From contig JALXAX010000117.1 of the NCBI GenBank assembly GCA_026991755.1, positions 1 to 54,772 on the forward strand: a stretch of 54,772 nucleotides of DNA, read 5' to 3'. The stretch comes from Thiotrichaceae bacterium (GTDB lineage Bacteria; Pseudomonadota; Gammaproteobacteria; Thiotrichales; Thiotrichaceae). The translations under genes were made by a program, and so were the position numbers. A model generated the notes under the pieces. The model searched no databases and was not told the DNA's origin. It saw nothing but the letters and a program-made list of their open reading frames with translations. Of the stretch, positions 1 to 54,772 are shown piece by piece. How positions within the stretch are numbered: the stretch's first letter is position 1; the number at the start of each line of letters is the position of its first letter.

Positions 1-126
1 ATGGCTTGAATTTCCTCTATTTCTGCTAAAAATTCGGCCAATAGCTCGGCTATTACCCTCTTTTTTAGCAAAAATAGAGAAAATTACGCTCATTTTTCTC
101 TCGCCATCCTTTCATGCAAAGGTCTC
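1..126. repeat. Truncated copy of GAGACCTTTGCAC-ended MITE (family A)
   Basis: This is the reverse orientation of the element at 12921-13132 and matches it almost base for base up to the window edge. The preserved terminus ends in GCAAAGGTCTC at 126. The other end lies outside the window. It codes for nothing and is probably a non-autonomous transposon remnant. Confidence 0.8.
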
Positions 127-133
127 ACAATAT

Positions 134-163
134 GAGACCTTTACACTTTCAGGTAAAGGTCTC
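134..163. repeat. Minimal 30-bp family A element (two terminal repeats back to back)
   Basis: GAGACCTTTAC at the left and GTAAAGGTCTC at the right form an inverted repeat with an 8-bp centre. AATAT flanks it on both sides (129-133 and 164-168), a perfect 5-bp target duplication. It lies 33 bp before the cytochrome start, so as RNA it would form a hairpin in the 5' leader or near the promoter. Confidence 0.75.
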
Positions 164-196
164 AATATTTATTTTAAAACCTAGGAGTGAATAACT

Positions 197-802
197 ATGG
201 CACAGATAAAAAGCCGTAAGCATATGGCTGGTTTCTTTATAAAGGGGACATTACTGATGGGTATTGTCCTTGGTATTATCCTGTGGGGTGGTTTTAACTG
301 GACGTTAGCACTTACCAATACTGAAGAGTTTTGTATTTCCTGTCATGAAATGGAAGAAAACGTTTATCAGGAGTTACAGGAAACAGTGCATTGGAGTAAC
401 CGTACAGGTGTGAGAGCTACCTGTCCTGATTGCCATGTACCTAAAGATTGGACACATAAGATTATTCGTAAGATCAAAGCTTCGAATGAAATTTACCATA
501 AGTTGTTAGGTACTATTGATACGCCTGAAAAGTTTGAAGAGCATAGACTTGAGCTAGCTTTGCATGAGTGGAAGCGAATGAAAAGCACAGACTCGCGTGA
601 ATGTCGGAACTGCCATAACTTTGCCTCAATGAATCTGGATAAACAGGATGAAAGAAGTGCTGAACGCCATGATCCTCATGTATGGGAAGTGGTAGATGGT
701 AAGGAACCTACAAAGACCTGTATTGATTGCCACAAAGGTATTGCGCATCATTTACCTGAAGGTTGGGAAGAGGCTGCGAAGAAAGCAGGCTTACAGGATT
801 AA
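197..802 (+). CDS. NapC/NirT-family tetrahaem cytochrome c
   Basis: The product is a membrane-anchored quinol dehydrogenase that should pass electrons from the quinol pool to a periplasmic nitrogen-oxide reductase. One N-terminal membrane segment (about 12-39) is followed by four CxxCH haem sites at C46-H50, C76-H80, C136-H140 and C175-H179. The 201-residue length and the DSRECRNCH stretch are typical of NapC/NirT. The start has GGAG just upstream (183-186). No nap, nir or nrf reductase is visible nearby, so the partner is unknown. NirT is favoured by the nor-type neighbours, but TorC-, NrfH- or CymA-like roles cannot be excluded. Confidence 0.9.
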   Translation: MAQIKSRKHMAGFFIKGTLLMGIVLGIILWGGFNWTLALTNTEEFCISCHEMEENVYQELQETVHWSNRTGVRATCPDCHVPKDWTHKIIRKIKASNEIYHKLLGTIDTPEKFEEHRLELALHEWKRMKSTDSRECRNCHNFASMNLDKQDERSAERHDPHVWEVVDGKEPTKTCIDCHKGIAHHLPEGWEEAAKKAGLQD

Positions 803-829
803 GATTAATCCCTACAAGATAGTCGCCCT

Positions 830-884
830 AGGAGCCTCTTAAACTCTAGCTCTTGTCCTTTTTTGGACTTAATTAGAGGCTCCT
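830..884. terminator. Long hairpin after the tetrahaem cytochrome gene
   Basis: AGGAGCCTCT (830-839) pairs with AGAGGCTCCT (875-884), and an inner GTCC-TTTTTT-GGAC stem sits in the loop. It begins 28 bp after the stop codon. There is no clean T-run, so it could be a terminator or a small palindromic insertion. Confidence 0.5.
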
Positions 885-901
885 TAATTAAGGTTGATTT
901 A

Positions 902-915
902 TTGACATATGTCAT
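902..915. promoter_or_regulatory. FNR/DNR-type box TTGACATATGTCAT
   Basis: TTGAC-ATAT-GTCAT is nearly symmetrical and fits the TTGAC-N4-GTCAA variant bound by CRP/FNR-family NO or anaerobic regulators, with one mismatch. It lies 88 bp upstream of the small membrane peptide gene at 1004. The assignment rests on sequence resemblance and denitrification context. Confidence 0.5.
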
Positions 916-1003
916 TTTCCGTGATCTTCTATAGGAAGATTAGTAAAAGCTTGACTAAGCTCATGTCTGTTAGTGCTGTTTAGTCTTTTAAAGGAGAAAT
1001 ATT

Positions 1004-1111
1004 ATGTCATTAAGTGGATTCGGAGTTCTTTGTCGTCATTGTGTGGTTGCTGGAATTGTTGCTTTATCATTAATTACACTTGCTGTGATGGCTTGGATTT
1101 TTTTAATATAG
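1004..1111 (+). CDS. Putative 35-residue single-span membrane peptide
   Basis: An ATG with AAGGAG (991-996) at good spacing opens a 35-codon frame ending in TAG. The peptide starts MSLSGFG, carries a CRHC pair (residues 10-13), and from residue 14 is almost wholly hydrophobic, enough for one membrane helix. It lies between two FNR/DNR-like boxes and between the tetrahaem cytochrome and the NorE-like gene. It could be a small subunit or assembly factor of a respiratory complex. No family is recognised. The ribosome site and composition support it, but it is short enough to arise by chance. Confidence 0.5.
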   Translation: MSLSGFGVLCRHCVVAGIVALSLITLAVMAWIFLI

Positions 1112-1367
1112 AGGTCTCTTAATTACTAGAGATGTCTTAAGTTCCTTTTTAGGAAATACCAACCTTCAATTTTCAAAATTGCGGCTAATGTCTGGGTTAT
1201 TATAGTCTGATCTATTAGCCAAGTATCGTGTGCCTGAAAGTCACTCTTCACTCATCTGTGTGGCTTTTCTTATAACGCCTTCCATGAAATAACTAAATTT
1301 TACAGGTGTTTGTGGGGCTGCTCCAATAAATGGAATCACATTCCACTGTTAATTTCAATGTATGTAC

Positions 1368-1381
1368 TTGACGCTTGTCAA
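1368..1381. promoter_or_regulatory. Perfect DNR/NNR-type box TTGACGCTTGTCAA upstream of norE-like gene
   Basis: TTGAC-GCTT-GTCAA is a perfect inverted repeat of the kind recognised by CRP/FNR-family nitric-oxide regulators. Its centre is about 66 bp before the GTG at 1441, so a class II promoter (box near -41.5) would start transcription near 1416. The rest of 1112-1440 holds two small hairpins (about 1182-1220 and TGGAATcacATTCCA near 1331) and no convincing gene. Confidence 0.65.
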
Positions 1382-1440
1382 TGCAGCCTTTCCTTTGCAA
1401 TATTACTGTTCCTTTTTAAACTCTTTAAAATTGGATCGTA

Positions 1441-2022
1441 GTGACCGCTATTTACACTGAACAAGAACCCAAGCTATTACCAGGTGATTTCGCCATCTGG
1501 ATGTTTATCTTTATGGAGCTATTGGTATTCGCTATTGCCTTTGTGGCATATGCCGTTGTTCGTGTGAAAAACATTGAGATGTTTAATGAATACCAGCTAA
1601 CCCTCAACCAAGAATCAGGCGCAATTAATACGCTATTGCTCATCACGGCAAGCTACTTTGTTATCCGCGCTGTTCATGCTATTCGAGAGGATGATGTCAA
1701 GGGCTGTATTCGCTGGTTATACGCCGCACTAGGCGGTGGATTGGCTTTCCTTATTTTAAAGTCCATAGAGTATTACGACAAGTTTTCAGAAGGCATTAAC
1801 CTAAGCACCAATACCTTTTACATGTTCTATTTATCGTTGACGATGTTCCATTTTTTTCATGTCATTTTGGGCATGATTATCTTGCTAGCAGTGGCTATTA
1901 AAGCGCAACGTGGAGCATACAGCGTACGCAATCACATTGGTGTGGAAACAGGCGCATCATATTGGCACATGGTGGATTTGGTGTGGATTATCTTATTTCC
2001 GCTGGTTTATATCATTAGATGA
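1441..2022 (+). CDS. NorE-like protein (cytochrome oxidase subunit III family), copy 1
   Basis: This 193-residue integral membrane protein of the haem-copper oxidase subunit III family has five predicted membrane segments. Its end, YWHMVDLVWIILFPLVY, is near the family consensus. NorE-type proteins accompany nitric oxide reductase and are thought to help its activity or assembly; they carry no haem. The start is GTG with a weak ribosome site. The stop overlaps the next gene in ATGA, implying coupled translation. A second homologue at 4216 lies next to norQ, so this is one of two divergent copies. Confidence 0.82.
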   Translation: MTAIYTEQEPKLLPGDFAIWMFIFMELLVFAIAFVAYAVVRVKNIEMFNEYQLTLNQESGAINTLLLITASYFVIRAVHAIREDDVKGCIRWLYAALGGGLAFLILKSIEYYDKFSEGINLSTNTFYMFYLSLTMFHFFHVILGMIILLAVAIKAQRGAYSVRNHIGVETGASYWHMVDLVWIILFPLVYIIR

Positions 2023-2291
2023 AGGCGCTCATGAAACACTACTACAACATTCATAGCATTTGGATCCTTATGCTGCTGTTAACACTCTCTACTTATGGCT
2101 TAGGCAAGTTAGGTTTTAGTGGTCTTGGAGTGGTGTTATTTTTATTGATGACTGCTTTTATCAAAGGCTTTTTTATTATTCACGATTTTATGGAGTTGCG
2201 TGGAGTCTCACTACTCTGGCGCATCATTATGTATGGCTGGCTTGGCATTATTTGTTTGGCCATAGCTATTACCTACATCATTTCATTGTAA
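2019..2291 (+). CDS. NorF-like small membrane protein (subunit IV family), copy 1
   Basis: A 90-residue protein with three predicted membrane segments, resembling the prokaryotic cytochrome oxidase subunit IV/NorF family. The AFIKGFFIIHDFMELRGV stretch is characteristic. It overlaps the norE-like stop by 4 bp. NorF is a non-essential accessory of nitric oxide reductase. An alternative ATG lies four codons in (2031). A second family member is at 5101. Confidence 0.78.
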   Translation: MKALMKHYYNIHSIWILMLLLTLSTYGLGKLGFSGLGVVLFLLMTAFIKGFFIIHDFMELRGVSLLWRIIMYGWLGIICLAIAITYIISL

Positions 2292-2320
2292 GGCGAACAT
2301 TTGCACGAAAGGAGATTCAG

Positions 2321-2809
2321 ATGACAACATTAGCAGATACAACTAAAAAGGTCGTTCTAGACCCTGATACGATTCCCTCTGTTTCTATTGATTTTATGAA
2401 TAACACCCATTTTGAAGAGATAGCATTGGTACAGGATATTGGAGATCTAATTTCGCTATACCAAGAAAGCAAAATGTATACTGATGAAGGTGCGGGTAGC
2501 AAGGTAGCCAAAAAAATCGCACGATTATTACATCAATGGCTTGAGCATACCAAAGCTCATTTTGAGCATGAAAATGAGCTAATGGAGGAATACCAATTTC
2601 CTGCTTATGCAGTGCATGCTAGTGAACATGACGTTGCATATGCAGGAATGCAGGACGTTGTTCAACAATGGGATAGCCATCAGAATATTGAATTACTATC
2701 TAACTATATCTTCCAAATATGGCCTAAATGGTTTAGTGAACATGTTAATTCTATGGATATGATAACCGCCCAATATGCGGTTATGAATGGATTTAACCTG
2801 AATCTGTGA
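2321..2809 (+). CDS. Hemerythrin-domain protein
   Basis: A 162-residue soluble protein with the diiron hemerythrin fold. Visible ligands are H30, H76 or H80 with E84 (HFEHENELM), H99/H103, and H141 with D146 (HVNSMD). Such proteins bind oxygen or nitric oxide; here a role in NO or O2 scavenging or delivery to the respiratory complex is inferred. The ATG at 2321 is preferred over an upstream in-frame ATG because AAAGGAG lies at 2308-2314, whereas the longer form would run into the norF-like gene. The last codons lie inside a long palindromic element (2795-2959). Confidence 0.85.
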   Translation: MTTLADTTKKVVLDPDTIPSVSIDFMNNTHFEEIALVQDIGDLISLYQESKMYTDEGAGSKVAKKIARLLHQWLEHTKAHFEHENELMEEYQFPAYAVHASEHDVAYAGMQDVVQQWDSHQNIELLSNYIFQIWPKWFSEHVNSMDMITAQYAVMNGFNLNL

Positions 2810-2959
2810 CTTCAATGCGGATAATAGGGGATAAGAGATTGGTTTAGCACGGGATTTTAAAAAATCTTAGCTTCACCCTTCGTTAAGCGGGCATTTTTTA
2901 AACCCGTGATGAATCAATATCTTATTCCCTATGCCGTAGTGAAGTCACGGATTCAGGTT
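2795..2959. repeat. 165-bp palindromic element overlapping the hemerythrin 3' end
   Basis: The left arm starts AACCTGAATC and the right arm ends GATTCAGGTT. Complementarity extends some 60 bp inward with scattered mismatches (GTGACTTCA, AGGG-ATAAGA and CACGGG on both arms). The arms leave only a short spacer, so the transcript would form one long hairpin. It supplies the last five codons and the stop of the hemerythrin gene. Probably a MITE-like insertion; it may also act as a terminator before norQ. Confidence 0.75.
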
Positions 2960-2985
2960 TAACCCCAATTAAAAGAGTAAAAATA

Positions 2986-3771
2986 ATGAGTGAAATCCCT
3001 TTTTACCAAAGCCAGCACCACGAAGTAGAGCTATTTAACCATGCCTACGACAACCAGCTGCCGTTATTGATTAAAGGCCCAACGGGTTGTGGTAAGACAC
3101 GTTTTATTCAACATATGGCAGCCAAGCTAAACAGGCCGTTATATACCATCGCTTGCCATGATGACCTTACAACGGCTGACTTAGTAGGAAGACACTTAAT
3201 TGGAGATGGCGAAACCTATTGGCAAGATGGCCCGTTGACCAAAGCAGTGCGAGAGGGCGCGATTTGTTATCTGGATGAAGTGGTTGAAGCCCGAAAAGAT
3301 ACCACTGTTGTGTTACACCCGTTGTCGGATGATCGTCGCATACTGCCGATAGAGCGCACGGGCGAGGTGCTACAAGCCCCAGCTGAATTTATGCTGGTCG
3401 TATCTTATAACCCAGGCTATCAAAACCTGTTAAAAGGCATGAAACCTTCAACTCGTCAGCGTTTTTTATCGATGCGTTTTGACTACCCTGATATCGACAC
3501 CGAAACCACCATCGTCCAAAAAGAGACCGAAATAGACAAAGCTACTGCAACCCAGCTTATCGAATTGGCACATGCCTTGCGCGTATTAAAAGACCATGAT
3601 CTGGAAGAATCAGCCTCGACCCGTTTATTAGTGTATGCGGCTACTTTGATTAAATCAGGTTTTGATCCGATTGAAGCTTGTCGTGCAGCCATTATAGAAC
3701 CGCTCAGTGATGAAGAAGAAACGGTAAACGCTTTAATGGAAGTGGTTCGCGCAAAAATGGAAACCCGTTAA
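2986..3771 (+). CDS. norQ: NorQ, MoxR-type AAA+ ATPase for nitric oxide reductase activation
   Basis: A 261-residue cytoplasmic AAA+ ATPase with Walker A GPTGCGKT (31-38), Walker B ICYLDEV (93-99), and the sensor region VVSYNPGYQN followed by STRQRF. NorQ works with NorD to insert the non-haem iron (FeB) into NorB; CbbQ is the related rubisco activator. The nor-type neighbours and norD downstream make NorQ the right reading. The stop overlaps the next start by one base (TAATG). Confidence 0.92.
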   Translation: MSEIPFYQSQHHEVELFNHAYDNQLPLLIKGPTGCGKTRFIQHMAAKLNRPLYTIACHDDLTTADLVGRHLIGDGETYWQDGPLTKAVREGAICYLDEVVEARKDTTVVLHPLSDDRRILPIERTGEVLQAPAEFMLVVSYNPGYQNLLKGMKPSTRQRFLSMRFDYPDIDTETTIVQKETEIDKATATQLIELAHALRVLKDHDLEESASTRLLVYAATLIKSGFDPIEACRAAIIEPLSDEEETVNALMEVVRAKMETR

Positions 3772-4211
3772 TGAGCTTAAAGTATAAGCCTAATGACCAC
3801 ACCGCTGCTTTTGCAGAAGCGTTCTTTATTGCTAATCTATTATTTGTAGGTGTGTTTTATTTGGCGCTGTGGGTGCTGTATTTTTTCCGTTATAAACAAG
3901 CTTCGTCAATTACCAAAAATCACATAAAACAGGCTTTGGTGGCGAGTAGCTTTAGCACGTTTATTTTTATTGATATCAATATCATAATTTTATTGACCAG
4001 TGGCTATGCATCGCTAACTGCATTAATTCTGCTAGAAACTTACTTTATGCTGTTTGTGCCTATCTTTCTGGTGATTGGGATTTTTGCGTTTTCCAGAGCA
4101 GTGACGGGCAAGGACTTTAGATATCCAATTATTGCACGAATATTAAATCTGGTTGATGAGGCTATGCAGGAAGACAAAGGTAAGCCACCGTTACAGAGAA
4201 AGAGAGTTTAA
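3771..4211 (+). CDS. Conserved-type membrane protein in nor cluster (DUF4870/Tic20-like?)
   Basis: A 146-residue protein with three or four predicted membrane segments (about 12-39 and 55-110) and a basic C-terminal tail (KPPLQRKRV). It is translationally coupled to norQ by a one-base overlap and followed 4 bp later by norE. The organisation resembles small DUF4870/Tic20-like proteins, but I do not recognise it firmly. Placement inside norQ-norE-norF-norD implies a part in assembling or supporting nitric oxide reductase. Confidence 0.7.
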   Translation: MSLKYKPNDHTAAFAEAFFIANLLFVGVFYLALWVLYFFRYKQASSITKNHIKQALVASSFSTFIFIDINIIILLTSGYASLTALILLETYFMLFVPIFLVIGIFAFSRAVTGKDFRYPIIARILNLVDEAMQEDKGKPPLQRKRV

Positions 4212-4215
4212 AGTA

Positions 4216-4839
4216 ATGAATGAAATTGCTGATCCAGCCGACAAGTCACTTAGCTTTAGCACTCCCGCTAAAGCTAATAGCTTGACTAAAGGCGTTCCAG
4301 GTAATTGGGCAATATGGGCGGCAATACTGGCTGAAATGAGCGAATTTGCGATTATGTTTATCGTCTATTTTATCGCTAAGGTGCATCATCCAGACCTTTT
4401 TAATGAAGGCCCTACTAGGCTTAATACTCTGGCGGGAACAAGCAATACCTTAATCATGTTAACTAGTAGCTTTTTTGTAGTAAGAGCAGTGATAGCAATA
4501 CGTGAAAACAACCCTGCGGCAAGCTCACGCTGGTTATGGGGAGCGGTAGTTTCAGGTGCGTTATATCTGGTCATCAAATACTTCGAATACCAATGGAACA
4601 GTGCCCAAGGCTTAGAGACAGAAACCAATATTTTTTATGCGGTGTACTACTACGTTACCTTTAACCACTTCTTGCATGTAGGCTGGGGAAGTGCCGCCAT
4701 TGTGTGGGTTATCTACCGATTAAATACAGGAATCTATACAAAAGAAGAGCATGAAGGCTTATTAAATGTAGCGGTGTATTGGCACATGATTGATCTGGCA
4801 TGGATAACCATTTTCCCGTTACTGTATGTAATTCGTTAA
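4216..4839 (+). CDS. norE: NorE, cytochrome oxidase subunit III-like, copy 2
   Basis: A 207-residue subunit III-family membrane protein, about five helices after a soluble 25-residue N-terminus. The family signature VYWHMIDLAWITIFPLLY closes the protein. The ATG at 4216 is preferred because an earlier in-frame ATG would overlap the upstream gene by about 60 bp and add a charged, non-conserved leader. It shares clear blocks with the 1441 gene (TSSFFVVRAVIAIRE versus TASYFVIRAVHAIRE), so the two are paralogues. Confidence 0.88.
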   Translation: MNEIADPADKSLSFSTPAKANSLTKGVPGNWAIWAAILAEMSEFAIMFIVYFIAKVHHPDLFNEGPTRLNTLAGTSNTLIMLTSSFFVVRAVIAIRENNPAASSRWLWGAVVSGALYLVIKYFEYQWNSAQGLETETNIFYAVYYYVTFNHFLHVGWGSAAIVWVIYRLNTGIYTKEEHEGLLNVAVYWHMIDLAWITIFPLLYVIR

Positions 4840-4889
4840 TGGTGCGTATGAAGTAGCGCTTTACAGGCTGAGCAAGTATTCGCTTTTAG

Positions 4890-5011
4890 CCTCCCCCTTT
4901 TTGAAGGGGGATTGAGGGGGATTTAACAAAGTTAGTAATATACTGATATTTCAGTTTTTATTTTCAAACTTTTTAAATCTCCCCTAACCCCTCTTTACAA
5001 AGAGGGGGACG
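4890..5011. repeat. Paired C-rich/G-rich palindromes (REP-like element)
   Basis: CCTCCCCCTTTTTGAAGGGGG followed by GATTGAGGGGGATTTAA at the left mirrors TTTTTAAATCTCCCCTAACC and CCTCTTTACAAAGAGGGGG at the right. Each half is a hairpin and the two halves are inverted to each other around an AT-rich spacer. The type is common as an intergenic repeat in bacteria. It separates norE from norF. Confidence 0.7.
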
Positions 5012-5100
5012 TTTTGAATACTTTCACAGTCTCTTTGGACAGTCAGCCTCTTAGTAAAGAGGGTGCTAAAGCAAAAGATAAAACAAAATGAGATGTAAAA

Positions 5101-5388
5101 ATGAACAAGCACATCAAACAAATAAACACCCTCTGGATAATGCTAATCGTGTTAACACTATTCAGCGCCTACATGGCAGAAAAAGCCACTCCTGGCTTAA
5201 ATAGCATCGCCATCATGGCGCTAGTGCTTGCCATAAAAGGCCGTATTATTGTCGATTACTTTATGGAATTAAAACACGCCAACGTAGTTGTACGAACGCT
5301 AATGCAAGTCTACTTTTACGTAATACCTGCATTGATTATTCTGGTGTACTTATTCCCAGAGCAAATAGCTAAGTGGACAGCGCTCTAA
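5101..5388 (+). CDS. norF: NorF-like small membrane protein (subunit IV family), copy 2
   Basis: A 95-residue protein with three predicted helices and the NorF/subunit IV motif IKGRIIVDYFMELKHA, parallel to IKGFFIIHDFMELRGV in the 2019 gene. It lies 261 bp after norE because the palindromic repeat has been inserted, and 25 bp before the zinc-ribbon gene. Function as a nitric oxide reductase accessory is inferred from family and context. Confidence 0.82.
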   Translation: MNKHIKQINTLWIMLIVLTLFSAYMAEKATPGLNSIAIMALVLAIKGRIIVDYFMELKHANVVVRTLMQVYFYVIPALIILVYLFPEQIAKWTAL

Positions 5389-5413
5389 ATAACTAACAGA
5401 CGATAACAGACAG

Positions 5414-5620
5414 ATGAAAAACCTAACCTGTAAACATTGTGGAGGAGAAGTAAAAGCAGGTGATATCGCATGTCCGAATTGCGGCATTCCGCTACCTCCT
5501 GATTATGGTAAATATCCACAGCGTAATTTCATACTATGGTTTATAGCCTTAGTTGTTTTATGTGCGTTTATGATCTTCTGGTTACCACCTGACTGGTCAA
5601 ACAAGTTGCTAGGAAGGTAA
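5414..5620 (+). CDS. Zinc-ribbon single-span membrane protein
   Basis: A 68-residue protein with an N-terminal zinc ribbon (C6-x2-C9 and C20-x2-C23) and one C-terminal membrane helix (about 40-57). It lies between norF and norD on the same strand. The zinc ribbon would face the cytoplasm if the helix is a simple tail anchor. No specific family is recognised. Location suggests help in maturing or regulating the nitric oxide reductase. Confidence 0.72.
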   Translation: MKNLTCKHCGGEVKAGDIACPNCGIPLPPDYGKYPQRNFILWFIALVVLCAFMIFWLPPDWSNKLLGR

Positions 5621-5702
5621 CCCGTTCTTTTGCCGTATGAAGTTATCACATATACGACCTCCAAGATGTGAAAGAAATGACGCTAAATAGGGAAAATAAA
5701 AC

Positions 5703-7553
5703 ATGCTAGAAGAACTAGTCGGCTCGACATGGCATCGCTTCATCACCAAGCAAGCGGATAACCATTATCCAGACGCAATCGTCTATTTGGATGATGTGCG
5801 CCATACTGCTGGAATTTTCTTTCGCGCATTAGGCGGGGAGGGTGGTTTACGCGTCGAAAATGCAGTGGATTCAGATGTATATGCACGTAGGTCTTTGCTA
5901 CAACGCATTGCAGGCTCCGGTAATAAAACTCAATACGCATGGCGGGATGAAGAAACACTAAGACTGCCAGAAAGCTTAGCTTTATTTCCCAGTAAACAGC
6001 TCAATACCGATTTATACCTATGGCTTACAGCACTTTCAGTCGTGGATACCCAAGGCAATAACTGGATCAGCCGCAACCAGTATCGAACCCAAAAAACACT
6101 AGATATTTGGCCAGGCCTAACAACACGTTACCTAAAGCTGTTAGAAGCCCATCTGCAACAGCGGCCTAGCTTAGACAGTCTGCCAGAAAAGGAAGCCAAA
6201 CAAGAGCAATCCATCCGTGCAGCATTAGCCGATTCAAGCCAAGCTGTTGTTTTAGAATACGCCAAACGCCCGCCTCAACCCGTACCTCTTTGGTTGCACC
6301 CTGCGCCACCTCAGCAAGAATTTATGGCTAGCAAAGCACCACAAGATCCAGACCACCCCGATAGCTGGGATGATAACGAAAGTGATCAACAAAAAGACAA
6401 AAAAAAGCAACAAAAGCGCAAGCAAGGCAATCGAGAAGATATGCCCGAAGGCAATGATGGGCTAATGAGTTTTCGCTTAGAAAGCCTATGGAGCTGGGCA
6501 GAGTACACCAAAGTAGACCGAACCAGCGTAGAAGACGATGATGACGATGCGATGCTAACCGCAGAAGATATGGATAACATCACAGTCGCCGAAGACAACA
6601 AAACTACCGCAGGAAAAATAAAACTAGACCTGGATTTACCCTCCAACCAATACGACGACATAGTGCTGGGCGAAGGCATCCCTATAGACGAGTGGGATTA
6701 CAAAACACAACGCCTGCAAAAAGATCACTGTCGCCTACAAACCATGACCTCACGCGATGCCGAGCCAATGGAGCTACCCCAGAGATTGCGCGCACAAGCA
6801 CATAAAATTCGTCGTCAATTCGAGGTTCTGCGACCTCAGCGGCGATGGTTAAGTCGACAAAACGAAGGCACAGAACTGGATCTGGAAAACTACATCAACT
6901 TCTTAACGGATCGCAAACAAGGTCACGTTAATAGCGATATGCCCGTGTATCGCGAACTACGGAATCAAAGCCGCGACCTTTCCTGCTTGTTACTTGCAGA
7001 TCTTTCACTATCCACTGATGCACATATCAACAATACCGCTCGTGTCATTGATGTGATCAGAGACTCGCTCTATCTCTTCTCCGAAGCCCTCAACGCAACA
7101 GGGGATAGATTCGCACTACATGGTTTCTCATCTCGCAACCGTAGCCACATCCGTTTTTATAAGATTAAATCTTTCGATGACAGCTACAACGACGATATTC
7201 GCGGATACATCAACGCCATTCGTCCAGGCTATTATACTCGCATGGGAGCTGCTATTCGCTATGCCAGTAAGCTGTTATCCGAAGAGGGAAGTAGTCAAAA
7301 ATTGCTACTCATTCTCACTGATGGTAAACCGAATGATCTAGATAAATATGAAGGTCGATATGGTATAGAAGACACCAGAATGGCAGTGCTAGAAGCAGAA
7401 AAACTAGGCCTGCGACCTTTCTGCGTCACCATTGATGAGCAAGCAGAAGATTATCTACCGTATTTGTTCGGTAGTCGTTCTTATATGGTGATTCGAAATG
7501 CAGAAGAGCTACCGCGTAAATTGCCTATGTTGTATTTGAGGCTGACTCAGTAG
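5703..7553 (+). CDS. norD: NorD, von Willebrand A-domain protein
   Basis: A 616-residue protein. The N-terminal half is NorD-specific and includes a charged linker rich in D, K and Q (about 215-320). The C-terminal half is a VWA domain with the metal-ion site DLSLS (433-437) and LILTDGKPND further on. NorD partners NorQ in activating nitric oxide reductase by metal insertion. It closes the nor accessory group. The 282-bp gap after it carries no recognisable terminator and leads to the TetR gene. Confidence 0.92.
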   Translation: MLEELVGSTWHRFITKQADNHYPDAIVYLDDVRHTAGIFFRALGGEGGLRVENAVDSDVYARRSLLQRIAGSGNKTQYAWRDEETLRLPESLALFPSKQLNTDLYLWLTALSVVDTQGNNWISRNQYRTQKTLDIWPGLTTRYLKLLEAHLQQRPSLDSLPEKEAKQEQSIRAALADSSQAVVLEYAKRPPQPVPLWLHPAPPQQEFMASKAPQDPDHPDSWDDNESDQQKDKKKQQKRKQGNREDMPEGNDGLMSFRLESLWSWAEYTKVDRTSVEDDDDDAMLTAEDMDNITVAEDNKTTAGKIKLDLDLPSNQYDDIVLGEGIPIDEWDYKTQRLQKDHCRLQTMTSRDAEPMELPQRLRAQAHKIRRQFEVLRPQRRWLSRQNEGTELDLENYINFLTDRKQGHVNSDMPVYRELRNQSRDLSCLLLADLSLSTDAHINNTARVIDVIRDSLYLFSEALNATGDRFALHGFSSRNRSHIRFYKIKSFDDSYNDDIRGYINAIRPGYYTRMGAAIRYASKLLSEEGSSQKLLLILTDGKPNDLDKYEGRYGIEDTRMAVLEAEKLGLRPFCVTIDEQAEDYLPYLFGSRSYMVIRNAEELPRKLPMLYLRLTQ

Positions 7554-7835
7554 CTTTTTGATGTGTCTAAATGGGCTATATCTTCAAAAGCCCAACATGA
7601 CGAATATTGTTGAGGTTCCTTCGTCACCGCCAACCTACCATCCTATTCTTTGAATAGATCGATATTTTGCACTAACCACCACCCTGTCTAAGTCTGCTTA
7701 AACATAATCTGCTCTATCTCTCCATTTTTTAGAGAATTACTATAGATTAAATTACACATTAAAAGAAAATACTATACATTAAGTGCGATTTATTTTATAT
7801 TTAATCCATAGCAAGTTCAAAAAAAGGATGAAGTC

Positions 7836-8600
7836 ATGAAAATAAATGAGCAAGAAAAGCAAAAAACACATCAGAAAATACTTGAAGCTGCGGTTGATGT
7901 AATCTCCGAAAAAGGCTTTAAATCAGCCTCTATGCGTGAAATAGCACGACGTGCAGGAGTCGGTGATGCCACTATCTATAACTACTTTCCTTCTAAAGAG
8001 AAATTACTCTACGGTTATTGTGAATATGTGCAGCATCAGGTGATGGAGTCACTAAAATCCATTGAGGATTTTCACGAATATTCACTTCATGAGCAGTTAC
8101 AACAGCTCATTGATACCGAGTTGCAAACATGGTTACCTGCCAGAGAATTTCTACAAGAAGTCTTCAAGCTAACTTACTACTCGCCTGCTTCCGCTATGTC
8201 GCACCTTGCGGAGACTAAACGCTTAAATGTGAGCATGGTAAAGGATATGTTAGGTGCAGCGATTGAAGCGGGAGAAATCCCTGATCAACCGTATCAGGAA
8301 TTATTGCCGCGTTTGTTCTGGGACTATCAAACAGGTGTATTGGCGTATTGGCTAAAAGATGATTCGGCTGATTTTGCCAACACTACGCAGTTGGTGGATA
8401 AGAGCATGTTGATCATTGCCAATATCCTGCAACAGGGCTTGGTTGGCAAGTCGATGGATTTAATTTCCTTTTTGTTCCGCACCCATGTGATGAGCCACTT
8501 TGATAGCTTTGTTTCATTGTTTGATACCGCGAAGGATGTAACCTGTAGCGGTACAGCTAAGTCTGCTAAACGTCAATTTATGGGAGGCGATGATGAGTGA
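7836..8600 (+). CDS. TetR/AcrR-family transcriptional regulator
   Basis: A 254-residue regulator with a TetR-type DNA-binding domain at about residues 10-60, including GFKSASMREIARRAGVGDAT and IYNYFPSKEKLL, then a helical ligand or dimer domain. The C-terminal extension beyond about 200 is longer than usual. AAAAAGGATG precedes the start. The 3' end overlaps the kinase-like gene, so both are likely one operon. The regulated target and ligand are unknown; self-regulation is a guess from the family. Confidence 0.88.
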   Translation: MKINEQEKQKTHQKILEAAVDVISEKGFKSASMREIARRAGVGDATIYNYFPSKEKLLYGYCEYVQHQVMESLKSIEDFHEYSLHEQLQQLIDTELQTWLPAREFLQEVFKLTYYSPASAMSHLAETKRLNVSMVKDMLGAAIEAGEIPDQPYQELLPRLFWDYQTGVLAYWLKDDSADFANTTQLVDKSMLIIANILQQGLVGKSMDLISFLFRTHVMSHFDSFVSLFDTAKDVTCSGTAKSAKRQFMGGDDE

Positions 8601-9891
8601 TCTTGTCCCTGAAGGTAAATTAGCACGTACAGGTGTAGCTGGAATGGCAGCGATTAAAGTGGGTTTTGGAGAGTTGAGCCATCGCGCCAAGCGGCCTTTT
8701 TTATCAGCTGAAAAGCAGAAAGAATCCAAAGACTTATTGGATGACAAGAATGCGAAAATACTCTTTAAAGCCTTTACCCAACTTCGTGGTACGGCTTTAA
8801 AAGTAGCGCAAATGGTGGGTATGGAACAAGGTTTGTTACCTGATGCGTATCGTAAAGAACTGGAAAAATCTTTTCATCAAGTGCCTTCTTTAAATCGAGT
8901 ATTAGTTCGTAAAGTAGTGGTCGGTGAGTTAAAACAAACGCCCGAAGCACTATTCGCACAGTTTGAAGCAGAAGCTTTTGCAGCTGCAAGCTTAGGGCAG
9001 GTTCATAAAGCTACGTTACATAAAAATGAAAGCGGTACAGAAAAACAAGTTGCCGTAAAAGTGCAATATCCTGGCATTAGCACGGCTATAAAAAGTGATA
9101 TGACGATAATCCGAGGTGTTGCTAGAGGCTTACCCAATACTAAAGTGATTTTACAATCACTAGATGAAATAGAAGAGCGGTTAATGGAGGAAGTGGATTA
9201 TCGCATTGAAGCAAAAAACACGCAGTGGTTTGAACAGAATATTGATCTTGAGGGTATATCTGTTCCCCATGTTTACACGGAGTTTAGTAGTGAGAGAGTG
9301 CTTACTACTGAATTTATAGAAGGTTTACATCTTGATGACTGGTTAGCAACCAACCCATCTCAGGAAATGCGAGATGAAAGAGCACAATTGTTGTATGACT
9401 TTTTTCTGCACGCTTCAAGAGAGTTAAGGTGCTTACATGCTGATCCTAACCCGGGTAATTATTTGTTTCATGAAGATGGTTCGATAACGGTGATAGATTT
9501 CGGCTGTGTTCGACGTATGTCTGATACCTTTACCGCAGCCTATCCTCGTATTCTTCAAGCTTATTTTGATGATGATCACGAAGCCGTATTTGCGGCTTAT
9601 CGAGAGCTGGATATGTCATTGCCAGACTCAAGTAAAGCCTTCTATGACAAAGCTCTACGTCCTTTTGGGCAATGGATTAGCCAGCCTTTTCGTGATGAAA
9701 CCTTTGATCTCGCAGAAAATAGGGGGTATCTCAAGATAGGTCATGAGCTAATGAAAAATTTGCATCATTATTTTAAAGTGGATTATCTCGCAGAAGAGTT
9801 CATTTTTCATAACAGAACCTATTACGGCTTGCTACAAATCTTTGAAAAAATGGGGGCGAGTGTACGTTTTATCGTGGAGTTAGAACGATAA
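8590..9891 (+). CDS. ABC1/UbiB/AarF-family atypical kinase
   Basis: A 433-residue ABC1-family protein kinase-like ATPase. Motifs in order: KVAQ (a variant of KxGQ), AAASLGQVHKA, VAVKVQYPG, the EEVDYRIEAKN block, HADPNPGNYLF and IDFGC (the DFG position). Family members affect quinone synthesis or lipid homeostasis. It lacks the C-terminal membrane helices of classical UbiB, so it is a paralogue rather than the main ubiquinone factor. It overlaps the tetR gene; GGGAGG (8582-8587) suits the ATG at 8593 slightly better than the one at 8590. Confidence 0.85.
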   Translation: MMSDLVPEGKLARTGVAGMAAIKVGFGELSHRAKRPFLSAEKQKESKDLLDDKNAKILFKAFTQLRGTALKVAQMVGMEQGLLPDAYRKELEKSFHQVPSLNRVLVRKVVVGELKQTPEALFAQFEAEAFAAASLGQVHKATLHKNESGTEKQVAVKVQYPGISTAIKSDMTIIRGVARGLPNTKVILQSLDEIEERLMEEVDYRIEAKNTQWFEQNIDLEGISVPHVYTEFSSERVLTTEFIEGLHLDDWLATNPSQEMRDERAQLLYDFFLHASRELRCLHADPNPGNYLFHEDGSITVIDFGCVRRMSDTFTAAYPRILQAYFDDDHEAVFAAYRELDMSLPDSSKAFYDKALRPFGQWISQPFRDETFDLAENRGYLKIGHELMKNLHHYFKVDYLAEEFIFHNRTYYGLLQIFEKMGASVRFIVELER

Positions 9892-9929
9892 AGTTGACAT
9901 GAGGTCTCGCGTTAGAAGCCAGAGTCGTC

Positions 9930-10238
9930 TTATTTATCTTTCATCAAGTGCTCATAACGAGGGGTTTCTTGAAAAACGCTTTTGTATTGCTCTAAATGTT
10001 CAAGCAGCATTTTTCTAAATTCTTCAGTGTAGTAATCAACGGCATTATCAATATTTGCTTCGTAAGTAGCTTTAGATTCTGCAATAGAAGCCGTAATGAA
10101 AGCACTAAACCGTGCTGTGCCATAGAGCATTGATGCATTCACTAATGGGTTTTCAGCATCGTCACAATGTTGGTTGGCAAGATCAATAAATGAATCGGCC
10201 ATTTGGATAAATTTTTTATCGTTGTCTGCGTTGCTCAT
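9930..10238 (-). CDS. DUF3144 family protein
   Basis: A 102-residue acidic, mainly helical protein. The stretch FIQMADSFIDLANQ followed by NASMLYGTARFSAFI matches the DUF3144 family of small gammaproteobacterial proteins of unknown function. The gene converges on the UbiB-like gene with 38 bp between the stops and has its own promoter region. No catalytic residue or membrane segment is visible. Confidence 0.78.
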   Translation of the reverse strand: MSNADNDKKFIQMADSFIDLANQHCDDAENPLVNASMLYGTARFSAFITASIAESKATYEANIDNAVDYYTEEFRKMLLEHLEQYKSVFQETPRYEHLMKDK

Positions 10239-10308
10239 GAAGGGATGTCCAAAATAAATGAAGGGAGCATACTAGCATCGTTTTAGAGGTTCCTTAAAAT
10301 CCAGCTAA

Positions 10309-10560
10309 GCCTTTGCACGAAAGATATGACGGATTTAACAAGCTCAATAATTGAGTTGAGCGCTTTGGTAAAACTGCAAGCTCACTAAAAAATGGCTTGA
10401 ATTCCCTCTGTTTCTGCTGAAAATCCGGCCAATAGCTACGGCTATTGCTAACTTTTCTATCAAAAATCTGACAAATTCTATCTGCTGAAGCTTCTAAGTT
10501 TTGCTAAAGCTCAGCTAAGTCTCAAAAATTCCGATCAGTGTTAATCAGAGATTTCCTAAA
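10309..10560. repeat. Degenerate family A repeat in a 332-bp gene-free stretch
   Basis: GCCTTTGCACGAAAGATATGACGG and roughly 130 bp after it match the reverse complement of the 12921-13132 element. The sequence then diverges into a segment also seen at about 53085-53190 (CTTTTCTATCAAAA followed by TCTGACAAATT). No terminal repeat survives at the far end. The remainder of 10239-10570 holds the promoters of the flanking minus-strand DUF3144 gene and nothing else recognisable. Confidence 0.6.
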
Positions 10561-10570
10561 GGTATATTCC

Positions 10571-10915
10571 TTATACATAGCCAAAATGATAAAGGCTAGT
10601 CACTAACAGTAAAACTAAACCACATAATAAATACAAAACACTTCGAAAGGTATCTAGGTGATGGATCATAACGAAGTTAATGAACGTTGCAAAAATGGAC
10701 ATGGCTATAGTGTCAGGTTTCAGTGTGACGATTAAAAGCAAAGGAAATGAAGCCCAAACCATTAATAAGAAGCTTGGAGGGGCAAGATAAGACTCAATTA
10801 TTTTACCAGAAGGTAGTAGTCCTTTGTTTTTGTGCCGTGTGAGGCTTTGTCTTAATAGATGTTGGTCGCGTTGACGTAACAGCACATTCCGTGTGCGGGC
10901 GAGAAAAGCTAGCAT
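10571..10915 (-). CDS. Small two- or three-span membrane protein, unknown
   Basis: A 114-residue frame with a basic N-terminal half (RTRNVLLRQRDQH) and two to three hydrophobic segments from about residue 45 to the end. I recognise no family. It stands alone, with repeat sequence downstream and the divergent FKBP gene upstream. It is supported by an ATG, sensible membrane topology and lack of any competing frame. Confidence 0.5.
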   Translation of the reverse strand: MLAFLARTRNVLLRQRDQHLLRQSLTRHKNKGLLPSGKIIESYLAPPSFLLMVWASFPLLLIVTLKPDTIAMSIFATFINFVMIHHLDTFRSVLYLLCGLVLLLVTSLYHFGYV

Positions 10916-11065
10916 ATTTATTAAAGCTATAATTAATAAGTACTTTATTGTAATGGCTTTTAATTATTTTTCTAGAGGTGGCTTGTAGATATTTTACTCG
11001 ATAATCAAAAGTAACCGTATGCTAGTCAATCTGCTAATATCGACATTTTCAACTAAACAAAGCTA

Positions 11066-11548
11066 ATGACCATGAAATCAATCACCACATTATCATTCGT
11101 ACTTTCTCTATCAGCTCTATTGATGGCTTGCACCGATACAACAACAGACAAGGCGGCTGCATCAACTTCAGCGCCAACAGCAGAAGCAACAACAACTGCC
11201 GCAATAGCTTTTACAAAGAAAGACGTAAATGAAGGTAGTGGAGCAGAGGCTAAACAAGGCCAAACGGTTACGGTTCACTATACCGGTTGGTTATTTGACC
11301 CAAGCGCAACTGACCAGCATGGAACAAAATTTGATAGCTCAAGAGATCGTGGACAACCTTTCGTATTTCCTTTAGGGGCGGGGCGCGTAATCAAAGGCTG
11401 GGATCAAGGTGTTGTCGGTATGAAAGAAGGCGGTCAACGTACTTTGATTATACCTGCTGAAATGGGTTATGGCGCTCGTGGAGCAGGTAATGTTATACCG
11501 CCTAATGCTACGTTAATCTTTGATGTGGAGTTGATCAAAGCACAATAG
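11066..11548 (+). CDS. FKBP-type peptidyl-prolyl isomerase lipoprotein
   Basis: A 160-residue protein with a lipoprotein signal peptide (lipobox LMAC, Cys22) and an Ala/Thr-rich linker to about residue 48. The FKBP domain follows, with VTVHYTGWL, the insert SATDQHGTKFDSS, and GWDQGVVGMKEGGQRTLIIP. It should catalyse prolyl isomerisation in the periplasm, tethered to a membrane. An alternative ATG is two codons downstream (11072). It is monocistronic, with no recognisable terminator. Confidence 0.9.
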   Translation: MTMKSITTLSFVLSLSALLMACTDTTTDKAAASTSAPTAEATTTAAIAFTKKDVNEGSGAEAKQGQTVTVHYTGWLFDPSATDQHGTKFDSSRDRGQPFVFPLGAGRVIKGWDQGVVGMKEGGQRTLIIPAEMGYGARGAGNVIPPNATLIFDVELIKAQ

Positions 11549-11576
11549 TACTTTCTAGCAGATTTTGGCTCCTCTT

Positions 11577-11807
11577 CTAAGGAATCTCTGAGCAAGTTCC
11601 TGTGCTGCCTTCACCCCCATCCATGATAATAAAGTCAGGGGTGGTACCCGTTTCCAGCATGGTTTTACAGGCTGTAGTTTGAAACAGGCCCGCATCAAAG
11701 TTTCCGTCTTTATTACGACAGCCAAAGTAGCCCGTACCGATTTGCCAGATTAAATCACCACCTGCTTGCAAGTGATAGGGACTGGCTCCTCCTTCTTGTG
11801 AAACGTG
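11577..11807 (-). pseudogene. Remnant of an FMN-binding glutamate-synthase-like gene
   Basis: Translation gives QEGGASPYHLQAGGDLIWQ, then IGTGYFGCR and, shortly after, TPDFIIMDGGEGSTG. These are two well-known blocks of the GltB central/FMN domain family, normally separated by well over 100 residues. The gap has been deleted and both ends of the gene are missing. An in-frame stop (11808-11810) precedes the fragment. It is a decayed relic with no expected activity. Confidence 0.72.
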
Positions 11808-11858
11808 TCAGTCACAAATTTTTCGTGAGTGTGAATAGATAGAGAGCTAAGTAACTAA

Positions 11859-12479
11859 TTAAGATGAGATGATGTGAGTGAGAAATCCTAGGCCTATTAA
11901 GGCAATGATGGCTCCACCTGCTCTAACAATCCAGTCACCCCAAGGTAGGCGTTTTAACTCACCGATGAGAATACCCGCTAGATGTAATAGTCCCGTGCCA
12001 ATTACAAAACCAAGACTATAAATCAAAGGGTTGGTTGCATTAGGTAATTCAGTACCATGTGCATGACCATGAAATATAGCGAATGCACCGACAATAAAAG
12101 CGGCAATCCACATGGGAGGACGTAAGGCAAATAATACAGCTAACCCTAAAACCACACCTGATAAGGCAATACCTGTTTCGATATAAGGAATGGGTACGCC
12201 TGCAACACCTAATGCACCGCCAAAAGCCATTACCAATGGGAATACAACGGGTAGAATCCAGATGGCAGGTTTGCCTAAAAATGCGCCCCATAAGCCAACA
12301 GCAACCATTGCAACCACATGATCAAGGCCTGAAATCGGATGCATAAAGCCACTCATAAAGCCGCCTTGTAAACTGGCGGCATCAGAGTGGGCCAGTGCTG
12401 GAGAGGTGGCTACAAGTAATAAGAGTATGCTGCTTAAAGCAATTGTTGTCGTCTTTGTTTTATTTAATAGGGTCTTCAT
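11859..12479 (-). CDS. hupE: HupE/UreJ-family nickel/cobalt permease
   Basis: A 206-residue membrane protein with a cleavable signal (ALA-H at about 30) and six predicted helices. It carries the family signature HPISGLDH (47-54) and a later His cluster FHGHAHG. HupE/UreJ proteins import Ni2+ or Co2+ for hydrogenase, urease or cobalamin. No hydrogenase or urease genes are in the window. The leader carries a strong terminator hairpin (12546-12586), hinting at attenuation. Confidence 0.9.
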   Translation of the reverse strand: MKTLLNKTKTTTIALSSILLLLVATSPALAHSDAASLQGGFMSGFMHPISGLDHVVAMVAVGLWGAFLGKPAIWILPVVFPLVMAFGGALGVAGVPIPYIETGIALSGVVLGLAVLFALRPPMWIAAFIVGAFAIFHGHAHGTELPNATNPLIYSLGFVIGTGLLHLAGILIGELKRLPWGDWIVRAGGAIIALIGLGFLTHIISS

Positions 12480-12545
12480 AACACATCTCTGGTTTGATCG
12501 TTAAACGAATGGGTTATGCTAACTCACACGGCTACGTTAATAAAG

Positions 12546-12586
12546 AAACTCCCTCTTCTTTAGGTAGGAGGTCGAAGAGGGAGTTT
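12546..12586 (-). terminator. Strong hairpin in the hupE leader
   Basis: AAACTCCCTCTTC pairs perfectly with GAAGAGGGAGTTT over 13 bp around a 15-nt loop. On the minus strand CTTTATT follows, and hupE starts 66 bp later. No other minus-strand gene precedes it closely, so it may be an attenuator in the hupE transcript. It could also stop plus-strand readthrough. The rest of 12480-13197 holds no gene I trust; the family A repeat fills 12921-13132. Confidence 0.65.
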
Positions 12587-12721
12587 GCTTTTATGATGCA
12601 AGTACAAGTTGCTCACCTGCTTATGGGTAGCGGACAAGACGTAAGTAATACTATCCATGCAGTAAAAATGTACCTTATTCTTTTTGTTTGTAGCAAAACA
12701 AAAGCAGGAAGATGATATTCT

Positions 12722-12735
12722 TTGATTTAATTCAA
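12722..12735. promoter_or_regulatory. Possible FNR-type box upstream of hupE
   Basis: TTGAT-TTAA-TTCAA differs by one base from TTGAT-N4-ATCAA. It lies 243 bp before the hupE start, beyond the hairpin. The area is very AT-rich, so chance is a real alternative. Confidence 0.3.
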
Positions 12736-12920
12736 GACAACGACTATTTTTCTTAGAGCCATAAGTACAGAAGGAAGTGGGATAAAGTAACAGGCTGGTG
12801 TAATATAATAAATACAATATAATATGCAATTAAATCAATTATATGTGCTTATATTGTTGTGATATCCTATATTGAAATACAAAAGGTATTGGTTGTCATT
12901 TAGGGACTATTAAATATATT

Positions 12921-13132
12921 GAGACCTTTGCACAAAAGGATGGCGAGAGAAAAATGAGCGTAATTTTCACTATTTTTGCTAAAAAAGAGGGTAATAGCCG
13001 AGCTATTGGCCGAATTTTTAGCAGAAATAGAGGAAATTCAAGCCATTTTTTAGTGAGCTTGCCGTTTTATCAAAACGGTCAACTCAGTTATTAAGCTTGC
13101 TATATCCGTCATATCTTTCGTGCAAAGGTCTC
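12921..13132. mobile_element. Complete 212-bp MITE, family A
   Basis: Both ends read GAGACCTTTGCAC inward (left 12921, right end 13132), with partial similarity continuing about ten bases more. ATATT occurs immediately outside on both sides (12916-12920 and 13133-13137), a 5-bp target duplication. It has no coding capacity. It is the best-preserved of the family copies in this window (1-126, 134-163, 24810-24924 and degenerate ones). An autonomous partner transposase is not present here. Confidence 0.85.
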
Positions 13133-13197
13133 ATATTTAATGTTTGTAATCGATAAGAACGCATAAATTATCATATACGAGAAGAGTATTAACCCAT

Positions 13198-13734
13198 ATG
13201 AATATGTTCGCCTCAACCTGGTTTATGGAGGGCTTTTGGCATCCACTACAAACTCCATCACACCTTATTTTGCTTGTGGCTTTGGCCGTTTTAATAGGTC
13301 AACATGGCTGGTCTGGCATTTTAAAAAGCACACTTGTTTTTTTGGCGGGGCTTAGCATTGGTTTTGTTCTCAACCAATTTTATGAACCAAAATGGAATAT
13401 GGAACTATTACTGCTGATTGCGGCACTAAGCATCAGCCTGTTAGTTGCACTACGCGTGCAGACTTTGAGCCTAATTCTGACTCTGTTAAGCATCATTGTC
13501 GCCATTACACTTGGGCTGGATTCAAAACCCATTATGATTCCAGGCTTTGGAAATGGTGTGATGTATAACTGGTTAGCAGGTGCTCTTGTCAGTATGACAA
13601 TACTATTGCTCTACGTTAGTAGTTTGGGCTGTTTATTGCGAAATATTATCAATGGTGTAGCACTTAGAGTCATTGGGTCATGGATAGCTACTAGTGCTCT
13701 ATTTGTTTTGACTCTGATGATGGTAAAGCACTAA
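13198..13734 (+). CDS. HupE/UreJ-like membrane protein
   Basis: A 178-residue protein with about six hydrophobic segments. The N-terminal GFWHPLQTPSHLILLVALAVLIGQ region (written here to locate it at residues 12-35) resembles HupE/UreJ, but the HPxxGxDH core is reduced to HP-x4-SH. It is followed 18 bp later by a DUF1007 gene. The pair suggests metal (Ni, Co or Zn) transport or sensing. It begins 65 bp after the family A MITE, which may lie in its promoter. Confidence 0.62.
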   Translation: MNMFASTWFMEGFWHPLQTPSHLILLVALAVLIGQHGWSGILKSTLVFLAGLSIGFVLNQFYEPKWNMELLLLIAALSISLLVALRVQTLSLILTLLSIIVAITLGLDSKPIMIPGFGNGVMYNWLAGALVSMTILLLYVSSLGCLLRNIINGVALRVIGSWIATSALFVLTLMMVKH

Positions 13735-13752
13735 TAAACAAGGAATAATATA

Positions 13753-14352
13753 ATGAATTTTCAAAAAAATAATACTAGAAACAAGAAATGGATAACCTCA
13801 CTAGGCCTTTTATTTATAATAATGAGCCAGTCAGTCCTTGCGGAACATTTTCACTATTTTATAGATATAGAAACAACCTACACAGTCAATCAACAAAATC
13901 AGCTTAATGCCTTGAATATCTCATGGGTATACGATGAAAAGATGAGTGTGTTAATGAAAAAACAGAACCCAAATTTGCTGGTACTAGGTCAAACTACTCT
14001 TAATGACTTGCGTAAGCATAATTATTTCACTCATATTCAGTTCAATGGCAAGCCCGTTAAAACAGGACAGGTGAAACAGTTTAATCTTCAGGAGTTTACT
14101 GAGAATGGTCAAACAGCTCTACAGCTTGATTTTACATTGCCCTTGTTACAACCACTTAATATGAAGGGGAACAATAAACTAACGTGGAATTTTTCTGATC
14201 CGTCAGGTTTGGCAATAATGGTTTACTTTACACCCAAAAATATACGCTTAGGCGGTGTGTTGCAGTCCCATTGCAAACCGCTAATGAAAGAGAATAAGAA
14301 CTCAGAGCACGGTGCTCCAGCGCAGCTCTTGTCGTTACAGTGTTCAATTTAA
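13753..14352 (+). CDS. DUF1007-family periplasmic protein
   Basis: A 199-residue protein with a signal peptide ending near VLA-EHF (about 30). An HxH pair (HFH) sits right after the cleavage site, then FIDIETTYTV and LNISWVYDE, the DUF1007 pattern. Family members are usually encoded beside nickel/cobalt exporters or HupE-like permeases, and the exposed His residues could bind metal. It follows the HupE-like gene by 18 bp, so the two probably form an operon. Confidence 0.7.
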   Translation: MNFQKNNTRNKKWITSLGLLFIIMSQSVLAEHFHYFIDIETTYTVNQQNQLNALNISWVYDEKMSVLMKKQNPNLLVLGQTTLNDLRKHNYFTHIQFNGKPVKTGQVKQFNLQEFTENGQTALQLDFTLPLLQPLNMKGNNKLTWNFSDPSGLAIMVYFTPKNIRLGGVLQSHCKPLMKENKNSEHGAPAQLLSLQCSI

Positions 14353-14391
14353 GGTAGTGTTTCTATCGACCGGGGGGAAATAAGTTAAAGT

Positions 14392-14413
14392 GGCGCCCAA
14401 ATTAATGGGCGCC
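14392..14413 (+). terminator. GC-rich hairpin after the DUF1007 gene
   Basis: GGCGCCCA-AATTAA-TGGGCGCC gives an 8-bp stem 40 bp after the DUF1007 stop. No T-run follows, so termination is plausible but not certain. The rest of 14353-14654 shows no gene; it should hold the purL promoter. Confidence 0.45.
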
Positions 14414-14654
14414 GATACCGCTAGGATGTTTTTCACAAGGCAAGTATGTATATGATTAAATGAAATGTATAGGATGTTACGGTAATGAATCGGCTATTAG
14501 CGGTCGAATCTTACATTGGGTTGTTATGCAGAATGGACTATCATTAGGGTTTATTTTTAGTTGAACTAAAAATTATCTTTTTTGCTAATTTTTAGCCTGC
14601 TTTCCTCGTAACCAAGTAACTAAGAGCGATTTATTCGCGAGACCTATTGCCGAT

Positions 14655-17600
14655 ATGATTATCCTTTCTGGTAGCGATGCTTTATCAGCGTTCCGCAAAC
14701 AAAAATTATTACAGACTTTACAGCAAGCTGTTCCTTCCATTAGCCACCTTTCTGCGACATTTCAGCATCTTGTCAAATCCGATGTGACGCTGAATAAAAC
14801 TCAACAGGAAAAACTCGAACAGCTTCTTAGCTATGGCGAGTCGAATGATGATGTGAATGCTAAAGGACAGTTGTTCTTCGTAACGCCCCGTCCTGGAACC
14901 ATCTCACCGTGGTCAAGTAAAGCGACAGATATTGTGCATAACGCAGGTCTAGTTGAGATTGAGCGGGTTGAGCGAGGTGTTGCTTATCTAATCGAAGCGG
15001 ATGACAAGCTGCCGGATGCTGAACATCAAAAGCTTGTATCAATCTTGCATGATCGAATGATGGAAACTGTTTGGTCGAATCTAGACGATGCATCCATCTT
15101 ATTTACAGAAGCAAAACCAGCTGAATTCAGAACAGTAGATATCAGTACCGATGCCCAGACTGCATTAAGTACAGCCAATAAAGAATGGGGTTTAGCGCTT
15201 TCAGCTGATGAGATTGAATATTTAGCAGATCGCTATAAAGAGCTAGATCGTAATCCCAGTGATATTGAATTAATGATGTTTGCACAAGCAAACTCAGAAC
15301 ATTGTCGTCATAAAATCTTTAATGCGGATTGGGTGATTGATGGCAAAGAGCAAGAAAAATCCTTATTCTCGATGATCCGTAACACTTACCATCATGCACC
15401 TGAAGGTGTGCTTTCTGCTTATAAGGATAACTCATCGGTTGTTAAAGGCAGTATGGGTACACGCTTTAAACCAGACCCCGAAACGGGTGAATATGTGCCG
15501 ATTCGTGAACCCATTCATATGATTATGAAGGTTGAGACGCATAACCATCCAACGGCTATTTCTCCTTTTCCTGGTGCTGCAACAGGTTCTGGTGGTGAAA
15601 TCCGTGATGAAGGCGCAACAGGGATTGGCTCGAAGCCAAAAGCAGGTTTATCGGGTTTCTCCGTGTCGAATTTGAATATTCCTGATTACCCCATGCCTTG
15701 GGAAAAAGATTATGGTCGTCCTGACCGTATTGTTTCTGCACGTGAAATTATGCTTGAAGGGCCTATTGGTTCGGCAGCGTTTAGTAATGAGTTTGGTCGT
15801 CCTAATATTTGCGGTTATTTCCGAACTTTTGAAGCGGAAGTGCCAGGGCCTTCGACATCAGGAACAGAGCTACGTGGCTATCACAAGCCCATTATGCTGG
15901 CAGGTGGTTTAGGTAGTATTCGCGAAGGCCATATCGAAAAGAACGATATTCCTGAAGGAACACCTATTGTTGTGCTTGGTGGCCCTGCTATGTTGATTGG
16001 CCTAGGTGGTGGGGCTGCTTCTTCAATGACGAGTGGAACTAGTTGCGAGGATTTAGATTTTGCCTCTGTGCAACGTGGTAACCCAGAAATGGAACGTCGC
16101 TGTCAGGAAGTGATTGATCAATGTGTTGCACTTGGCGATGAAACGCCTGTGTTATCACTACATGATATAGGTGCAGGTGGTTTGTCTAATGGTGTTCCAG
16201 AAATCATCAATGATGCAGGTAAAGGTGGTGTGTTTTCATTACGTAATATCCCCAATGATGAGCAAAGCATGTCGCCGATGGAAATCTGGTGTAACGAAGC
16301 ACAAGAGCGTTATGTATTAGCGATTGACGTGAATAAGCTAGAGCAATTCAAAGCGATTTGTGAGCGTGAACGTGCGGTTTATGCGGTGATTGGTGAAGCA
16401 ACCGACAAGCAAGAATTAGTGCTAGAAGATAGTTTGTTTGATAACAAGCCGATTAATATCCCTATGGATGTGTTGTTTGGTAAAGCGCCCAAAATGGTAC
16501 GTGATGTGCATCACAAAACCTTCCATAAGCCAGAGCTTAGCTTTGAAGGAATTGAGTTAGCGGATGCGGTTGAACGTGTGTTGCGTTTGCCCACCGTAGC
16601 GTCGAAATCCTTTTTAATTACCATTGGTGATCGTACGGTAACAGGAATGGTTACACGGGATCAGATGGTTGGTCCATGGCAAGTCCCGGTGGCTGATGTC
16701 GCCGTAACGTGCGCTGATTATGAAGGCTATGCAGGTGAATCAATGGCACTGGGAGAGCGTACTCCTATCGCTTTGGTGAATGCAGCCGCTTCTGGGCGTA
16801 TGGCCATTGGTGAGGCGATTACCAATATCGCTGCTAGTCGTATAGAAAAGTTGGCTGATATAAGGCTTTCAGCTAACTGGATGGCAGCAGCAGGGCATGA
16901 AGGTGAAGATGCTTTATTGTTTGATACCGTGAAAGCAGTGGGCGAGGAAATGTGCCCTGAATTGGGTTTGGCTATTCCCGTTGGTAAAGACTCACTTTCC
17001 ATGAAAAGCGTGTGGGAGCAAGAGGGCACACAGCGTGAAATGACAGCACCGTTATCGTTAATAATTACAGCGTTCGGTATCGTCAAAGATGTGCGTAAAA
17101 CGTTGACCCCTCAATTAAGAACAGACCAAGGTGACTCTGACCTTATCCTGATTGATTTAGGTAAAGGCAGTAACCGTATGGCGGCTTCGGCTTTTGCTCA
17201 AGTGTATTCACAAGTCGGTCATCATGCGCCAGATATTAAAGATACTCATGCATTAAAAGCTTTCTTCAATAGCATTCAAACCTTAAATAAAGACGGCTTA
17301 CTGATGGCTTATCATGATCGTTCAGATGGCGGTTTATTGGCTACTGTGTGCGAGATGGCCTTTGCCGGTCATACAGGGGTAAACATCAAACTGGATGATG
17401 TGGGTAGTGATGTGATGACGGCATTATTCAACGAAGAACTAGGTGCGGTTATTCAGGTTCATCATAATGATACAGAAGAAATTTTGTCTGTATTGCGTGA
17501 AGCAGGTTTGAATAAACACACCCATGTGCTTGGTCAATTGAATGATGATGATCAGTTAAATATTACGTGGGGTGGAGAGTCGGTCTTTACAGAATCAAGA

Positions 17601-18548
17601 GTAAAACTACAGCAATATTGGTCAGAGACAAGCTACCGAATGCAAGCACTGCGAGATAATGCAGAGTGTGCAGAACAAGAGTTTAGTCAAGTTGCGGATG
17701 CGTCTGATACGGGTATCCCCGTAAAGCTTAGTTATGACGTAAGCGAAGATATTACGGCTCCCTTTATTAATGTTTTACGCCCAAGCGTAGCGGTATTACG
17801 TGAGCAAGGCATAAACGGCCAAACCGAAATGGCTGCCGCATTTGACAGAGCGGGTTTTAAGTCGGTTGATGTTCATATGACTGATATTATTGAAGGTCGT
17901 GTAAAGTTGGATGACTTCTCTGGCTTAGTCGCTTGTGGTGGCTTCTCTTATGGTGATGTACTGGGTGCAGGTGGTGGTTGGGCAAAAACCATTTTGCAAA
18001 ATAGCCGCGCCAAAGATGAATTCGCAGCTTTTTTCCAGCGTGATGATGTCTTCGGTTTAGGGGTTTGTAACGGCTGTCAGATGTTTTCACAGCTTAGCGA
18101 CTTAATCCCCGATACGGATCATTGGCCTCGTTTCCATAGAAACATGTCGGAGCAATTTGAAGCAAGACTATCAGCGGTCGAAGTACTTGAGTCTCCATCC
18201 GTATTTTTGCAAGGAATGGAAGGCTCTCGTTTGCCAATCGCTGTAGCTCATGGTGAAGGCCGAGCCGTCTTTGGTGATCAGTCTGCTGAAGATGTTTTAA
18301 AACAAAATCTAGTTAGTCTTCAATACATCGACCACAATGGAAAAGCTACAGAAAAGTATCCGCTTAACCCAAATGGTTCACCTGATGGTGTAACAGGCTT
18401 AACCACAACTGATGGACGATTCACTATTATGATGCCGCATCCTGAGCGCTTATTTAGAAGCGTACAATATTCATGGAAGCCTGAAGGCTGGGGTGAAGAC
18501 GGTGCCTGGTTGCGGATGTTTAGAAATGCACGGATATTTGTAGGGTAG
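14655..18548 (+). CDS. purL: Phosphoribosylformylglycinamidine synthase
   Basis: A 1297-residue large-type PurL that converts FGAR, glutamine and ATP to FGAM in purine synthesis. In order it has an N-terminal PurS-like domain, a linker, two AIR-synthase-related halves (for example [25 protein letters not shown] and PVGKDSLSM), and a C-terminal class I glutaminase domain. The catalytic triad is Cys1138 (GVCNGCQ), His1262 and Glu1264 (PHPER). Length equals the enteric enzyme. It stands alone with a palindrome just past the stop. Confidence 0.98.
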
Positions 18549-18549
18549 T

Positions 18550-18576
18550 GTAAGACGTTGCATGCAACGTCTCTAC
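18550..18576. repeat. Perfect palindrome AGACGTTGCATGCAACGTCT after purL
   Basis: The 20-bp core at 18553-18572 is a perfect palindrome, extended by GTA and CTAC outside. It begins almost directly after the purL stop (18548). This palindrome type recurs in many bacterial genomes as a dispersed repeat; here it may serve as a terminator stem. Confidence 0.6.
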
Positions 18577-18732
18577 GGGAAATTTATTCCGTGTATAGAT
18601 ATGGGAGTCAGCTTAAGGGCTAAAGGAATGGTAGATATCTTAGAATTGTTTAATGGTGAAAGTTAATCCAGAACGGGACTAATTTACAAGGTACTTTCTC
18701 TCGTTGATGTAGGCCTAGGTGAGCAATATAAG

Positions 18733-19299
18733 TTAATGAGCTTGGATCCTTCCAAGCTCATCTAGTATAGATAAAACTAAAGATCGACCTTGTTGTCCCA
18801 TGCCTTTGCATAGAATGTCTGGGTCTCTTTCACCATCAATAATAGTCTTCATAATTCCCCCCAAGCGGCTCATGTCTCCTCCAGCTCTACTCATTTGCTC
18901 AGCCATATTTGATAATAGGACGAGTGCTTGAGCGTTGCCTGTCGCTGCTTCATGGATCATGCTGGCTATTCCTGGTGCTGCCATTGTTGCGTCACCTGTT
19001 GCTCCATCACCTTCTGGTAGCATCGCAGGGTTCTGAATTCCATTCAGAATAGCATTTATAATGACAGTGTCTTCTTCATCTAGCCCATTCATACCTCCCA
19101 AGTTTTCTCTGTTTCTTTCGCCAGAAAGTATCTTGCGAATAGCGGCAACCAGTGTAACCCATCCATTATTTGCGCTGATCGTTAGAACATCGTTCAATTT
19201 TGGGCGTAGTTCTTCTTGCTGTAGAGAATGCACAACAAGGCGTATCAAACTGGAATGAGTTTGGATGACTTGTTGATATTTATCTGGGTAAATTTGCAT
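18733..19299 (-). CDS. Unrecognised protein with internal duplication, next to fis
   Basis: A 188-residue soluble, mainly helical protein of unknown function. Two segments look alike: KILSGERNRENLGG-x9-VIINAILNGI (about 56-88) and TIIDGERDPDILCKG-x5-LVLSILDEL (about 152-183). This suggests an ancient duplication of a roughly 35-residue helical unit. A Gly/Ala/Met-rich middle separates them. It lies 30 bp downstream of fis on the same strand and may share its transcript. No signal peptide or membrane segment is seen. Confidence 0.65.
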   Translation of the reverse strand: MQIYPDKYQQVIQTHSSLIRLVVHSLQQEELRPKLNDVLTISANNGWVTLVAAIRKILSGERNRENLGGMNGLDEEDTVIINAILNGIQNPAMLPEGDGATGDATMAAPGIASMIHEAATGNAQALVLLSNMAEQMSRAGGDMSRLGGIMKTIIDGERDPDILCKGMGQQGRSLVLSILDELGRIQAH

Positions 19300-19329
19300 T
19301 GTGGGTAAGTTTTATCTAATTTAATACGA

Positions 19330-19590
19330 TTATATTAGGCCATGACGCTTAAGTTTAGAGCGTAATGTAGCACGATTGATACCAAGGCAGATAGCCGCGC
19401 GTGATTGATTACCATGAGTGCGCTCCATGATAACTTCTAGTAACGGCTTTTCTACTTCGTCAATAATCTGACGATAAAGGTTTGTCGGATCTTGGTCGCC
19501 AAGGCTTGCTAAATAGTCACTTGAAACGTTAGATACAGTACCTGACAATAAAGATGCCTGACTCTCTGCTAATGAGGTGTGGTTGTTCAT
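19330..19590 (-). CDS. fis: Fis, nucleoid-associated DNA-binding protein
   Basis: An 86-residue Fis homologue, slightly shorter than the 98-residue enteric protein at the N-terminus. The C-terminal helix-turn-helix is intact (NQSRAAICLGINRATLRSKL, residues 61-80). Fis bends DNA and regulates rRNA, recombination and growth-phase genes. The start lies 3 bp after the dusB stop, the classic dusB-fis operon, so the two are co-transcribed. Confidence 0.95.
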   Translation of the reverse strand: MNNHTSLAESQASLLSGTVSNVSSDYLASLGDQDPTNLYRQIIDEVEKPLLEVIMERTHGNQSRAAICLGINRATLRSKLKRHGLI

Positions 19591-19593
19591 AAT

Positions 19594-20574
19594 TTATACC
19601 TTTTCTTCGTTGGGGGGATTTCCAAGTACATTCTCAAGAGCTTGTACTTGGGCTTCTGGATGTTGGTATCCAAAAATTATCTTCTTTATTTCGGTGGAGT
19701 AGCCCAATTTCTGCAAGTACCAGCCGATATGTTTTCTGGCAATGCGGACACCCGTCTTTTCACCGAATAAAAGATGAATATGTTTAATGTGATCAATGAT
19801 GATATTACTTTTTTGATCAAAAGATAGATCAGCGGGTAGTACCCCCGTCTCTAATAATTTGTTATAGCGTTGAAAGATCCATGGCTGACCTTGAGCCGCA
19901 CGACCAATCATGAGGCCATCAACACCTGTGTAGTCCAGTACAAATTTAAGGTCTTCTTTGTGGCGAAGATCTCCATTGGCGATGACAGGAATCTGAACAG
20001 CACTTTTGACACGTCGGATGGTTTCGTATTCAGCGTATCCGAGATAGGCGTCTTGGCGAGTTCTACCGTGTACTGAAAGTGCCGAAATATTGTGTTGCTC
20101 AGCTATTTTGGCGATTTCTATGGCATTACGGTTCTTTCGAGACCAGCCTGTTCTCATCTTTAGTGTGACGGGTACACTGGATGTTTTTGTAACTGCTTTG
20201 ATGATGGCTTTAACGGTTTCGGGGTCTTGCATAAGTGCTGAGCCTGCGGCTTTATTACAGACTTTTTTGGCAGGACAGCCCATATTAATATCAATGATTT
20301 GTGCACCTTTTTCGATGCTTAATTCTGCCGCCATTGCCATCATCTTTGGATCTGTTCCTGCAATTTGCACACTCCGAGGCTCGGCTTCACCTGCATGAGG
20401 TAAACGATGTGTAGATTTTTTCGAATCCCATAGATTGATGTCTGAAGTCAACATCTCAGAAGTGGCAAGGCCCGCACCAAATTGCTTGCACACGCGTCTA
20501 AAGGGAGGGTCCGTAATACCCGCCATAGGTGCTAATAGCAGTTTGCTAGTTAATGTATAAGGGCCGATTTGCAT
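19594..20574 (-). CDS. dusB: tRNA-dihydrouridine synthase B
   Basis: A 326-residue FMN enzyme that reduces uridine to dihydrouridine in tRNA. Key parts are APMAGITDPPFRR (15-27), catalytic Cys100 in INMGCPAKKV, and HGRTRQ further on. The ATG at 20574 gives the normal family start (IGPYTLTSKLLLAPMAG). A longer in-frame start (20745) would add 57 basic residues and overlap the preceding gene by 167 bp. It is in an operon with fis. Confidence 0.95.
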   Translation of the reverse strand: MQIGPYTLTSKLLLAPMAGITDPPFRRVCKQFGAGLATSEMLTSDINLWDSKKSTHRLPHAGEAEPRSVQIAGTDPKMMAMAAELSIEKGAQIIDINMGCPAKKVCNKAAGSALMQDPETVKAIIKAVTKTSSVPVTLKMRTGWSRKNRNAIEIAKIAEQHNISALSVHGRTRQDAYLGYAEYETIRRVKSAVQIPVIANGDLRHKEDLKFVLDYTGVDGLMIGRAAQGQPWIFQRYNKLLETGVLPADLSFDQKSNIIIDHIKHIHLLFGEKTGVRIARKHIGWYLQKLGYSTEIKKIIFGYQHPEAQVQALENVLGNPPNEEKV

Positions 20575-20578
20575 ATGC

Positions 20579-21307
20579 TTATAAGAAGTTAAATTGAAAA
20601 GTAACGGCTTCTTTGCCAGGGTCTTGAATTTGGATTTTAAAGGTAATGGTTTCACCTTCTTCAAATAACTCTTTATTGATTCTATTTTTTGGAGTGTATT
20701 CTTCAGGTCTAAATCTGCGTAGTGTGATGACGTCAGAGTTTGCATCGAGGAAGCTGACTTCTACGAGCGGTAGGGGTTGTTTATAATTAGCATTGTTCCT
20801 CATCGTTGCAGTAACGATAAGTGCGCCAGGTTTATTCGGGTGTGCATAAACGTTGCGGCTAGCTATTTCAATTTTGGTTGGGTCGCGTTTAAGTGCAATG
20901 CTACAACCGAGTGTTTTACATACAGATCGTGTCATCGATGAAGTGAGTGGTTGTTGGACTAACCAGTTACGTGATGTATAGAGTGTTTGCAATAGCAGTA
21001 ACGTTAATAAACCAATTCCAGCCCATAGCATATATTTTCTAGCACGATCCTGGGTAGGGGTTGCTGAGTATGTAGTGTTTGTTGAGGAGTTTGGGGCATT
21101 CCTCGTTCGTGAAAGCACTGGGTGCTTTTGTATATTAGTTTCAGCTGTCATGGTTCCATCAAGCCCGTCTGGCAATGTACTACTCAAAGAGTCCATTGCA
21201 TCGAAGGTATTATTACATTCACCACAGCGTAAGCGACCGTGTGCGGCTGTGATTTCTTTCATGCTGACGCGAAAAATAGCTTCGCAATGTGGGCATTGTG
21301 TATACAT
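20579..21307 (-). CDS. Zinc-ribbon and DUF3426 membrane protein
   Basis: A 242-residue protein with an N-terminal MJ0042-type zinc ribbon (C5, C8, C28, C31), a polar linker, one membrane helix (about 90-110) and a C-terminal DUF3426 domain (LIVTATMRNNANYKQPLP and VEVSFLDA). This gene commonly sits between prmA and dusB in gammaproteobacteria. Its role is unknown; a cytoplasmic zinc ribbon with an extracytoplasmic beta domain is inferred. It is followed 4 bp later by dusB. Confidence 0.85.
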   Translation of the reverse strand: MYTQCPHCEAIFRVSMKEITAAHGRLRCGECNNTFDAMDSLSSTLPDGLDGTMTAETNIQKHPVLSRTRNAPNSSTNTTYSATPTQDRARKYMLWAGIGLLTLLLLQTLYTSRNWLVQQPLTSSMTRSVCKTLGCSIALKRDPTKIEIASRNVYAHPNKPGALIVTATMRNNANYKQPLPLVEVSFLDANSDVITLRRFRPEEYTPKNRINKELFEEGETITFKIQIQDPGKEAVTFQFNFL

Positions 21308-21542
21308 TCGATTAGTACTTTTTAAGACGATGATAGATTGTTTTCGTTGACATCTATTGGTTAAGACCCGAATGCGTACCTGTGTCTATTAGGTATGCGA
21401 TTTAATTAATCAATTTGATAGATATTTTAGCAATTTATAGTGGGCAAAAAGAAGACAGGTCATCTGGGATTTAATGCCAGTAGGCGGATATTTGACCAGT
21501 TTGTCCGTATTTGGTTCTTATTATTTTATTTATGTATGGTGG

Positions 21543-22421
21543 TTATAACTTTTTTTGACCTGTTACTCGTAACCAGCCTTCGGATGATGACACGGCAATA
21601 TCATCAAAATAAGGAGAGTAAGCGTCGACTATGGCGTTCTCTTGATTGGCAAGAATACCTGAAAGAACGATTTTTCCTTGTGGTTTGACAAGGTTAGCCA
21701 ATGTGGGAGCTAGTTCAGTCAATGGGCCAGATAGAATATTTGCGAGCATAATGTCGACGGGTTCTGTTGGCAGATCTTCGGGCAAGTAATTACTGATAGC
21801 AGTGCTAGGGATACCGTTAATTTGCATATTGTCTTTTGTAGCAATAAACGCTTGTTTGTCAATATCGGTAGCTACTACATGTGTCGCTCCAAGCTTTATC
21901 GCAGCAATAGCTAAAATTCCTGAGCCAGAACCATAATCAATGAGGGTGAGGGCTTTGGGAGGGTGGTTGTCTAGCCATTCAAGGCAGAGTGCGGTGGTTG
22001 GGTGGGTGCCTGTACCGAAGGCTAGGCCTGGGTCTAATAGTATCTGCGTACTGCCATCATCAGGTCTTTCACTGTGGGTTGGGTAAATCCATAGGTTGTT
22101 GCCAAACTTCATCGGATGAAAATGTTCCATCCAGGTGCGTTCCCATTGTTGTTCTTCAAGTATCTCTGTTCGCAGTTTAATTTGATTAGGGAATTGTTTT
22201 TCAAGCTTTTCAGTGAGGCTGTTTAACGAGGTATCCGCTTCAAACATGCCCGTTATGATGAGGTGATCCCATAGTGGAGTTTCGCCTGGTAAGGGTTCTA
22301 AGACGGGGTTGTCTTTAGCGTCCTGATAGGTGACAGATACAGCACCCGCTGTTTCCATAAGGGTGCTGATCTCTGCTTCATGCTGAGTAATGGTTTGGCA
22401 ATGTAGTTGTATCCAACTCAC
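21543..22421 (-). CDS. prmA: Ribosomal protein L11 methyltransferase
   Basis: A 292-residue SAM-dependent enzyme that trimethylates L11. An N-terminal substrate-recognition domain is followed by the methyltransferase fold with motif I IDYGSGSGILAIAA (the usual Cys of GCGSG is Ser here) and the NPPY-equivalent ANILSGPL. It begins 2 bp after accC stops. About 235 bp separate it from the next gene. Confidence 0.95.
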   Translation of the reverse strand: MSWIQLHCQTITQHEAEISTLMETAGAVSVTYQDAKDNPVLEPLPGETPLWDHLIITGMFEADTSLNSLTEKLEKQFPNQIKLRTEILEEQQWERTWMEHFHPMKFGNNLWIYPTHSERPDDGSTQILLDPGLAFGTGTHPTTALCLEWLDNHPPKALTLIDYGSGSGILAIAAIKLGATHVVATDIDKQAFIATKDNMQINGIPSTAISNYLPEDLPTEPVDIMLANILSGPLTELAPTLANLVKPQGKIVLSGILANQENAIVDAYSPYFDDIAVSSSEGWLRVTGQKKL

Positions 22422-22423
22422 TA

Positions 22424-23767
22424 CTAGTCAGAACTTTCTAGCATATGTTCTAGGTGATGGATATTGGCTCCACCTTCCCTAAAGCCAGGGTCATCAAGAA
22501 TTTTAAGATGTAGTGGGATATTCGTTTTAATGCCTTCAATGATCATTTCTTTAAGGGCGCCCTGCATTCGGGTAATGGCTACTTCACGTGTTTCTCCATG
22601 AGTGATGAGCTTGCCAATCATAGAATCATAGTTTGGAGGTACGGTGTAGTCTGCATAGATATGTGAATCAACGCGAACACCTAATCCTCCAGGCGCATGG
22701 TAGCGAGTGATTTTTCCTGGTGAAGGCAGGAAAGTAACAGGGTCTTCAGCATTGATACGGCACTCAATAGAGTGACCACGAGGCTGTATGTTATTAGGTA
22801 TGATTAGTTTTTCACCTGCTGCAATACGAAGCTGCTGTTTAACTAAATCAATACCTGTAATTTGTTCGGTAACCGTATGTTCAACCTGAAGTCGAGTATT
22901 CATTTCGATGAAGTAGAAATCACCATTTTCATAGAGAAACTCAAAGGTTCCTGCGCCATGGTAATTAATACTTTTACAGGCATCTGCTAATACGCCACCA
23001 AGTTTCTCGCGTTCTTCAACAGGTAATCCTGGAGCAGGAGCTTCTTCAACCACTTTTTGGTGACGGCGTTGCATGGAGCAGTCCCGTTCACATAGGTGAA
23101 TTGCATTTCCATGCTTATCTGAAAGTACCTGAAACTCGATATGGCGAGGTGTTGTGAGGAATTTTTCCATGTATAACACATCATTGCCGAAGGCACCTTT
23201 GGCTTCGGTTTGAGTGAGACTGATGGATTCTAGTAAGTCTTCCTCTTTGTGAATAACTCGCATGCCACGTCCACCGCCACCACTGGTCGCTTTGATGATA
23301 ACGGGGTAGCCAATGTCATTAGCCATTTTCTTAACGTCTGCTTCGTCATCTGGAATAGCTCCATCAGAGCCTGGTACGCAGGGTACATTGGCTTTAATCA
23401 TCGCCTCTTTAGCAGAGATTTTATCACCCATTAAACGTATGGTTTCTGCTTTGGGGCCGATATAAATAAAGCCGCTAGATTCAACGCGTTCAGCAAAGTC
23501 TGCATTTTCAGATAAGAAGCCGTAACCAGGATGAATCGCATCCGCGTTAGTCAACTCGGCAGCGCTAATAATAGCGGGAATGTTTAGGTAACTTTCTGGT
23601 GAGGGAGGCGGGCCAATACAGACAGACTCGTCCGCTAAGCGAACATGTTTTAAGTCTCGGTCAGCTGTTGAATGAATGGCAACGGTCTTAATACCCATTT
23701 CTCGACAGGCACGTAAAATACGTAGAGCAATTTCTCCACGATTGGCAATCAGAACTTTTTTGATCAT
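22424..23767 (-). CDS. accC: Biotin carboxylase subunit of acetyl-CoA carboxylase
   Basis: A 447-residue ATP-grasp enzyme that carboxylates biotin on AccB, the first step of fatty-acid synthesis. Visible elements are the N-terminal [17 protein letters not shown], the glycine-rich ATP loop [17 protein letters not shown], the [11 protein letters not shown] block and [16 protein letters not shown]. Length is that of the enteric enzyme. It lies 29 bp downstream of accB in one operon. Confidence 0.98.
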
Positions 23768-23796
23768 AAGTTTATTCCACCAGTGAGGCTGTTATG

Positions 23797-24264
23797 CTAT
23801 TCAACAATAATTAAGGGCTGACCAAATTCAACAGGTTGCTCGTCATCCACTAAAATGGCTTTCACGACACCTGATTTATCAGATTCAATTTGATTTAGCA
23901 TTTTCATTGCTTCAATGATACACAGTGTATCTCCGGCAGCAATATTATCGCCTACTTCAACAAAAGCAGGAGCACCTGGCGATGAAGAACGATAGAATGT
24001 GCCAACCATGGGGGAGGTTATTTGATGACCACTAGGGATGCCGCTATCGGCTTCTGCTACCGGGGCTGTTTCTACAGGGGGTGCTGCTACTGGAGCCGCA
24101 GCAACTGGGGCCGCAATAGGTGCTGCAGCAGCCGCTTGAATAATGGGGGCAACAGCAGAGGCTTTAGAAATTCGAACAGACTCTTCGCCTTCTTTTATTT
24201 CAATTTCTGCAATATCGCTATTTTCAATGAGATCGATTAGTTTTTTTACTTTTCTTACATCCAT
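23797..24264 (-). CDS. accB: Biotin carboxyl carrier protein
   Basis: A 155-residue carrier. An N-terminal recognition segment is followed by an Ala/Pro/Val-rich flexible linker (about 35-70) and the biotinyl domain with the EAMKM motif. Lys121 is the biotinylation site. It carries carboxybiotin between AccC and the AccAD transferase. It is 86 bp after aroQ and in the usual aroQ-accB-accC order. Confidence 0.98.
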
Positions 24265-24350
24265 CTTTTATCCTGTCGGTTATGTTTGTAAGAAGGTGTT
24301 TGATAGTCAAAACCTTCTCTGTATTTGAAGCTATATCTATAAAAATAACT

Positions 24351-24788
24351 TCAGCTGAGTTTTTCTATGGCTGCTTGTAGAGCTAGCTCGTATCCTTTTA
24401 CGCCTAATCCAATGATAACGCCATCTGCTATATCAGAGAAGTAGGAATGATGTCTAAATGTTTCCCTGTTATAAATATTTGAAATATGAATTTCAATAAA
24501 TGGGATATTGATACCTAATAAAGCATCACGTAGTGCAATACTAGTATGAGTAAATGCACCTAGGTTAATTATTATATAGTTGATTTGGTCACTATGCGCG
24601 CGGTGAATTCGGTCAATAATTTCATGTTCAGCGTTACTTTGAAAGCAATCCAGGTGATGCTGGTTTTGTTTGGCATAGCTTATTAGTTTCTTTTCTATAT
24701 CCGATAACTGAGTGTTACCGTACTTTTCAGGCTCGCGCGTACCTAGTAGGTTTAGATTTGGGCCATTAATTAGTAAGATTTTCGACAT
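24351..24788 (-). CDS. aroQ: Type II 3-dehydroquinate dehydratase
   Basis: A 145-residue dodecameric-type enzyme of the shikimate pathway. It has the N-terminal [17 protein letters not shown] block, the active-site Tyr in [15 protein letters not shown], and the EIHISN loop with the catalytic His. It heads the acc operon; its upstream region carries a deleted family A MITE 21 bp away, close to where the promoter should lie. Confidence 0.97.
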
Positions 24789-24809
24789 CGCGTCTATCTC
24801 ATTTTTAAT

Positions 24810-24924
24810 GAGACTCTTGCATGAAAGAATTCGGCCGTTTCTTAGTGAGCTTGCCGTTTTATCAAAACGGTCAACTCAATTATTAAGTTTGTTAAATCCG
24901 TCATATCTTTCGTGCAAAGGTCTC
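24810..24924. mobile_element. Internally deleted 115-bp family A MITE
   Basis: The left end reads GAGACTCTTGCATGAAAG and the right end is TTTCGTGCAAAGGTCTC. TTAAT flanks both sides (24805-24809 and 24925-24929), again 5 bp. The interior matches the 12921-13132 element with roughly 100 bp missing. It lies in the aroQ upstream region. Confidence 0.82.
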
Positions 24925-25034
24925 TTAATATAAATTGGTGTGCCTCATTGTAGCATTGGGTGAGTTTACAGTAGTTAGCAACAATAAGTGGATATTTCGC
25001 GGATTTTACACATCAATTCGTTTACATACTAGTG

Positions 25035-25210
25035 CTTCAACCTAGAAAACGCAGTTGAGTCATGAAAGTCCACGCAAGATATTGGTGTGCATAGTAAAAC
25101 AGAAAAATTCGTAGTCACCTTAATTGGTGATAAGAAGTTTTTCTGTTTTGCTTGGTGCGCCAAGAGCTTGCGTGTCTTTTTCGTACCCAACTGTGCTTTC
25201 TAGGTTGAAG
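25035..25210. repeat. 176-bp hairpin element with CTTCAACCTAGAA ends (family B)
   Basis: The left arm starts CTTCAACCTAGAAAACGCAG and the right arm reads, inward, CTTCAACCTAGAAAGCACAG. Complementarity continues through ACGCAAG and AAAACAGAAAAA almost to the centre. No clear target duplication. The same ends occur at 40760-40896. Together with the MITE it fills much of the 24789-25418 gap, which has no gene. Confidence 0.75.
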
Positions 25211-25356
25211 TGAGGAGTTTATGTTATTGAATAATTTGTATGTTTAACAAACTTTTTGTAGAGGGAAATCAATCTTTCATAAATGATTTAAAAAGAAAAA
25301 GTAGGGCAGGGAGGACGGAGGGAATTAAAGTAGTCTGAGAGATATGGCAAACAAAA

Positions 25357-25385
25357 AAAGAGCTAGATATAAATCTAGCTCTTTT
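25357..25385. terminator. Bidirectional rho-independent terminator
   Basis: AAAAGAGCTAGAT pairs with ATCTAGCTCTTTT around a 3-nt loop, with A- and T-runs on the two sides. It lies 33 bp past the stop of the minus-strand lipoprotein gene. Confidence 0.85.
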
Positions 25386-25418
25386 AAATACTAATAAGTC
25401 GTTAAGATTGACTTATTA

Positions 25419-26027
25419 CTAACGTCTTCTTTGCTGATAACGTTGTAACGCAGAACGAGTTCCTGAGTTAATTACGCCATTGATAGGCCCTTTGTAGTAG
25501 CCCTTTGCTTTCAATTTAGCCTGTAAAGCCTGAATGTCAACGCCGCCTTGGCAAGAATACTTGTGGCTATGGTTAGCGCTGTTGTATTTGTGAGTGTGTC
25601 TAATAGACTTTGTACACTTGTTAGCTGGATGTCCGTGAGTCCATCTGTTGCCTCTTGGTGTACCTGTGCAGCTATACTTGTGTGAGTGAGAACGTGAACC
25701 ATTAGGATGGTTGTGTCTAATAGACTTTGTGCATTTATTCGCAGGGTGAGTATGTCCGCTAGCTACAACTTGTGGCTTTGCTGGTACTGCTTCAACTTTA
25801 GGTGCGTTACACGCAGGGCAGTTCTTTGCAATATCTTCAGGAGATACTTGCTGAGATGACCCCGCCACTTGCTGAGATGACCCTGCTACTTGCTGAGATG
25901 AACCTGCTACTTGCTGAGATGATCCTGCAACCTGGGAAGAGTCACCAGAAACTTGCTGTTGGCTACAACCAGCTAAAGTGAATAATAATACCGCGCTAGC
26001 AGCAATCGTTTTACTTACGTTGTTCAT
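25419..26027 (-). CDS. His/Cys-rich lipoprotein with peptidoglycan-binding domain
   Basis: A 202-residue lipoprotein with signal peptide and lipobox LAGC (Cys21). Then come four QQVAGSS heptads, a double repeat of HPANKCTKSIRH plus SHSHKYSC (dense in His and Cys), and a C-terminal PG_binding_1-like segment (LQAKLKAKGYYKGPINGVIN). Metal binding at the cell wall is inferred from the residues, not known. The start at 26027 has AGAGG upstream; a longer form from 26048 is less likely. A terminator follows at 25357. Confidence 0.75.
   Translation of the reverse strand: MNNVSKTIAASAVLLFTLAGCSQQQVSGDSSQVAGSSQQVAGSSQQVAGSSQQVAGSSQQVSPEDIAKNCPACNAPKVEAVPAKPQVVASGHTHPANKCTKSIRHNHPNGSRSHSHKYSCTGTPRGNRWTHGHPANKCTKSIRHTHKYNSANHSHKYSCQGGVDIQALQAKLKAKGYYKGPINGVINSGTRSALQRYQQRRR
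25846..25929. repeat. Four tandem 21-bp repeats coding QQVAGSS
   Basis: Four nearly identical 21-bp units (ACTTGCTGAGATGA core on the plus strand) lie within the lipoprotein gene just after the signal peptide. The number of units could vary by slippage without breaking the frame. Confidence 0.85.
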
Positions 26028-26372
26028 TTTAAAACCTCTTTTACTCATTTTATGAGCTAATTAATTGACATGAAAGCCTGTAGGATAAGATGTAGAATAA
26101 TATTGATAGCTACATTACTTATTACTTATTTATCTTTTACAAACCCAGTAAATAATTGATTATATTAGGGAGTGTTGAAAATAAAGCTAAGCCTAAAAAA
26201 GCTACCAGTATTTGACTAATCTTTGTATATCAACATCTTACACTGCTATTACATAGCGATAAGAAGATATTGTCGTAAAATATAGCGGCAAGTATATTTC
26301 TATTGTTGTGTTTTAGCAACTTTTTATATGAAGTGTCTGCTTTTACATACTCTTAGAGAATTATTGTAACCC
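26028..26372. other. AT-rich intergenic region between divergent genes
   Basis: This divergent spacer should hold promoters for the minus-strand lipoprotein and plus-strand holA. It is AT-rich. I see no hairpin, repeat or open frame worth reporting. Confidence 0.6.
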
Positions 26373-27422
26373 ATGAAACTACGCATCGAACAGCTACCCC
26401 AGTTTTTAACGACACACACGGGCAATGTTTTTTTCTTATCGGGGGATGAGCCACTGCAAATGATGGAAGCTGCTGACCAAATTAGAAAAGCAGCTGTGCA
26501 ACAAGGTTATGATGAACGAGATATTATTTCTTTTGAAGGCGGAAAAGCGGATTGGTCGACACTGACCGCAGCCAGTATTGAATTGTCATTGTTTAGCCAG
26601 AAAAAATTACTGGATGTGCGTTTGTCCAACAGTTCACCGGGTGTAAAGGGCAGTAAAGCAATACGTGAGTATCTTGAAAAGAAGCCCGATGATAAGTTTT
26701 TATTGCTACAAACAGGAAAGTTAGATAAAAGCTCCCGCAATAGTGCTTGGGTAAAAGAGTTAGATAAGCAGGGTGTAATGATTCAAGTATGGGACTTATC
26801 TCCAGCACAAACATTAGCATGGGTAGCTAAGCGCATGAGGAATAGTGGTTTAGAACCCAGCCAAGAAGCAGTACGATTGTTAACAGAACGGATTGAAGGT
26901 AATTTGTTAGCAGCAGATCAAGAAATAAAGAAGTTGGTATTGTTAACGGGTAAAGGAAGCGTTGATGTTGATCAGGTGATGCAGGTCGTTGCAGATAGCT
27001 CTCGGTTTAGCGTATTTGATTTATCTGATGCGGTGTTGCTGGGTGATAGTAGAAGAGTACACCATGTATTGAGCGTTTTGCGTGAGGAAGGCACTGCAAT
27101 GCCATTAATCCTTTGGTCAATCTCCACCTTGTCTCGTCAGTTGCATGATATGTGTTATAAGGTAATGCAGGGAGAGTCTGAGGCGCAAGCGATGAGCGTG
27201 GCGGGTTTTATACCTCAAGCTCGAAAGGCATTGTTTCCTCCAGCGATAAGGCGTTTAAGAGGCGCGAACTGGTCGGAACTCTTGCAACAAAATTTTACGA
27301 TAGAGAGTATGTCGAAAGGCCAGGGTGAGACACGAGTTCGAGATGAGTCGAGAATTTGGGATGCTGTGCTGTCGTTATCGCTGGATTTGGCAGGCAAACA
27401 CATACTAGAAACGAATCAATAA
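26373..27422 (+). CDS. holA: DNA polymerase III subunit delta
   Basis: A 349-residue clamp-loader subunit that opens the sliding clamp. The N-terminal VFFLSGDEPLQMMEAADQIR block and central FDLSDAVLLGD are typical of HolA. It usually follows leuS-lptE; here lptE is absent and the gene stands after an AT-rich gap. The stop is 80 bp before proA. Confidence 0.93.
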   Translation: MKLRIEQLPQFLTTHTGNVFFLSGDEPLQMMEAADQIRKAAVQQGYDERDIISFEGGKADWSTLTAASIELSLFSQKKLLDVRLSNSSPGVKGSKAIREYLEKKPDDKFLLLQTGKLDKSSRNSAWVKELDKQGVMIQVWDLSPAQTLAWVAKRMRNSGLEPSQEAVRLLTERIEGNLLAADQEIKKLVLLTGKGSVDVDQVMQVVADSSRFSVFDLSDAVLLGDSRRVHHVLSVLREEGTAMPLILWSISTLSRQLHDMCYKVMQGESEAQAMSVAGFIPQARKALFPPAIRRLRGANWSELLQQNFTIESMSKGQGETRVRDESRIWDAVLSLSLDLAGKHILETNQ

Positions 27423-27502
27423 GAGGCGGTACTAACCTAGCACTACTTCTATAGAGGTTTTAAAAGTAGGAAGATTGATAAGAGTTATTACAGAGATAAT
27501 GA

Positions 27503-28759
27503 ATGGATATTAAAAAATACATCGAAGAAACAGGCAGTAAAGCAAAACAGGCTGCTAGCGTATTAGCAGCGGCGGAAGCGGGGCAGAAGAACCTAGCTTT
27601 AAATAATATCGCGGACGCGTTGATAGAAAGCTCACAGTGGCTACAAGCTGAGAACGAAAAAGATCTACAAGTAGGGCGTGATAAAGGTTTAGACTCCGCT
27701 ATGTTGGATCGTTTAACGCTTAACGAAAAGGGTGTTGCTAATATGGCCGAAGGCTTGCGTCAGATTGCTGCGTTAGCTGATCCTGTTGGTGGAATTTCAG
27801 ATTTGGAATATCGTCCCTCTGGTATTCAGATAGGTAAAATGCGTGTGCCTTTAGGGGTGGTGGGTATTATTTACGAATCTCGTCCTAATGTTACGGCTGA
27901 TGCGGCAGGGCTGTGTTTAAAGTCAGGTAATGCAACGATATTGCGTGGTGGGTCGGAGGCGATTCATTCTAATCAGGCGATTGCTGTTTGTATTCAAAAA
28001 GGCATAGAGGCTGCGGGCTTGCCGAAAGAGTGCGTACAGGTGATAGAAACAACCGATCGTGATGCGGTAGGCGAGCTATTGCGTGCCAAGGATTATGTCG
28101 ATGTCATTATTCCACGCGGAGGCAAAGGTTTAATTGTGCGTGTTACCGAAGATGCGTTGATTCCTGTTATCAAGCATCTGGATGGTATTTGTCATGTCTA
28201 TGTAGACGATAGTGCAGATTTAAAGAAAGCATCGGACGTAGCCTTCAATGCAAAAACACATCGTTATGGTGTGTGTAATGCGATGGAGACGTTATTGGTG
28301 TCAGAGTCTGTAGCGCATGAATTTCTTCCAGAAATAGCCAAGCGTTATGCTGAAAAAGAAGTTGAGTTAAGAGGTTGTGAAAAAACGCAAACCATCTTGG
28401 CTAGCTGTGGAAAAGCTACAGAGGAAGACTGGCATGAAGAATACTTAGCGCCTATCTTATCCATTCGAGTAGTTGATGATATGAGTGCTGCAATACAGCA
28501 TATTAATCACTATGGCTCACATCATACCGACACGATTATCACGGAAGATTACACTAAAGTACGTCGTTTCTTACGTGAGGTGGATTCAAGCTCGGTGATG
28601 GTTAATGCATCAACCCGTTTCGCAGATGGCTTTGAATATGGCTTGGGGGCGGAGATTGGTATTAGTACCGATAAGTTGCATGCACGAGGCCCCGTTGGTT
28701 TGGAAGGCTTGACGAGCGTGAAGTATATCGTCTTGGGTGACGGACATATTCGCCAATGA
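27503..28759 (+). CDS. proA: Gamma-glutamyl phosphate reductase
   Basis: A 418-residue NADPH-dependent enzyme that makes glutamate-5-semialdehyde for proline. It shows the aldehyde-dehydrogenase-like fold, with [23 protein letters not shown] and, near the active Cys, [13 protein letters not shown]. The stop overlaps nadD by 4 bp, so the two are co-translated. The order proA-nadD-rsfS-rlmH is common in gammaproteobacteria. Confidence 0.97.
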
Positions 28760-29376
28760 TAGGAATAATGGGGGGCACGTTTGACCCCGTTCATTATGGG
28801 CATTTGCGACCTGCTTTGGAGGTCGCTGAAGCATTGTCATTGAAAGAAGTTCGTTTTATTCCAGCCAAAACCCCTGCCTTAAAAAACCAACCTCAAACGG
28901 CTGTTACTGATCGCTTCCAGATGGTAAGCCTAGCTATTGCTGATCAGCCGTTATTTGTATTGGATGATCGTGAAGTTCACCGAGAAGGCTACTCTTATAC
29001 TGTTGATACACTTCGTTCGTTAGCAGAAGAATTTCCAAAGGAGTCTATTTGTTTTTTATTAGGTGTTGATGCTTTTGAGCAGTTTAAAAAATGGAAAGAC
29101 TGGCAGGAAATCCTAACTATCACTCACCTTGTAGTCTCACATCGACCTAATTATTTTTTGAATAGAAGCCATTGGAATGCTTCTTTTTTTGTTGAGAGTG
29201 CTGAAGATTTACATCGTCATAAAGCAGGGAAAATATTACCTATTGAGGTAACGCAACTAGATATATCGTCTACTTTCATTAGGCAACAAGCAATGCTTAA
29301 TAAAAGTCTTAGCTATCTATTGCCTGAAACAGTAGAGGGTTATATAAGAGAAAAGCAGTTATATACGAGGCTTTAA
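28756..29376 (+). CDS. nadD: Nicotinate-nucleotide adenylyltransferase
   Basis: A 206-residue enzyme that converts nicotinate mononucleotide and ATP to deamido-NAD. It carries the nucleotidyl-transferase [11 protein letters not shown] signature (HxGH) at the N-terminus and the ISSTFIR motif near the C-terminus. The ATG overlaps the proA stop. Confidence 0.96.
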
Positions 29377-29424
29377 ATAGGATATAGGCTAGCCCCCAAG
29401 CCATCATAGCGTTACAATTGATGG

Positions 29425-29775
29425 ATGAATACAAAACAAATCACAGGTCTAGCCCTGTCAGCGCTAGAAGATATGAAAGCACAGGATGTCCGTATCCTTG
29501 ATGTGAGTGAAAAATCAACCATTACCGAAACTATGATTGTCGCTACGGGCACATCATCTAGGCACGTAAAATCTATTGCTCAAAACGTAGTCGTGGAAGC
29601 GAAGCGACAAGGTGAGCAGCCACTAGGTGTCGAGGGTGAGCAAGGCTCAGAGTGGGTGCTGGTTGATCTTGGAGATGTAGTCGTGCATGTCATGATGCAA
29701 CAAACGCGGGACTTTTATAATCTTGAAAAACTTTGGGGTACTGAAACGCAAGTTTCGCCTCAGAAAGTGGATTGA
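29425..29775 (+). CDS. rsfS: Ribosomal silencing factor RsfS
   Basis: A 116-residue protein that binds uL14 and blocks subunit joining when nutrients are short. It has the family blocks [32 protein letters not shown] and [17 protein letters not shown]. It lies 48 bp after nadD. Confidence 0.96.
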
Positions 29776-29797
29776 CCCTACCTGTTCGTTATCAATA

Positions 29798-29867
29798 GTT
29801 GCAAAAGTAAAAAACCACGCCCTTCAACTCTGTTCATCAGGCGCTTGTATGTAAAAGCTTTTGCAAC
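29798..29867. repeat. 70-bp inverted repeat between rsfS and rlmH
   Basis: GTTGCAAAAG (29798) is mirrored by CTTTTGCAAC (ending 29867), with an inner CGCC/GGCG pairing. It may be a small palindromic insertion or a processing hairpin in the operon mRNA. Confidence 0.55.
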
Positions 29868-29931
29868 AAATTAATACTCAGCCTCTTTATAGTCTTAATA
29901 GCTTATTACTTACCTTTAGGATTTGCTTGAA

Positions 29932-30405
29932 ATGAAAATTCACTTACTGGCAACAGGTACGAAGATGCCCGATTGGGTTACTAAAGGCTATCTTGAATAT
30001 GCCAATAGGCTAACGGGTAATGTACAACTGCACTTAAAAGAAGTAGCGGCTGAAAAGCGGACTAAAAATAGCGACACCAAAGCTATTTGTAAGAAAGAGT
30101 CAGATAAGTTGATTAAAGCTATTCCTGGTGGTTGTCATGTAGTGGCGCTAGATGTGCTTGGGCAAGCATGGAGTACGGAAAAGCTGGCAAGCCATATGGA
30201 AAACTGGATGATGTCTGGCAAGGACGTTGCCCTGCTAGTGGGTGGCCCAGAGGGTATGACCAGAGAATGTGTCAATCAAGCTGACCAGGTGTGGTCGTTA
30301 TCTGCTCTTACCTTTCCTCATCCTTTAGTACGTGTTTTGTTAGCAGAGCAACTGTATCGGGGCTGGACGGTTACTGAAAACCATCCCTATCATCGTGCAG
30401 GTTAG
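29932..30405 (+). CDS. rlmH: 23S rRNA pseudouridine-1915 N3-methyltransferase
   Basis: A 157-residue SPOUT-class methyltransferase with a knotted SAM site. LLVGGPEGMT and SLSALTFPHPLVRVLLAEQLYR (about residues 122-143) are diagnostic, and the C-terminus ends YHRAG as expected. The ATG at 29932 gives the standard length; an in-frame TTG three codons earlier is less likely. maf starts 5 bp downstream. Confidence 0.96.
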   Translation: MKIHLLATGTKMPDWVTKGYLEYANRLTGNVQLHLKEVAAEKRTKNSDTKAICKKESDKLIKAIPGGCHVVALDVLGQAWSTEKLASHMENWMMSGKDVALLVGGPEGMTRECVNQADQVWSLSALTFPHPLVRVLLAEQLYRGWTVTENHPYHRAG

Positions 30406-30410
30406 TTGAT

Positions 30411-30977
30411 ATGCAGCGTATTATCTTGGCTTCTGCATCGCCTCGTCGTAGGGAATTGCTTGATCAGATCGGTGTCCGCTATCATGTAAAAGCAGTGGAT
30501 ATTGATGAGTCTGCAAGGGTAGGTGAATCAGCTGAAGCTTTAGTGCAACGACTAGCCGCAGAAAAAGCAGAAGCGGCTTGGCAAAAAGAGCATGATAACA
30601 ATACAGTAGTGCTGGGTGCAGATACACTAGGTGTGTTAAATGGCCAGTTACTAGTTAAGCCGAAAGATTATCAACACGCTCATCAAATGCTTTCAGCTAT
30701 GTCGGGTAACAGTCACACTATACTTTCTGCTGTCGCCTTGCGACATAAAAAGGGATGCAGTGTTAAATTGAATGTCAACAACGTGACCTTCAAAACGTTG
30801 ACGGATGGGGAGATTCAAACATACTGGGAAACTGGTGAGCCACAAGATAAAGCAGGAGCATATGCTATTCAAGGATATGCGGCGGTTTTTATCAAGCGAA
30901 TAGAAGGCTCGTATTCGGGTGTGATGGGGTTGCCTCTGTATGAAACTAAGCAACTGCTAAACCGATATTCTAATTAG
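30411..30977 (+). CDS. maf: Maf-family nucleoside triphosphate pyrophosphatase
   Basis: A 188-residue house-cleaning NTP pyrophosphatase. It has the N-terminal ILASASPRRRELL motif, VLGADTLG and DKAGAYAIQGYAAVFI with the catalytic Asp/Lys. The YhdE subgroup acting on dTTP/UTP is likely. It is tightly linked to rlmH and lies upstream of rng, as in many relatives. Confidence 0.93.
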   Translation: MQRIILASASPRRRELLDQIGVRYHVKAVDIDESARVGESAEALVQRLAAEKAEAAWQKEHDNNTVVLGADTLGVLNGQLLVKPKDYQHAHQMLSAMSGNSHTILSAVALRHKKGCSVKLNVNNVTFKTLTDGEIQTYWETGEPQDKAGAYAIQGYAAVFIKRIEGSYSGVMGLPLYETKQLLNRYSN

Positions 30978-30985
30978 CTTAATTC

Positions 30986-31154
30986 GTAACTGCTCAGATT
31001 GCCCGCTACTTTGTTCAAGAGCAAGGCGAAAGCGCGCAGTTTATAAATATAAATGAGCACTTTTAAAGCTACCGCGTCCTGCTTTCGCCCCTCACCTACA
31101 TCCCTGTAGGCGACGCAGCTATTGGGCAAAGTAGTGGGTAAGCTGAGTAGTTAC
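30986..31154. repeat. 169-bp palindromic element between maf and rng
   Basis: The left arm GTAACTGCTCAG followed by CCCGCTACTTTG is mirrored at the right by CAAAGTAGTGGG and CTGAGTAGTTAC. The GC-rich interior also contains smaller stems (GGCGAAAGC/GCTTTCGCC and CTACATCCCTGTAG). It has no coding capacity and is probably MITE-like. Confidence 0.7.
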
Positions 31155-31187
31155 AATTTCTAAACTTAAAATGGGATAGCAACAATA

Positions 31188-32669
31188 ATGAATACCGAAT
31201 TACTGATTAATGTTACCCCTCAAGAATCTCGTGTTGCTCTGTTGAGTAATGGTGTTTTGCAAGAGGTTCATATTGAAAGGTCGACCCACCAAGGCATAGT
31301 TGGAAATATATATAAAGGTAAAGTGAGTCGTGTACTTCCCGGTATGGAAGCTGCATTTATCAATATAGGCCTTGAAAAAGCAGCTTTTTTGCACGCTTCT
31401 GATTTGACCCCTAAGTTTAAGGGTGTGGTTAAGAGTAATGGCAGTGAACATAGCGGAACCCCCAATATTGCTGAGCTGTTGCATGAAGGGAAAAGCATCC
31501 TCGTTCAGGTTATAAAAGACCCTCTGGGTACAAAAGGTGCGCGTTTAACAACCTATGTCACTATTCCATCTCGCTCGTTAGTTTTAGTCCCTGAAGATAG
31601 TTCGCTAGGTGTTTCTAGCAAAATCGAAGACCCTGAAGAAAGAGAGCGGTTAAAAGACCTAGTTGAAGCTATTCGCAGTGAAACAGAAGATGACTTCGGC
31701 TATATTATTCGTACCGCTGCCGAAGGTGTCGATGAAAGGGTACTGCGTTCGGATATCACTTTCTTACGTAAACGCTGGCAGGATATCCAGGGCTTATCCA
31801 GAGAAACTACAAAACCATCGGTTATGTACTCTGATTTACCCTTGGTGCATCGAGTATTAAGAGATATGGTCGGTGAATCTGTTGAGAAAGTGCGTATTGA
31901 CTCTAGAGAAACGCTGGCTGGAGTCACTGAGTTTTGCGAATCTTATATCCCTGAATTGCTGGATGTCATTGAACATTACCCTGGTGAAAGACCTATCTTT
32001 GATATTTATGGTGTTGAAGATGAAATCCAAAAAGCACTTGAGAGACAGGTTCAACTGAAGTCGGGTGGTTATCTCATCATCGACCAAACAGAATCAATGA
32101 CGACCATTGATGTAAATACAGGTAGATTTGTTGGGCATAGAAACTTAGAAGAAACGATTTTCAAGACCAATTTAGAAGCAGCTCAGGCAATAGCAAGGCA
32201 GCTACGATTAAGGAACTTGGGTGGCATTATTATTATCGATTTTATCGATATGAAGGATTACAGCCATCGTCAGCAAGTATTACAAGCTTTAGAAAAAGTA
32301 CTAGCGGCTGATTCTGCGAAAACCTATGTAAGCACAGTGTCGCAGCTTGGTTTAGTCGAAATGACCCGAAAACGCACTCGTGAAAGCCTAGAACATATCG
32401 TCTGTGAAGCTTGTCCTATCTGTGTTGGTAAAGGTTATCTGAAAACAGCGCAGACGGTGTGCTACGAAATATTTAGAGAAATATTGCGAGAAGTCAGGCA
32501 ATTTGACGCAAAAGAGTTGCTTGTATTAGCCTCTCAAGATGTGGTTGATTTGTTGTTGGATGAAGAGTCGGATAACTTGGCTCAATTACAAACTTTTGTA
32601 GATAGAAATATTCGCTTCCAAGTAGAATCGCTGTATACGCAAGAGCAGTACGATATTGTTTTAATGTAG
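31188..32669 (+). CDS. rng: Ribonuclease G
   Basis: A 493-residue endoribonuclease for 16S rRNA 5' end maturation and mRNA decay. It has an N-terminal S1 domain (GNIYKGKVSRVLPGMEAAFI), the catalytic core with TIDVNTGRFVG and IIIIDFIDMKD, and the zinc-link CEACPICVGKG. Length agrees with RNase G rather than RNase E, which has a long C-terminal tail. In many gammaproteobacteria yhdP follows; here the nitrilase gene comes directly. Confidence 0.95.
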   Translation: MNTELLINVTPQESRVALLSNGVLQEVHIERSTHQGIVGNIYKGKVSRVLPGMEAAFINIGLEKAAFLHASDLTPKFKGVVKSNGSEHSGTPNIAELLHEGKSILVQVIKDPLGTKGARLTTYVTIPSRSLVLVPEDSSLGVSSKIEDPEERERLKDLVEAIRSETEDDFGYIIRTAAEGVDERVLRSDITFLRKRWQDIQGLSRETTKPSVMYSDLPLVHRVLRDMVGESVEKVRIDSRETLAGVTEFCESYIPELLDVIEHYPGERPIFDIYGVEDEIQKALERQVQLKSGGYLIIDQTESMTTIDVNTGRFVGHRNLEETIFKTNLEAAQAIARQLRLRNLGGIIIIDFIDMKDYSHRQQVLQALEKVLAADSAKTYVSTVSQLGLVEMTRKRTRESLEHIVCEACPICVGKGYLKTAQTVCYEIFREILREVRQFDAKELLVLASQDVVDLLLDEESDNLAQLQTFVDRNIRFQVESLYTQEQYDIVLM

Positions 32670-32767
32670 GTGTAAGTCAGTATGGCTTCTAGAATAAAAA
32701 AACAAAATGACCTGAGTAATTTCAGGTGCAATAATATTAACTATTAAAAGAGTGTGGAGAGGAAATA

Positions 32768-33580
32768 ATGGCGAAAATTGCCGCTATCCAAATGGCGTCA
32801 GGGCCTCATGTACAAGCGAATCTCATGGAGGCTTGCAGGCTTATTAAAGAAGCGTCAGCGCAGGGTGCCGAAATGGTCGTATTGCCTGAAACCTTTGGTA
32901 TTATGGGTAATAGCCCAACTGATACAGTAGCTGTAGCAGAAGAGGTTGGAAAAGGCCCCATGCAGTCAGCCATGAGCCAGTGTGCGAAAGAGAATAAACT
33001 ATGGATCGTTGCAGGGACTATTCCCATAAAATCGCCCAACCCAAGCAAGTATTATGCCGCGTCTATTATGTACAACGAGAAAGGTGAGCAAATTGCACGC
33101 TATGACAAGCGCCATTTATTTGATGTTGAGCTATCAGAAGCAAAAGAAACCTATACTGAAAGCGATACGACGGTAGCGGGTGAGAATCTAGTTGTGGTAG
33201 ACACTCCTTTTGGAAAAGTTGGCATGGCAGTGTGCTACGACCTACGTTTTCCTGCTTATTTTCGTAAAATGATGGCAGCAGATGCTGATATTTTTGTTCT
33301 ACCTTCAGCTTTTACAGAGACTACGGGTAAGGCGCATTGGGAAGTCCTTTTACGTGCACGAGCCATAGAAAACTTAAGTTATATGATTGCACCCGCACAA
33401 GGCGGATATCACGTTAGTGGTCGTACTACTTATGGTCATAGTATGGTGATTGACTATTGGGGTAATGTGCGCGAAGAGCTAGGTAAAGGTGCTGGTATTA
33501 TTTTGATAGATACTGATTTGAAAGCTCAAGCCGCAACACGAAAAGCATTCCCTGTGTTAGAACATAGACTAGATGGTTAG
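32768..33580 (+). CDS. Nitrilase-superfamily amidohydrolase
   Basis: A 270-residue carbon-nitrogen hydrolase with the Glu41-Lys114-Cys156 triad (LPETFG, DKRHLFD, AVCYDLRFP). The Nit1-like branch that removes the amide of deaminated glutathione is the likely function, a metabolite-repair role. It sits between rng and tldD as in Pseudomonas. GTGGAGAGG provides a strong ribosome site. Confidence 0.9.
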   Translation: MAKIAAIQMASGPHVQANLMEACRLIKEASAQGAEMVVLPETFGIMGNSPTDTVAVAEEVGKGPMQSAMSQCAKENKLWIVAGTIPIKSPNPSKYYAASIMYNEKGEQIARYDKRHLFDVELSEAKETYTESDTTVAGENLVVVDTPFGKVGMAVCYDLRFPAYFRKMMAADADIFVLPSAFTETTGKAHWEVLLRARAIENLSYMIAPAQGGYHVSGRTTYGHSMVIDYWGNVREELGKGAGIILIDTDLKAQAATRKAFPVLEHRLDG

Positions 33581-33657
33581 AAGACTAGATGGTTAGAAGT
33601 TTTGTATCTGATTCAGCTAGCTTAAAGCTCAACTAAATACCCCAACGGAACCCTTAT

Positions 33658-35100
33658 ATGAATGATCCTATGAACTTGGCTCAGGCTGCAATTTTAGAGC
33701 CTGCAGGTCTTACGGAAACAGACCTTGACCAAGTCTTTGCTAAACTTAACCAGTCTACGATTGATCTTGCCGATGTTTATTTTCAATCGGCTCGTCATGA
33801 GTCTTGGTCTTTGGAAGACAGTATTGTTAAGTCAGGTAGCTATAGTATTGAACAAGGTTTTGGGGTGCGGGCCATCTCAGGAGAGCAAACAGGTTTTGCC
33901 TACTCTGATGAAATTACTCTTGATGCTTTGCTAGAGTCTGCAAGTGCAGCAAGAGCCATTACTAAGTCAGGTACCAGTTTAAAAGTAAAAGGCTGGCAGC
34001 GACGTGAGAACCCTCAGCAACTTTATCTGCCTAATAACCCCTTAGACTCTCTCACAGAAACAGAAAAAATTGCCTTGTTGCACCTTGCTGATAAAACGGC
34101 ACGCGCAGAAAGTCCGTATGTGCAGGAGGTTTTACCCAGTATTTCAGCCAGCTTTGAGGTGGTCTTAATTGCCGATAACCAAGGGCAATTAGTTGCCGAT
34201 GTGCGCCCACTTGTGCGCATGAACGTAACTGTCATTGTTGATAAAGAAGGTCAACGTGAAAGTGCCAGTTATGGTGGTGGTGGTCGTTACGATCTCACTT
34301 GGTTTAATAAGGAACAGCGTGTAGAAGAATATGCGCGTGAGGCGGTACGCTTAGCATTGGTTAACTTGGAAGCGGTTGCTGCACCAGCGGGAAGCATGGA
34401 TGTTGTTTTAGGTAATGGCTGGCCTGGTATTTTACTGCATGAAGCCGTCGGGCATGGCTTGGAAGGTGACTTTAATCGTAAGGGGACGTCTGCTTTTTCA
34501 GGAAAAGTAGGTCAACAAGTTGCTTCTAAAGGTGTAACCGTAGTTGATGATGGAACACTAGAAAATAGACGAGGGTCATTAAGTGTTGATGACGAAGGGA
34601 CTCCTACCCAATGCACCACATTGATAGAAGACGGCATTCTCAAAGGCTATATGCAAGATAAGCAGAATGCTAAATTAATGAATACTTCGGTGACAGGTAA
34701 TGGACGGCGAGAATCCTACTCCTGCTTGCCAATGCCTCGTATGACGAATACCTATATGCATGCAGGTGGGTATGATCCTGAAGAAATAATCGCTTCTGTT
34801 GATAAAGGTTTATACGCTGTGAGTTTTGGTGGCGGTCAGGTTGATATTACTTCAGGTAAATTTGTTTTTTCATCCTCCGAAGCTTATTTGATAGAGAACG
34901 GAAAAATTGGCAAGCCTGTAAAAGGCGCGACGCTGATTGGCAATGGCCCTGAAGCAATGACTAGAATTAGTATGATTGGTAATGATTTAGCACTGGACTC
35001 AGGTGTTGGCGTTTGTGGTAAAGCAGGACAAAGCGTGCCTGTTGGGGTGGGGCAACCTACCTTGCGAATAGATGATCTAACCGTGGGAGGAACTGCCTAA
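33658..35100 (+). CDS. tldD: TldD, metalloprotease subunit
   Basis: A 480-residue subunit of the TldD/TldE protease, which removes leaders or cleaves unfolded peptides. The catalytic zinc motif is HEAVGH (261-266), with a downstream Cys-containing [15 protein letters not shown] region. The stop overlaps pmbA by one base (TAATG), so the partners are co-translated. Confidence 0.96.
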
Positions 35101-36422
35101 TGAGCCGTGAAGATCAATTAGTTTCTCTATCTGAACACGTTTTAGAAGAAGCAAAAAAACTAGGTGCAACCGCTGCTGAAGTTAATACTAGTAGTGGTGA
35201 AGGGCTTTCTGTTGATGTGCGTATGGGAAAGGTGGAAACGCTTGAGTATCATCGTGATCAAGGCTTGGGTTTAACGGTTTATTTTGGAAAAAAGAAAGGC
35301 AATGCTAGTACAGCGGATGTTTCGCCTCAGGCCATAAAAGACACTGTTGAAGCCGCTTGTAGAATTGCAAAATATACCTCAGATGATGAATGCTCAGGGT
35401 TGGCAGATGCTGACCTAATGGCAACTGAGTTTCCTGATTTGGATTTGTATCATCCGTGGGATATTCAGGCGGATGAAGCGATTGATATTGCCCTTAATTG
35501 TGAAAATGCTGCGCGTGAATTTAGTCCGCTTATTACTAACTCTGACGGAAGTGGTGTCAGTAGTTACCGCGGAACAAACGTGTATGCGAATAGTCATGGT
35601 TTTACCGGTATCAGCAAAGGCACTCGGCATAGCCTATCTGCTTCTATGGTTGCGCAAGATGGTGACTCTATGCAGCGCGATTATTGGTTTTCAAGCTCCC
35701 GTTTGCCTGATCAGTTAGATTCCCCTGAGAGTATTGGTAAGCAAGCAGCCGAAAGAGCGATTAAACGTCTAAATGGGCGACAAATAGCAACCACCAAAGT
35801 CCCCGTTTTGTATGTTCCCAAAATGGCACGTAGTTTGATTGGACATTTTACTGGAGCTATTAGCGGTGGTTCTCAATATCGTAAAGCCAGTTTTTTACTA
35901 GACACTGTAGATAAGCAGATTTTTCCTGAGTTTGTGCGTTTACATGAGCAGCCTTTCATTTCTCAAGCTTTAGGTAGTGCTAGTTTTGATAAGGAAGGAG
36001 TGGCACTTAAAGATAAAGATCTAGTCACAGACGGAATAGTGAAAAGTTATTTGCTAGGTAGCTATTCTGCAAGAAAGCTGGGTTTACAGACTACTGCTAA
36101 TGCAGGAGGCGTGCATAACCTTAGTCTAGAAAGCACAGGACAAGATTTTGATGAAATGCTGAAAATGCTTGGAACAGGTTTATTAGTTTCAGAGCTAATT
36201 GGTAATAGCGTGAATGGTATTACAGGGGATTATTCTCGTGGAGCATCTGGTTTCTGGGTTGAGGATGGTGAAATCCAATACCCCGTTGAAGAAATTACCA
36301 TCGCAGGTAATTTAAAAGATATGTATCAGCATATTGTTGCTATAGGCAATGATATTGACTATCAGGGAAATACCCGAACAGGCTCGATACTGATTGAAGA
36401 AATGACGATTGCTGGAAAGTAG
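35100..36422 (+). CDS. pmbA: TldE/PmbA, non-catalytic partner of TldD
   Basis: A 440-residue U62-family protein without the zinc HExxxH motif, as expected for TldE. It has VDVRMGKVETLEYHRDQGL at the N-terminus and GASGFWVEDGEI near the C-terminus. It is coupled to tldD by overlap. A large nested palindrome begins directly after the stop. Confidence 0.95.
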   Translation: MSREDQLVSLSEHVLEEAKKLGATAAEVNTSSGEGLSVDVRMGKVETLEYHRDQGLGLTVYFGKKKGNASTADVSPQAIKDTVEAACRIAKYTSDDECSGLADADLMATEFPDLDLYHPWDIQADEAIDIALNCENAAREFSPLITNSDGSGVSSYRGTNVYANSHGFTGISKGTRHSLSASMVAQDGDSMQRDYWFSSSRLPDQLDSPESIGKQAAERAIKRLNGRQIATTKVPVLYVPKMARSLIGHFTGAISGGSQYRKASFLLDTVDKQIFPEFVRLHEQPFISQALGSASFDKEGVALKDKDLVTDGIVKSYLLGSYSARKLGLQTTANAGGVHNLSLESTGQDFDEMLKMLGTGLLVSELIGNSVNGITGDYSRGASGFWVEDGEIQYPVEEITIAGNLKDMYQHIVAIGNDIDYQGNTRTGSILIEEMTIAGK

Positions 36423-36693
36423 CTAGTACTCCAACAAGTTAGGTTTGATGGATACAGCGAGTCAGGAAGCGGTTAGCCGCTAGGCGCGTCTTGCAGGGAA
36501 TGGTTGTTCCCTTCACAAAAGGCGCAACAACGCGGATGACCGCTTCCTGGCTCGCCCAAAGGGAGCAACCCAAAGCGCTCAATACTGCGTTATGGGTCTT
36601 GTCAAGGGAACAACCATTGCCTGCAACCCAAGCCTTGTCTTGACCGCTTTGGATTGCTCTGTATCCATCAAACCTAAGTTGCTGGAGTACTAG
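36423..36693. repeat. 271-bp nested palindromic element after pmbA
   Basis: The ends are CTAGTACTCCA and TGGAGTACTAG, and the outer arms share TTAGGTTTGATGGATACAG. Inside, GGAAGCGG/CCGCTTCC, AGGGAATGGTTGTTCCCTT against AAGGGAACAACCATTGCCT, and CCAAAGCG/CGCTTTGG form further pairings. The result would be a branched, cruciform-like structure. No gene is present. The remainder of 36694-36889 holds only the terminator at 36802-36854. Confidence 0.7.
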
Positions 36694-36801
36694 TAATCAA
36701 CCCATTCAAAGCGTGCCTAGCTACGAATATATATAGGACAACTGAGGTCGACACTTTAAGCTGGTTGTTCAAGTGTATTAGCTTTAAGTCTTTGGATAAA
36801 T

Positions 36802-36854
36802 AAAAAAGCTCTAACTTAGTTGCGGGTGGCAATACTAAGTTAGAGCTTTTTTTT
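36802..36854. terminator. Bidirectional rho-independent terminator
   Basis: AAAAAAGCTCTAACTTAGT pairs with ACTAAGTTAGAGCTTTTTT across a 13-nt loop. It ends 35 bp past the stop of the minus-strand repeat-protein gene and also stops plus-strand transcription from pmbA. Confidence 0.88.
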
Positions 36855-36889
36855 GTAGTGACCTGTCTTTGTATAGCCTAAGTTATTGA

Positions 36890-39800
36890 CTAAACACCTA
36901 GTTGTGCAAGCAGTGATTGTACTTCCGATGCAGAAACATCAGTACCTTCTTGTCGTAGTATCTCAGCCAGTTGCTCAGGTGAGAATATATCAAAAAAGGC
37001 TGAAAACTGGTTGCTGTCAATACCTTGTAGAAGGCTTTGAACTTCAGAGTTAGTTGTTGTATCAGTATTAGAGGCGCTATCTGTTGTAGTAGCAGGTGTA
37101 GAGCTTGTATCTATTGCTGTGTTATCAACTATGTCACTATCATTAATAGGTGGCACGGTTGGAGGAATAGCTACACCACCCCCGTTACCATTATTACCTT
37201 CAACCGGAATAGGGTCGCTATTATCCTGGGTTGTAATTGTATCTGTTGTTAACCCAAGCTGTTGTAATAATTGAGTTATTTCGTTTCCTGATACTGTCAA
37301 ACCAGACTCTTGTTGAAGCAATGTTGAAAGCTCATCAGGGTCAACTAGTTGTAGTAGCGAACCAATCTCACCCATATCAAAGCTTTGTAGAAGCGTTTGG
37401 ATTTCAGCTAATGGATCTGTGCTTAAGTTCTCATTGCTAGTTGTATCAGGCATGGGAGGAAGAGGGCCTGCGCCATCACCAATGCCGTTATCCGGTTCAA
37501 CTGGGATAGGATCGTTACCTGTATCCGTCGCTAATCCCAATTGCTGTAGTAGCTGGGTAATTTCATCCGCGGAAACAGTCATGCCGGATTCCTGCTGAAG
37601 CAGGGCTGAAAGGTCGTCTGCACTGACTAAGCCTAAAAGAGAACTTAGGTCTCCCATATTAAAGCCTTGTAGTAGGGCTTGAATTTCAGCTAATGGGTCG
37701 GTGCTTGAGTTGTCATTGCTAGTTGTATCAGACATGGGAGGAAGAGGGCCTGCGCCATCACCAATGCCGTTATCTGGTTCAACAGGGATAGGGTCATTAC
37801 TAGCGCTTGTATCTGTCGCTAATCCCAGTTGCTGTAGTAGCTGAGTAATTTCATCTGCAGAAACGTTCATTCCTGATTCCTGCTGAAGCAGGGCTGAAAG
37901 ATCATCCGCACTGACTAAGCCAAGCAGAGAACTTAGGTCTCCCATATTGAAGCCTTGCAGTAGGGTTTGAATCTCAGCTAGTGGATCCGTGCTTGAGTTG
38001 CCATTGTTAGTTGTATCAGGCATGGGAGGAAGAGGGCCTGCGCCATCACCAATACCGTTATCAGGCTCAACAGGGATAGGGTCATTACTAGCGCTTGTAT
38101 CCGTTGCTAAACCTAATTGCTGTAGTAGCTGGGTAATTTCATCCGCAGAAACAGTCATGCCTGATTCTTGCTGAAGCAGGGCTGAAAGGTCGTCTGCACT
38201 GACTAAGCCTAAAAGAGAACTTAGGTCTCCCATATTAAAGCCTTGTAGTAGGGCTTGAATTTCAGCTAATGGATCCGTGTTTGAGTTGTCATTATTAGTT
38301 GTATCAGACATGGGAGGAAGAGGGCCTGCGCCATCACCAATGCCGTTATCTGGTTCAACTGGGATAGGATCGTTGCTAGCACTTGTATCCGTCGCTAATC
38401 CCAATTGTTGTAGTAGCTGGGTAATTTCATCCGCGGAAACAGTCATGCCGGATTCCTGCTGAAGCAGGGCTGAAAGATCGTCCGCACTGACTAAGCCTAG
38501 AAGAGAACTTAGGTCTCCCATATTAAAGCCTTGTAGTAGGGCTTGAATTTCAGCTAATGGATCCGTGTTTGAGTTGTCATTATTAGTTGTATCAGACATG
38601 GGAGGAAGAGGGCCTGCGCCATCACCAATGCCGTTATCTGGTTCAACAGGGATAGGGTCATTACTAGCGCTTGTATCCGTCGCTAATCCCAATTGTTGTA
38701 GTAGCTGGGTAATCTCATCCGCAGAAACGTTCATGCCTGATTCCTGCTGAAGCAGGGCTGAAAGATCGTCCGCACTGACTAAGCCAAGCAGAGAACTTAG
38801 GTCTCCCATATTAAAGCCTTGCAGTAGGGTTTGGATTTCAGCTAATGGGTCGGTGCTTGAGTTGTCATTGTTAGTTGTATCAGACATGGGAGGAAGAGGG
38901 CCTGCGCCATCACCAATGCCATTACCCGGTTCAACTGGGATAGGGTCATTACTAGCGCTTGTATCTGTCGCTAATCCTAATTGTTGTAACAACTGAGTAA
39001 TTTCATCCGCAGAGACGTTCATGCCTGATTCTTGCTGAAGCAGGGCTGAAAGATCATCCGCACTGACTAAACCAAGCAGAGAGCTTAGGTCTCCCATATT
39101 GAAGCCTTGCAGTAGGGTTTGAATTTCAGCTAATGGGTCGGTGCTTGAGTTGTCATTGCTAGTTGTATCAGACATGGGAGGAAGAGGGCCTGCGCCATCA
39201 CCAATGCCGTTATCTGGTTCAACAGGGATAGGGTCATTACTAGCGCTTGTATCCGTCGCTAATCCTAATTGTTGTAACAACTGAGTAATTTCATCCGCAG
39301 AGACGTTCATGCCTGATTCTTGCTGAAGCAGGGCTGAAAGATCATCCGCACTGACTAAGCCAAGCAGAGAACTTAGGTCTCCCATATTAAAGCCTTGTAG
39401 TAGGGCTTGAATTTCAGCTAATGGGTCGGTGCTTGAGTTGTCATTGCTAGTTGTATCAGACATGGGAGGAAGAGGGTCTGCGCCATCACCAATGCCGTTA
39501 TCTGGTTCAACTGGGATAGGGTCATTACTAGCGCTTGTATCTGTCGCTAATCCCAGTTGCTGTAGTAGCTGAGTAATTTCATCTGTAGAAACGTTCATTC
39601 CTGATTCCTGCTGAAGCAGGGCTGAAAGATCATCTGCACTGACTAAGCCAAGCAGAGAACTTAGGTCTCCCATATTAAAGCCTTGTAGTAGGGCTTGAAT
39701 TTCAGCTAATGGGTCATTACTAGCGCTTGTATCCGTTGCTAATCCTAATTGTTGTAACAGCTGAGTAATCTCATTTGCAGAAACGTTCATTCCTGATTCC

Positions 39801-40423
39801 TGCTGAAGCAGGGCTGAAAGATCATCCGCACTGACTAAGCCAAGCAGAGAACTTAGATCTCCCATGTTAAAGCCTTGTAGTAGGGCTTGGATTTCAGCTA
39901 ATGGGTCTGTGCTTGAGTTGTTATTGGTGTTGTTATTAGTGGTTGTCTCAGGTGCTGGGCTACTATCTTCTCCAGTTGTTAAGCCAAACTGCTGTAGTAA
40001 TTGTGTTACCTCATTGCTTGAAATATTTGCACCCATCTCTTGTTGTAGCAAGGAAGAGAGTTCATTTAGGTCAATCCCTTGTAATAGAGAATCAAGCCCT
40101 GAGAGGTTGTTACTTCCAAGAAGGTTTTGTAACTGTGACTGGATATCATTGTTATTGTTGCTATTCTGGTTGTTGTTAACCTGATGCTGTTGCAGGCGGC
40201 AATGCTGCTCTCTGGCATGAAGTTGCTGGCTTTGTCTATTGCCTATTCTTCCCATGTGTGAACGCATGCGGCCTCTGCGTGAGTTCCCTGCATGATCGTG
40301 TCGGTTAGAGTGCGAACGGTTTCCATCATGGCGAGAATGTCTTCTCGTGTGGTGTGATCCACCTGACCTTCTAGATCTATTGGCTTGATGATGTGAGTGA
40401 TGATTCTGATGTATTGAAGTCAT
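36890..40423 (-). CDS. Giant tandem-repeat protein, unknown function
   Basis: About 1,177 residues. The N-terminal 95 residues are rich in His, Arg, Ser, Asn and Gln (HHSHHQ, SHHTRRHSRH) with no signal peptide. Nine almost identical units follow. Each has a 64-residue Leu-rich helical core (LAEIQALLQGFNMGDLSSLL, then ADDLSALLQQESG and EITQLLQQLG), and eight of the nine are followed by a 32-residue Pro/Gly/Asp linker (IPVEPDNGIGDGAGPLPP). Divergent units cap both ends. The ATG at 40423 has GGAG at the right distance; an ATG five codons earlier is possible. It is flanked by a terminator. A structural, adhesive or surface role is only a guess. Confidence 0.8.
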   Translation of the reverse strand: MTSIHQNHHSHHQANRSRRSGGSHHTRRHSRHDGNRSHSNRHDHAGNSRRGRMRSHMGRIGNRQSQQLHAREQHCRLQQHQVNNNQNSNNNNDIQSQLQNLLGSNNLSGLDSLLQGIDLNELSSLLQQEMGANISSNEVTQLLQQFGLTTGEDSSPAPETTTNNNTNNNSSTDPLAEIQALLQGFNMGDLSSLLGLVSADDLSALLQQESGMNVSANEITQLLQQLGLATDTSASNDPLAEIQALLQGFNMGDLSSLLGLVSADDLSALLQQESGMNVSTDEITQLLQQLGLATDTSASNDPIPVEPDNGIGDGADPLPPMSDTTSNDNSSTDPLAEIQALLQGFNMGDLSSLLGLVSADDLSALLQQESGMNVSADEITQLLQQLGLATDTSASNDPIPVEPDNGIGDGAGPLPPMSDTTSNDNSSTDPLAEIQTLLQGFNMGDLSSLLGLVSADDLSALLQQESGMNVSADEITQLLQQLGLATDTSASNDPIPVEPGNGIGDGAGPLPPMSDTTNNDNSSTDPLAEIQTLLQGFNMGDLSSLLGLVSADDLSALLQQESGMNVSADEITQLLQQLGLATDTSASNDPIPVEPDNGIGDGAGPLPPMSDTTNNDNSNTDPLAEIQALLQGFNMGDLSSLLGLVSADDLSALLQQESGMTVSADEITQLLQQLGLATDTSASNDPIPVEPDNGIGDGAGPLPPMSDTTNNDNSNTDPLAEIQALLQGFNMGDLSSLLGLVSADDLSALLQQESGMTVSADEITQLLQQLGLATDTSASNDPIPVEPDNGIGDGAGPLPPMPDTTNNGNSSTDPLAEIQTLLQGFNMGDLSSLLGLVSADDLSALLQQESGMNVSADEITQLLQQLGLATDTSASNDPIPVEPDNGIGDGAGPLPPMSDTTSNDNSSTDPLAEIQALLQGFNMGDLSSLLGLVSADDLSALLQQESGMTVSADEITQLLQQLGLATDTGNDPIPVEPDNGIGDGAGPLPPMPDTTSNENLSTDPLAEIQTLLQSFDMGEIGSLLQLVDPDELSTLLQQESGLTVSGNEITQLLQQLGLTTDTITTQDNSDPIPVEGNNGNGGGVAIPPTVPPINDSDIVDNTAIDTSSTPATTTDSASNTDTTTNSEVQSLLQGIDSNQFSAFFDIFSPEQLAEILRQEGTDVSASEVQSLLAQLGV
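37441..39911. repeat. Tandem 288-bp DNA repeats within the giant gene
   Basis: Landmarks such as AGGTCTCCCATATT and GGAGGAAGAGGGCCTGCG recur at 288-bp spacing across nine core units; the two N-terminal-most cores are 192 bp apart because one linker is missing. The units differ by only scattered, mostly silent changes. This suggests recent expansion or gene conversion, and copy number may vary between strains or be mis-assembled. Confidence 0.9.
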
Positions 40424-40759
40424 GCTATCTCCGTTCATGATGGGCTTGTGTATATGGGGTATGTGACAGAAAGGAGAGTAACCAACTATAAATATGGAAA
40501 TCGTCCTTGATCCTTATAGCCATATAAAACAAAGTTTAAGATGTAATAACGAAGCTACTCTATTAATAGATGAGTTATTTTTCTAGTTATCAAAAGATGA
40601 GAGAAGATATATTTCCGATTAATGGAAAGATGATGTGAAAAAACTATATATATAGGAATGTTGTAGAAAAAGTCAGTTGTAAGAGCTTGTAAATATAGAA
40701 AGTTAAAAGAAGGCTGATGAAAATGCTAATGATGTAGGGAGTGATTAGATTGCTTTGTT

Positions 40760-40896
40760 CTTCAACCTAGAATCCTCAGTTAGACAGCTTATAGAGTAAT
40801 CACTCTAAAAGTGAAGATGGATATTGTCATGTATTTTAAGTTTATCAGTTGCTTAATGATGACTGGAAGCGATCAACTGAGGATTCTAGGTTCAAG
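40760..40896. repeat. 137-bp element with CTTCAACCTAGAA ends (family B)
   Basis: The left end CTTCAACCTAGAATCCTCAG is mirrored at the right as CTTGAACCTAGAATCCTCAG (reading inward). The ends match the hairpin element at 25035-25210, but the interior differs. The rest of 40424-40985 is AT-rich with no gene; it should hold promoters for the repeat-protein gene (minus) and accA (plus). Confidence 0.7.
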
Positions 40897-40985
40897 GTCT
40901 GTTTTAGACTTTTTTGTAGAGCATGGTATTTTTAAGATAAGACATGTAATATCCTATTCCCGACTAGATATTAATAGACTCTGTT

Positions 40986-41939
40986 ATGAATCCTGATTTT
41001 CTCGACTTTGAACAGCCCATTGCCGAATTAGAGGCAAAAATTGAAGAACTCCGTTATGTGGATAGTTCTGATGTTAACTTAGGTGAAGAAATTGAACGGC
41101 TTGAAAGTAAAGTAGGGTCATTAACCAAGTCGATATTTAATAAATTAACCCCTTGGCAAGTTTCACAACTAGCGAGACACCCGCTTCGTCCTTATACCAC
41201 TGATATTATTGATGGCTTGCTGACTGATTTTCAGGAGCTACATGGTGACCGAGCGCATGGTGATGATCCTGCAATAGTGGGTGGAATTGCCCGTTTTGAA
41301 GGTCGCCCCGTGATGGTGATTGGGCACCAAAAAGGTCGTGATACCACTGATAAGGTGTACCGTAACTTTGGTATGCCAAGGCCTGAAGGTTATCGGAAAG
41401 CATTACGCTTAATGAAATTGGCTGAAAAATTCCATTTACCTATTCTGACTTTTATTGATACTCCTGGTGCTTACCCTGGTATTGGTGCTGAAGAGCGTGG
41501 CCAGAGTGAAGCTATTGCTAGAAACCTTTATGAAATGGCGAAGTTACGTACGCCTATTATTGCTACTGTTGTGGGTGAAGGGGGCTCAGGTGGAGCATTA
41601 GCGATTGCAGTAGCCGATCGTGTGTTAATGCTGGAATATGGAACGTATTCCGTTATTTCTCCAGAAGGCTGTGCTTCAATCTTATGGAAAGATGCGAATA
41701 AAGCCTCGGATGCCGCTGAAGCGCTAGGGATTACTTCGAAACGCCTAAGAGATTTAGGTCTAATCGATCAAATTATCCCTGAGCCATTAGGTGGCGCGCA
41801 TCGTGATTATGAGGCTACTTATGTCAATATTCGTGAGGCATTGGTAAGTGGACTACGTGATCTCAAAGCACTTAATATGGATAAATTGTTAGATCGTCGT
41901 TATCAGCGTTTGATGTCATACGGTAAGTTTGACAGCTAA
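40986..41939 (+). CDS. accA: Acetyl-CoA carboxylase carboxyltransferase alpha subunit
   Basis: A 317-residue subunit that with AccD moves the carboxyl from biotin to acetyl-CoA. It has the N-terminal coiled region ([10 protein letters not shown]), [36 protein letters not shown] and [11 protein letters not shown]. Length is that of the enteric enzyme. tilS follows 23 bp later, the usual gammaproteobacterial order. Confidence 0.98.
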
Positions 41940-41962
41940 GCTTTGCCAAAGGTATTCGTAGC

Positions 41963-43342
41963 GTGAAGAAAGACAAAGCTGCGATGGTGCCTTTATCAAC
42001 GTCAACCTCTCTCGTTTTAACTCCCGAGGCTTTATACCAACACCTCTTTTCTCAACGCAATGGCTGGGGAAATCAGAAAGGAAAGAAAGCTAAGGAAGAA
42101 AGCTATCTGCTAGCTTATAGTGGTGGCTTAGACTCTCATGTGTTACTTCATTTACTGGTCGCCATTCGAAAAGAAAACCCACACATTCGACTCCGTTCTG
42201 TGTATGTCGACCATGGTTTGCAAGAAGCCTCATCAAGATGGGCAGACCATTGTCAGCAAATCGCTCATTCTCTTACCGTCGAGCATGACTCTATTACGCT
42301 TAATTTAATGATTTCCAAAGGTGAGAGCCTTGAAGCTGTGGCACGAAAAGCTCGATATCAGGCATTGGCTGAACATTTGCATGAAAATGAAGTGCTTCTA
42401 ACCGCTCAACATCAAGATGACCAAGCAGAAACCCTGTTATTACAGTTGCTTCGTGGAAGTGGGCTAGATGGTTTAGCAGCGATGCCAGAAGAAAGTCCAT
42501 TTGCACAAAGCTATCACATGAGACCTTTATTGGCATATTCCAGAGAACAATTGGAGCAATACGCAAATGAGCATGCTCTAAAGCCTATTCAAGACCCTAG
42601 TAATGCAGACAACCGTTTTGATCGTAATTATTTAAGAAACGAGATTATTCCTGAGCTAAAAAAACGCTGGCCTCAAATGGCGCTTACCTTGTCACGCTCA
42701 GCTAGGCTACATGCTGAAGCTAGCCAACTTCAAGCCACTTATCTTGATGTGGAAATGCCAATACTAAGGGGTAGCACCAATAAAGAAGATACTTTATCGG
42801 TAAAAGCGATTAAGCAATTATCACCTATCAAACAGAAAGCCGTTCTTAGGCATTGGATTAAACAGTCTGGTTTCAAAGCCCCCTCTGCCGCCCAGATTGA
42901 ACATATTATTCATGATGTGTTAAATAGTGTGCTTGATGCAATGCCACTAGTTGCATGGGAAGGTGCTGAAATCCGTCGCTATAAAGACGATGTTTATATT
43001 ATGCATCCTCTGGTAAGCCTTCCAGCTGATGCTCGGTGGGAGTGGGATATAAACCAGCCTTTGTCTATTGATAAAAGTGTGGCTGATTTAGATCCTGCTG
43101 ATTTAGGTGAGCTACGCGATATATTGTTAGAAAAATCAACTCCTGTGACGGTATGTTTCCGACAAGGTGGCGAGCGTATTAAACTTAGTAAACATGAGCA
43201 CTCCACCACATTAAAAAACCTGTTTCAGGAAAGGAATATCCCTCCATGGGAGCGTAATCGTATACCATTGGTTTTCGCAAAAGATCAGCTAGTTTATATT
43301 CCTGGCTTGGCTATAACGGGCGTAAAAGATCTAGCGCCCTAA
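41963..43342 (+). CDS. tilS: tRNA(Ile)-lysidine synthase
   Basis: A 459-residue enzyme that converts C34 of tRNA-Ile(CAU) to lysidine. The PP-loop ATP motif SGGLDS is at 53-58, and the HQDDQAETLLLQLLRGSGLDGLAAMP block (about residues 152-177) and C-terminal recognition domains follow. The start is GTG; an ATG seven codons later is possible. Roughly 40 residues before the PP-loop are longer than usual. Confidence 0.95.
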   Translation: MKKDKAAMVPLSTSTSLVLTPEALYQHLFSQRNGWGNQKGKKAKEESYLLAYSGGLDSHVLLHLLVAIRKENPHIRLRSVYVDHGLQEASSRWADHCQQIAHSLTVEHDSITLNLMISKGESLEAVARKARYQALAEHLHENEVLLTAQHQDDQAETLLLQLLRGSGLDGLAAMPEESPFAQSYHMRPLLAYSREQLEQYANEHALKPIQDPSNADNRFDRNYLRNEIIPELKKRWPQMALTLSRSARLHAEASQLQATYLDVEMPILRGSTNKEDTLSVKAIKQLSPIKQKAVLRHWIKQSGFKAPSAAQIEHIIHDVLNSVLDAMPLVAWEGAEIRRYKDDVYIMHPLVSLPADARWEWDINQPLSIDKSVADLDPADLGELRDILLEKSTPVTVCFRQGGERIKLSKHEHSTTLKNLFQERNIPPWERNRIPLVFAKDQLVYIPGLAITGVKDLAP

Positions 43343-43379
43343 ATCATCAATCAAAACCAATCAGAACAATAGAAATACT

Positions 43380-43913
43380 ATGAGAATAATTGAAGTCATT
43401 TTTGAAAAGATTCTTTGGAACAGTCGCTTAATGGTAGTTGCAGCCGTTATCGCCAGTTTAGCAGCAGCTGTGGCTGTTATGTATATAGCGACGGTTGATG
43501 CCTGGCAGATGATTAGTCATTTATATGAGTATGCTAGCGCGACAGGTGATGCGCGTATGGCGTTACGCACTGCAACAGTGACACATGTAGTAGAAATTAT
43601 TGATGGTTATTTGTTAGCAACTGTTTTAATTATATTTTCACTAGGTTTGTACGAGCTATTTATTAGTAAGATTGATGATGCGGAGAACTCTGCTACGGCT
43701 TCTAAAATATTAGTCATCCATAGTTTAGATGATTTGAAAAACAGGCTCGCTAAAGTGGTGCTAATGATATTGATTGTAAAGTTCTTCGAACACGCGAATC
43801 AACTCCACTTTGAGTCAGCACTGGATCTACTCTATTTGGCTGCAGGTATTGCTCTTTTAGGCTTGGCTTTATACTTTTCACATGCGGCTGAGTCGCATGA
43901 TAATAAACACTAA
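43380..43913 (+). CDS. YqhA/UPF0114-family membrane protein
   Basis: A 177-residue protein with four predicted membrane segments. The start RIIEVIFEKILWNSRLMVV and the internal DGYLLATVLIIFSLGLYELFIS are characteristic of UPF0114. Function is unknown. It lies 37 bp after tilS. Confidence 0.85.
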   Translation: MRIIEVIFEKILWNSRLMVVAAVIASLAAAVAVMYIATVDAWQMISHLYEYASATGDARMALRTATVTHVVEIIDGYLLATVLIIFSLGLYELFISKIDDAENSATASKILVIHSLDDLKNRLAKVVLMILIVKFFEHANQLHFESALDLLYLAAGIALLGLALYFSHAAESHDNKH

Positions 43914-43991
43914 TAAGGTGTTGTTACTTGCTCTTGAAACAGGCTAGTGCTATTTTGCTGTTAATTGAAAATTATTGTCGAGGACACGCAC

Positions 43992-44363
43992 ATGAGCGCT
44001 GAAAGTACAGCTACAACGATAGACCCTTCAGAAGAAGCATTATTGGACTTTACCGATGCCGCAGCTGCAAAAGTAAAATCACTGATTGAAGAAGAAGATA
44101 ACGATGCGTTAAAGCTTCGTGTATTTGTAAGTGGTGGCGGTTGTTCTGGCTTCCAGTATGGTTTTACCTTTGCTGAAACCATTGATGAGGGCGATACGGT
44201 TGTCGAGAAAGGGGGTGTTAGCTTATTGGTTGATCCTATGAGTTTCCAGTACCTTGTAGGCGCTGAAATTGACTATACAGAAGGTTTGGAAGGCGCACAG
44301 TTTGTGATTCGTAATCCAAATGCTACAACCACATGTGGCTGTGGTTCATCGTTCGACGTATAA
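43992..44363 (+). CDS. erpA: Iron-sulfur cluster insertion protein ErpA
   Basis: A 123-residue A-type carrier that delivers Fe-S clusters to apo-enzymes such as IspG/IspH. The three ligands are Cys51 ([11 protein letters not shown]), Cys115 and Cys117 (TCGCG). The ATG at 43992 has GAGGA upstream and fits the family better than an in-frame TTG nine codons earlier. A terminator follows at 44386. Confidence 0.96.
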
Positions 44364-44385
44364 GTTACGTTTAACTACATCCTAA

Positions 44386-44429
44386 AAAACGAATAAAGGC
44401 AGTCTTATTAGATTGCCTTTATTCGTTTT
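44386..44429 (+). terminator. Rho-independent terminator after erpA
   Basis: AAAACGAATAAAGGCA pairs with TGCCTTTATTCGTTTT around a 12-nt loop, 22 bp after the erpA stop, ending in TTTT. Confidence 0.85.
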
Positions 44430-44495
44430 GGGCGCTATCTTTCTCTTTGTATAGCTTTTATTAATAGTCTTTTTGTAACCTAATCCTCTCTAGTT

Positions 44496-45269
44496 ATGTC
44501 TAATACCCTTCATATCGTTATTCCCTCGCGTTACAACTCATCTCGTCTTCCAGGTAAGCCCTTGAAGTTGATAGCAGGAAAAAGCATGATTGAACGTGTT
44601 TATCAACAAGCGGTAAAGTCAGGCATCGAGAGTATTTGCGTGGCGACGGATGACGTTCGCATTCAAAAGGCGGTTGAAGACTTTGGTGGTCAAGTAGTGA
44701 TGACACGTGAAGATCATCAGTCAGGTACGGATAGGCTCGCTGAGGTCAGCGAAAAGCAAGGTTGGGATGATGGTGATGTGGTTATTAACCTGCAAGGTGA
44801 TGAGCCATTAATGCCCCCAGAAGTTATTCAGTTTTTAGCAGATATTGCTGTAAAAACGGATGCTGGTATTTCTACACTGGCTACACCTATTTGGGCAATG
44901 GATGATATTTTTAATCCGAATATCGTTAAAGTCGTGATGGATGCGACAGGTAAAGCGCATTACTTTAGTCGAGCGCCCATTCCATGGGATAGAGATAATT
45001 GGTTGGCTATGACTGAAAAGGTGAAAGGTAAAAGCACTACACCTCGTTATCGTCATTTAGGCATGTATGCTTATCGAGTCGATATGCTCAAAAAAATACC
45101 TACCTTACCGCCCTGCGAAGTAGAAAAAATAGAGTCACTAGAGCAGTTAAGGCCACTTTATAACGGTATTGATATTCAAGTGGGTATTATTGAAAATGCG
45201 CCTGATCATGGAATAGATACAGAAGAAGATCTATTAAGAGTTAATGCTTTATTTTCTGTATCTAGCTGA
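44496..45269 (+). CDS. kdsB: CMP-KDO synthetase (3-deoxy-manno-octulosonate cytidylyltransferase)
   Basis: A 257-residue enzyme that activates KDO for lipopolysaccharide inner core. It has the nucleotide-binding IPSRYNSSRLPGKPL, ATDDVRI, QGDEPLMPP and HLGMYAYR blocks. Its last 64 bp overlap the end of the convergent transglycosylase gene. Confidence 0.97.
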   Translation: MSNTLHIVIPSRYNSSRLPGKPLKLIAGKSMIERVYQQAVKSGIESICVATDDVRIQKAVEDFGGQVVMTREDHQSGTDRLAEVSEKQGWDDGDVVINLQGDEPLMPPEVIQFLADIAVKTDAGISTLATPIWAMDDIFNPNIVKVVMDATGKAHYFSRAPIPWDRDNWLAMTEKVKGKSTTPRYRHLGMYAYRVDMLKKIPTLPPCEVEKIESLEQLRPLYNGIDIQVGIIENAPDHGIDTEEDLLRVNALFSVSS

Positions 45270-46084
45270 GGGTAGTGTTTTTGTTGAGCCGTTTGAACTA
45301 ATAACGCGATATTCCACAAGTTGGGTATATACTCCAATGCAACGCGCATTGATCTGTTTTTAGGATGCTTTTGAGAGGCTTCAAAAAGGTAATGATAGAA
45401 GTCAGAAAAGCTAATGGCTTCATACTCATTTTCTTCCTGCATCTGCTGCAACATGCGTTTTATATTGCCAGCTCCCCAATTAAAAGCGGTGACTGAGAAT
45501 AGCCAAGCATCCGCTTCATCAAAGTTGGCAACATGATGGAAATAAAAGTAATAACGCTTCAAGTGAATTAAAGCCGCTTCTGTACTGAGGTCAGGGTCGG
45601 AACGAACGGCATCAGGGTGAGCTTCTTTTAATGCATCAGAGGCTTGATCGAGCTGTTGGATTTCATCTACAACTTCTTGAACTAGCTGCCAATACCCATA
45701 GTCTGAACGCACTTTGCCTTTTTTAGCATGCCAACCCGATTCGAGATAAGGTATGAGGAAAACAAAGTCAGGAATATCATCTCGAAGCATTTTATCGAGA
45801 TAGGGGATTGACCTCTTGTAAGCCGATTGATATTTGTTTTCTTTAGCTTCTTTCTTCCAGAAAATATTATTTTCAACTTCAGCTGTTATTGCTTCGAAAT
45901 CCTCCAAAGCTACTCCCGTCAATGCGGAATTAACATAAGTACCGAATGATGCAAACTGTAGTGCTCTACTGGGTATATTTTCAGCCGACAGTTGTGTGGA
46001 TAGCAATAAGCCAGCTAAGAACATCCACGCAACGCGAGCGAACAGGTTGGGTAACAGAGAGCGATGGAGCTTTAGAGGAAACAA
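45206..46084 (-). CDS. Lytic transglycosylase-like (SLT) periplasmic protein
   Basis: A 292-residue protein with a signal peptide (to about 34). A lysozyme-like SLT fold is indicated by FLIPYLESGWH (catalytic Glu in the family position), DYGYWQLV and VTAFNWGAGNIKRML, paralleling MltD/Slt motifs. It likely cleaves peptidoglycan glycan strands in the periplasm. The 3' end overlaps kdsB by 64 bp in antisense. It is 8 bp downstream of the PhnA-type gene. Confidence 0.75.
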   Translation of the reverse strand: MFPLKLHRSLLPNLFARVAWMFLAGLLLSTQLSAENIPSRALQFASFGTYVNSALTGVALEDFEAITAEVENNIFWKKEAKENKYQSAYKRSIPYLDKMLRDDIPDFVFLIPYLESGWHAKKGKVRSDYGYWQLVQEVVDEIQQLDQASDALKEAHPDAVRSDPDLSTEAALIHLKRYYFYFHHVANFDEADAWLFSVTAFNWGAGNIKRMLQQMQEENEYEAISFSDFYHYLFEASQKHPKNRSMRVALEYIPNLWNIALLVQTAQQKHYPQLDTENKALTLNRSSSVSIP

Positions 46085-46092
46085 AAAAGACC

Positions 46093-46665
46093 TTATTGTT
46101 TTTTCAAAAAACAGGTTAGCAAAACAATGCGTGTTCCGTTAACGCGCCCTTCAATTTGCTCAGGGTTAGAGGTTAGTGAAATATTGCGTACAGCAGTGCC
46201 ACGTTTGGCGGTAAAGTTAGCACCTTTTACTACCAAGTCTTTGATTAACGTAACAGTATCACCACTTTGTAATGTAGCGCCATTGCTATCCAGAGTAGGT
46301 TCAGTTTCTTCGACATCATCTTGTTGATCGGCTTTAGCCCATTGTTGAACATCTTCTTCAAGATATAACATATCAAGTAGGTCTTGAGGCCATCCTTCCG
46401 CTTTCATGCGATCTAACATACGCCATGCCATGACTTGAACAGCAGGTTCAGGATTCCACATGCTGTCGTTTAGGCAGCGCCAATGATTGAAATCTACTTT
46501 GTCAGGGTTTTCAATCTGCTCTTTGCAGGTGTTACACGTTAATATGCATGTCTCAGCCGTAACATCAGTTACAGGTGGAATCTCATACACACTTAGCTCG
46601 GTGTTTGAACTGCATAGTTCGCACTTGGAATCACTTCGTTGTAATAACGTCATTTCGATGGTCAT
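46093..46665 (-). CDS. PhnA/YjdM-family zinc-ribbon protein
   Basis: A 190-residue protein with two CxxC pairs at the N-terminus (CELC and CNTC) and a C-terminal PhnA domain (LQSGDTVTLIKDLVVKGANF and IEGRVNGTRIVL). The family name comes from alkylphosphonate utilisation but its activity is undefined. It leads the transglycosylase gene by 8 bp. Confidence 0.85.
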   Translation of the reverse strand: MTIEMTLLQRSDSKCELCSSNTELSVYEIPPVTDVTAETCILTCNTCKEQIENPDKVDFNHWRCLNDSMWNPEPAVQVMAWRMLDRMKAEGWPQDLLDMLYLEEDVQQWAKADQQDDVEETEPTLDSNGATLQSGDTVTLIKDLVVKGANFTAKRGTAVRNISLTSNPEQIEGRVNGTRIVLLTCFLKKQ

Positions 46666-46890
46666 ATTATCTAGTCTATGGTTTAAATATTAAAGATGCA
46701 TTATGCGTGTTTTCCAGAATATCGTAAATCCTAAACTATTTAGGTTTCGTTGGGAAAGTAAATAAACGAGAGAGAGCGTTCTTGGGTTTTGATAGAAAAC
46801 TTAGCAGTAGTGTAGCTGTTGGTTAATTTTTTAGCTAAAAAAAGCTTCTTAAGCATCCGTTAATAAATAGGCGAGTACGGTTAAGATTAA

Positions 46891-46987
46891 AGGGCACCTC
46901 TATTAATTCATGGTTCGTTTTGCTGAGGCTAGAATCTAACACATTCTATCTCACAACAACTCCGACCAGAATTAATAGAGATACCCT
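46891..46987. repeat. 97-bp inverted-repeat element
   Basis: AGGGCACCTCTATTAATTC at the left is mirrored by GAATTAATAGAGATACCCT at the right (two mismatches). The core has no coding capacity. It looks like a small MITE. The rest of 46666-47066 is AT-rich with no gene and should hold promoters for the two divergent genes. Confidence 0.65.
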
Positions 46988-47066
46988 AAATACTAATACT
47001 AAAATTTGATACTTATGTTTAAACAGACAGTAGATTTAAATATAGGTGAAATGCTAAGGGGCATAT

Positions 47067-48239
47067 ATGGATAAGTTATTTTCAATGGCTTTTATATTGA
47101 TGTTTATGATTTTGCTGACAACTAGTGCGGTATTGGCCGAGCCAGTTGATATCCAAGTGCAACGTTATAACAATCCTGCGCAGAAGAAATTCGCTTATGC
47201 GGGAAAGCTGTACTGGGATCCGCGTTTACGCAAGTGGGAAAAGAAAATCGTTGTGTATAACCGCGCGCCAATACCTAAGATGAGTCACCCTGTTTGGAGC
47301 TATGTACTAAACCTGAAAACACCAAAGCATTACGGTGTAAAAGGTAAGGATGAGCAATATAAAAATTTTTACCTGAAAGCCAACTGCACAGGAAAAACCC
47401 CTCTAGCTGAGGGTAAGCCTTGGTATATTAATTTTGATAAGAATGCTAAAGGACGTTATACCAATGAGGAGTTTCGTCAGGACTGGAATTGCCCTGATTG
47501 GCAAATGGGTAGGAATTTAATTAATGTGGTTGCCGATAAAAGTGCCTATAGCGGACATAGCTTGCGTATTCATTATCCGAGTGGAATTTCTGGCTGTTAT
47601 AGCCCAAAGCATTGTGTTAACTGGAAGCCAGAATTGGGTGGAAAGTTTGAAAAACTCTATTATGGCTATCGTTTTAAATTTCCCAAAGGTTTTCGTTTCG
47701 TAAAAGGCGGTAAACTACCAGGTGTTGGTGGTGGTATCTCCAACACGAACGGCGATATTCCTAATGGTGCGGACGGTTGGAGTGTGCGCATGATGTGGGA
47801 TAAAGACGGTAAATTGGTGCAGTATGTGTATCACCCCGATCAGCCGAGTAAGTATGGCGATGTGATGCCTTTTGATATGGATAAACTTGAGCTAGGTAAA
47901 TGGCATACCGTACAGACTATGGTGATGTTGAATAAACCAGGACATAAAAACGGCGCTGTTAAAAGCTGGCTAGATGGCAAATTAGTGCTTAATAAACAAG
48001 GAATGCGTTTTAGAAATGTAAACCGTCTTGAAATAGATCGTTTATTATTTGCTTCTTTCTTTGGCGGAAGTGGCCCTTACTGGGCGCCACAAAAAGATGA
48101 ATATGCTTTTATTGATGATATTAGGATTTCGACTAAACCTGTTTTCTATTCTTCTCATACCCTCTATGCAAAGAAAAGAGCAGCTCCTAAAAAAGCACAT
48201 CAAGAAAAACTTAAGGGTCGGGTTTTAGCTAAAAAATAA
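47067..48239 (+). CDS. Secreted polysaccharide lyase, PL14-like (alginate/glucuronan lyase type)
   Basis: A 390-residue protein with a signal peptide (to VLA, about 24). From about residue 190 it has the beta-jelly-roll blocks of PL14 enzymes: YYGYRFKFPKGFRFVKGGKL, GADGWSVRMMWD, LGKWHTVQTMVMLN and FFGGSGPYWAP. Such enzymes cleave uronate polymers by beta-elimination. The basic C-terminal tail (KKRAAPKKAHQEKLKGR) is unusual. AAGGGG precedes the start. It stands alone, and no other polysaccharide genes are near. Substrate is unproven. Confidence 0.72.
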   Translation: MDKLFSMAFILMFMILLTTSAVLAEPVDIQVQRYNNPAQKKFAYAGKLYWDPRLRKWEKKIVVYNRAPIPKMSHPVWSYVLNLKTPKHYGVKGKDEQYKNFYLKANCTGKTPLAEGKPWYINFDKNAKGRYTNEEFRQDWNCPDWQMGRNLINVVADKSAYSGHSLRIHYPSGISGCYSPKHCVNWKPELGGKFEKLYYGYRFKFPKGFRFVKGGKLPGVGGGISNTNGDIPNGADGWSVRMMWDKDGKLVQYVYHPDQPSKYGDVMPFDMDKLELGKWHTVQTMVMLNKPGHKNGAVKSWLDGKLVLNKQGMRFRNVNRLEIDRLLFASFFGGSGPYWAPQKDEYAFIDDIRISTKPVFYSSHTLYAKKRAAPKKAHQEKLKGRVLAKK

Positions 48240-48387
48240 TCAGAATAACCCATCTAGTAACTGGCTGGGTGTGCTTGATCTAGCGTAGATCTTACATAGC
48301 TAAAGCATAGAAAACTTGTTATTCTAGCGACCCTGTGAACCGCTAACTTGCCTTGGTTCAACTTAAATGGATTGGAAATAATAACAA

Positions 48388-51198
48388 GTGACTGATTACA
48401 AGAAGACCCTGAATCTACCTTCAACAAAATTCCCCATGCGTGGTAATTTAGCTCAGAAAGAGCCACAAATGATCAAAGCCTGGGATCAAATAGATTTATA
48501 TACAAAACTTCGTGAGCATTGTGCAGGACGACCTAAATTCACCCTGCATGATGGCCCTCCTTACGCTAATGGCACTATTCATATTGGCCATGCAGTCAAT
48601 AAAATCCTCAAAGATATTATTATTAAAAGCAAAACCCTAAGTGGTTTTGATGCGCCTTATATTCCCGGTTGGGATTGTCATGGTTTGCCTATCGAGCTAA
48701 AAGTAGAAGAAAAAGTCGGTAAAGTGGGCGTAAAAGTGGATGCGGCTAAATTTCGCGAAATCTGTCGAAAATACGCGACTTCTCAGGTAGCACTACAGAA
48801 AACAGACTTTAAGCGTTTAGGTGTATTAGGTGATTGGGAAAATCCCTATCTGACGATGGATTTCCAAACCGAAGCCGATATCGTGCGCTCACTAGGCCGT
48901 ATCGTAGCCAATGGTCACTTGCGTAAAGGTGAGAAGCCTGTGCATTGGTGTGCGGATTGTGGTTCAGCGTTGGCAGAAGCAGAAGTGGAATATCAAGATA
49001 AAACCTCTTTTGCAATAGATGTACGCTTTAGTATTGTCGATGAAGCTGATTTAGCTAAGCGCTACGGCGATCTAAAAGGAACGGGCGATATATCAGTTGT
49101 TATCTGGACAACTACACCGTGGACGCTACCCGCAAACCAAGGGGTAGCGATGCATGAAGAGCTTAATTATGTACTCATCCAAGCAGGAAATGAGCGCTTA
49201 ATTCTAGGTGAAGCGTTATACCTTGATGTACTAAACAGAGCTGAAATCACCGAGCATGAAATACTAGCAACTTGTAAAGGCAGTGATCTAGAAGGTTTGC
49301 AACTACAGCACCCTTTTTATGATCGAACCGTTCCCGTTATTCTTGGTGATCATGTAACAACCGATGCAGGAACAGGCTGTGTACACACGGCTCCTGGGCA
49401 TGGTCAGGAAGACTTTGTGGTGGGGATGAAATATGGCTTGCCGATTGATAACCCCGTAGGCAGTGATGGTACCTTCTTACCTAATACAGAACTATTCACG
49501 GGCGAGAATGTACAAGATGCCAACTCTCATGTGATCGAAGTACTTGAAAAGCATGGTAAGTTACTGTGCAACAACAAGCTTTACCATAGCTATCCCCATT
49601 GTTGGCGACATAAAGCACCGTTAATTTTCCGTGCAACACCGCAATGGTTTGTCAGTATGGATCAAACGGGCTTGCGTGAGCAATGTATCAAAGGGACTGA
49701 ATCCGTAGAGTGGTTACCTGATTGGGGTAAAGCACGTATTCAAAGCATGTTAGAAAATAGCCCAGACTGGTGTATATCTCGCCAGCGTACGTGGGGCGTA
49801 CCCATTACCTTGTTTGTTCATAAGGAAACAGGTGAGTTGCACCCAGAGACCAATGAGCTATTTGAAACCGTTGCAAAACGTATCGACAAAGAAGGCGTTG
49901 AAGCATGGTTCAAACTAGAAGCAGAAGAGCTACTAGGCGAGAGTGCAAAAGACTACGATAAGGTTATGGATACCTTAGATGTCTGGTTCGACTCAGGCGT
50001 AACACACGCATCAGTGATAGAGCGTCGTGAAGAGATGGAATTCCCCGCTGATTTGTATCTTGAAGGTTCGGATCAGCACCGTGGTTGGTTCCAATCATCA
50101 TTGAAAACTTCAATGGCGATGAATGGTGTTGCACCCTATAAAACCGTACTGACACATGGTTTTACAGTAGATGCTGATGGCAAAAAAATGTCGAAGTCTG
50201 GAACAAACTCAGTATCGCCGCAGAAAATAACCAATAAGTTAGGCGCTGATATTCTTAGATTATGGGCTGCCTCTAGCGACTATAGTCGTGAAATGACCGT
50301 GTCGGATGAAATCATAAAACGCACAGCCGATGGCTATCGTCGTATCCGAAATACGGCACGTTATTTATTAGCTAACTTGAGCGACTTTGATCCTTCAACC
50401 GACCTAGTTGATCACAAAGACATGCTATTGCTTGATCAATGGGCGGTTTCTCAAGCAGCAAAGACTCAACAGAAATTATTGGATTCCTATAACAGCTACC
50501 AATTCCATTATGTGTACCAAGAAATATTACGCTTCTGTTCAGTTGATATGAGTAGCTTATTTTTGGATATCACCAAAGATCGTCAATATACCATGGCAGC
50601 AGATAGTGTAGCTAGACGCTCTGCACAAACAGCATCTTTCCATATCTTACAAGCGATGGTACGCTGGCTTGCGCCGATCACCAGCTTTACGGCGGAAGAA
50701 ATATGGGGCTACCTACCAGGCGAGAAGGCTGAACACGTTTTGTTTGATGCTTGGTATGAGCAATTAACAGAACTAGAGGCAAATGCTGCTATCAGCGAAG
50801 ACGACTGGCAACATATTTTTGTAGTACGTGAAGCCGTGAGTAAACAACTCGAAAAGCTTCGTGTTGCAGATGAAATTGGCTCATCGCTAGATGCAGAAGT
50901 AAAAATCTACTGTAATGGTGAGCGATATCAAGCCGTACAGAAACTTGAGAATGAGTTGCGCTTTGTAATGATAACCTCTGGTGCTGAGGTGATTGAGGCC
51001 GATGCTCCCGCAGAGGATGCTGTTGCGGCAGAAGGTGAAGAAAACTTGTGGATTGCAGCCGAAGTCGCGTTGCACGAGAAATGTGTGCGTTGCTGGCATC
51101 ACCGTGAAAATGTAGGTTTAAATAAAGAACATCCCGAACTATGTAACCGCTGTATCGAGAATGTAGTGGGTGAGGGTGAGGCAAGATATTATGCCTAA
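48388..51198 (+). CDS. ileS: Isoleucyl-tRNA synthetase
   Basis: A 936-residue class I synthetase. It has the HIGH-type motif ([11 protein letters not shown]), an editing domain with [12 protein letters not shown], the KMSKS loop (DGKKMSKSG) and a C-terminal zinc finger (CVRCWHH and CNRC). The start is GTG. The stop overlaps lspA by 8 bp. ribF, often upstream, is not present. Confidence 0.98.
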
Positions 51199-51697
51199 AG
51201 CCTTACAGGGAACCATGCTGAGATGGACTTGGATTTCAGCTATTGTGATCTTTGTTGATCAGCTAACTAAATGGATGGCTGCCGCTAATTTGGTAAAAGG
51301 TCAACCTGTAGAAATCACCTCGTTTTTAAATATGACGCTTTGGTTTAACGAAGGTGCTGCATTCAGCTTTCTAGCAGGGCAAGGTGGTTGGCAACGATGG
51401 TTTTTTGCTATTCTTGCACTTTCAGTTAGTCTCTTTATTCTTAACTGGTTGCGTACCCTTGCAAGGGATGATAAATGGACTGCGATTGGTTTAGCATTAG
51501 TGCTAGGTGGTGCAATAGGTAATCTTATAGACCGTGTGCTAGCAGGTAAAGTCATCGACTTTATCGACTTCCATTTCCCTGTTCCCTTTGTTAATCCTGA
51601 TTATCATTTTGCTACTTTTAATGTGGCTGATATTGGTATATCCATAGGTGCGGCAGTACTCATTATCGTGAGTTTATTTGCAAGTTCTGATGATTAA
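51191..51697 (+). CDS. lspA: Lipoprotein signal peptidase
   Basis: A 168-residue membrane aspartyl protease that cleaves prolipoprotein signals. It has four helices, [21 protein letters not shown] and FNVADIGIS, the last two with the catalytic Asp residues. The ATG at 51191 is inside the end of ileS and has GAGG upstream; a longer form from 51170 is less likely. Confidence 0.96.
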
Positions 51698-51723
51698 TTC
51701 TTTTCTAAAATAGGCAAAAAAGT

Positions 51724-52908
51724 ATGAAATTAACCCCTCGTATTATTGTTACCCCCCGACCCAGCATGACGTTATCAGTTCCCGACGGTATATCACGAGT
51801 AGAGTTTTTTAATAGCCCCGCCAACCTTAAAAACTTAGCAGAAGAAAACGGTTTATTCAGAACACCAGAAGATTTATTAATGTACCGAAAGCTAGTGGGG
51901 CATAGCGCAGAATTCGATACATCTGTCATATTAGATGTTTCAAGACGGATCCTGGATCCACTAGGGCGACCTGTTCGTCGTGACCAAATGAAGCGTCAGC
52001 AAAAGAAAGTCTGGCAACAAATGACACAGATCATTTGTGACTACATGCTAGAAAAGTACCCTGACCCCAAAAAGCACTTAGTGTTATGCGGTGAAGCCAG
52101 TCTAGACTCAACATGGCCTTTAAATAAGCCAGGCGTACCCAGTATTCGGATGATCCATAACCACTTTATGGTGTTCTCAAAGAAAGAGCTAAAATCGGCT
52201 GAAATCGCCAACCCAAATGATCCAAACCTTACCGATAGTGGTCACAATACACTCTTCTTAAGACAGCTTAGTGATGTTTATCGCCAATTTCTTGATGTAC
52301 TGGATTTACAAATCCTCAAACCTTTGTTATCTGATGAAGGTGCTTTGGAATTAACGGGTTATCCACAAGGCTTGCCATCATGGGAAGTGATTGGCGGAGC
52401 TGATAAGTTAAAAGATCAATACTTTTGGCATGAATACGAGCAAGTGCTTTTAGGCTTTTTAGACTTCTATCAAACCTTCTTTACGCTAGTGGCTACAGGC
52501 GAAGAGAGCATTCCTGATGACTCAACCTTCCCTTCACAAATACAAGATGTATTACTGAGCAATAGCGTCTTTATTCGTGTTGCCCGAGATTTACGTGAAC
52601 AAGTCATACAAGATCCAAAATTCGCCAATGATATTCGTTGGCGTCCTGCCTATAAGCAAATCTTGTATCGAGATGATGAAGGTCGCTTAATCGTTACTAT
52701 CTCACAAAACTCAGTGGGTAATGCGATTACAGAATTACTAGGTATTGTTGTAAACCGTGTTGAAGACCCAGAAGCTTATGCAGAGATTGAGCCAGGTCTA
52801 GTAGGTCGCTTGCTAGAGGTTCGTGAAAAGCTGCTTGACGCCAATATAGGTGAAGCATTATCAGCTCCTTGTTGGCCTGATGGTAACTATAAGCCTAGGC
52901 CTATTTAG
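51724..52908 (+). CDS. Unrecognised 394-residue soluble protein
   Basis: I do not recognise a family with confidence. It has no signal peptide or membrane segment. Distinct stretches are SIRMIHNHFMVFSKKEL (a HNHF pair after VPSIR), FWHEYEQVLLGFLDFYQ and DIRWRPAYKQILYRDDEGRL. The HNHF and CGEAS elements recall HIT-like nucleotidyl transferases, but the similarity is too small to assign. It starts 26 bp after lspA, so it is probably in the ileS-lspA operon. Codon use matches its neighbours. Confidence 0.7.
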   Translation: MKLTPRIIVTPRPSMTLSVPDGISRVEFFNSPANLKNLAEENGLFRTPEDLLMYRKLVGHSAEFDTSVILDVSRRILDPLGRPVRRDQMKRQQKKVWQQMTQIICDYMLEKYPDPKKHLVLCGEASLDSTWPLNKPGVPSIRMIHNHFMVFSKKELKSAEIANPNDPNLTDSGHNTLFLRQLSDVYRQFLDVLDLQILKPLLSDEGALELTGYPQGLPSWEVIGGADKLKDQYFWHEYEQVLLGFLDFYQTFFTLVATGEESIPDDSTFPSQIQDVLLSNSVFIRVARDLREQVIQDPKFANDIRWRPAYKQILYRDDEGRLIVTISQNSVGNAITELLGIVVNRVEDPEAYAEIEPGLVGRLLEVREKLLDANIGEALSAPCWPDGNYKPRPI

Positions 52909-52921
52909 GCTGACTCTGATC

Positions 52922-53038
52922 AAGTCGTGATTTGTTTTCCTGAGTTTATTAATTGCTGCACAAGTTTAAATACAGGTATCTCCTTCGACTCTCGCTCAGG
53001 CTACACAGTAGCACTCAAGCGAAGTCGAGGCACGACTT
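52922..53038. repeat. Nested inverted repeat after the 394-residue gene
   Basis: AAGTCGTG (52922) pairs with CACGACTT (53031), and inside TCGACT...CGCT pairs with AGCG...AGTCGA. The CTTCGACT/CGCTCA type is a widespread intergenic repeat. It may end transcription of the ileS operon. Confidence 0.5.
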
Positions 53039-53084
53039 TACTGAACATGCTTTTGTAACTATTAATATAACTCGCCAGTCTTTC

Positions 53085-53190
53085 GCTAAAAAAATGACCA
53101 ATAGCAGCTATTCTTGCTGACTTTTCTATCAAAAGTCTGACAAATTTTATCGTTCAGAAATTCCGATTAGACTATAATCAGATTCTTTAA
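53085..53190. repeat. Degenerate family A-related repeat
   Basis: It shares TGACTTTTCTATCAAAA, TCTGACAAATT and AAATTCCGAT with the degenerate copy at 10309-10560. The ends are not preserved. The rest of 52909-53435 holds no gene; a short CTCACTAAAAAAT segment just before the next start also resembles the family A interior. Confidence 0.5.
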
Positions 53191-53435
53191 AAAAATTTAA
53201 AAATAAATCACTCAAAAAACAAACCGTAATCACCAATCAGTCAACACCCCAACAACGCTGATAGAATAGGCTTATCAAGCCCATCAATACTCATGTTATC
53301 CGTTGTAACTAGCCGATAAATAACACAAACCTACCATTTATAGCAGGTTTACCCCCCCATTAATCCCTGTTAACCTACCATTCATCCTATAAAGCTCAAA
53401 GAAGCTTAACTCACTAAAAAATTGGGGAAATTCAA

Positions 53436-54772
53436 ATGCAATCGGTTCATCCTTCTCGCCCACTCACCCTCGCACTAACCGGCATCAGCCTATCTGCCGC
53501 TATCACATTAGCGCTAACCGCGTGTAACAACGACAATACCAAAACACCCACCGAAGTAGCCAAAAACTGGTATCTAACTCCAGAAACCAGTAACAGCGGA
53601 AGCAGTATCAACGGCATAGACATAGCCAACGGAAAACTAACCCAAAGCCAGACAGACCTCTCCTCAAGCACGCTTAGCCTTAGCCGAGTCTATGTCTCTC
53701 AGGGCGCCACCCGTGCCATTCTAGGCGGATGGCAACACAACTTCGCCAGTCGTTTTGACGGAGATGGCATCGCCTATGAAGACTACAAAGGCAGCAAAAC
53801 CGCCCTGTATAATGACGCAAAAACCGCCTGTACCGAAGGCTGGAACGACATCAAAGACACCATCTACAACGGCAAACTCGCGCAAGCCCAACCGCTCTTT
53901 CATCAAGGCCTGTGCGACATCTACCTACAAAGCGACATCGTCGCCTCCTTACCCGTAAAAAATGCTGATGGTAGCAACCCCTACCCACTACACAGCCTGA
54001 TGCGACCCGACGGCACCACACAAACCTTCTTCAAAAAAGACGGTGAATGGACCACCACCACACGTAGCCCACTCAGCCTAAAAAAAGACGGCAACCACTG
54101 GATCACCACCACCCCCAGCGACAGTCAGGAAACCTACAACGCCCAAGGTCAACTCACCCAGATGACCAACCCACAAGGCCAAACCACAAAACTCACCTAC
54201 AACGCCCAAAACCAACTCATAAAAATCACCGGCCATTTTGGTAAAACACTAGAACTAAGCTACACCAACAACCACCTCAGCAGCGCCAAAGGCCCAGAAG
54301 GAACCGTCAGCTATCACTATGATGCCAAAGGAAACCTTAGCAGCGTCACCCAGGTAGACGGCACACAAAACCAGTATCAATACAGCAACGGACAACTCAC
54401 TCGCATCATCGATGCAACAGGCAATACCATCGCCAGCTACCAGTACGACACACAAGGTCGCGTCATCCAGACCGCCGCCGCCAACAACACCCGCGCCAGA
54501 AGCATCCGCTACACCGCAGAGCACGTAACCGTCACCGACATCAACACCCAAGCCACCGACGACTACCAGTTTGATCTTAATCACGGCATGATGAAAGTCA
54601 CCAGCATCACCGACACCGATGGCAACAAAGAAACCCGACTCTATGACGCCAATGGCTACCCCGCCAAAATCACCGCCAAAAACGGCACCATCACCCAAAC
54701 CGTCTACGACTACCGAGGCCTGCTCGTCTCACGAACCACCTCCGCAGGCACACCTAACGCCAAAACCACCCT
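53436..54772 (+). CDS. Rhs/YD-repeat lipoprotein, incomplete at window end
   Basis: An open frame of 445 codons runs off the window. It has a lipoprotein signal with lipobox LTAC (Cys30), an N-terminal domain of DUF6531 type (LSLSRVYVSQG...GGWQHNFASRF), and then YD-type repeats (YNAQGQLTQMTNPQGQTTKL, YDAKGNLSSV, YDTQGRVIQT, YDYRGLLVSRT). GGGGAAA precedes the ATG. Third codon positions are strongly C-rich (ACC, GCC, AAC, GGC), unlike every other gene here, which points to acquisition. A polymorphic C-terminal toxin may follow but is not visible. Confidence 0.88.
   Translation, partial: MQSVHPSRPLTLALTGISLSAAITLALTACNNDNTKTPTEVAKNWYLTPETSNSGSSINGIDIANGKLTQSQTDLSSSTLSLSRVYVSQGATRAILGGWQHNFASRFDGDGIAYEDYKGSKTALYNDAKTACTEGWNDIKDTIYNGKLAQAQPLFHQGLCDIYLQSDIVASLPVKNADGSNPYPLHSLMRPDGTTQTFFKKDGEWTTTTRSPLSLKKDGNHWITTTPSDSQETYNAQGQLTQMTNPQGQTTKLTYNAQNQLIKITGHFGKTLELSYTNNHLSSAKGPEGTVSYHYDAKGNLSSVTQVDGTQNQYQYSNGQLTRIIDATGNTIASYQYDTQGRVIQTAAANNTRARSIRYTAEHVTVTDINTQATDDYQFDLNHGMMKVTSITDTDGNKETRLYDANGYPAKITAKNGTITQTVYDYRGLLVSRTTSAGTPNAKTT

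What the first reader, a model, noticed from the sequence alone, without database searches (positions are those of the whole stretch)
36890..40423. Giant protein of nearly identical 96-residue Leu-rich units behind a His/Arg-rich head
Nine almost identical cores plus divergent caps make a regular helical array with Pro/Gly linkers and no signal peptide. DNA identity between units implies recent expansion. The divergent caps show the unit is older than the expansion. The head could bind nucleic acid, polyanions or metals. I know of no family with this design.
Basis: partly seen in the sequence, partly recalled or inferred. Interest (0 to 1): 0.78.

Follow-up and report, generated by a model that had tools for sequence, protein, structure and literature searches.

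The report
Leaderless bead-string protein of one genus
A relative of filamentous sulphur bacteria carries a very large protein, apparently twelve small helical beads strung on flexible linkers behind a positively charged head, seen so far in only one genus, and its linker holds a short peptide that recurs in unrelated, apparently exported proteins of distant bacteria.

Summary
In detail: one intact minus-strand ORF (36890-40438; conserved start 40423) has a His/Arg-rich head and twelve Leu-rich units, nine near-identical. Two inferences change. The units are not recent copies: among nine cores mean dS is 0.42, dN 0.013 (ratio 0.03), so selection holds the protein sequence of each unit. And a 13-residue linker stretch, [MI]PVEP[DNG][GN]GIGDGA, recurs in five unrelated proteins of other bacteria, in stretches that look exported; in FimV it is invariant in 5 of 12 loci of one genus. 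The gene lies beside accA in four genomes of the window's genus (one only a head at a contig end). Units were not found in the other 57 family genomes nor in 368 other sampled class genomes. Whole-protein Pfam scores are summed repeat fragments; single units match nothing convincingly. AlphaFold gives four short helices (pLDDT 75). Best reading: a lineage-specific multivalent scaffold, cationic anchor plus identical beads, perhaps working outside the inner membrane without a Sec signal. The genome has type III secretion genes, a possible but untested exit. The relative in G003 lacks the motif and the strongly acidic tail. Function is inferred, not shown.

The parts
36890..40423 (-). whole protein-coding gene from conserved start MTSI (ORF itself opens at 40438)
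40148..40423 (-). His/Arg/Ser/Asn-rich cationic head with the protein's only Cys
39965..40147 (-). unit 1, divergent N-terminal unit
39728..39907 (-). unit 2 core (64-residue period, no long linker)
39536..39715 (-). unit 3 core
39248..39427 (-). unit 4 core (modelled by AlphaFold2)
38960..39139 (-). unit 5 core
38672..38851 (-). unit 6 core
38384..38563 (-). unit 7 core
38096..38275 (-). unit 8 core
37808..37987 (-). unit 9 core
37520..37699 (-). unit 10 core
37238..37417 (-). unit 11, 67-70% identical in DNA to units 2-10
36893..37051 (-). unit 12, divergent C-terminal cap
37371..39715 (-). 288-base tandem array
37470..39508 (-). span of the eight linker motif sites (starts 37470, 37752, 38040, 38328, 38616, 38904, 39192, 39480); mean 0.00 in 100 shuffles
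36790..36860 (-). terminator-like hairpin with A and T tracts, between this gene and pmbA
   Evidence: -27.2 kcal/mol, z -10.5; not listed by the simple scan

Best explanation
A lineage-specific, leaderless scaffold protein. The cationic His/Arg-rich head anchors it to a negatively charged partner (surface polysaccharide, LPS or nucleic acid). Behind it, up to twelve small amphipathic four-helix beads on flexible Pro/Gly/Asp linkers present the same binding surface many times, so that the protein multimerises or gathers many copies of one ligand. Selection keeps the beads identical because avidity or homotypic packing needs the same surface in each. The repeat region probably works outside the inner membrane, because its linker motif is otherwise found in proteins that look exported. 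Shown: anatomy, purifying selection, restriction to the genus in the genomes searched, conserved locus, recurrence of the motif. Inferred: self- or ligand-binding, anchoring, location.
For: Head, beads, linkers and caps in one intact ORF. dN/dS 0.032 among nine cores, 36 pairs. Same architecture beside accA in G002 (667 aa, 5 units) and G003 (3 units to the contig end; a second contig starts with a matching C-terminal end with 1 unit, taken as the same gene), and a matching head beside accA in G004 ending at the contig end (accA named in the window, G003 and G004). Unit number varies between species and most units cluster by species. Predicted four-helix bead and low-confidence linkers. The linker motif recurs in five unrelated proteins with lipoprotein-like or Sec-like starts read by eye, and in FimV of five congeners all 13 residues are invariant over 5 synonymously varying codons.
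Against: No partner, location or expression is shown. G003's tail is not strongly acidic (+5.8 and -2.2 for its two pieces) and it has no match to the motif pattern, so neither is essential to the family and the export inference does not cover all members. G005 lacks the gene beside accA and its motif-bearing fragment has no recognisable unit. The unit model is moderate (pLDDT 74.8, pTM 0.49; 13-row alignment); no inter-unit packing could be tested. No signal peptide seen and no secretion gene among the seven neighbours that I scanned.
Confidence: 0.45

Rival explanations
1. [quoted passage not shown]
For: SctQ, R, T, U, V, N and YscO-like genes on G000:C86; an SctV match in 6 of 6 genus genomes, 4 over the cut-off. 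Acidic, no Cys in the tail, no Sec signal seen. G005's fragment with the linker motif is 21% Gly with Leu/Gln-rich stretches.
Against: SctV matches occur in 38 of 63 family genomes, 32 of them outside the genus, while the units were found only in the genus (3 of 63 at E 0.001). Gly 8.9% against 23.2% for the harpin HpaXpm (PMC6945534, passages). One Cys in the head. No chaperone gene recognised among the neighbours scanned; the T3SS genes are on another contig. The head is much more basic than the signals I recall.
Confidence: 0.2
2. A cytoplasmic condensate or nucleoid scaffold: the His/Arg/Ser-rich head binds nucleic acid or polyphosphate, the tail self-associates.
For: Head pI 11.5-12 in four species, +35 in G003's first 150 residues; no signal peptide seen; sticker-and-spacer layout. 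Helix-turn-helix families match the tail as a whole (HTH_33, Tc3_2, HTH_21 over their cut-offs).
Against: Those HTH scores are summed fragments: single units give HTH_37 at E 0.03 and HTH_33 at E 0.079, each in 1 of 13, and the window's tail has almost no basic residues. The linker motif elsewhere lies in proteins that look exported.
Confidence: 0.2
3. Extracellular or sheath matrix glue, exported by an unknown leaderless route, with Ca2+ or other cations bridging the Asp-rich linkers.
For: Net -162 tail; motif otherwise in proteins that look periplasmic or surface-bound; Asp/Gly-rich loop GIGDG.
Against: Strongly acidic tail not conserved in G003. No structure or ion data; no PDB sequence match to the motif.
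Confidence: 0.12
4. A neutral, recently expanded tandem repeat without a selected unit.
For: Copy number differs among species.
Against: dN/dS 0.032 with mean dS 0.42; relatives at the same locus.
Confidence: 0.03

Closest known systems
Harpins of plant-pathogen type III systems (HrpN, HrpZ, HrpW, Hpa1 groups; PMC6945534, passages)
   Same: acidic, almost no Cys, no Sec signal seen, Leu/Gln-rich helices, and type III genes in the genome
   Different: not Gly-rich, very long and tandemly repeated, very basic head, no sequence match seen; secretion untested
Nif11 domain (PF07862) / Nif11-like leader peptides (TIGR03798)
   Same: helix-turn-helix pattern of the last two unit helices; the G003 protein scores 28.2 bits against a cut-off of 23.8
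   Different: only 2 of 13 single units match, best E 0.003; TIGR03798 scores 17.8 of 32.3 bits on G003; the window protein does not list Nif11 up to E 10; no RiPP-specific enzyme among the neighbours scanned, though TldD/PmbA, which I recall mature some peptides, are adjacent
tRNA synthetase B5 domain; winged HTH of IS630/Tc3 transposases
   Same: short pattern of the form DExxxLLxxxGxxVSxxEIxxLLxxLGL; whole-protein Pfam scores over the cut-offs
   Different: fragment matches summed over repeats; NCBIfam IS630 model below its cut-off (82.5 of 100 bits); the commonest window unit matches nothing at E 0.1
Silk-like proteins with repeats between conserved caps (recalled, no call)
   Same: terminal domains around many near-identical repeats with flexible linkers
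   Different: no relation tested or expected; bacterial, with helical beads

Membership tests
Harpin | glycine-rich | tested here: not met
   Gly 8.9% against 23.2% in HpaXpm; the G005 fragment alone has 21.1%
Harpin | acidic | tested here: met
   whole-protein pI 4.05; not so for the G003 tail
Harpin | lacks cysteine | tested here: not met
   one Cys in the head, none in the 1085-residue tail
Harpin | type III secreted, heat-stable, elicits a plant response | not testable with these tools
   needs experiment; only the presence of T3SS genes is shown
Nif11 domain PF07862 | score over the Pfam gathering cut-off | tested here: inconclusive
   G003 protein over it; window protein not listed; 2 of 13 single units, best E 0.003
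B5 domain PF03484 | full-length domain match in a single unit | tested here: not met
   whole protein 105.1 bits against 28.6, but best stretch covers positions 10-40 of 67; not listed for any of 13 single units at E 0.1
IS630-type winged HTH | single-unit match and NCBIfam cut-off | tested here: not met
   NCBIfam 82.5 of 100 bits; Pfam HTH_33 79.7 of 25 bits on the whole protein but E 0.079 in 1 of 13 single units
Any solved fold | convincing structural match of the unit | tested here: inconclusive
   Foldseek: none at E 0.001 or less, 31 at E 10 or less; VIA-align best Z 2.5; moderate model only

The most novel reading that the evidence does not exclude
The linker carries a short linear motif that I found described nowhere, [MI]PVEP[DNG][GN]GIGDGA, which has arisen or spread in the linkers of unrelated exported proteins across Gammaproteobacteria, Alphaproteobacteria and Bacteroidota and is held by selection. 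It would be a portable extracytoplasmic peptide module (binding site, ion-binding loop or target of a modifying enzyme, for instance at its Asp-Gly and Asn-Gly steps), and this giant protein would be its most multivalent known carrier.
Probability: 0.45. Interest if true: 0.72.

Novelty: new variant of a known kind. Interest (0 to 1): 0.55.

Why it matters
It is a repeat-protein family that the libraries searched do not name, with an unusual design: an extreme charge split between head and tail, and units whose protein sequence barely varies while their codons do. The linker motif is of wider interest: the same 13 residues in unrelated, apparently exported proteins of distant bacteria are hard to explain without a shared function, and that function can be tested directly with a synthetic peptide.

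Tried and rejected
Pfam: B5, HTH_33, HTH_Tnp_Tc3_2, DUF2789, PhetRS_B1, COMM_HN and HTH_21 pass their cut-offs for the whole window protein (7 of 13 families listed). I reject them as memberships because the families are unrelated, the matches are fragments summed over repeats, and the commonest window unit matches no family at E 0.1. PHROGs: 12 families, all of unknown function, partial stretches. PADLOC was not searched.

PDB by sequence (profile A2): 28 sequences at E 1 or less, best E 0.01, short stretches of designed TPR and troponin C among others. Fold search: nothing convincing; families absent there are not excluded.

Phage and plasmid records: no match to a unit-linker-unit query. 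Linker peptide: two weak plasmid matches at E 4 and 7 with one query; none with another in phages and plasmids. Viral contigs: 0 for a longer motif pattern; units were not searched there.

Graspetide idea: the Neomegalonema lipoprotein (L058) alternates the linker motif with TTLAVGEEDG repeats, which I recall as like the plesiocin core. The passages seen of PMC8939145 did not give that motif; I recognised no ATP-grasp gene by eye in the L058 frames (no family search); the linker motif has no Ser, Thr or Lys. Not pursued.

TldD/PmbA adjacency as a peptide-maturation link: dropped, since the neighbour on that side is hslO in G002 and a cystathionine gamma-synthase-family gene on G003's C102 contig.

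Literature: motif strings DGGIGDG, GIGDGA, PVEPDG, PVEPDN gave 0 papers. Listings only: graspetides (7 papers), harpins (9), Thiothrix with type III secretion (5), a broad repeat-protein query (5); a sponge/Thiotrichaceae query gave 0; the isolate name S141_29 returned only unrelated text matches among the 20 of 173 listed. The listings do not show that nothing is in print.
Full report
What is there. The window holds one intact minus-strand ORF, 36890-40438, 1182 aa. Relatives begin at the second in-frame ATG, at 40423, with MTSI (G002, G004) or MTTI (G003), so the finding's coordinates are the better gene call. A tandem array of period 288 bases spans 37371-39715. The protein splits into a head of about 92 residues and 12 units: a divergent first unit, nine near-identical cores, one unit 67-70% identical to these in DNA, and a divergent last unit at the C-terminus. 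The gene lies between pmbA (convergent) and accA (divergent). A strong hairpin with A and T tracts lies just downstream (36790-36860, z -10.5); the simple terminator scan did not list it, and found 3 terminator-like sites against 3.9 in shuffles and 1 promoter-like site against 8.2.

Composition. The head is basic (pI 12; 16 His and 16 Arg in 85 residues). The 1085-residue tail has no Lys, His, Cys, Trp or Tyr, one Arg, and net charge -162. Not all relatives share this: the G002 tail is alike (-86 over 583 residues), but the G003 tail is not strongly acidic (+5.8 and -2.2 for its two contig pieces). Each of the four heads, of which G004's is partial, has exactly one Cys.

Selection. Among the nine near-identical cores (36 pairs) mean dN is 0.013 and mean dS 0.42, range 0.12 to 0.77, ratio 0.032; among seven full 96-codon units the ratio is 0.055. 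In those seven, 27 of 60 core codons vary only synonymously and 3 vary in the amino acid; in the 20 linker codons around the motif 6 against 2; in the last 12 codons 1 against 4. The units are thus not recent DNA copies. Gene conversion could lower both rates, but I would not expect it alone to give so low a ratio. A tree of 16 units from three species clusters them by species (3 label changes, shuffled mean 7.5, as low in 0 of 200 shuffles), but no inner branch reaches the starred support level and the C-caps' places are weakly supported. I read it as separate expansions in each lineage.

Relatives. In the genus (6 genomes including the window's own) units are found in 3: G000, G002, G003. 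G004 has the head beside accA, cut by the contig end. G005 has rimO beside accA in place of the gene, and elsewhere, cut by a contig end, a 161-residue C-terminal fragment with the linker motif but no recognisable unit. G001 is 69% complete and no accA was found. In the class sample 1 of 369 genomes matched at E 1e-6, the window's own. 'Order' and 'family' are the same 63 genomes here.

Structure. AlphaFold2 on one unit with a 13-row alignment gives four helices (2-11, 15-24, 27-38, 44-53), pLDDT 74.8, pTM 0.49. A 348-residue tandem, folded without an alignment, repeats the four helices in each of its four complete units, has mean pLDDT 49.1 and is lowest in the linkers. No PDB match at E 0.001, VIA-align best Z 2.5; this neither shows nor excludes a new fold.

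Known families. The whole window protein formally passes seven Pfam cut-offs, but these are unrelated families matched by fragments summed over repeats. Scanned one by one, 13 units give at best Nif11, E 0.003, in 2 of 13; the commonest window unit gives nothing at E 0.1. The G003 protein passes the Nif11 cut-off (28.2 against 23.8 bits), so a distant Nif11 relation stays open.

The linker motif. A genome-contig scan with two peptide patterns, one of them PIPVEP[DN]N, matched 97 stretches, of which 4 were confirmed by tblastn and fetched; the other 93 were not seen. Besides the relative, the three others are unrelated proteins with almost the same linker stretch, found because they carry it: a lipoprotein-like protein of Christiangramia bathymodioli (Bacteroidota) right after its lipobox, a secreted-looking protein of a Crenotrichaceae MAG (Gammaproteobacteria), and a lipoprotein-like protein of an uncultured Neomegalonema (Alphaproteobacteria) with several copies. 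The DNA pattern GARCCNRRYRRYGGNATHGGNGAYGGNGC gives 8 matches in the window, all in this gene, mean 0.00 in 100 shuffles; matches in 3 of 63 family genomes, all in the genus (G000, G002, G005); 3 of 398 phylum genomes, one of them the window's own; 1 of 385 in the class of G415, G415 itself. The reversed control is 0 in every row listed. So the motif is rare. The two new carriers are a small lipoprotein-like protein (L081, G415) and FimV of G255 (L082; FimV_N E 3.9e-35). All five foreign carriers begin with a lipobox or Sec-like segment and carry the motif in the part that would be exported, judged by eye.

Motif in FimV. Of 46 genomes in G255's family 45 have a FimV match; 30 loci were fetched. 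The motif is present in 5, those 78-100% identical to the query and all in G255's genus; it is absent in 24, and in one (L110) the script found no ORF. Of the 12 matching genomes of that genus it is thus in 5, absent in 6, unread in 1. In the five, all 13 residues are invariant while 5 of the 13 codons vary synonymously; the 8 residues before are 92% and the 9 after 87% identical on average, and further on identity falls to about 15% without gaps. The motif is therefore the most conserved block, but not an isolated island, and close kinship of the five explains part of it. Between carriers the DNA differs at synonymous positions, so what is shared is the peptide. No match in PDB sequences, and 0 papers in string searches.

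Export. The genome has non-flagellar type III genes: SctQ, SctR, SctT, SctV and SctN over their NCBIfam cut-offs, SctU below its cut-off, and a YscO match over the Pfam cut-off. An SctV match is found in 6 of 6 genus genomes (4 over the cut-off) and in 38 of 63 in the family (32 over the cut-off). The system is far wider than this protein, so co-occurrence adds little. It remains a possible route for a leaderless protein.

Mechanism. I commit to a multivalent scaffold: head as anchor, beads as identical binding or self-association surfaces, linkers as flexible spacers, probably outside the inner membrane. Anatomy, selection, locus conservation and motif recurrence are shown; binding, anchoring and location are inferred. 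The main points against are the G003 member, which lacks both the strongly acidic tail and the motif, and the absence of any partner or experimental evidence.

Noticed in passing
L054 (G000:C86) 3-974: A collagen-like (GAT)n frame (Pfam Collagen E 1.8e-16 on 282-974), open at the contig start, lies directly upstream of sctQ of the type III genes; possible secreted substrate.
   Followed up: partly
L019 (G005:C122) 10753-11457, minus: A 234-residue protein with a polar start, a Leu/Gln-rich stretch and an HEFAHA motif looks effector-like to me; no Pfam match over a cut-off; same contig as the G005 fragment with the linker motif.
   Followed up: partly
L058 7608-8621: Neomegalonema lipoprotein-like protein alternating TTLAxGEEDG repeats with the MPVEPDGGIGDGAG motif; the first repeat looks (recalled) like a plesiocin-type graspetide core.
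   Followed up: partly
L057 7019-7879: A Crenotrichaceae gene ends shortly after the motif, and a second copy follows in the same frame after the stop codon.
   Followed up: no
family f1 genomes: SctV (type III secretion) matches in 38 of 63 genomes and 6 of 8 genera of this family, 32 over the cut-off; one paper listing showed nothing plainly about it.
   Followed up: no
window 25845-25958: A 21-base tandem repeat (4 copies, 92% matches) inside the span of ORF 25419-26048.
   Followed up: no
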